Shown in pieces: positions 1 to 28,673 of a stretch of DNA of 28,673 nt. A program made the translations under genes and the position numbers. The notes beneath the pieces are model-generated. The model did no database searches and was not told the DNA's origin. It saw only the letters and a program-made list of their open reading frames with translations. Numbering within the stretch: the stretch's first letter is position 1; every line of letters begins with the position of its first letter. The DNA is from a virus. The DNA is taken from IMG/VR virus record IMGVR_UViG_3300035670_001012, positions 1 through 28,673 of that record, one strand, 5' to 3'.

Positions 1-144
1 CAGCAGCGAACCGAAGACAAGGTGGACCGAGTTGACGAACGGCTCACCCGTCACATAGAGTCACACGCATCGGAGGGGATGCTTGACAATGGGCGAACAA
101 TACACCAGACTGGAACTGAAGAAGATAGCGAAGTTTCTTCGTAA
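1..144 (+). CDS. C-terminal end of an unidentified protein (partial)
   Basis: The first frame is open from the left edge and stops with TAA at 142-144, giving 47 residues without a start. The visible part is charged and helical near the beginning (DKVDRVDERLTRHIESHASE) and polar at the end, like the tail of a small coiled-coil protein. The next gene starts inside it at 89, an overlap in keeping with the compact packing of this region. Too little remains to assign a function. The start and most of the protein lie outside the window. Confidence 0.5.
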   Translation, partial: QQRTEDKVDRVDERLTRHIESHASEGMLDNGRTIHQTGTEEDSEVSS

Positions 145-262
145 GGTATACCCGGGTATGTCCGAGCAGGATGAACTCTGGGCACTGATAGAAAAGACAG
201 AACAACTACTCAGCAAGGGGAAACATGGAACCAGCAACCGCAGGCGCGGAGATCATAAGTGA
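89..262 (+). CDS. Small hypothetical protein (57 aa)
   Basis: A 57-residue reading frame starts at ATG 89, ten bases after a strong GGAGGGG ribosome binding site (72-78), and ends with TGA at 260-262. The protein starts MGEQYTRLELKKIAKFLRKV, contains an acidic helical middle (SEQDELWALIEKTEQLL) and has a basic tail (NRRRGDHK). It overlaps the partial upstream gene and runs 38 bases into the DUF6378-like gene, so the three are probably translated from one message. I do not recognise the family. The strong Shine-Dalgarno and the phage-like overlap are the main evidence that it is real. Confidence 0.55.
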   Translation: MGEQYTRLELKKIAKFLRKVYPGMSEQDELWALIEKTEQLLSKGKHGTSNRRRGDHK

Positions 263-530
263 GGCACACAGTCTTATCACTGGTCAGCGTCAATCAGACT
301 ACGATCATCCACTACACGACTACACCAGAACCGCAGATATCTTCAGGGCAATCACCGGCATAAAGTTGACGGCTGAGCAAGCCGTGCTTTTCATGGTGGC
401 TGTCAAGTTGTCTCGCCTAGCCAACGAACTGAATCGAGCGCTCGATGTACCGGACAATACGCGAGATGCGATTGGATACCTTGGTTGTCTCAACATGATA
501 AGGGAGACCCGCCGTGGGATTTCTTGCTGA
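225..530 (+). CDS. DUF6378-like phage protein
   Basis: This 101-aa protein has the pattern I associate with the DUF6378 family, common in phages: a QRQSDYDHPLHDYTR segment at residues 21-35, an EQAVLFMVAVKLSRLAN helix at about 51-67 and a DNTRDAIGYLGC segment at about 77-88. The biochemical role of that family is not established to my knowledge. The ATG at 225 follows an AAGGGG ribosome binding site and overlaps the 57-aa gene in another frame. The gene overlaps the next one (GTG 514) by 17 bases. Family assignment is by pattern recall, not by a search. Confidence 0.7.
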   Translation: MEPATAGAEIISEAHSLITGQRQSDYDHPLHDYTRTADIFRAITGIKLTAEQAVLFMVAVKLSRLANELNRALDVPDNTRDAIGYLGCLNMIRETRRGISC

Positions 531-753
531 AGCCAAAAGCCAACACATTGCCACCGGTCGCAATCGAACAAAAGAGATTGAGATTCAAAACAAACTGGGG
601 CCCAAGGACTACCAAGAGTTCCTGGCTGCGATGAAAGACCCAGAGATTACTTCGGCTGCAATATCCAGGGCATTGAAGAATCGCAAAATAGACTGTGCAC
701 CAAACACAATTGGCACCATAAGGGGAAGGATGAAGAGCGATGACAATAAGTGA
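514..753 (+). CDS. Small putative DNA-binding protein (79 aa)
   Basis: The protein starts at GTG 514, behind an AGGGAG ribosome binding site around 501-506, and ends at 753 inside the next gene. Residues 30-72 (PKDYQEFLAAMKDPEITSAA, then ISRALKNRKIDCAPNTIGTI) look like a small helix-turn-helix, with an ITSAAISRAL helix followed by a turn and a second helix. Small HTH-like proteins of this shape often sit just upstream of a phage metallophosphoesterase, as here. The target, and whether it binds DNA at all, are inferred. It overlaps the phosphoesterase start at 740 by 14 bases, which suggests coupled translation. Confidence 0.55.
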   Translation: MGFLAEAKSQHIATGRNRTKEIEIQNKLGPKDYQEFLAAMKDPEITSAAISRALKNRKIDCAPNTIGTIRGRMKSDDNK

Positions 754-1738
754 CGATGCTCGATACGAGCAGGAGATAACCGATCTAAAGCGCGCACTAG
801 CAAATGCCCAGCGTGCTGAGTCCAGAGCCAAACGAAAGAACGATGACTTGGTCGAGGCCGTGTATCAAGCAGCCAAGGATGCCATGCTTGTGCAGCCACG
901 CATCAAGGTCAAGCCACGCAAGTTCAGCAAGCGTGGCAAGGCAGAGGTTGCGCTTGTTCATCTAACAGATTGGCAAGCAGGCAAAGTGTCAGTGTCCTAC
1001 AACATTGATGTGTTGCGCAAGCGCATTGCCCAGATGTGTGACAAGGTCATTGCCTTGACGGAAATACAGCGAGCACACCACCCGGTAAACGAGTGTGTGT
1101 TGGTTGCCGGTGGAGACATGGTCGAGGGACTCACCGTCTTTCCAGGCCAACAGTACGAAGTCGAAGCACACCTATTCGACCAGTTGTTTTCTGTTGCCAG
1201 CATCCTTGAGGAGGCGGTACACCAACTGGCTGCACACTTCAGCAAGGTGCATGTGGTGTGTGAATACGGAAACCACGGGCGCATCGGGCGCAAGGGCGAC
1301 ATGCCGTCAGCCGACAACGTGGATCGCATGGCCTACAAGATTGCGTCCGAACGGTGCGCGCACCTAAAGCATGTGACATGGCAACAGTCTGCCGACTGGT
1401 ACCAGATTGCCACCATTGGCAACTACAAGTTGCTGGTAGTGCACGGGGATGAGATTCCATCCTTTGGTGGACAAACGCCCAGTTACTCCATCTTGCGCAA
1501 AGTCAATGCTTGGGCTACCTTCATGGAGTTCAACGACTGCATCATGGGACACTTCCACACACCAATCAACTTGACCATGGCAAATGGTGGACGCATCTGG
1601 GTAACCGGTAGCCCAGAGTCGGACAACCAGTACGCCAAGTCTTTCGTTGCTGCCGTGGGCAAGCCGTCTCAACGACTCATGTTCGTTGACCCAGAGAAGG
1701 GAAGAGTTACCTGTGAGTACGTCTGCTGGCTTGACTGA
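740..1738 (+). CDS. Calcineurin-like metallophosphoesterase
   Basis: The 332-aa protein carries the ordered metal-binding motifs of the calcineurin-like phosphoesterase superfamily: HLTDWQAG (D77), GGDMVEG (D126), GNHGR (N178, H179), VHGD (H235) and MGHFHTP (H271, H273). Residues 1-65 form a charged helical, coiled-coil-like extension. Relatives include Mre11/SbcD-type nucleases and phosphodiesterases acting on nucleotides or nucleic acids; the substrate here is unknown. The first motif reads D-x-Q rather than the usual D-x-H, a possible change at one metal site. It lies in the DNA-metabolism block with a YqaJ exonuclease and an annealing protein, so a role in phage DNA processing is plausible. 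Start ATG 740 overlaps the preceding gene by 14 bases. Confidence 0.85.
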   Translation: MTISDDARYEQEITDLKRALANAQRAESRAKRKNDDLVEAVYQAAKDAMLVQPRIKVKPRKFSKRGKAEVALVHLTDWQAGKVSVSYNIDVLRKRIAQMCDKVIALTEIQRAHHPVNECVLVAGGDMVEGLTVFPGQQYEVEAHLFDQLFSVASILEEAVHQLAAHFSKVHVVCEYGNHGRIGRKGDMPSADNVDRMAYKIASERCAHLKHVTWQQSADWYQIATIGNYKLLVVHGDEIPSFGGQTPSYSILRKVNAWATFMEFNDCIMGHFHTPINLTMANGGRIWVTGSPESDNQYAKSFVAAVGKPSQRLMFVDPEKGRVTCEYVCWLD

Positions 1739-2012
1739 CAAGAAATGTCCGTGGTCTTTGGTGGCAATCCATTGGATTGACGCCTTCGATTCGGCCAATG
1801 GTTGGATTGACATAAAGGACCACAAGCCCAGGGCCACCGAGGTGGTATCCGTGGGCTTCTTGTGGCCCGACCTACTGGACGACTATGTCTCGATCACCGG
1901 ATCGTACATGCCCGACGAGTTGCCGGAAATGGAAACCGTTGGTATGGTGACTCATATCCCCTGCAGCATGGTGAAGCGCATCGTGATGCTTGAGCAACCC
2001 GAATGGCAATAA
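1713..2012 (+). CDS. Hypothetical phage protein (99 aa)
   Basis: The reading frame extends further upstream, but that part only shadows the phosphoesterase. I chose GTG 1713 because it follows a GAAGGGAAGAG purine stretch (about 1696-1706) and gives a 26-base overlap with the phosphoesterase, typical of this block. The 99-aa product contains a WIDIKDHKPRATEVVSVGFL segment, then a DDYVSI strand and MVTHIPCSMVKRIVML near the end. This resembles small conserved phage proteins that pair a W-I-D-I segment with a V-S-V-G-F-L strand. No catalytic motif is visible and the function is unknown. Confidence 0.6.
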   Translation: MSTSAGLTDKKCPWSLVAIHWIDAFDSANGWIDIKDHKPRATEVVSVGFLWPDLLDDYVSITGSYMPDELPEMETVGMVTHIPCSMVKRIVMLEQPEWQ

Positions 2013-2056
2013 CTACGTAACACCCACAACCTACATTCATTCACGGAGGAGAACCG

Positions 2057-2995
2057 ATGAATCACCGACGCATAAGCAAGCCAGCACACGGCAGCGAGGA
2101 ATGGCTCGCAGTCCGATGGAAAGATGAACAAGGCCTAGCACGCATCTCAGCATCCAATGCTGCAGCCGTGCACGGCGAGCACCCGTACCTGAGCGGAGCA
2201 GACCTAGCCGTTGAGTTGCTGTCACAGACACCACCGGTTCCGCAGCCAGAGAACAAGGCAATGACTAGGGGCAACACCCTGGAAACACCAATTAGAGATT
2301 GGGCTGCCAAGGTACTGGGATATGAATTGAGTACGCCGGTGGTCATGTATGTGTATGAGGAGGATGGCGTGCGCCTCATCGCAACACTTGATGCAGTCAA
2401 CAACGATGGCGATGTGTTTGAAATCAAGACCACACGCAAGCGTTGGACAGGACAATTGCCAGCACATTGGTACTGGCAGGGCGTACAGCAAGCCATCTGT
2501 GCCAACGTTGACAAGGTCACCTGGGTTGTTTTTGACAGCGATCTTGACCTGCAATTCCACGTGCAGAAAGTAACCAGCGATGAGAAGCAGGTACACATCG
2601 AGGCATGTCGCCAGTTCCTTGCCGCCATTGACATGGGCATGGTGCCGGACACGGCTTCCATGAACTACCAGAATGTTTCAGACTTGTTTCCAAGGGGCAA
2701 CAACGTCAGCATAGAACTCAGCGATGAGAACGCAGAACTGTTGCGCAACTACACCAAGATGCAGGAGACAATCGCATCACTAGAAGAAACCTGCAAGGAC
2801 ATAAAGGTCAGGCTCTGCACAGCCATGGGCGATGCTGAGTATGGCGAGGTGGATGGCAGGACTGTGTGCACTTGGAAGACTGCAACACGCACATCATTCG
2901 ACACCAAGCGGTTTGAGTTGGAGCACCCAGCCCTCGCCGCCAAGTTCAAGAAACAAACAACATACCGTGCGTTCCGTGCGGTGGAAGGAGAATGA
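2057..2995 (+). CDS. YqaJ-type (PD-(D/E)XK) exonuclease
   Basis: This 312-aa protein fits a YqaJ/lambda-exonuclease-like PD-(D/E)XK nuclease. Visible landmarks are SEEWLAVR at residues 13-20, RGNTLE at 71-76, the active-site D112 (IATLDAV), E122 and K124 (FEIKTT), and the helix WYWQGVQQAICAN around 138-150. Such enzymes resect double-stranded DNA 5' to 3' and work with a single-strand annealing protein, and the next gene looks like that partner. A C-terminal extension of about 90 residues (from 215) contains a coiled coil (TKMQETIASLEETCKDIKVR). The start ATG 2057 follows GGAGGAG at 2045-2051. The gene ends 1 base before the partner's ATG at 2997. Confidence 0.85.
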   Translation: MNHRRISKPAHGSEEWLAVRWKDEQGLARISASNAAAVHGEHPYLSGADLAVELLSQTPPVPQPENKAMTRGNTLETPIRDWAAKVLGYELSTPVVMYVYEEDGVRLIATLDAVNNDGDVFEIKTTRKRWTGQLPAHWYWQGVQQAICANVDKVTWVVFDSDLDLQFHVQKVTSDEKQVHIEACRQFLAAIDMGMVPDTASMNYQNVSDLFPRGNNVSIELSDENAELLRNYTKMQETIASLEETCKDIKVRLCTAMGDAEYGEVDGRTVCTWKTATRTSFDTKRFELEHPALAAKFKKQTTYRAFRAVEGE

Positions 2996-2996
2996 C

Positions 2997-3782
2997 ATGA
3001 GGTTCAACCTCGACAACTACGAGACCGTGGAGGCACGCCTGGCCAAGTTCTGGGAAGAGTTCCCGAACGGGCAGGTCTTCACATCTATTCATCATTACGA
3101 TGACAATCGTGTGGTGTTCAAGGCAGAGATATACAAGGACATCACTGACCCACGCCCAGTAACCACTGGCTTTGCCGAGGAGATTCGGGACGCAAGCCCA
3201 GTCAATCGCACATCGCACGTAGAAAATGCAGAGACCTCGGCAATTGGCAGGGCCTTGGCCAACTGGAAGTTTGCATCAAAGACTTCGCCACGCCCAAGCA
3301 GGCAGGAAATGGAAAAGGTTCAGCGAATGAGTGAGCCCAAATCCGATGCTGACTTGCTTACCAAGTTCCGTGAAGCGTGTGCCAAGGCAGGACTTGACCC
3401 ACAGGATGTGGCCAAGTCAGCAGGTGTTGACCTGTACGAACTGACCAATGAGTCCATGCCGAAGTTGCGTGATGCATTCAAGAAGATGCAACAACCCAAG
3501 GTCGAGAGCAGCGACAGCCTGATTGAAAATGTCAAGGCTGTGTTTCCTTCTGCCGAAGTCACCGACCAGCCACAAGTCAAAGACCCAGATGCCAAGGCAA
3601 CCAATCCACAGATTGGCAAGTTGAAAGCAATGCTCATGGCCAATGGCATAGGCGAGCGAGGCAAGCAGGTGGAGACCGTGGCTGACATCATCAACAGGCC
3701 GATTGCTAAACTGGACATGCTCACAAAAGGTGAAGCAGATAAGGCGATAAAAGCATTGGAAGCAAGAGCCACGCGTGGATGA
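2997..3782 (+). CDS. Erf/Sak-like single-strand DNA annealing protein
   Basis: Start ATG 2997 lies 1 base after the exonuclease stop, with GGAAGGAG at about 2983-2990 as ribosome binding site; a longer upstream extension of the frame only shadows the exonuclease. The 261-aa protein has the ENAETSAIGRALAN motif at 76-89, characteristic of Erf/Rad52-like annealing proteins, preceded by the TGFAEEIRDASPVNRTSHVE region. A polar linker leads to a C-terminal helical domain (NPQIGKLKAMLMANGIGERG through the end) resembling the tail domain of other actinophage recombination proteins. It would coat and anneal single strands made by the exonuclease. The last bases (TGA 3780-3782) overlap the next gene's GTG start by 8 nt. 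Confidence 0.65.
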   Translation: MRFNLDNYETVEARLAKFWEEFPNGQVFTSIHHYDDNRVVFKAEIYKDITDPRPVTTGFAEEIRDASPVNRTSHVENAETSAIGRALANWKFASKTSPRPSRQEMEKVQRMSEPKSDADLLTKFREACAKAGLDPQDVAKSAGVDLYELTNESMPKLRDAFKKMQQPKVESSDSLIENVKAVFPSAEVTDQPQVKDPDAKATNPQIGKLKAMLMANGIGERGKQVETVADIINRPIAKLDMLTKGEADKAIKALEARATRG

Positions 3783-4230
3783 ACGCAAAGGGGAATGCCA
3801 AGGGAACCGAGACCGGTGCAGTAATAGGGGGTGCCCCGCTTTCGGAACCCTTGGCAGACCCGATAGGCAGGGGCGTCGCCGTGTCAGGGGATGCGGCGAC
3901 CCGTCCGCCCGTGGCAAACGCAATAGGCGCAAGGGTGACAGCAAGGCCAGAAGGGCGCGCAAGAAACTTGGCTTGGGTGGTCACCTCACCAGACATGAGG
4001 AGAATTGGGGTGGCGCATTCCGGGTGGAGATAAAGGCCGGTGCCCAGATCAAAGCCATAGAAACTAGATTCAGACTGGCAAAGAACCAGTCGGATGCCAG
4101 CAAGGCGCTTGGTGACATACGCCCATTCGTCATGGTGGCAATGCCGGACGGAACCAGCGAGGGCATCGTGCTGATGACGTTGTCTGAGTTCTCGGAACTC
4201 GCTACGCTGCTGACCGAAGCGACATCATAG
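3775..4230 (+). CDS. PD-(D/E)XK resolvase-like endonuclease
   Basis: The 151-aa product starts at GTG 3775 and overlaps the annealing protein by 8 bases. The first 50 residues are Cys/Arg-rich (C8, C14, C19 and C39) and may bind zinc. A basic NRRKGDSKARRARKKLGL helix follows, then HEENWGGAFRVEIKAGAQ, in which the E-x-K of VEIKAG resembles the catalytic end of a PD-(D/E)XK fold. PFVMVAMPDGTSEGIVLMTL forms the following strands. Phage proteins of this shape are often annotated as Holliday-junction resolvase-like or VRR-type nucleases. Placement after an exonuclease and an annealing protein fits recombination. A second frame is also open at 3779-4033, but it is alanine-rich and lacks any family pattern. 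Confidence 0.6.
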   Translation: MDERKGECQGNRDRCSNRGCPAFGTLGRPDRQGRRRVRGCGDPSARGKRNRRKGDSKARRARKKLGLGGHLTRHEENWGGAFRVEIKAGAQIKAIETRFRLAKNQSDASKALGDIRPFVMVAMPDGTSEGIVLMTLSEFSELATLLTEATS

Positions 4231-4238
4231 GAGGAACG

Positions 4239-4778
4239 ATGGACTTCATCCCACGCATTTTCGCAGCCGTGTCGGCTGTCCTGTTCATGGTCGGCATCGG
4301 TGCGAGCGGTGGATCGGTTGCGCATGCCCCAGTCACCACCGTCAAGATGACCACCACAACCCAAGCCCAACCATTCGAAATGCCAGCCCCAACTACAACC
4401 ACCAGCGTTTACATAATTCCGCTCACAGCGCGGTGTGGTCAGTGGTGGGGGCTGGCTATTGAATCAGGCTGGACCATGGATGAGATGGAAACCCTGGACT
4501 ATGTCATGTGGAAAGAGTCAAGGTGTGACCCGACTCAGCACAACACCAAGCGCAACCGTGATAAGTCAACCGATGTTGGCTTGACCCAGATAAACGACAG
4601 GTCATGGTGTCTGCCCAGCCGGTGGTATCCGGATGGATACTTGCAAACCGTAGGGATATTGTCTACTGTTGGATGCGAACAGTTGTTCGACCCAGCCACC
4701 AATCTGAAAGCAGCAAAAGAAATCCATGACTATGCCAGAGGACAGGGAGGTTACGGCTTCGAACCGTGGGGCCTATAA
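4239..4778 (+). CDS. Secreted lysozyme-like (SLT-fold) protein
   Basis: This 179-aa protein has an N-terminal signal peptide (hydrophobic residues 5-22, likely cleavage after AHA at 30), a Thr/Pro-rich linker (33-56), and a lysozyme-like domain from about residue 64. The catalytic glutamate is probably E93 in MWKESRCDP, followed by DVGLTQIND (112-120), the standard second motif of lytic transglycosylases. Cysteines C66, C96, C124 and C146 could form disulfides, which fits export. Similar small secreted proteins occur in actinobacteria, especially Acidimicrobiia-like genomes as I recall them. AGGAGG at 4229-4234 is an excellent ribosome binding site for ATG 4239. It lies beside WhiB and far from any visible lysis cassette, so a role in cell-wall remodelling or superinfection control is as plausible as host lysis. 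Confidence 0.75.
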   Translation: MDFIPRIFAAVSAVLFMVGIGASGGSVAHAPVTTVKMTTTTQAQPFEMPAPTTTTSVYIIPLTARCGQWWGLAIESGWTMDEMETLDYVMWKESRCDPTQHNTKRNRDKSTDVGLTQINDRSWCLPSRWYPDGYLQTVGILSTVGCEQLFDPATNLKAAKEIHDYARGQGGYGFEPWGL

Positions 4779-4782
4779 CTAC

Positions 4783-5049
4783 ATGGACTTACTTAGCGAA
4801 TGGGAACTAGTCAACAAGAACTTTGAGTGGATGAAGTACGCCGCATGCAAGGGCGCAGATTCACAGGTGTTCTTTGCCGAAACCAACTGGCATGAGAACC
4901 ACGAGATTGCCCGTGGCTTTTGTTCTGAGTGCGTCGTGCGTGACGAGTGCTTGGAGTTTGCCATGGACAACGACATAAGCCATGGAATCTGGGGCGGGCT
5001 TTCACCATCTCAGCGTAAGATGAGTAGGGGTAGCAATGTCAGAGAATGA
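4783..5049 (+). CDS. whiB: WhiB-family iron-sulfur transcription regulator
   Basis: The 88-aa product has the WhiB signature: four cysteines, C22 (YAACKG), C47 and C50 (FCSEC) and C56 (RDEC), which ligate a 4Fe-4S cluster. The GIWGG turn (68-72) follows, then a short basic tail (QRKMSRG). WhiB proteins bind the primary sigma factor and redirect actinobacterial transcription, and phage WhiB can silence a host paralogue and help exclude superinfection. I start it at ATG 4783, just after the upstream stop, giving a typical WhiB length; an in-frame ATG at 4726 would add 19 residues overlapping the lysozyme-like gene. No strong Shine-Dalgarno precedes 4783. WhiB is essentially confined to Actinobacteria and their phages, so this is the best host clue in the window. 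Confidence 0.92.
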   Translation: MDLLSEWELVNKNFEWMKYAACKGADSQVFFAETNWHENHEIARGFCSECVVRDECLEFAMDNDISHGIWGGLSPSQRKMSRGSNVRE

Positions 5050-5224
5050 AATCATGACATACCAAGCCTGGCTCAACGATCTTCAGGTCACTGTTGATTC
5101 CCTAAGGGAGCAGCGTGAGGAAGACCGCAAGCGGATTGCGGAATTAGAAAAACAAGTAGCCATGTACCGCAGCATGGTCGAGCGACTCAGGGTTCTCTTG
5201 AGTCAGGGAGATAACTACGTATGA
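5036..5224 (+). CDS. Small coiled-coil protein (62 aa)
   Basis: ATG 5036 lies behind TAGGGGTAG and inside the last 14 bases of whiB. After a short start the protein is one long charged helix (QVTVDSLREQREEDRKRIAE, then LEKQVAMYRSMVERLRVLL), a predicted coiled coil with heptad-like leucines and valines. Function is unknown; small coiled-coil proteins of this type often act as oligomerisation partners. Its last codons overlap the next gene's ATGA at 5221. Confidence 0.55.
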   Translation: MSENEIMTYQAWLNDLQVTVDSLREQREEDRKRIAELEKQVAMYRSMVERLRVLLSQGDNYV

Positions 5225-5436
5225 CAGCGACATGGTACAAACTCAAGGACGGCAAGTGGGGTGTCAAGGTTCGCCATGATGCACAGCCTGGCGAGCAGGT
5301 GGAAGTAACCAACAAGAAGGGCGAGACCAAGGTGGTGTGGCTGGAAGAACGCGCTGCCAAGTTCGATGACGCACAGTTGTGGTCGGTCAGCGACGAGGAA
5401 CCGCAGCCAGCACCGGCAGATGTCGAACCCTTCTAA
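5221..5436 (+). CDS. Hypothetical SH3-like small protein (71 aa)
   Basis: The gene starts at ATG 5221 in an ATGA overlap with the preceding stop. The protein reads as short beta strands, WYKLKDGKWGVKVRHDAQPG then EQVEVTNKKGETKVVWLEER, like small SH3- or KOW-like phage proteins with a WGV-x-V strand and a PG turn. The C-terminus is acidic and proline-rich (DEEPQPAPADVEP), a composition seen in protein-interaction tails of single-strand-binding proteins. No enzymatic motif is visible. Confidence 0.55.
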   Translation: MTATWYKLKDGKWGVKVRHDAQPGEQVEVTNKKGETKVVWLEERAAKFDDAQLWSVSDEEPQPAPADVEPF

Positions 5437-5596
5437 GGTCGTGTGCAACCACTGCCAACAAGTGGTGGTGCATGACAAGCGGATGGTGGCGGGTTGCCAT
5501 TGCGACCCGGACTCACCAACGTGGGTTTATATAGAACCGGATGGGCGCGTGCGTGGATTTTCACAGGCAAGTTGGAAGGACTATGATGCTACGTGA
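5420..5596 (+). CDS. Small cysteine-rich protein (58 aa)
   Basis: The longer frame begins at 5366, but the likely start is ATG 5420, overlapping the previous gene by 17 bases. The 58-aa product has CNHC at residues 9-12 and a CHC at 25-27, enough for a small zinc site, followed by a WVYIEPDGRVRGFSQASWKDY stretch shortened here to its key residues W, Y, F and W. It overlaps the next micro-gene at 5583-5586. Function is unknown. Confidence 0.5.
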   Translation: MSNPSKVVCNHCQQVVVHDKRMVAGCHCDPDSPTWVYIEPDGRVRGFSQASWKDYDAT

Positions 5597-5741
5597 CAAG
5601 TTCAAATGTCCGAGGTGCAACAATGCGATTACCCTTCACGTCAAGACGACGGAAGCGCCGAGGTGCACGCGACATTCACCCAAGTCAATACCAATGGTCA
5701 AAGGAGAAAGACATGACAACCAGCCAGTACTCATTTGCTGA
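5583..5741 (+). CDS. Zinc-ribbon micro-protein (about 52 aa)
   Basis: Adjacent ATGs at 5583 and 5586 follow a GGAAGGA ribosome binding site at 5574-5580; 5586 has the better spacing. The product has a FKCPRCNNAITLHVK zinc knuckle (C9, C12) and a second pair C28 and H31 (RCTRH), so it probably folds around one zinc. It resembles small actinophage zinc-ribbon proteins. The frame ends at 5741, inside the next gene (ATG 5713). Confidence 0.5.
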   Translation: MMLRDKFKCPRCNNAITLHVKTTEAPRCTRHSPKSIPMVKGERHDNQPVLIC

Positions 5742-5931
5742 GGAAGAACTACAACTAGCAGAGGAGACACTCACAGAACTACTGTGCCTTGCCATCTCTG
5801 TGCGTCCGGCATTACGGCTACCGATAACAACGCTTGCCGAGAGCGTGGCAGACATCCTGCCACCCGACGCAGTGGAACGATCCAAGGAGTACGCACGGTA
5901 CCGTACGCTGCAGTCAAACAAAAAGGAATAG
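5713..5931 (+). CDS. Hypothetical protein (72 aa)
   Basis: I chose ATG 5713 because it follows AAGGAGAAAG (5701-5710), although the frame is open from 5593. The product starts MTTSQYSFAEEELQLAEETL, is helical and acidic, then has IRRLPITTL-like hydrophobic residues and a PPDAVERSKEYARY helix. It is the last gene before the intrinsic terminator at 5968-5999, so it closes the early block. I do not recognise the family. Confidence 0.5.
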   Translation: MTTSQYSFAEEELQLAEETLTELLCLAISVRPALRLPITTLAESVADILPPDAVERSKEYARYRTLQSNKKE

Positions 5932-5967
5932 CAACCGCTTCCGATACATTCATAAACGCGAGAAGCC

Positions 5968-6004
5968 AAGACCCACAGGTGACAGAACCTGTGGGTCTTT
6001 CTCT
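5968..6004 (+). terminator. Strong intrinsic terminator ending the early block
   Basis: AAGACCCACAGGT (5968-5980) and ACCTGTGGGTCTT (5987-5999) form a perfect 13-bp stem with a six-base GACAGA loop, followed by a T-rich TTCTCTTT tail. It lies 37 bases after the stop at 5931. Confidence 0.9.
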
Positions 6005-6036
6005 TTGCTGCCAATCTCTTTACTGTCAATCTGACC

Positions 6037-6085
6037 AAGTCCCCCCCCCGAAGGGGGGGGGGACTTGACACTTCGGTCAGACTCG
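6037..6085 (+). promoter_or_regulatory. Cassette A: C9/G10 hairpin joined to a TTGACA motif
   Basis: AAGT plus nine Cs (6037-6049), a GAA loop and ten Gs plus ACTT (6053-6066) form a very stable hairpin. Its right arm runs into TTGACACTTCGGTCAGACTC (6065-6084). The 23 bases 6063-6085 are identical to 10571-10593, where a similar hairpin occurs. TTGACA at 6065-6070 looks like a -35 element, but no -10 is visible at normal spacing. TGAC/GTCA inside the shared sequence form a small palindrome that could be an operator. It is 58 bases upstream of the 118-aa gene. Confidence 0.65.
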
Positions 6086-6143
6086 TCGTGGCGAGCCGAC
6101 CCAAACCTAGAGTTGGCAGCCACAACACAGGAGAATAAACACT

Positions 6144-6500
6144 ATGAAGAAGAAGCGACAGAAACCAAAGACATCACCAGTAACAATCAGGCGAGAAGAA
6201 GTCAGTACCAGATTCCGTCAGGCTCTGGCTCTCAACAAGCCTGGTAATGCTGGCAGACCAGCCATCAAGTACAACGAAGTCATTGCCGCAGTTGGCAGTG
6301 AGTTGGCGTACTTCGTTGATGCCTGCCTAGATCGCAGGGTCACGACTCGTCAGTTGATGGAAGCAGTCAAGTCGTTGGGTGTAGTTATCTCATACCCCAC
6401 GATGGTCAGCATCAGGAAGCAGATTGAGCATGAGAACCGTTGGTTCTATGACATGCTTGACCAGATGGACAACCCCCAGGAGAATGTCACAGTTCTCTAG
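6144..6500 (+). CDS. Putative helix-turn-helix protein (118 aa)
   Basis: ATG 6144 follows AGGAG at 6129-6133. The protein has a very basic N-terminus (MKKKRQKPKTSPVTIRREEV), a GRPAIKYNE turn at about 38-46, and helices including RRVTTRQLMEAVKSLGVVIS and YPTMVSIRKQIE (about 64-95), which look like a small helix-turn-helix. It is the first gene after cassette A and so may regulate the following operon; that is inference. No catalytic motif is visible. It is separated from the next gene by 103 bp containing two hairpins. Confidence 0.6.
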   Translation: MKKKRQKPKTSPVTIRREEVSTRFRQALALNKPGNAGRPAIKYNEVIAAVGSELAYFVDACLDRRVTTRQLMEAVKSLGVVISYPTMVSIRKQIEHENRWFYDMLDQMDNPQENVTVL

Positions 6501-6505
6501 TCCAT

Positions 6506-6572
6506 ACGGCTAGTCAGAAGCCGTTATCCATAGCGTCGGCTGGCATACCCGATGAAATCTGACAGTATGCCA
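6506..6572 (+). promoter_or_regulatory. Two stem-loops upstream of the ATPase-VWA operon
   Basis: ACGGCT (6506-6511) pairs with AGCCGT (6519-6524). TGGCATAC (6541-6548) pairs perfectly with GTATGCCA (6565-6572) across a 16-base loop. Neither has a T-run, so they look more like RNA leader structure or operator sites than terminators. They lie between the 118-aa gene and the ribosome binding site (CAGGAG) of the 271-aa gene at 6604. Confidence 0.4.
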
Positions 6573-6603
6573 CACAACAACCACAACCCACAGGAGTACA
6601 ACC

Positions 6604-7419
6604 ATGACAGAAGAAGAGCAGGTGTTGGCAGAAGCAGCCAACATCATTGAACAAGCAAACACCAAGCAAGCCAATGACTACATTGAGTATGTCACCAAGG
6701 CTGCCTTACAACTAGAAGAACAACTCTGGCAGGAGTATGGCGTTCAAGAAGGCTATGCCTTATGGCGTCTAGCAATAGCCCATCAGGGTACGCCAGAGTC
6801 TGTTGAAGCCTATGGCGCAGAACTACTTGCCAACAATGAGCAGGTAGAGAAGGTTGATGTTGGTAGCCATGGCGACATGGAACCTAACTCTGTAATGCGC
6901 ATGGAGATTGCCTACTTTGCGCAAGACGGTATGCCAGACAACATCAAAGACCTATTGCGACAAGCCAAGTACATGGTCAAACTACATAACGACGATGGCT
7001 TCCATGGTCTAGTCGCAAGGACTGGTGCTTGGGCATCAAGCGATACATCTGGTGTCAAGCCAAGTGAAGCAAGCGACAAGGAGTCAATCACTCTTACCGT
7101 CGTTGCTATGGCTGGTCTGATGCTGGCTATTCCACGGTCAGATTCCACTGGCAAACGGTATGAAGACAAGGTCATGCCAATCAACTACTTCACACCATCA
7201 TCTAAGGAAGACGCACTCATGGTCAAGGCTTGTCACTCTCACCTTGAGAATGAGTACGGCGAGATGGCAAGTGCCATGTATGCGGCTATCGCATTCCCCC
7301 AGATGATCAAGATGGCAGACCCAGAGATGTTTGCCGCTTCACTCAAAGACCTTGACCGAATGGTCACAGGGTCTGATGACACACCGTCGTCAGACAAACC
7401 CACAGGAGACAAGCAATGA
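6604..7419 (+). CDS. Unknown protein of the MoxR-VWA operon (271 aa)
   Basis: ATG 6604 follows CAGGAG and begins the four-gene overlapping set. The protein starts MTEEEQVLAEAANIIEQANT and is largely helical and acidic, with a hydrophobic stretch ITLTVVAMAGLMLAIP near residues 160-175 and a disordered, acidic end (SDDTPSSDKP). I recognise no family or catalytic motif. Its end overlaps the ATPase start (ATGA, 7416-7419), so the two are probably made in step. The first residues resemble those of the 217-aa unknown at 9526 (MTDEEQVL), which may reflect shared ancestry or a shared start context. A substrate or adaptor role for the ATPase is inference from position. Confidence 0.75.
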   Translation: MTEEEQVLAEAANIIEQANTKQANDYIEYVTKAALQLEEQLWQEYGVQEGYALWRLAIAHQGTPESVEAYGAELLANNEQVEKVDVGSHGDMEPNSVMRMEIAYFAQDGMPDNIKDLLRQAKYMVKLHNDDGFHGLVARTGAWASSDTSGVKPSEASDKESITLTVVAMAGLMLAIPRSDSTGKRYEDKVMPINYFTPSSKEDALMVKACHSHLENEYGEMASAMYAAIAFPQMIKMADPEMFAASLKDLDRMVTGSDDTPSSDKPTGDKQ

Positions 7420-8132
7420 CAACCAAGAAAGACACACTCACCAACTGGCAGAAAGCGCAGTTCGCCATAGAGCATTCCAACAGGGTGCTTCTTTACGGAT
7501 TGCCTGGTACGGGTAAGACATACTTCGGGCTCAACTCTGCCCTGAAGGGTCGCAACTCATACCGTCTCATCTGTACCGAAGAGATGACTGACGCCGACCT
7601 GATTGGCTGCTACAAGCAGAACTCAGCAGGCAACTGGTCATTCGCTGAAGGCGTTGGCATCAAGGCTTGGCGTGAAGGCGCAAGACTTGTTGTTGATGAA
7701 ATCAACCGTATGAACGGTGATGTTGAGAGCCGTATGATGGCACTCATTGACAGCACTGCGTCAAGCAGTTGGCAGCACCCAGATACAGGCGAAGTCGTCA
7801 AGCCACATGAGAACTTCTCGGTGGTTGCGACCATGAATGGACTGCCAGAAGACTTGGCACCTGCCATTCTTGACCGTCTCACCGTAAGGTGCGAAGTCAA
7901 TGAGCCACACCCTGATGCTCTGGATTCACTGCCAGATTATCTGCGTGAGATAGCCAAGACCATGACTGACCCCAACGCAGTAAGGCGTTACTCGCTGCGT
8001 TCATTCGTGGACTTTGCTGCCATGTACGCAGCCAGCAATAACCTTGACCACTCAGCCCAAGTCGTCTTCCCTGAAGACCATGACTCGGTGACTACGGTGC
8101 TGAAGGTTGCTTCTCACAAGGCTGGTGTCTAG
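7416..8132 (+). CDS. MoxR-like AAA+ ATPase
   Basis: The 238-aa protein has the AAA+ landmarks of the MoxR/dynein-midasin group: Walker A GLPGTGKT (28-35), Walker B LVVDEINR (91-98; D94, E95), sensor 1 in VVATMNG (N141), and a likely arginine finger in ILDRLTVR (R154). It is short for MoxR (usually around 300 or more residues), with only a small lid after residue 160 and a candidate sensor-2 RRYSLRS (190-196). MoxR ATPases typically act with a VWA-domain partner as chaperones that remodel or mature a target; the next gene is exactly such a partner. ATGA overlap with the upstream gene and TAGTG with the downstream one indicate coupled translation. Confidence 0.88.
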   Translation: MTTKKDTLTNWQKAQFAIEHSNRVLLYGLPGTGKTYFGLNSALKGRNSYRLICTEEMTDADLIGCYKQNSAGNWSFAEGVGIKAWREGARLVVDEINRMNGDVESRMMALIDSTASSSWQHPDTGEVVKPHENFSVVATMNGLPEDLAPAILDRLTVRCEVNEPHPDALDSLPDYLREIAKTMTDPNAVRRYSLRSFVDFAAMYAASNNLDHSAQVVFPEDHDSVTTVLKVASHKAGV

Positions 8133-9529
8133 TGGTCAAGCACAAAGACTTCATGGGCTCTGCCTTACCTAAGCGCAGTACTCAGAAGAGCGACAAGTTC
8201 AAGAACACAGGTGGTTTCGTCAGCAGTATTGACTCAACCAATGTGTCCGTTAGAACCACAGAGTCTGGCAGTTCATACTCAGTACCGTCATTTGACGGTG
8301 TTGAGTTTGACCGAATGAGACGCTACGGTTTGGTTCTAACACGCTGGTCGCTTCATGACCAAGCCAAGTACGCCAAGCGTTGGGGCTTGACCGAACAGGT
8401 TGTTACGGCAACAAGCAGGGTGGTTAGCAACCTGCTGTTCTCTGACACCTTTGACGGTGAAGACCCAACGACAGACACCATCAACATCACACCGTATGTC
8501 AATGCCCTAAGGGGATTGAGCGTGACTGATGAGTTGATGACTGCCACCTTGGCACTGGCTGGTACTAAAGCCTTTGACGACATTGTCAATCAGGTAAGCA
8601 AAGAACCAGACTGTCAAGACTTGGCAGAACGCCTTACGGCTGCTGGTGAGAGCATCACTCAGACCATTGGGTACTACAAGCATGCGCTCAATGGGCTTCA
8701 CTCTGACAACAGTTACTACCAAAAGAAGGCAGTCAAGGCTTATCGCACTTTGGCGAGACATCTAAATGATTATGTGTCTCACCTTACGCATGAAGCCAAG
8801 AAAGCCAAGGCTGGTAGAGACGGTAAAGCAGGCAAGGGTTTCATGCCTAGAAACGAAGGCACACAGAAAGCCAAGCGAACACACAATGCCGTTGTTCGTA
8901 GGTTTCCTGAAGTCGCTGAGTCTGGGTGGATGGAACCTTATGTTGCCAAGTACCCGTTGGAACTACCACATACCGGCAAGGCTGGTAGGCGTATGATTCC
9001 AACGAACGAAGGCAGACAACCCAAGGCGTTCTATCGTCTAGTCACAGACCCTTATCGCCGTATCTTTCAACGCAAGACCAGAGCCCTAGGTGGTGTGGTC
9101 ATAGTTGATTGCTCAGGCTCAATGGGTCTAGACGAAGACGACATAAACGCCATGCTCAGTGCGTCTGCTGGTTGTACCATCATCTGCTACTCATCTGATT
9201 GCGAAAGCGATTCAAGTGACAGCGTTGATGGCAACATACACCTAGTCGCCAAGAACGGTAGGCGTATGCGTGGTCTGCCTTCCTTTCCTGGTGGTAACGG
9301 TGTTGATTTGCCAGCATTGCGTTACGGTTATGAGTATCACCGACTCAATGGCTTGTCGCCTGTCATCTGGATTTCAGATGGTCAAGTGACTGGCTGTGGT
9401 GACAGCATGACTGACGACCTTGTTGAGCAGACAGACACCTATGTCAGGCGCAAGAAGATAACCCAAGTCAGAACACCAAAGCAGGCAATCAAGTTGCTTG
9501 CCAAACTACAAAGGGGAATACGGTCATGA
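8132..9529 (+). CDS. VWA-domain (MIDAS) partner of the MoxR-like ATPase
   Basis: Start GTG 8132 overlaps the ATPase stop (TAGTG). Residues 1-300 are a helical region with a lysine-rich linker (AKKAKAGRDGKAGKGFMPRN, 222-241). The von Willebrand factor A domain follows from about 318: VVIVDCSGSMG (322-332) supplies the metal-ion-dependent adhesion site D326-x-S328-x-S330, GGNGVD (387-392) sits where the metal-coordinating Thr loop usually is, and WISDGQ (413-418; D416) supplies the last Asp. VWA proteins of this kind use the bound metal to hold a partner and are handed substrates by MoxR ATPases. The usual Thr in the second loop appears to be missing. The target is unknown. Confidence 0.85.
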   Translation: MVKHKDFMGSALPKRSTQKSDKFKNTGGFVSSIDSTNVSVRTTESGSSYSVPSFDGVEFDRMRRYGLVLTRWSLHDQAKYAKRWGLTEQVVTATSRVVSNLLFSDTFDGEDPTTDTINITPYVNALRGLSVTDELMTATLALAGTKAFDDIVNQVSKEPDCQDLAERLTAAGESITQTIGYYKHALNGLHSDNSYYQKKAVKAYRTLARHLNDYVSHLTHEAKKAKAGRDGKAGKGFMPRNEGTQKAKRTHNAVVRRFPEVAESGWMEPYVAKYPLELPHTGKAGRRMIPTNEGRQPKAFYRLVTDPYRRIFQRKTRALGGVVIVDCSGSMGLDEDDINAMLSASAGCTIICYSSDCESDSSDSVDGNIHLVAKNGRRMRGLPSFPGGNGVDLPALRYGYEYHRLNGLSPVIWISDGQVTGCGDSMTDDLVEQTDTYVRRKKITQVRTPKQAIKLLAKLQRGIRS

Positions 9530-10179
9530 CCGACGAAGAGCAAGTACTCAAGTCCTTGGAAGACTTGGTGAATGAAGCACAAGCCAAGATGCGTAGGGAA
9601 CAAACCGAAGAGCATCAAAGGGCTATGCCCTACCTAATGGCTGAAGCAATCAAACACGCAAGCAATGTTGAGTCAGGTGGAATACATCTGTTCGCTATCA
9701 GGTCAGTTGATGAACTGCCCGATGGCGTCACACCAGATGACCCATTCAATCTCAAGGACACATACCACCAGCACCTTTGCTTTCAGCACTGTCACCGATT
9801 TGATGACAGCAGAGACGCAGAGCAACTGATGATGAACATCAACTCGGCAATCATTCAGCACCATGCGTCAGAAGGTCAGCAGGTTGGCTACTTCCTGTTG
9901 GTCAATGACACAATCGGCTTGATGTATGCGTCAGCGAAACTGACAGTACACAAGGTGGTCAGTGCCAATGACAGCCAGACATTCACAGCAGACATCAACC
10001 ATGATGAGCCTGACGACTTCTTTCCGAAGGTCAATGTGACAGACGACATCAAGCGTCTATGCGCAGCCATCATGTTCTTTGCTGAAGGTGGTGCTGACTT
10101 CAAGCGCACAATGCCAGACACCTATGAGTTGATGCTCAAGCGTATGCTTGACAACCTAGGAGAGAGTGATGATGACTGA
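9526..10179 (+). CDS. Unknown acidic protein of the MoxR-VWA operon (217 aa)
   Basis: The gene starts at ATG 9526 in an ATGA overlap with the VWA gene. It begins MTDEEQVLKSLEDLVNEAQA, similar to the start of the 271-aa operon protein (MTEEEQVL). Later features are a His-rich section (TYHQHLCFQHCHRFDD, about 84-99), a strand-rich middle (QVGYFLLVNDTIGLMYA) and an acidic C-terminus (ESDDD). No known family is apparent. Overlap on both sides shows it belongs to the same transcript and is probably another component or substrate of the ATPase-VWA machine. Confidence 0.72.
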   Translation: MTDEEQVLKSLEDLVNEAQAKMRREQTEEHQRAMPYLMAEAIKHASNVESGGIHLFAIRSVDELPDGVTPDDPFNLKDTYHQHLCFQHCHRFDDSRDAEQLMMNINSAIIQHHASEGQQVGYFLLVNDTIGLMYASAKLTVHKVVSANDSQTFTADINHDEPDDFFPKVNVTDDIKRLCAAIMFFAEGGADFKRTMPDTYELMLKRMLDNLGESDDD

Positions 10180-10331
10180 TGGCAAAGGACTTATCACTCT
10201 TATTACTACCAGCCAGTGTGTATACGGTGTTGCGAGAAGCAGCCAATGCGCCATGGCATCTGTGGGATTACATAGTGAATGGCGGCTTTATCACTATCTG
10301 TGTGATCCTGTGGGTTGCTCTACGACAGTAA
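10179..10331 (+). CDS. Small membrane protein (50 aa)
   Basis: This frame starts at ATG 10179 in a TGATG overlap with the preceding stop and ends with TAA at 10329-10331. The product begins MAKDLSLLLLPASVYTVLRE and ends in a hydrophobic helix, GGFITICVILWVALRQ, so it has at least one membrane segment. AGGAGAGAG at 10158-10166 could serve as ribosome binding site. A 60-aa frame from 10166/10169 to 10348 uses the same DNA, but its product has no such pattern. If real, this would tether the MoxR-VWA operon to the membrane, or act in lysis as a holin-like protein; both are inference. Confidence 0.5.
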   Translation: MAKDLSLLLLPASVYTVLREAANAPWHLWDYIVNGGFITICVILWVALRQ

Positions 10332-10379
10332 TGCCCTACGGGGTGTAGGCAGCATAACCGTAGAGAACCTGCGCCAAAG

Positions 10380-10415
10380 GGGGGTAATGTGGCTGGAAAC
10401 AGTCGCATTACCCCC
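10380..10415 (+). other. Stem-loop after the MoxR-VWA operon
   Basis: GGGGGTAATG (10380-10389) pairs perfectly with CATTACCCCC (10406-10415) across a 16-base loop. It lies 49 bases after the small membrane protein and has no T-run. It may be a T-less terminator or a stabilising 3' end for the operon transcript. Confidence 0.5.
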
Positions 10416-10454
10416 TAATCGCTACCGACACAAACATCTAGCCGCCTAACACGC

Positions 10455-10548
10455 AGTCTCTTATCAGAGACTTGTACTAATACCTGACTATCAAGTATCT
10501 AAGTTAGAACTTCTAAGTGCTATGGCAAGGCGAACACTTGTTCGCTTT
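10455..10548 (+). other. Structured non-coding stretch with three inverted repeats
   Basis: The stretch 10332-10647 holds no convincing gene. Besides the hairpin at 10380-10415 it has AGTCTCT/AGAGACT (10455-10461 and 10466-10472), the near-palindrome TTAGAA-C-TTCTAA (10504-10516), and AAGGCGAAC/GTTCGCTTT with an ACTT loop (10527-10535 and 10540-10548, one G-T pair). These could be operators, RNA leader structure or a small RNA. Cassette B follows directly at 10551. Confidence 0.45.
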
Positions 10549-10550
10549 CC

Positions 10551-10593
10551 AAGTACCCCCTAAAGGGGGTACTTGACACTTCGGTCAGACTCG
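10551..10593 (+). promoter_or_regulatory. Cassette B: hairpin joined to a TTGACA motif
   Basis: AAGTACCCCC (10551-10560) and GGGGGTACTT (10565-10574) form a 10-bp stem with a TAAA loop. The right arm runs into TTGACACTTCGGTCAGACTC (10573-10592). Bases 10571-10593 are identical to 6063-6085 in cassette A, while the hairpin sequence differs but keeps its form. No -10 box is evident 16-18 bases after TTGACA. The 97-aa gene starts 54 bases downstream, much as the 118-aa gene follows cassette A. Confidence 0.65.
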
Positions 10594-10647
10594 GTTCAGC
10601 GACGGCACTTCAGCCGAAGCATCAACACACAGAAAGGACTTACTTCT

Positions 10648-10941
10648 ATGAGTAAGTTGTTAGAAGCCATACAAGAAGCAGTAAAGGAGTCAGAGTCGTT
10701 CTACGGCTCTTTCGCCTTCGGTAGAGATGACTCTGGTACTCAGACTGGAGAAGTGTTTATCTCTGTCGCTGATGGACAAGAGTCTGGTACACCAGAGACA
10801 GGTTCTGGTGTTCTGGTACTTGAGAAGAAGAGCAAGATTCAGGTAGTGAAACTGACTGAACTTGTTGGTAAGCGTACTTCTATGGGAGTGAACTACACTC
10901 TCTGGAAGTTCGTCAATGAGACGGCACTTCTCAAGAAGTAA
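10648..10941 (+). CDS. Small hypothetical protein with distinct codon use (97 aa)
   Basis: ATG 10648 follows an AAAGGA ribosome binding site; the frame is open further upstream but that part covers cassette B. The product is acidic at the start (MSKLLEAIQEAVKESESF), has a strand-rich middle (TGEVFISVADGQES, SGVLVLEKKSKIQVVKLTEL) and ends KFVNETALLKK. By eye it favours TCT, GGT and ACT codons more than the virion genes. It stands alone between cassette B and two terminators, as a single-gene transcript, and that layout is typical of a strongly and separately expressed phage protein. Family and role are unknown. Confidence 0.65.
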   Translation: MSKLLEAIQEAVKESESFYGSFAFGRDDSGTQTGEVFISVADGQESGTPETGSGVLVLEKKSKIQVVKLTELVGKRTSMGVNYTLWKFVNETALLKK

Positions 10942-10947
10942 GCGATC

Positions 10948-10980
10948 AAGGGGTATGGGGCTAAAGCCCCATACCCCTTT
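10948..10980 (+). terminator. Intrinsic terminator 1
   Basis: AAGGGGTATGGGGCT (10948-10962) pairs with AGCCCCATACCCCTT (10965-10979), a perfect 15-bp stem with a two-base AA gap, 6 bases after the 97-aa gene. It is near-identical to terminator 2. Confidence 0.88.
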
Positions 10981-11009
10981 ACTTATGTCTCGCAACTAAT
11001 CTGACGGTC

Positions 11010-11047
11010 AAGGCGTATGGGGCTTTAGCCCCATACGCCTTTATTTC
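11010..11047 (+). terminator. Intrinsic terminator 2 (near copy of terminator 1)
   Basis: AAGGCGTATGGGGCT (11010-11024) pairs with AGCCCCATACGCCTT (11027-11041), followed by TATTT. The stem differs from terminator 1 by one compensated base pair and has a TT rather than AA centre. The tandem pair isolates the upstream transcript from the packaging module. Confidence 0.88.
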
Positions 11048-11141
11048 TGCCTACTAACTAGGCGCGCGTGAAATGGGGGTCTGCCGAGCCGTCGGGGGGT
11101 GGGGCGCGCAATATGCCGTTCTCTCCATCTGCGTAAAACCG

Positions 11142-11150
11142 TGCTACTGT
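11142..11150 (+). promoter_or_regulatory. Extended -10 promoter for a leaderless 79-aa gene
   Basis: TGC-TACTGT (11142-11150) is an extended -10 ending 6 bases before ATG 11157. Transcription would start at or next to the start codon, and no Shine-Dalgarno is present. Similar elements occur before 11732, 13703 and 28550. Confidence 0.55.
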
Positions 11151-11156
11151 TGAACC

Positions 11157-11396
11157 ATGGTCGGTTACAAGGAATCAGGTTTTAGTTACAACGATCCAAT
11201 GGACGAGTGGGAGAGGCGTCTTGCTGAGCAAAAGGCCGGTGGTCGCCGTGTCTTATCAGAAGGATATATGGGTCTTGCTCGTGACGTTGCAGGCGCCGCT
11301 TCGCTTATTGGAAGAGGTTTGTTCGAGATGGGTGCACGTCTTGTAGTTCCGACTCGCGGCATGCCCAAGGGTAACAAGAAGAAGAAAAAGGATTGA
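11157..11396 (+). CDS. Small basic protein at the head of the packaging module (79 aa)
   Basis: ATG 11157 has no ribosome binding site, but an extended -10 ends 6 bases upstream, so the message is probably leaderless. The product begins MVGYKESGFSYNDPMDEWER, has a glycine/alanine-rich helical middle (GLARDVAGAASLIGRGLFEM) and ends with a lysine tail, KGNKKKKKD. The basic tail suggests nucleic-acid or membrane association. It occupies the place where a small terminase subunit might be expected but shows no clear helix-turn-helix, so I do not call it one. It is followed by 335 bp of non-coding DNA. Confidence 0.55.
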   Translation: MVGYKESGFSYNDPMDEWERRLAEQKAGGRRVLSEGYMGLARDVAGAASLIGRGLFEMGARLVVPTRGMPKGNKKKKKD

Positions 11397-11649
11397 CCAG
11401 TCTCTTCTAGGCTACGGCTACCAACGGGGTTCTTCTAAGCCCCCCCAAGTTCTGTTTTACGCCTGAACCCGTCTATCTCGATACCAAAAGAAGGCGACAA
11501 TCATCGGTCCCCTTTTCAGGCCACTATCGCGTGCGGTCTAACCATGCTGCCCCAGCAGTTGTGTGCTGGGAGGAATGTAACCGTTTAGCGTCCGATTCGT
11601 GAAGTTGTCGCGCACACCTTAGCACCACACTTTCTGCTTTGCAACATGT

Positions 11650-11711
11650 GTCCACCGGCGCTAGGAGAAAGTAACGCGGACAACCAGACGCGCAACACAA
11701 CGCCGGTGGAC
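11650..11711 (+). repeat. 11-bp inverted repeat before the terminase
   Basis: GTCCACCGGCG and CGCCGGTGGAC are perfect inverted copies enclosing 40 bases rich in GCG (AACGCGGAC, GACGCGCAAC). The right arm ends 5 bases before the putative -10 of the terminase gene. Confidence 0.75.
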
Positions 11712-11716
11712 GTGGC

Positions 11717-11722
11717 TAGTAT
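11717..11722 (+). promoter_or_regulatory. Putative -10 for the terminase gene
   Basis: TAGTAT, in the context GGC-TAGTAT, ends 9 bases before ATG 11732. The gene has no Shine-Dalgarno, so a nearly leaderless transcript is inferred. No good -35 is visible. Confidence 0.45.
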
Positions 11723-11731
11723 ATCAGTTGA

Positions 11732-13681
11732 ATGCCAAAAGGGAAGCGCCACATATCTCCAGAGGACCGGGCCATGTTCTGGCAGGCCATGCAGTCTGGG
11801 GTGAACATGAAAGAGGCCGCTCGTATGGCTGGCATCTCTTATGCTTCGGCTACCAAGTGGGTAGCCAAGTCAAAAGCCACCTCGGCGGAACTTGACAAAC
11901 AGAACCTAGAGTTCGGCAAACCCAGTGGCGGTAATGCCCTGAAGCGCGACCTGGCTGTCACCAGGGACCTGCCCCCCGTCGTTCCGCCATCCCGCCTATC
12001 CCAGCACGCAGCCAGGGCATTGGAAGACTTCGACTACTTTCGCATGCGCTACTTGGGTCGTGTTCCCAGTTCTTGGCAGGTAGACGCGGCCTACAAGATT
12101 GTTGCCAAACTGGAGTCCAACGACAAGGAGTTCCTGGTTCTCAACTGCCCACCGGGTGCTGGCAAGTCAACCCTGTTCCATGACGTAGCCGTATGGTGCA
12201 TAGTTCGCAACCGCGCTATCCGCGTCATGATCGGCTCAATTTCACAAACTCTGGCCAAGATGTACAGCCGCCGTATCCGTGAGACATTGGAACGAACTTC
12301 GCCTCTTCGCCCCGACCCGGAGATGGTCAGGCGTGGTCTAGCAATCGATGCCGAGGCTTGCCTGGCTTTGGACTTTGGCCGCTTCAAGCCAACCCACGTG
12401 GGGGCCCTGTGGCGAGCCGAGGAGTTCATAGTCGAGCAGTACGGCGAGGGAGGACTGGACAACAAGGAGCCGACCGTGTCGGCTTACGGTATCGAGTCCG
12501 AGTTCATCGGACACCGAGCCGACCTGTGCTTGTTTGACGACGTGGCATCGCCAGAGAACTCCAAAGAGTCGGCAGCCCGGGACAAATTGATTGAGCGCTG
12601 GGACTCCATGGCCGAGGCCCGTGTCGAGCCAGGTGGCGTGCTGGCCGTGATCGGACAGCGACTGGGACCCCAGGACCTATACGCACACTGTTTGTCAAAG
12701 GTGACCTACGAAGAGGACCCGGACGACTACGACGGTAGTGATGTCACCAAGCAGGAAGATAAAGAGCCGATCAAAAAGTACAAGTACGACCACATCGTGT
12801 ACAAGGCGTACTACGAAGAACTCGACACCGGCCCGGAATCAAGAAGGACCCTGGCACCGGCCTGGCCCAACGGCCCACTTCTTGAGCCATTCCGCCTTTC
12901 ATGGAAAGACTTGTCCTACATCAAGCACAACTCGCCAATGAAGTTCGACACCGTTTACCAGCAAAAGGACATAGCCGAAGGTCATTATTTGATTGAACGC
13001 GTCTGGGCAACCGGAGGCATGGGTGGTGACGGGGTGATGTATCCGGGATGCATTGACCAGGATCGCAGGCCTGGATACATACCACCCAATCTCGACCCAC
13101 CCATTATTTCCATTTGTTCGGTCGACCCGAGCCCCACGATGTTCTGGGCCGTGCAGTGGTGGCTGTATCAGCCCAAGACCAAACTGCGCTACCTGATCGA
13201 CATGGAGCGAATCAAGTTGACCGCCGAGGAACTCCTTGGGTACGACGTTTCCAGTAGGGAGTACTACGGACTAATGGAACAGTGGCAAAACCGTTCCTGG
13301 GAACTTGGCTACCCCATTTCGCATTGGATCGTGGAAATCAACGCAGCACAGCGCTTCTTGCTTGCCCACGACTTCATTCGCAAGTGGCAGGCATACCATG
13401 GCACCAACGTCGTTCCACACACCACCAACAGAAACAAACTCGATGACAACCTTGGCGTCGAGGGATTGCTGCCACCCCTTTGGAGATCTGGCTCCGTGCG
13501 CTTGCCAACTATGCGCGACAACTGGAAAACACTGGCCTTCGTGGATGAGATGACATCGTGGACCCGTGACAAAAAGAACGGAACAGACTTGGTCATGGCG
13601 CACTGGTTTGCCGAACTGCACATGCCCGCGCTTTCTCCTCTGCGCCCGCCACCGAAATTGTGGCGCCCATCATGGATATAG
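11732..13681 (+). CDS. terL: Terminase large subunit with N-terminal helix-turn-helix
   Basis: The 649-aa protein is the DNA-packaging motor. Its ATPase has Walker A CPPGAGKST (139-147), Walker B LCLFDD (265-270) and the coupling motif AVIGQR (305-310). The RNase H-like nuclease domain has acidic residues D464 (SVDPS), E535 (VEINAAQ) and D619 (GTDLVMAHW). Before the motor, residues 8-46 (SPEDRAMFWQAMQSG, then VNMKEAARMAGISYASATKW) look like a helix-turn-helix of the kind usually found in small terminase subunits, and no separate small subunit was seen in the window. A fused DNA-recognition domain is therefore possible. It is longer than many large terminases (about 450-600 residues). The start ATG 11732 lacks a Shine-Dalgarno. 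Confidence 0.9.
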   Translation: MPKGKRHISPEDRAMFWQAMQSGVNMKEAARMAGISYASATKWVAKSKATSAELDKQNLEFGKPSGGNALKRDLAVTRDLPPVVPPSRLSQHAARALEDFDYFRMRYLGRVPSSWQVDAAYKIVAKLESNDKEFLVLNCPPGAGKSTLFHDVAVWCIVRNRAIRVMIGSISQTLAKMYSRRIRETLERTSPLRPDPEMVRRGLAIDAEACLALDFGRFKPTHVGALWRAEEFIVEQYGEGGLDNKEPTVSAYGIESEFIGHRADLCLFDDVASPENSKESAARDKLIERWDSMAEARVEPGGVLAVIGQRLGPQDLYAHCLSKVTYEEDPDDYDGSDVTKQEDKEPIKKYKYDHIVYKAYYEELDTGPESRRTLAPAWPNGPLLEPFRLSWKDLSYIKHNSPMKFDTVYQQKDIAEGHYLIERVWATGGMGGDGVMYPGCIDQDRRPGYIPPNLDPPIISICSVDPSPTMFWAVQWWLYQPKTKLRYLIDMERIKLTAEELLGYDVSSREYYGLMEQWQNRSWELGYPISHWIVEINAAQRFLLAHDFIRKWQAYHGTNVVPHTTNRNKLDDNLGVEGLLPPLWRSGSVRLPTMRDNWKTLAFVDEMTSWTRDKKNGTDLVMAHWFAELHMPALSPLRPPPKLWRPSWI

Positions 13682-13683
13682 TG

Positions 13684-13692
13684 TGTTACTCT
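13684..13692 (+). promoter_or_regulatory. Putative extended -10 before the 939-aa gene
   Basis: TGT-TACTCT ends 10 bases before ATG 13703, and no Shine-Dalgarno lies in between. It matches the pattern seen at 11142-11150. Confidence 0.4.
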
Positions 13693-13702
13693 TAGAGCAC
13701 TC

Positions 13703-16522
13703 ATGGCCAAGAAAGACCCATACAAGAGGATTCAAAAGCGCTTCGTAGAAGCCAGGGCTGCCGGTCAGGGTCTTGAGTATGAAGACCTAACAATCGAACA
13801 ACGCGAGCGATTCCAGAATCGATTCAACACCCTTGCCCAAACAGTCGAGGGTCGCGGAACAATTGCACAGCGTCTACTTGGCCCCGATGCCGCACAGGAA
13901 CAACGCAGGGGTTTGCGCCAGCGCATTAGGGAAAACCTTCCCGGCACAAAGTTGCCGGAACCTGGTGGTAGCCCAACGGGGGATACGGAAGAACCAACAA
14001 CCAAGCCACTGACGATGCGCGACTTCCGCCGTGAGGAAGCCAAGACATCGACATATCGAGCGGGTACTTACAAGACTCCCACATCGACACGGGCTGAACC
14101 AAAAACCACCGTTACCGCCACGACCAAGACCAGCACTGGTGGTCAAGGAATCTTGGGCAAAATTGGAAGTGGAATTTACGGAGCAGCATCCAAAGTTGGT
14201 CAGGCAACTCTCGACGAACTTGGTTACGCGCAGCGTGCCTATGTCAATCCCGTAATCAACCTGGCTGGACGCACCGCCGACATCATTGGCGGTCGAACTG
14301 GATCACAGAAGTTCAAGCCACTTCCAGAACTCAGCGGCAAAGAAATTGCAATTGAATCGGGAGTAATCGTAACTGGTGGCCTTGCCGGAAAAATTGCAGG
14401 ACCACTTGTCCGAGGAACGGCTCGCACCGCTTTGGGAGTTACCAAAACGGTAGGTCGAGCGGGAGCACCAGGTGCTGCATCAATTGTCGCAAGTCCAATC
14501 GAACGAGTCATTGCTCAGCAAACGGCACGTCAACAAGTTTTGCAGGCCACGCAGCGCAAGGCACTTGGAGAACAAGTCGTTACTCGATATGGCAGCGCAC
14601 TGTCCGATCTTGTTCCGAGTCGTGTTACTCCGGCTGGCAGCAAAGTTACGCGCACCACTCCGGCAACAAGTGGCGTCACGCGCTCCACTGTCCCTGGGGC
14701 CACAGCACCAAAGGTTACGAAGCCAAAAGTTACTAAGCCGAAAGTTACAAAGCCAAAGGTTACGCAGACCAAGGTTACGACGCAAAGCGTCGAACAGGCC
14801 ACCGAAGAGTACGCACCAGGTTTCAACAAGGTTGCTGGCGAAATGGAAATGCGTTCAACCGAAGTTACGCCGCTTCCTGCCACCACTCGTGCAACTACAG
14901 CATCGCTAACAAAGCAACCAAAGAAGGCAACGAAAGTCGACGTTACTCCAGAGCCAGTGAAGGCACCAGAGCCGGTACCTACCGCTCCTGGAAAGCAATG
15001 GTGGAAAGAAGAAACGATTCCCAAGAGCCAGCGCGAGTTCCTCGAAGACTTGTCGGCTGAGCAACGTGGTGATATCTACGATGTCACGCCACGCAAGGAA
15101 CCAAAAGTCAAGTCAACTCGCCAATCCAAGGCCAAGCCAATCTCAGTTGAAAAGTTGGAGCAGCCCTCGTCGCCCGTCAAAGAGGTCAAGACGACCAAAG
15201 CCACTCAAAAAAAAAGCGTAACCCCTCAGCCCGCTAAAGCCCCAGAGGCAAAGCAATCTGTTCAAATCACAAAAGAGGAAGAAGACATTCTTCGTCTTTA
15301 CCCATCTAGCGCCAAGGCTCAAGAAATATCCGCAAGGCAACGCGGAGTAAAACCATTTGTTCCGGGCAAGGGTAAAGCGGAACTGCCCACGACAGTAGAA
15401 AAATCTTGGGTTCCAGAACGCTCATCTAGTGAAATTTTGTTTGAGGCAATGAACGTTCCCAAGCCCAAGGAGCCACTTGGCTGGACGCCGAAGAAAGTAA
15501 CCAAGTTGCCCAAGCGCGACAATCCCGCGCTGGACAAACTTGAAAATAAAGGCAGTCAACTTTTCCGCATGTACGACCAAGGTATTGGTAGTGGAAAGCG
15601 CCCTGGTGGTTCGGCTGGAGAAATCAATACCGGTCTTCTTCCATCGGCGGAATTTGATGACATTGTTTCCGGGGCCAAAACGACCGGCTTCGATCTTACG
15701 AAATCCCAGGAAGAAGCACTAAGAAAACAGATCAACGAGACCCTCGAACAGGAAAGCGCGATTCGTCGCGGTACTGCAATAAATCCGCGACTTCGCCGTA
15801 CGTCAACAAGGACCGTGATTGAAGGCACCATGGAAATGCCAACGACCATGAGCAGCGGCAGCATGAAGACTCTGTATGGTCCACAATTGCCATCAGTCGG
15901 CAAAAGCGCAGAACAAAGATTGGCGGAGTACTACCGCTCTTTGTACCCACAAGCCAGGTCGAATGCTGAAGCGCGCAAACTTTACGCACGGGATCGCGGG
16001 CTTGATCCATCAAGTCTTAGGCCCGACCCCGTTGGTAGCCCGCTTGGCGCCAAAGCATCTCGCAGCCCGGTCACAGAAATGGAAGTATCTCGACCGGTCA
16101 AATTCGAAGAAGTCACGACAATCGTTGGTGGCAAGAAGGTCACGACCAAGAAGCCAACGAAGTTCGTCAAGGAAAGAGTCAAAGCGGTTGAAACACTGTT
16201 TGGCACTGTTCCTGTTGAGGAGATGGCAACGCCAACCTCGCAGCGTTGGATCAATGACCCGTCCGTAATCCAAGGGAAGAGACTGGAAGCAAAGGCTTCC
16301 AAGATGAAGACCGAGGCAACTCGTGCTGCCCAACTGCGCGCCCGTGGTATTCAGGGTGAAGCACGCGGTCGGGAGTTCCAGAAAGTCAAGCAGGCGACCG
16401 AAGAGGGCAAGGCATTCCAGGTTCGATTCGACGAGATGTTGAACAAGCCTGCATCCCCGACCGGTGAGATTCGGAGCACCAAGAAGACCGGAAGCAAAAA
16501 GAGAGGGAAGAGGAAGAAGTAG
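13703..16522 (+). CDS. Large basic low-complexity protein (939 aa)
   Basis: This protein lies between terminase and portal. It starts MAKKDPYKRIQKRFVEARAA and is rich in Lys, Arg, Thr and Pro throughout. Near residue 213 there is an uncharged, glycine-rich stretch (GVIVTGGLAGKIAGPLV) that could contact membrane. Residues 337-361 are five pentapeptide repeats of the KVTKP type. The C-terminus is strongly basic (KKTGSKKRGKRKK). Long disordered basic proteins in phage head modules can be packaged with DNA or ejected into the host. No enzymatic motif was recognised. Translation of the portal begins within its last base (GTG 16522), so the two are coupled. No ribosome binding site precedes ATG 13703. 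Confidence 0.75.
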   Translation: MAKKDPYKRIQKRFVEARAAGQGLEYEDLTIEQRERFQNRFNTLAQTVEGRGTIAQRLLGPDAAQEQRRGLRQRIRENLPGTKLPEPGGSPTGDTEEPTTKPLTMRDFRREEAKTSTYRAGTYKTPTSTRAEPKTTVTATTKTSTGGQGILGKIGSGIYGAASKVGQATLDELGYAQRAYVNPVINLAGRTADIIGGRTGSQKFKPLPELSGKEIAIESGVIVTGGLAGKIAGPLVRGTARTALGVTKTVGRAGAPGAASIVASPIERVIAQQTARQQVLQATQRKALGEQVVTRYGSALSDLVPSRVTPAGSKVTRTTPATSGVTRSTVPGATAPKVTKPKVTKPKVTKPKVTQTKVTTQSVEQATEEYAPGFNKVAGEMEMRSTEVTPLPATTRATTASLTKQPKKATKVDVTPEPVKAPEPVPTAPGKQWWKEETIPKSQREFLEDLSAEQRGDIYDVTPRKEPKVKSTRQSKAKPISVEKLEQPSSPVKEVKTTKATQKKSVTPQPAKAPEAKQSVQITKEEEDILRLYPSSAKAQEISARQRGVKPFVPGKGKAELPTTVEKSWVPERSSSEILFEAMNVPKPKEPLGWTPKKVTKLPKRDNPALDKLENKGSQLFRMYDQGIGSGKRPGGSAGEINTGLLPSAEFDDIVSGAKTTGFDLTKSQEEALRKQINETLEQESAIRRGTAINPRLRRTSTRTVIEGTMEMPTTMSSGSMKTLYGPQLPSVGKSAEQRLAEYYRSLYPQARSNAEARKLYARDRGLDPSSLRPDPVGSPLGAKASRSPVTEMEVSRPVKFEEVTTIVGGKKVTTKKPTKFVKERVKAVETLFGTVPVEEMATPTSQRWINDPSVIQGKRLEAKASKMKTEATRAAQLRARGIQGEARGREFQKVKQATEEGKAFQVRFDEMLNKPASPTGEIRSTKKTGSKKRGKRKK
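14711..14785 (+). repeat. Five 15-nt coding repeats (KVTKP)
   Basis: Five tandem units of 15 bases, of the form AAGGTTACGAAGCCA with synonymous and a few coding changes, encode residues 337-361 of the 939-aa protein. Wobble-position variation shows the peptide repeat has been kept under selection or is old. Copy number may vary between related phages. Confidence 0.85.
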
Positions 16523-18279
16523 TGCGTTCACTCGAAGATATCGTCGAGTTGTACCACCAACGCCGACTAGCGGCTGGTCCGGTACATGAGCAGATGCGTC
16601 GCGTGCGCGACCTTGCCAACGGTGATGTCGTGGTACCACTCAACGAGTTGGATCGCAACGCCAAGACAAACGTTGCAAACTTGCTGGTTCAGGGCTTGGA
16701 ACAGATGTCAATGCGGGTTGCATCAACCATGCCATCCCCGTTCTTTCCGCCAGCCAGAGAAGGTTCGGATCGTTCAAAGGGTTATTCGCGCCTTCGCAGG
16801 AAGGCAATGCTGTCCATCTGGGATGAGAACAAGATGCGCATCAAGATGCGTCGTCGTGCACGACACTTGCTTGCCTATTCAAGCAGCGCAGTCATGTTGC
16901 GCCCTAACTTCCGCACCCTTACCCCGCAGTGGGTTGTGCGCAATCCGCTCGATACATTTGCAGCGCCAATGGAAGACCCGGACCAAATGGTGCCGGATGA
17001 CTGCATCTTCACCTACAAGGCCACGGCTTCTTGGTTGTTGCGCAACTACGGCGAACTCGTAGCCAATCAATTGCGATTCGGACAGGTTGATTCTGATTCC
17101 CGCTACACCATGCTCGAATACTGCGACGCGGATTCGTTGCAACTGGTGGTGCTTGGCGCCGAAGACAATCCAGAACTCAGCGCATCCGAGCGCGCCGGAC
17201 TTGAAGCCATAATGCTGGAAGCAATTCCAAATCGCACCGGTCGTCCCTTGGCAGTCATGGCCAATCGAATCACGCTGGACAAGCCACGTGGACAATTCGA
17301 TGGCGTGCTCGGCATGTACTACACGCGCGCTCGCCTTCAGGCACTGACCGAGATTGCCATTGAGCGCGGCATCTTTCCAGAGGAATACTTGGTTGCTCGC
17401 GCTGGCGAGAACCCAGAGATTCTCCAGTTGGCTGACGGCAAGAACGGTATCTTGGGCGTCGTAAAGGGCGGCGACATACAGCAGTTGCAACTCAACCCTG
17501 GCTACAAGACTGACACAGCCCTCGACCGTTTAGAGCGTCAGGAGCGCCTTGAAGGTGCAATTCCGGCAGAGTTCGGTGGCGAATCAGCCACCAACATTCG
17601 TACTGGTCGCCGCGGCGAAGCCGTACTTTCCGCCACAGTTGACTACCGAGTGCAGGAAGCACAGTCCCTTTTTGAGCAAGCCCTTGTCGAAGAAGACAAG
17701 ATTGCGATTGCAATCGAACTTGCGTACTGGGGCAAAAAAGAAAAGACCTTCTTCCTTCCTTCTCGCTCCGTAACCTCGCAAGAAACGTACGTCCCGGAAA
17801 AGATTTGGGAAACCGACTTTCACTACGTGGCCTATTCGGCTGCCGGATCAGACATCAACTCGTTGATTATTGGTCTGGGTCAGCGCCTTGGCGTTGGCAT
17901 GATGAGCAAGGAATCGGCACGCGAAGCAGACCCGCTGATTTCCGATCCAGAACTAGAGCACGACCGCATCATTGCAGAGGGTGTGGAGGCCGCGCTTCTG
18001 TCTTCCATCCAGCAGCAGGCTGCAAACCCACAGGGTCCGTATCAACCAGACGATCTTGCATATCTGACAATGCTGGTTATGGAGCAGGACGTGTCACTGT
18101 ATGAAGCCGTAAGCATGACCGACGAGCGCGCACGCGAGCGTCAGGCACAGGCAATGCCGATGGGCGCGCCAGAAACAATGCCAGGACTTGCAGCACCGGG
18201 TCTTGGAGCAGAAGCACCAGTTGAATCTCCGGCAGGTGGACCACCGCTAGAGGCACTATTATCGCAATTGGGGGGTTGA
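16522..18279 (+). CDS. Portal protein
   Basis: The 585-aa protein follows the terminase block and has the size and layout of a phage portal: a helical N-terminus (NVANLLVQGLEQMSMRVAST), a central region with WVVRNPLDTFAAP, and a long acidic/helical crown region (TVDYRVQEAQSLFEQALVEE) before a disordered Pro/Gly/Ala-rich tail (about 545-585). Portals form the dodecameric ring through which DNA enters and leaves the capsid. The start is GTG 16522, overlapping the preceding TAG by one base. No single residue is diagnostic, so position in the packaging module is an important part of the evidence. Confidence 0.78.
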   Translation: MRSLEDIVELYHQRRLAAGPVHEQMRRVRDLANGDVVVPLNELDRNAKTNVANLLVQGLEQMSMRVASTMPSPFFPPAREGSDRSKGYSRLRRKAMLSIWDENKMRIKMRRRARHLLAYSSSAVMLRPNFRTLTPQWVVRNPLDTFAAPMEDPDQMVPDDCIFTYKATASWLLRNYGELVANQLRFGQVDSDSRYTMLEYCDADSLQLVVLGAEDNPELSASERAGLEAIMLEAIPNRTGRPLAVMANRITLDKPRGQFDGVLGMYYTRARLQALTEIAIERGIFPEEYLVARAGENPEILQLADGKNGILGVVKGGDIQQLQLNPGYKTDTALDRLERQERLEGAIPAEFGGESATNIRTGRRGEAVLSATVDYRVQEAQSLFEQALVEEDKIAIAIELAYWGKKEKTFFLPSRSVTSQETYVPEKIWETDFHYVAYSAAGSDINSLIIGLGQRLGVGMMSKESAREADPLISDPELEHDRIIAEGVEAALLSSIQQQAANPQGPYQPDDLAYLTMLVMEQDVSLYEAVSMTDERARERQAQAMPMGAPETMPGLAAPGLGAEAPVESPAGGPPLEALLSQLGG

Positions 18280-18282
18280 TGA

Positions 18283-18660
18283 ATGGCTGAAGCAAAGGGT
18301 CGAAGGACCGACTTGAATATGCCGCAAGCAAAAGTAAAGCGGATGGTTGCGCAGAATCAAACCTACGGCGCTGCCGGTCAACAAATGGAATCGCAAAAGG
18401 CAGTGCCCATGGGAGCACCCCCAACGGAAGTTGCTGGGCGTCGTGCTGCATTGCCACCACTTTCACCGCTTGGTGGGCCAACCACCCGACCAAACGAACC
18501 AATCACGACCGGAGCGCCATTCGGTGACGGCATGGGCCCCGTTGCTGCTGGCGTTCCGGTCTTTGATTCTACAGCAGCAGCAATACAAGAAATCCGCACA
18601 ATCGCGGAATTGGAGCAGAACGAAGATCTGATGGATCTCCTGTCCCGCTGGATGGCGTAA
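18283..18660 (+). CDS. Portal-associated small protein (125 aa)
   Basis: ATG 18283 lies 3 bases after the portal stop, with a GGGGGG stretch upstream. The protein is disordered and rich in Pro, Gly and Ala (QNQTYGAAGQQMESQKAVPM, PPTEVAGRRAALPPLSPLGG) and ends in a helix, ELEQNEDLMDLLSRWMA. Similar small proteins with an N-terminal QNQTYG segment follow portals in other phages, as I recall. The C-terminal helix may bind the portal or the giant protein encoded next, whose ATG overlaps its stop (TAATG). Confidence 0.6.
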   Translation: MAEAKGRRTDLNMPQAKVKRMVAQNQTYGAAGQQMESQKAVPMGAPPTEVAGRRAALPPLSPLGGPTTRPNEPITTGAPFGDGMGPVAAGVPVFDSTAAAIQEIRTIAELEQNEDLMDLLSRWMA

Positions 18661-21600
18661 TGGACTTCAACAGGGCGTTTACGCCGGAAGAAAGAAATCA
18701 AATTGCTGGCTCGGTCGAATCAAGGCCGTCGTCATCTGTGTTTGATACGGCGCGTTTGGCAGACATATCGCGCCAGTATCCATGGGTAAAGCCAGAAACC
18801 CTTACCGCCATGGCCAAGTACCAGGTATCGGACGAGGCCGTGCGCGCAGTTGGAGAGCAGTCGGCAATGCGCGAACTTGCCATGTACGACCAAAAGAAGA
18901 ATGCACAGGGCGAGATGATTGCGCCATTCCGCTATCTGTTTGATGGCGCTGGTTGGGTTGCCAAGGCTGCACGTGGCGCAGTGGATGTTCTGTTGCCAGA
19001 AGCAGCACAGCAGGCAATCACATCTGTCGCATCCCCGCTGGCAAAACTTGCCGCCTTGCCCCAGCGTCCCGCAAAAGGTGCTGTTCGTTGGATTGTTGCA
19101 GCATCTGAGATTGTTCCGGAAACAGTGCAGAACCTTGCGTCAATGGCGGTCGGCTCTTCCAACTACGACCTGATGGGATTGTGGGAATCCACATCGCTGG
19201 CCGTCATGTTGGAAAATTACGAAAACACTGGCTCGGGCTACTTCATGAGCCAGACACTGCGCGAAGAGCAAGCCAAGCGTGCCCGTGCATTTCGTGGCAC
19301 CGTGTATGGGAATGCATTCACTATTGGTCGCGGCCTTACTGCATGGGCTGGTGAAGGGTCGCTGGCGTACAAGTACGCGTCTGGGGTGATTGATGCAGCC
19401 GTACTGCTATCGGTTCCCGAACCAACCAAGTACATTGCCAAAGGTATTTATGCCCTTGGCCAAGGTGCCAAAGTTGCTGGTGGCGTGCTTCGACAAATCA
19501 AAGTTGGCGATGACATCAACGCAGCGCTAAAGGCTGGTGGTGGTGTGCGCGGCATAGTGCCACTACTGGCTGGTGATGATGCCAAGGTTGTTCAGCAAGT
19601 AATGAGGAACTCGACAGCGAACATGCGTTCGGAGGCGGGCATTGTCGCGGAACTTACGGGACAGAGTGTCGATGGCGCCAAGTTCGTGTCGTTCATGCAG
19701 AACAATCCGCTTGCAATTCGACTTGTTGATCACCTCGTCAACACCGACAGTGCCAAAGAAATCCTGGAAGACGTATTCAAGTTTCAGATTCGCACCGACA
19801 CGGCGGTGAATCTTGCGCGTGCAAAAACCAAGGAAGAAGTAATAGCCGCACTTACCCAGCCGTTTACCCTTGGCGAGGGAACCCTGAACGCAAACATCGG
19901 CAGGTACCGGGTCAATCAGCCATTCAAGTTCATTCGGCAAAGCAGGTTCTTTACCCAGATGCCCAAGAGCATGATTGTCGTTGACGGAACCAACGACCTG
20001 GAAAACATCGATGCAATCAAGAACATGATGTTCAGCATGCGCACGGCTGGCGTCGCAGAAGAAACGATTACAGCCTGGGCCGACAAGGCAATCAATTCGT
20101 TTTCCCAGAGAGGGTTGCCGACCGGAAGATATGAAGCATTCCAAGAGTACGACGACGCAGTCAGGGAAATCATGCGCGCCAACGGAATCGTTGAGCCAGT
20201 CATCAACAGGGTAATGGAAAATTCCAAGGGTGGAATTACAAAACTGCGCACCTACATGGCAGAACGCATGGGTGTGGAAACAGACAACGGGCATCTCAAA
20301 ATGCTTGCCGACATCCTGATGGAGAACACCGACGATAAAGTGCTTGCCGATCTTTACGAGAAAGCATTGACACTTGGCGACGACTTCTCGTTTGCTGGAC
20401 CAGCACAACTCAATCAACTTCTGGCAAGAGTTCGCACACTGCCAGACCCACGAGAACTTCGCCGCCTTACCCGCAACCCGATGTTCCAAAAGGCATTTGA
20501 GAAAGTTGGCTTAGGCGATGTGGACAAGTTCGCACTCGCGGGACGCAAGGCAACTATCGCAGTCGAGCGCTTTACAAATCCGGCCAAGGCCGAAGAGATG
20601 CAGAACATCATCAAGACTCAGCGTGCATTGCCAAAGAATCAACAGGACATGGAAGCAATCCAGTTCGCTGTGTCCGAACTTGATGCAATGAGATACACAG
20701 AAAACGTGCGCACGCTCACCGGAGATGCAAGGAAAGCAATTGAATTAGCCGACTTCGTGCAGAACAGAATTTGGAAACCGTTGAACCTAGCCACCATTGG
20801 CTACATCATGCGCAACGGAATGGATGCGCACATTCGCATGGCGTTTGGTGGTGCTCGATCTTTGGTGAATGGCGGAGTATTGCATCCGCTTGAATACATT
20901 CACATTGCCATTGGCCTGCCTGGCAAGGGCACCAAGTACGCAAAGAGCATTGGTGGCGTCGACATGACCAACCTCGGAGTTGCTGGCCGTAAAGTTTTCA
21001 CCGGAGAAGTCATACCGGAAACCATCGCCAAAGACATCGAGTTCATCTACGTTGGTGAGCGAAAGTTCCGCAACAACGCACGCGGTGTCAAGGCCGCCAT
21101 GCGTTACCAGGAGCGCACCGGCAAGCCGTTGATCGTTCCAGACAAAGAAGTGGTCATGGACAACATGACTGCTCGCATGGAGATTCAACAGCAACTTGCA
21201 GACACCATTGGAATGGCAAGTCAAAGGGTTGGTTTCAGTGCGTTCGATGAAGTTCGGCATGGTCAAAAAACAAACCAGTACGTAAGAAAAACACGCGGTG
21301 CTCCAGGCACCACAGATGAAGCCGACTACGTTCGCGGTTGGGTTACCGAGATTCAGGGCTACAACTCAAGCGAGTACTACAGGATGATTGCGCGGGGATT
21401 GCAGGAAGGAAAAACCCCGGATCAAATAGCCGATGAAGTTGCCGACTGGATGCTGAAAAATCAATCGAGTCTTGACTTCAGGAAATTCGTTTCGATGCAC
21501 CAACATGGTCGTGCTTACAGAAATGTCAATGCACCAGAAGACTCATTCACCTTGCCCGTAGACATCAAGGGTTTGCTGGCTGCTGGAAAGGAAGATGCAG

Positions 21601-23873
21601 TCCGGCAGGTTATTCGAGCCGATGTCCTGAAGATTGACTTGAACACGCTAGAGCAACTTACCGGGAACATAGATGAACTCAAGTTCGTTGCGGCCTACGA
21701 TGCCATGCCCAACTTCAAGGGTACGAAATCAGTAAAGGCTGACGACCTAAAAATCTACGGTCCGTATCTAGCACCAGCCGAACTAAAGGTTGGTCAACGA
21801 GTCAAGTACGGAGATGAAAAGGGCATCATTACCGCCATTGACGATACGGCTGAAGAGGCTGTGTACACCTTTGTTCCGTTTGGCGAAACCGGAGTTTTGA
21901 CTAATTATGCCCCAGGTAAGACAAGCCCACGGCTGCGACAGTTTGTTTCAACCGCACCAATCTGGGATGGAACAAAGGGTCTACCCAACAACGTTCGAGT
22001 TGAAGTGTTGAAGTATGACGACAACACGATGGACCTAAGCGACATGGCTGGCGGGTTCATCAACAGAACGACGGGTTTGATTTTCAATCTTTTGAATGAC
22101 TTGTCCGTTCGCAAACTGGAGCGCTCGGCATTGTTCCGTCAGTACTACTACCAGGAAATCGGAAGGCACATCGACAGACTTTCATACGACGAAGGCATCA
22201 GGCTTTACGACGAGATTGCCAGCCGCGCTGCCGAAAACGGAATGAACATTCGTCAGTACTTAGGCGAAGGCGTACTGCAGCGCAATAAGGTTGCTGACAA
22301 AATTGAAAGACTGAAGACGCGTTCAGCATCTGCAACCAAAGGCAAACTAACCGCACGGGACCTTGACGACTTCGCACGTTACAAGGCGATCAATGACACC
22401 AAGGAACTTCTGTACGACGCATCTACGCGCAATAACTTCTACGACGCTTTGCGCATAGTCATGCCATTTGCTGACGCTTGGAAAGACATCGTGTCTACCT
22501 ACATGGCCCTTGGCATGCGACACAACGTGCACATGGTCCGACAGTTCGCTCGCGTTTACCAAGGCATGGAAGAAGCAGATCCAGACCAGGACGGTCGGGG
22601 CTTTTTCTTCCGCAGCCCCACCACCAACGAAGTACAGTTTTCGTTCCCAATGTCAGGTGCAATCTCCAAGGCATTGACTGGCATCAACACACCGCTTACC
22701 GCACCCGTTCAGCGCTTGTCTCAAGGTATCAACATTTACCCAGCACTCGGACCCTACGCACAGTTTGGTCTGTCGCAGTTGTTGAGCAACGATCCAAAGT
22801 ACAACGACATCAAGGAACTGTTCCTTCCTTACGGTGAAACAACGGTTGGCGATTTGGTGACAGCACCAATCCCGGGCATTGCCAAGAAGGCATTCGAAGC
22901 GTTTGTTGCCGACACGGATAACACGAGCAGCACCTATGGCAATGTGTACATGGAAACCGTTCGAGCCCTGAGCGTGAACCCCAAGTACGACCTGTCTACT
23001 GAGCAGGGCCAAAAGGAATTGTTTTCTGATGCACGCTTCCGAGCCAGGATCCTCACAAGCATGCGAATGGTTTCGCAGTTCCTTGGACCAGCATCGGGCA
23101 CGCAGGAGTGGAAGGTTCCAACAAAGCAGGGGGACCAGTACGTCAACGTCATGCTTGAGCAGTTGCGCAAGTTCCAACTCGAAGATTACGACACGGCAAT
23201 CGACAAGTTCTTGAATCTGTATGGAGACGAACTGGCCCTTTACGTTTCGTCAAAGAGCCGGGCATTGCGAGAGGGTCTCGAAGCAACCCAGGAGTTTGGT
23301 GACTGGCAGGCCCTGAACAAGGACATACTTGACCGATACGACCGCATCGGTGCGTACTTTGGACCGGTTGGCTCTGACTTCAACTTTACCGTTTGGGAGC
23401 AGCAGCGTCAGGAAAAAGAGCGAGAGAAACTGTCCGACAAGGAACTGGTCGAACTGGCTCAGTTGCGCATTGGGTCAGCCAAGTATCGAGCCCTGCGCAA
23501 GATGTTCCCGCCAGATCCCAGCGAAAAGCAACGCAGCATCCTGCAGGCTTACCGAGAGCAACTACACGAAGAACTGCCTGGTTTCCCACAATTGCCGGAG
23601 TTCGAGGCCAACAAGTTTGCCAACTCCCTGGTTGAACTACGCGAAGCCATGCAGGACAGTCGGCTTTCGAAGAACCCAATCATGCCGCAGTTGCGTGAGT
23701 ACATGAAAGCCCGTGATGAAATCGAAGCCATCGATGGCGGACTGTCTCTGCGCTCAAAGAAGAAGCAGAAGTATCGTGCCTACCTGTTCTCCTTGGGTGA
23801 GGCTCTCAGCGTAGAAAACCCTGAGTTTGATAGAATCTGGTCACGTCTGTTGTCACAAGAGGTCGAAAGATGA
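18660..23873 (+). CDS. Giant virion-associated protein (1737 aa)
   Basis: The gene starts at ATG 18660, overlapping the previous TAA. The protein is mostly alpha-helical, with a long polar N-terminal third, a region KPLNLATIGYIMRNGMD near residue 706, an SH3/KOW-like piece LKVGQRVKYGDEKGIITAID near 1040-1060, an RNRTTGLIFN-like helix near 1134 and a Lys/Glu-rich C-terminus. I see no peptidoglycan-hydrolase, protease or polymerase motif. It sits between portal and scaffold, where internal core or ejection proteins of short-tailed phages, or other head-completion proteins, are encoded. Whether it is ejected is inference. It is followed directly by three overlapping genes. Confidence 0.75.
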   Translation: MDFNRAFTPEERNQIAGSVESRPSSSVFDTARLADISRQYPWVKPETLTAMAKYQVSDEAVRAVGEQSAMRELAMYDQKKNAQGEMIAPFRYLFDGAGWVAKAARGAVDVLLPEAAQQAITSVASPLAKLAALPQRPAKGAVRWIVAASEIVPETVQNLASMAVGSSNYDLMGLWESTSLAVMLENYENTGSGYFMSQTLREEQAKRARAFRGTVYGNAFTIGRGLTAWAGEGSLAYKYASGVIDAAVLLSVPEPTKYIAKGIYALGQGAKVAGGVLRQIKVGDDINAALKAGGGVRGIVPLLAGDDAKVVQQVMRNSTANMRSEAGIVAELTGQSVDGAKFVSFMQNNPLAIRLVDHLVNTDSAKEILEDVFKFQIRTDTAVNLARAKTKEEVIAALTQPFTLGEGTLNANIGRYRVNQPFKFIRQSRFFTQMPKSMIVVDGTNDLENIDAIKNMMFSMRTAGVAEETITAWADKAINSFSQRGLPTGRYEAFQEYDDAVREIMRANGIVEPVINRVMENSKGGITKLRTYMAERMGVETDNGHLKMLADILMENTDDKVLADLYEKALTLGDDFSFAGPAQLNQLLARVRTLPDPRELRRLTRNPMFQKAFEKVGLGDVDKFALAGRKATIAVERFTNPAKAEEMQNIIKTQRALPKNQQDMEAIQFAVSELDAMRYTENVRTLTGDARKAIELADFVQNRIWKPLNLATIGYIMRNGMDAHIRMAFGGARSLVNGGVLHPLEYIHIAIGLPGKGTKYAKSIGGVDMTNLGVAGRKVFTGEVIPETIAKDIEFIYVGERKFRNNARGVKAAMRYQERTGKPLIVPDKEVVMDNMTARMEIQQQLADTIGMASQRVGFSAFDEVRHGQKTNQYVRKTRGAPGTTDEADYVRGWVTEIQGYNSSEYYRMIARGLQEGKTPDQIADEVADWMLKNQSSLDFRKFVSMHQHGRAYRNVNAPEDSFTLPVDIKGLLAAGKEDAVRQVIRADVLKIDLNTLEQLTGNIDELKFVAAYDAMPNFKGTKSVKADDLKIYGPYLAPAELKVGQRVKYGDEKGIITAIDDTAEEAVYTFVPFGETGVLTNYAPGKTSPRLRQFVSTAPIWDGTKGLPNNVRVEVLKYDDNTMDLSDMAGGFINRTTGLIFNLLNDLSVRKLERSALFRQYYYQEIGRHIDRLSYDEGIRLYDEIASRAAENGMNIRQYLGEGVLQRNKVADKIERLKTRSASATKGKLTARDLDDFARYKAINDTKELLYDASTRNNFYDALRIVMPFADAWKDIVSTYMALGMRHNVHMVRQFARVYQGMEEADPDQDGRGFFFRSPTTNEVQFSFPMSGAISKALTGINTPLTAPVQRLSQGINIYPALGPYAQFGLSQLLSNDPKYNDIKELFLPYGETTVGDLVTAPIPGIAKKAFEAFVADTDNTSSTYGNVYMETVRALSVNPKYDLSTEQGQKELFSDARFRARILTSMRMVSQFLGPASGTQEWKVPTKQGDQYVNVMLEQLRKFQLEDYDTAIDKFLNLYGDELALYVSSKSRALREGLEATQEFGDWQALNKDILDRYDRIGAYFGPVGSDFNFTVWEQQRQEKEREKLSDKELVELAQLRIGSAKYRALRKMFPPDPSEKQRSILQAYREQLHEELPGFPQLPEFEANKFANSLVELREAMQDSRLSKNPIMPQLREYMKARDEIEAIDGGLSLRSKKKQKYRAYLFSLGEALSVENPEFDRIWSRLLSQEVER

Positions 23874-24709
23874 GCGAACAAGAAAACGAAGAAACGACTC
23901 AAACGGCCTCACCTACTGAGGCCTATGAGATTGCGCTCAAAGGATTGTCCGATCAATTCGTTGGTCAGACACCACGACTCGTCAAGGGTGTTCGACCAAA
24001 CATGCTCAATCGCCCGGGCGTTGAGGGATTGGCTGGCACCCGTGCACTTGAGGCAAAGGGCGTAAGTCTTGCGGGAGCACAGTTTCTTGCTGAGCGCGCA
24101 CAGGGACAGTACTGGCTCGGACCGGGACTGGTTGATGCTGAAGGTTTCATTGCCAGCAACGAGTACGACCTAGATGTTGACCCGACGAACATCTTGACCA
24201 ACATGACAAAGGAACAAAGAAAACTCTGGGCCAAGGAAGCAGATCGCATTGGTTTCTATGGCGGCTCTAATCCCAGTTCCATCATTACGCAAACCGGGGA
24301 AAGTTTCTCCAATGCTGACGTGCTTGCCATGCAGGTATTCCTAAGGGCATCAAATCTTCAAGGCGTCACATTCAGTGTGCTGTTCTCTCAGATGCAACAG
24401 ATGGCATCCGCTGCCGTCAAGGGAACTGCGGTAAAGGTAACAGCACCAGAAGACATCGCTTATTACTTCCGTCAGCAATGGCTCAATGCTTACGGCACCA
24501 TGCCGACAAAGCAAAAGATTGACGAAGCAATCAAGGGCTACCAACAGATGGAGCGTCAAGCAGCAGCGCGTTCGCAGCAGGCTCCGTCAGTCACCACTGG
24601 GACAAGGGCACTGGCAATGGATCTTGGCAAGCCAGAGCAACGAGGTGGCACGCTTGTCGGTAGGGCAGTACAGCGCGCATTCAGAGTTCTTGGTGGAGGC
24701 GCACAGTAA
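23870..24709 (+). CDS. Probable virion protein (279 aa)
   Basis: Starts at ATG 23870 in an ATGA overlap with the giant gene. After an acidic disordered start (MSEQENEETTQTASPTEAYE) the protein is compact and helical, with LAGAQFLAERAQGQYWLG, NADVLAMQVFLRASNLQGV and a helix AYYFRQQWLNAYGTMPTKQK before a Gln-rich end. The pattern of a Y-x-x-x-x-W helix with a GTMPT turn resembles other phage head or internal proteins I have seen, but I cannot name the family. It ends at 24709, which is also the first base of the next ATG (TAATG). Confidence 0.65.
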   Translation: MSEQENEETTQTASPTEAYEIALKGLSDQFVGQTPRLVKGVRPNMLNRPGVEGLAGTRALEAKGVSLAGAQFLAERAQGQYWLGPGLVDAEGFIASNEYDLDVDPTNILTNMTKEQRKLWAKEADRIGFYGGSNPSSIITQTGESFSNADVLAMQVFLRASNLQGVTFSVLFSQMQQMASAAVKGTAVKVTAPEDIAYYFRQQWLNAYGTMPTKQKIDEAIKGYQQMERQAAARSQQAPSVTTGTRALAMDLGKPEQRGGTLVGRAVQRAFRVLGGGAQ

Positions 24710-25752
24710 TGGCAACCGTTTCCAATCCTGGTACTGGCCGCGACAAGTGGATCAAAGAACAACTGACACTGCAGAACAAGAAGGATACGCCAGCCAATAG
24801 AAAGAAACTCGGCGCTGAGTACGACCAGATTTATGTCGGTGGCAATCGCAAGGACTGGCGCACATTCTTCAAGATGTCCTTCCCGCAATTGGCGGACATG
24901 CTCGACGGGGCAGATGGCGAGCGTCAAGCAAGGGAAGTTTTCGGTGACCTTATTGACCTGTTCATCGATGTCGCCACCAACCCAGATCAATATGACTTCG
25001 ATACACAGGCCGGATTGGACGCCTTTGACAGAAAGGTCCAGGGCACCCAGTACGCCATCCGAACAACCGACAAGCAGGCCCAATGGGATGCGCTGGATTC
25101 GGCGGAAAAAAATCGCCAGATTGAATCCACCAAGCGAGCAATTGCCACTGCCTTTGCGTCTTCGCAGTTGACCAACAAAGAACTTGGTGACCTATCGGTC
25201 TTACGGCTACGCAACGGATTGACGGACCTGGAACTGAAGTACCTGGTCTTCGACCGCCTGGCTACCCGTCCCGGTGATGGCACCATCATGCAAACCACGG
25301 AAGCCATGGACCTTGTCAAGACTCTTCGAGCATATAACTACCCATTCCTGGAACAGGACATTAGCAATGCGCTGACCGGTGCAACCGTTGGTGATGTGCC
25401 ACAGAGTTCCGAGTTGTTGATTGCCAAAGCCAAGAACGCCGCCAAGACAAGGTACGGACAGTTTGCTGATCTGATCGACCAAGGCTTTACGGTCGATGAC
25501 ATCTTCGATCCGTATCGACAACTTGCCGCTAAGACACTCGGCAAGTCGGTGAATGACATACGGCTTGACAATGCTGATTACGAAAAGGTGTTGCGTGCGA
25601 ACCCGGCCACCGGAGAAACGTGGACTGGATTTGACTGGGTCAAGGAATTGAAGACCGATGAAAAGTATGGGTGGCAGTTCACGCCCGAGGCAAACCAACA
25701 GGCAAGTAGCATCGTGTCGACAATCGAAAGGGCATTCGGGTTCCGACGATGA
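24709..25752 (+). CDS. Probable virion protein (347 aa)
   Basis: ATG 24709 overlaps the preceding TAA. The product is highly charged and helical (LGAEYDQIYVGGNRKDWRTF, FGDLIDLFIDVATNPDQYDF, AIATAFASSQLTNKELGDLS) with a later NPATGETWTGFDWVKELKTD segment. No known motif was seen. It is coupled to both neighbours by overlaps and is likely made in the same complex as the 279- and 383-aa proteins. Its ending ATGA (25749) starts the next gene. Confidence 0.65.
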   Translation: MATVSNPGTGRDKWIKEQLTLQNKKDTPANRKKLGAEYDQIYVGGNRKDWRTFFKMSFPQLADMLDGADGERQAREVFGDLIDLFIDVATNPDQYDFDTQAGLDAFDRKVQGTQYAIRTTDKQAQWDALDSAEKNRQIESTKRAIATAFASSQLTNKELGDLSVLRLRNGLTDLELKYLVFDRLATRPGDGTIMQTTEAMDLVKTLRAYNYPFLEQDISNALTGATVGDVPQSSELLIAKAKNAAKTRYGQFADLIDQGFTVDDIFDPYRQLAAKTLGKSVNDIRLDNADYEKVLRANPATGETWTGFDWVKELKTDEKYGWQFTPEANQQASSIVSTIERAFGFRR

Positions 25753-26900
25753 GCATGGCATTTCTCCCTGAAGAAGATGTTGCAACGATTCGCCCAGAAG
25801 ATCGGACGGCTCTCGTTGCTGCTGGTGTTTTGGCACCAAATCAACCAGGTTTAGATGCACCGTTCGTTGGTGACGATACGGTGGTTCCACCACCACCAGA
25901 CACGGGCAGGCGACCACCACCAGGTTTCGACGACGAGGACGACGACACGGGGGACGACGACGACACGGGGGACGACGACACGGCGGACCCCACCCCACAA
26001 GAAGACCCAGCCGCAGCAGCCGCAGCAGCAGCCGCAGCCAGAGAACAGAACAATGCTTTTAGCCGTATTCAGGCAGCACTTGCTCGCTATGGCTTGTCCT
26101 CGCTGGAGGGTTCGATTAGGTCAATCATCACCGGTGGCATGGTTGATCTCAGGGATGAAAATGCATTGCTATTTGCGCTGCGTGAAGAGCCTGCCTACAG
26201 GGAAAGGTTTGCTGCCAACGAAGCACGCAGAAAGGCGGGTCTTGCCGAACTTGATCCCGCAACCTATCTCGGACTGGAACAGCAGTATCGCAACATCCTT
26301 CAGTTCAACGGATTGCCACTCGGTTTCTATGACGAACTAAGCGACTTCCAGGGTTTCATCGAGGGCGACGTTTCTCCAGCCGAACTACAACAGCGAGTGC
26401 AAGAAGGATACAGAAGGGTTGCGAATGCAGACCCTGCAGTCAAGCAACAGATGCGTGAACTGTACGGGGTGACCGAGGGTGACCTGGCTGCTTACTTCCT
26501 TGATCCCAAGCGAGCCCAGCCATTGCTGACAACGCCAGACAGAATCAAGCAAGCCAAGGCTGCCCAGATTGCGGCACGCGGTCTGGAGCAAGGGCGAACC
26601 CAACTTGACAAAACCGAAGCCGAAATGCTGGTTGAGCGCGGTATTACCGAAGAGCAAGCACAGCAGCAGTTTTCTCAACGCGGTTTGTTGAGCGGTTTGT
26701 ATCAGGCAATGACTGGCGAAGAGACTCTGACCAGGCAAGAAGAACTTGGAGCCACATTTGGCTACGACCCAGAAGCACAGAAGAAACTCATGCAAAGACG
26801 TAGTCAGCGACTAGCCGAGTTCCGGGGCGGTGGGGGATTTGCCCGCACTACAGGCGCAACTTCTGGCACCATTGAAACTGGAGTTGGTGCCGCCCAGTAA
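25749..26900 (+). CDS. Probable virion protein with Asp/Ala-rich linker (383 aa)
   Basis: ATG 25749 overlaps the preceding stop (ATGA). Residues 40-97 are low complexity: a Pro-rich part, an aspartate-rich DDDTG repeat (about 60-80) and ten alanines (88-97). A folded helical domain follows from about 100 (ARYGLSSLEGSIRSIITGGM, ILQFNGLPLGFYDELSDF, LYGVTEGDLAAYFLDPKRAQ). The end is glycine-rich (EFRGGGGFARTTGATSGTIE). The acidic linker is unusual beside the basic 939-aa protein and could bind it or mimic DNA. The function is unknown. It ends 4 bases before the -35 of the scaffold promoter. Confidence 0.65.
   Translation: MSMAFLPEEDVATIRPEDRTALVAAGVLAPNQPGLDAPFVGDDTVVPPPPDTGRRPPPGFDDEDDDTGDDDDTGDDDTADPTPQEDPAAAAAAAAAAREQNNAFSRIQAALARYGLSSLEGSIRSIITGGMVDLRDENALLFALREEPAYRERFAANEARRKAGLAELDPATYLGLEQQYRNILQFNGLPLGFYDELSDFQGFIEGDVSPAELQQRVQEGYRRVANADPAVKQQMRELYGVTEGDLAAYFLDPKRAQPLLTTPDRIKQAKAAQIAARGLEQGRTQLDKTEAEMLVERGITEEQAQQQFSQRGLLSGLYQAMTGEETLTRQEELGATFGYDPEAQKKLMQRRSQRLAEFRGGGGFARTTGATSGTIETGVGAAQ
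25929..25986 (+). repeat. GACGACGACACGGGG-type coding repeats
   Basis: GAC triplets separated by ACGGGG form three imperfect copies here, encoding the DDDTG repeats in the 383-aa protein. Such short GC-rich repeats can change copy number. Confidence 0.8.
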
Positions 26901-26904
26901 CCAC

Positions 26905-26933
26905 TTGACAAACTGGCAATCTATGTGTATAGT
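26905..26933 (+). promoter_or_regulatory. Consensus promoter for scaffold and capsid genes
   Basis: TTGACA (26905-26910) and TATAGT (26928-26933) are separated by exactly 17 bases, close to the bacterial vegetative promoter consensus. It lies 59 bases upstream of the scaffold ATG and is the best promoter in the window. Strong independent transcription of scaffold and major capsid fits their high demand. Confidence 0.85.
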
Positions 26934-26991
26934 TGTCAGTACAGCCCCCAGGCTACCTCCGGTCATGGGGTGGGTAAAAGGAGTGTGAGTC

Positions 26992-27444
26992 ATGTCCAAC
27001 GTTCACGATCAATTCGATGACGAGGTAGTGGAACAGACCGAGAAGAATCCGGTGCGCGCAAGAATGCGAGAACTGGAATCTGAAGTCAAAGCCCTACGAG
27101 ACAAGGCAGCGGAAGCCGAAAGGCTTCAACGAGAACTGGCATTTTCAAAAGCCGGTATCCCGCTTGATTCACCGATGTCCAAGTACTTCGTAAAGGCTTA
27201 TGACGGAGAGGTAACTCCCGAAGCAATCCGCAAGGCAGCAGAGGAAGCCAATCTCATCCAAGCCGAAAGGCCATCGGCAGATGACTCCGAGCAAAGAGCA
27301 TGGAGTCGATTGCAGAAGGCAAGTGCCACAGCACAAACAAGTGACCCTGTGGTGGATTGGAACACTCGTTTGAACCAAGCCCGTAATCAAGAAGAAGTGA
27401 TGCAGATCTTGGCTCAAGCAAGACAAGAATCACAAAACATCTAG
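26992..27444 (+). CDS. Capsid scaffolding protein
   Basis: ATG 26992 follows AAAAGGAG. The 150-aa protein lies directly before the capsid gene and has the composition of a scaffold: acidic N-terminus, a coiled coil (RELESEVKALRDKAAEAERL, about 26-45), then AFSKAGIPLDSPMSKYFVKA and a helical, Gln-rich end. Scaffolds drive procapsid assembly and are then lost. The strong upstream promoter and its place before the major capsid support this call. There is no protease motif in it or nearby. Confidence 0.75.
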   Translation: MSNVHDQFDDEVVEQTEKNPVRARMRELESEVKALRDKAAEAERLQRELAFSKAGIPLDSPMSKYFVKAYDGEVTPEAIRKAAEEANLIQAERPSADDSEQRAWSRLQKASATAQTSDPVVDWNTRLNQARNQEEVMQILAQARQESQNI

Positions 27445-27452
27445 TCCGCAGG

Positions 27453-27471
27453 CCTCCGTGCCTGTCGGAGG
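27453..27471 (+). promoter_or_regulatory. Hairpin containing the upstream Shine-Dalgarno of the capsid gene
   Basis: CCTCCG (27453-27458) pairs with CGGAGG (27466-27471). The right arm contains GGAGG, but this is 16 bases before ATG 27488, longer than usual; a weaker AGG lies 3 bases before the ATG. The hairpin may control or position ribosome loading on the capsid message. Confidence 0.4.
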
Positions 27472-27487
27472 AAAGCAATAACAGGTA

Positions 27488-28450
27488 ATGACAAAGACAC
27501 AAACAAGCGACCTGCTTACAGACCAGGTTGCATTTGACAGGATTGCGTACTTCGCACTCCGAAGCGAACTTCTGTTCGACTCGGTTGCAGACGTAATGCC
27601 AGTTGCACAGGCGATGCCTGGCTCAAGCGTGAAGTTCACAATCTTCAACGACTTGGCAGAAAAGACCAGCACCCTCACCGAGGACACCGACGTCACCCCA
27701 GTGGTGATGGGCGACTCCCAGGTTGAAGTGACGTTGGCCGAGTACGGCAACGCAGTGAACACGACCGCCAAGTTGCGTGGAACTTCGTTCCTCGACGTGG
27801 ATGCGGCAGCCGCGAACCTCGTTGGTTACAACGCCGGTATCAGCATCGACGGAGTTATCCGTGAAGTGCTGGCCGCTGGTAGCAACGTGGTGTACGGCGG
27901 TGGTGGAAGCACCACCCCGACCGCTCGCAACGAAATCGAAGCAAGCGACATCATCGAGGCAAACGACATTCGCAAGATTGTCGCCGCTCTTCGCAAGGCC
28001 AACGCAGTGTCGTTCAACGGCATGTACATGGGCTTCATTCACCCAGACGTTTCGTACGATCTTCGCAAGGAGACCGGCGTGGCTTCGTGGCGTGACCCGC
28101 ACGTGTACAGCGACCCAGCCAACATCTACAACGGCGAAGTCGGAGCATTTGAAGGCGTGCGTTTCATTGAGACGCCGCGTGCCAAAGTGTTCGAGGATGT
28201 CTCGAACGGCTCGGGCTCAACCGGAACCGTGGATGCGTACTGCACGCACATCATGGGCCGTCAGGCTCTTGCCAAGGCACACAGCATCGTTGATGGCAAC
28301 GGTCCGTTCCCGCGTGTCGTGCGCGGTCCGGTCGTCGACGTTCTGTCGCGCTTCCAGCCTGTTGGTTGGTACTGGCTCGGTGGCTACGCACGATTCCGTG
28401 AGGCATCGCTGCGCCGCGTTGAGTCGGCATCAAGCCTCGGCGCAAACTGA
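27488..28450 (+). CDS. Major capsid protein (N4gp56 family)
   Basis: The 320-aa protein matches the N4gp56-type major capsid proteins in length and pattern: MPVAQAMPGSSVKFTIFNDL near the N-terminus, TLAEYGNAVNTTAKLRG (about 80-96), an ASDIIEANDIRKIVAALRKA helix, MGFIHPDVSYDLRKET and EGVRFIETPRAKVF. These are HK97-fold capsid proteins. ATG 27488 is preceded by a hairpin containing GGAGG. Codon use is visibly biased to preferred codons (TTC, GAC, AAC, CGC), as expected for the most abundant virion protein. A strong terminator lies 25 bases downstream. Confidence 0.88.
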   Translation: MTKTQTSDLLTDQVAFDRIAYFALRSELLFDSVADVMPVAQAMPGSSVKFTIFNDLAEKTSTLTEDTDVTPVVMGDSQVEVTLAEYGNAVNTTAKLRGTSFLDVDAAAANLVGYNAGISIDGVIREVLAAGSNVVYGGGGSTTPTARNEIEASDIIEANDIRKIVAALRKANAVSFNGMYMGFIHPDVSYDLRKETGVASWRDPHVYSDPANIYNGEVGAFEGVRFIETPRAKVFEDVSNGSGSTGTVDAYCTHIMGRQALAKAHSIVDGNGPFPRVVRGPVVDVLSRFQPVGWYWLGGYARFREASLRRVESASSLGAN

Positions 28451-28475
28451 ACTAACTAGTTCAGCAACGTAATCG

Positions 28476-28520
28476 GTGGGGGGCGGGGTTTCCTCCCCTG
28501 CCCCGTCCCCCCACTTATTC
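28476..28520 (+). terminator. Strong intrinsic terminator after the capsid gene
   Basis: GTGGGGGG-C-GGGG (28476-28488) pairs with CCCCG-T-CCCCCCAC (28501-28514), with one bulged T and a 12-base loop, followed by TTATTC. It separates the highly expressed capsid gene from the next gene. Confidence 0.8.
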
Positions 28521-28523
28521 TCC

Positions 28524-28532
28524 TGCTATCAT
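28524..28532 (+). promoter_or_regulatory. Extended -10 promoter for the next gene
   Basis: TGC-TATCAT ends 17 bases before ATG 28550, behind the terminator. GAGGCGAGG (28535-28543) is a ribosome binding site for the same gene. No -35 consensus is seen. Confidence 0.5.
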
Positions 28533-28549
28533 CTGAGGCGAGGTAATTG

Positions 28550-28673
28550 ATGTCCGGTATTTCTAACTACGCTGAGAACAAACTTCTCGACACACTTCGC
28601 GCTCAATCCTTTTCCGTGAGCAACGTCTACGTCAAGTTGCACACCGGTGATCCTGGTGAGGATGGCACGTCTA
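28550..28673 (+). CDS. Gp80-like head-tail or tail protein (partial)
   Basis: ATG 28550 follows GAGGCGAGG. The 41 visible residues, MSGISNYAENKLLDTLRAQS then VSNVYVKLHTGDPGEDGTS, have the LSNYAEN-x-LLD opening and V-K-L-H-T-G-DP strand typical of a small phage protein family often annotated as Gp80-like or tail fiber. Its place right after the capsid gene fits a head-tail connection role. The gene runs off the right edge. Confidence 0.65.
   Translation, partial: MSGISNYAENKLLDTLRAQSFSVSNVYVKLHTGDPGEDGTS

Follow-up and report, generated by a model that had tools for sequence, protein, structure and literature searches.

In the 28,673-nucleotide stretch of viral DNA analysed here (the window; IMG/VR record IMGVR_UViG_3300035670_001012), a compact operon encodes what is probably an ATP-driven protein-remodelling machine, built from a MoxR-type AAA+ ATPase and a VWA protein and flanked by two members of a single protein family, P1 and P2. 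We tentatively favor, at somewhat less than even chances for the explanation as a whole, a NorQ-NorD-like machine with the P proteins as adaptors and a phage protein as client. Gene order, catalytic motifs, the homology of P1 and P2, the loss of a peptidase motif, the gradient of evolutionary rates and the co-occurrence with a gene between terL and portal were computed directly.

The operon lies on the plus strand and starts with P1 (271 aa, 6604..7419), the upstream copy of the P family and a proposed adaptor, followed by the ATPase (238 aa, 7416..8132), the VWA protein (465 aa, GTG start, 8132..9529; PHROG 33218, E 3e-95), P2 as the downstream copy (217 aa, 9526..10179) and a 50-aa protein with a hydrophobic segment at its C-terminus (10179..10331). 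Each ORF overlaps the next by 4 or 1 bases, and the four overlapping genes and the 50-aa membrane ORF were located as in the preliminary description. Homologues of the 50-aa protein occur in 13 loci, in the same position wherever the gene order was listed. A 118-aa protein encoded 5' of the operon on the same strand (6144..6500) is a separate gene, conserved in part of the relatives, and its profile also matches a short ORF at 514-753. Since their order recurs in dozens of contigs and the four large ones are under purifying selection (dN/dS 0.03-0.52), the operon ORFs are real genes.

The ATPase, previously read as MoxR-like, matches Pfam AAA_5 (E 9e-17), and its Walker A, Walker B (D94 E95), sensor 1 (T139, N141) and D153-R154 motifs are invariant in 27 relatives. 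An active AAA+ core as in NorQ/CbbQ-type pairs (Walker A/B, sensor 1, Arg finger) is present, and among solved structures the nearest to its profile is midasin, then NorQ (E 5e-13) and CbbQ. For the VWA protein, a Pfam search detects no domain; the DxSxS MIDAS noticed earlier is nevertheless invariant in 26 relatives (D326-x-S328-G-S330), as are N389, D392 and D416, with N389 near the expected place of the canonical MIDAS threonine. The protein consists of a helical N-terminal domain, a linker, a pre-VWA beta segment (about residues 254-312) and a C-terminal VWA domain with the MIDAS. When its model, computed without a partner, was used for a fold search, NorD (solved with NorQ) was the best match with Z 10.0 and 9.0, generic VWAs reaching at most 8.4, and the alignment starts at residue 256 and so includes the pre-VWA segment. 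At Z 10 and a Foldseek E >0.1 this is a moderate match, and it is from NorD being the best match that we infer the NorQ-NorD mechanics.

By these mechanics, MoxR would assemble into a ring carrying the VWA protein, whose pre-VWA beta 'finger' may reach into the pore, while the MIDAS metal site and the N-terminal domain would grip the client. A twist of the VWA domain relative to the N-terminal one, driven by ATP hydrolysis, would then alter the client. P1 and P2, which belong to an actinophage family also found alone, would have been recruited as client-specific adaptors, and the client would be a phage protein, the first candidate being a large basic protein of low complexity whose gene lies between terL and portal.

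That the machine would remodel without cutting is expected because the HExxH motif is gone from the N-terminal domain. HExxH is found at the N-terminus of all 57 chromosomal copies (Acidimicrobiia) and in close homologues from other phages, whereas MRRYGL stands here where the homologues show AHELMH, and the motif is absent at this site in the aligned members of the terL clade. As judged from these alignments, the motif is lost in the present phage clade and the N-terminal domain derives from a peptidase-like ancestor. The 258-294-aa proteins encoded downstream in the HExxH phages were considered as P homologues, and the comparison gave no support.

The two unknown partners of the preliminary description have no convincing family in Pfam or PHROG searches, the check made on whether they already belong to a described system; they are, however, one family and not two. 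Profile comparison by hhalign aligns P1 with P2 at E 3e-21, and at 3.6e-14 with independently recruited strict sets, while unrelated controls gave E 0.038 or worse; by this sequence comparison, P1 and P2 are divergent paralogues. In some relatives a third P copy lies between MoxR and VWA. The AlphaFold model of P1 (pLDDT 89.8, pTM 0.83) has no convincing match in the PDB (best Z 5.3), and in a viral library it retrieves nothing but uncharacterised proteins, one of them S5Y969 of Mycobacterium phage Catdawg, which, judged by length, is most likely gp79. We give the role of the family as adaptors an even chance. Identity to the relative L002 falls from 95% for terL and 85% for MoxR to 62% for VWA, 51% for P1 and 44% for P2, so that MoxR evolves more slowly than VWA and VWA more slowly than P1/P2, the pattern expected if the engine is fixed and its adaptors change.

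The MoxR gene is present in at least 54 loci of related uncultivated phages, with VWA adjacent wherever the contig extends far enough, and its presence or absence requires 2 changes on the terL tree. Among viral contigs the MoxR scan succeeded and a single-sequence VWA scan did not; the annotated phage collection gave no hits when searched with the DNA or with the VWA protein. In bacterial genomes the VWA alignment scan found nothing, which is a sensitivity failure, since the MoxR scan of bacteria gave 62 loci. By terminase, no cultured phage proved close, and a bin of Acidimicrobiia supplied a single match, at 40%, so the host assignment is a guess.

The candidate client is a 939-aa basic, low-complexity protein (pI 10.1; 13703..16522, plus strand) encoded in the terL-portal gap and linked to the operon by association only. 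This gap is at least 1 kb long in 22/22 phages with both P copies and in 0/30 others, and it is because the protein has its full size only with both copies that it comes first among candidates. The sister clade lacks the operon, and no MoxR was found elsewhere in 15 MoxR-less records, which are possibly incomplete; since that clade also has either no gap gene or a short one, this loss, which could have spoken against the earlier reading had nothing changed with it, does not refute it. L082, a MoxR-positive phage within the MoxR-less clade, also encodes a homologue, 231 aa long, of this gap protein. Counter-examples are L075, which lacks MoxR but has a similarly composed gap protein of 260 aa, and divergent MoxR-positive phages, from which the gap gene is absent. 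The co-occurrence of gap gene and P pair is mostly one clade-level evolutionary event, and the gap protein as client is possible rather than probable. Rather unlikely is the fuller scenario in which a former peptidase-VWA system became a non-cutting chaperone in one phage lineage, its HExxH decayed, two copies of one actinophage protein, unrelated to that system, recruited on either side as adaptors, and the whole serving only to load or mature one large virion protein of low complexity that co-evolved with it in size.

Of viral MoxR-VWA pairs, the preliminary description named that of ATV. Several groups of tailed viruses are documented to carry MoxR-vWA pairs (PMC2784036, PMC7824862, PMC8651126, PMC7911831, PMC9964418), the viruses known to carry them comprising N4, cyanophages, haloviruses, jumbo phages and ATV, and hence the pair is not new. 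NorQ-NorD and CbbQ-CbbO, among the nearest solved structures for both halves, likewise pair a MoxR ring ATPase with an adjacently encoded VWA protein, in which an N-terminal domain and a linker precede the C-terminal MIDAS, and NorQD, whose mechanism has been described, is a metal-insertion machine acting on NO reductase (PMC13036017). The phage pair, in contrast, is encoded without nor/cbb genes and with duplicated P proteins; as no nor or cbb target gene was recognised among the window proteins scanned, we do not file it as NorQD or CbbQO. The jumbo phage pair of MoxR and metallopeptidase-vWA (PMC7824862) is also phage-encoded, and HExxH-VWA homologues occur in related phages and Acidimicrobiia, but here the peptidase motif is lost, the phages are far smaller and P1/P2 are added. 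In N4 gp24/gp25 and phage CobS/CobT (PMC2784036, PMC8651126) an AAA ATPase also adjoins a vWA protein in tailed viruses, yet the sequences are distant and a duplicated adaptor family is not noted there. ATV p618/p892, a precedent for our main explanation, is a viral MoxR and VWA pair whose p618 was shown by experiment to bind virion proteins; p618 was modelled on RavA rather than NorQ, the virus is archaeal and P proteins were not reported (PMC4124505). Unlike in the ternary bpMoxR/VMAP conflict systems (PMC7159879), the phage MoxR stays below the Pfam bpMoxR cutoff (16.7 against 27 bits). For the third protein of those operons, a VMAP or beta-propeller protein, the comparison covers the general Pfam scan, in which neither P1 nor P2 hits a family.

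Nearly as likely as our main explanation is that the same machine serves host takeover or counter-defence, remodelling or disarming a host protein or complex while expressed ahead of the late genes from an insulated unit of its own, with P1 and P2 binding the target and evolving fast to follow it. The location between the early region (recombination genes/WhiB) and terL speaks for this, as do tandem terminator-like repeats between operon and late genes (10943-11060); both count against our main explanation. Twin cassettes likewise favor the host-directed role, and they bear out the earlier view of a dedicated MoxR-VWA operon with its own flanking regulation in an actinophage-type virus. The same promoter- or operator-like 23-mer, ACTTGACACTTCGGTCAGACTCG, stands on the plus strand at 6063..6085, directly 3' of a C9-GAA-G10 hairpin (about 6042-6066), and at 10571..10593, after the hairpin AAGTACCCCC-TAAA-GGGGGTACTT, such an identical pair being expected 0 times in shuffled sequence. 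No good -10 box was found in the left cassette, and a sigma-70 scan gave promoters not above chance. A LexA-box-like palindrome, CGAACACTTGTTCG, lies at 10531..10544 (plus strand); in relatives, palindromes of this kind are more frequent than expected in the 1.5 kb upstream of MoxR (15/54 loci against 4.3 expected; 0/1000), which again favors the host-directed role. An SOS-type operator before whiB (4676) was rejected, as it falls within coding sequence, at residues EQLF of the preceding gene. Further in favor are a C5 DNA methyltransferase at the operon position in 12 of 25 MoxR-less loci versus 3 of 58 MoxR-positive ones, the P and VWA genes being the fastest-evolving, and lone P-family genes without MoxR near whiB in other phages, also counted against our main explanation. 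Selection, however, is purifying in all genes (dN/dS <0.55) and not diversifying, stable inheritance with only the two changes noted above would be unusual for a swapped defence cassette, and Pfam and PHROGs show no resemblance to described counter-defence proteins.

An improbable third reading is that the machine would, like NorQD, mature or reactivate a metal- or radical-containing enzyme of nucleotide metabolism such as ribonucleotide reductase, the phage copy thereby raising dNTP supply. NorQD does insert metal (PMC13036017), the Acidimicrobiia chromosomal pair lies upstream of LysM-NrdR-PIG-L-DinB, NrdR being the ribonucleotide reductase repressor, and in phages Cantare and Pumpernickel genes for dNMP kinase, ThyX or 5'-nucleotidase are found close to MoxR/VWA-type pairs. 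Yet adjacency to nrdR does not equal function, the window, at only 28.7 kb, contains no recognised ribonucleotide reductase, and P1/P2 are left without a place. A CobS/CobT-like chelatase assisting host CobN in cobalamin synthesis, the published interpretation of phage cobST pairs (PMC8651126) and in line with a match to PHROG 249 'porphyrin biosynthesis' (E 4.5e-20), is very improbable, as NorQ/CbbQ give much stronger matches than CobS (5e-13 vs 3e-4) and a long, well supported branch (99/98) separates the phage MoxR from the clade of annotated phage CobS-type proteins tested.

Altogether, the preliminary description stands as to the operon, its unknown partners and a function left open, and was incomplete in that the pair is already known and the unknowns are paralogues. 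Phage MoxR-vWA pairs are widespread, and their published roles are disagreeing guesses (chelatase, chaperone, stress gene). The present clade shows the pair in compact form. It combines an engine with a peptidase-like domain that has decayed and with two partners homologous to each other, has a chromosomal relative beside nrdR, and provides a candidate client by name, for which natural controls with and without exist. All this opens the question to testing. Should the terL-portal protein indeed be the client, the operon would be a dedicated energy-driven chaperone tied to one virion component.

The virus record that makes up the window (28,673 bases) carries the operon between an exonuclease-type gene, a RecE-type recombinase gene and a WhiB gene upstream, and terL, a 939-aa gene, the portal gene and a capsid gene downstream. 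All five ORFs of the preliminary description were found, with overlapping ends: P1 (6604-7419), the AAA+ ATPase MoxR (7416-8132), the VWA protein (8132-9529), P2 (9526-10179) and a 50-aa membrane peptide (10179-10331). The Walker A, Walker B, sensor 1 and arginine-finger positions of MoxR are intact across 27 relatives, and the MIDAS of the VWA protein, to which Pfam assigns no domain, is invariant. Relatives of both are already in PHROGs (MoxR, phrog_16448, ATPase; VWA, phrog_33218, unknown, full-length match, 3e-95). It is probable that this operon encodes a machine. A 118-aa family profile also matches two window sites, the pre-operon gene (6144-6500) and, close to the exonuclease gene, a short ORF (514-753).

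The flanking proteins P1 and P2, our proposed adaptors, are unknown as originally described, but they are not separate: position-defined alignments match with a profile E of 3e-21. Since iterated P1 and P2 profiles repeatedly recruited one another, both sets were rebuilt solely from direct BLASTP matches to the window proteins, as a control for circular recruitment; they showed zero overlap and still matched (E 3.6e-14 across 231 columns), against E ≥ 0.049 (P1) and ≥ 0.038 (P2) for 11 control families from the same phages. Single sequences match each other directly, with E down to 1e-7. At the sequence level, P1 and P2 are thus one family. Several phages have a third, shorter copy between MoxR and VWA (motif GWAxP...PSxHxxR(R)RVRL), which matches P1 clearly and P2 weakly. 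The P1 fold is predicted confidently (pLDDT 89.8, pTM 0.83), and comparison of this model with solved structures gave no convincing likeness. Members also occur apart from MoxR-VWA, often near whiB (contigs L203, L207, L211, L214-L217 and L219; two copies each in L211 and L217), and a Mycobacterium phage Catdawg protein is probably another.

By profile, the closest solved relatives of MoxR after midasin are NorQ and CbbQ, whereas CobS is far weaker. In the MoxR tree, the window phages and the chromosomal set each form a single clade (99/99 and 97/99), with CobS-type phage proteins outside. The VWA model (pLDDT 87, pTM 0.55) matches, from residue 256, the NorD VWA solved with NorQ (Z 10.0, 182 residues; generic VWA domains, Z ≤ 8.4), which is moderate evidence because Foldseek alone found nothing significant. 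In NorQD, a VWA-domain finger inserts into the pore of the ring, and the VWA is twisted relative to the N-terminal domain when ATP is hydrolysed (PMC13036017). By analogy, we infer that the VWA finger would enter the MoxR ring pore and that ATP hydrolysis on MoxR would twist the VWA domain against its N-terminal domain.

A MoxR scan of bacterial genomes gave 62 loci, mostly Acidimicrobiia MAGs, nearly all with an adjoining VWA gene and none of those examined with a P-family gene. About 50 share the order MoxR-VWA-LysM-NrdR-PIG-L-DinB (L224-L284; e.g. L267:5917-11070, where Pfam verified the gene names, the LysM match being below its cutoff). This cluster, often followed by tRNA-Cys, is an uncharacterised MoxR/VWA system adjoining the ribonucleotide reductase repressor NrdR; 10 of 148 genomes sampled in the class give a match, the pair not being universal there. 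HExxH lies near residue 60 in 57/57 chromosomal VWA proteins and likewise in 20 from other phage contigs; at this position, members of the window clade carry RRYGL or a comparable sequence instead. To judge from the aligned proteins, this clade has lost a peptidase-like motif, a reading of HExxH that draws on the motif and on published metallopeptidase-vWA pairs (PMC7824862).

No close isolate of the window phage was found. Searches of uncultivated contigs gave overlapping sets of 25 loci with MoxR, 80 with terL and 79 with VWA, with the recurrent order whiB - [118-aa gene] - P1 - MoxR - VWA - P2 - 50-aa gene - terL. In a terL tree of 54 phages, two changes suffice to explain MoxR presence. 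One sister clade lacks it (23 phages), and L082, placed inside that clade, has it; a search throughout 15 records of the lacking phages, records that may be incomplete, found no MoxR. There, a C5 DNA methyltransferase, recognised by sequence motifs, often occupies the operon position (between whiB and terL in L089, 4353-6053, and L091, 3135-5096, with similar loci elsewhere). Such a gene also adjoins MoxR in L023 (7885-9219), L060 and L097.

Identity between the window and the related locus L002 falls from terL (95%) through MoxR (85%), VWA (62%) and P1 (51%) to P2 (44%). In close pairs, dN/dS is 0.03-0.05, 0.03-0.18, 0.18-0.32, 0.08-0.36 and 0.16-0.52, respectively, so that none of the genes as a whole appears to be under positive selection. 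These values indicate that all five are functional, with tolerance growing outward from the engine.

Identical 23-base copies, each preceded by a G/C hairpin, flank the operon (6063-6085 and 10571-10593); L010 has its own, different pair. A LexA-box-like palindrome, CGAAC-N4-GTTCG, lies at 10531-10544, and such palindromes occur upstream of MoxR in 15/54 relatives (4.3 expected), which suggests SOS or phage-repressor control. Two tandem terminator-like hairpin units (56 nt, 80% identical) follow a 98-aa gene (10943-11060).

On the client of the machine, the readings of a virion protein and of host takeover are nearly even. We name the virion protein first because its prediction is sharper; the ATV precedent (PMC4124505) and the association with the terL-portal gene speak for it. 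The candidate is the basic, low-complexity 939-aa protein encoded between terL and portal (13703-16522; KPKVT repeats at 14704-14783), whose counterparts vary widely in size and sequence. Of the distinct phages that carry the P1-P2 pair, 22/22 have a terL-portal gap of at least 1 kb, as against 0/30 others; this is a lead rather than proof because the association lies mostly within one clade. L082 encodes a 231-aa homologue (2.8e-8); a 260-aa protein comparable in composition is also encoded by L075, yet this phage lacks MoxR. Operon position, operators, the P genes near whiB and the methyltransferase speak for takeover. A third reading, raised by the NrdR linkage of the chromosomal pair, is less likely than either.

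Since phage MoxR-vWA pairs are already known, the operon is a variant rather than wholly new. What is new in the window clade is the loss of the HExxH motif together with duplicated putative adaptors from an uncharacterised family.
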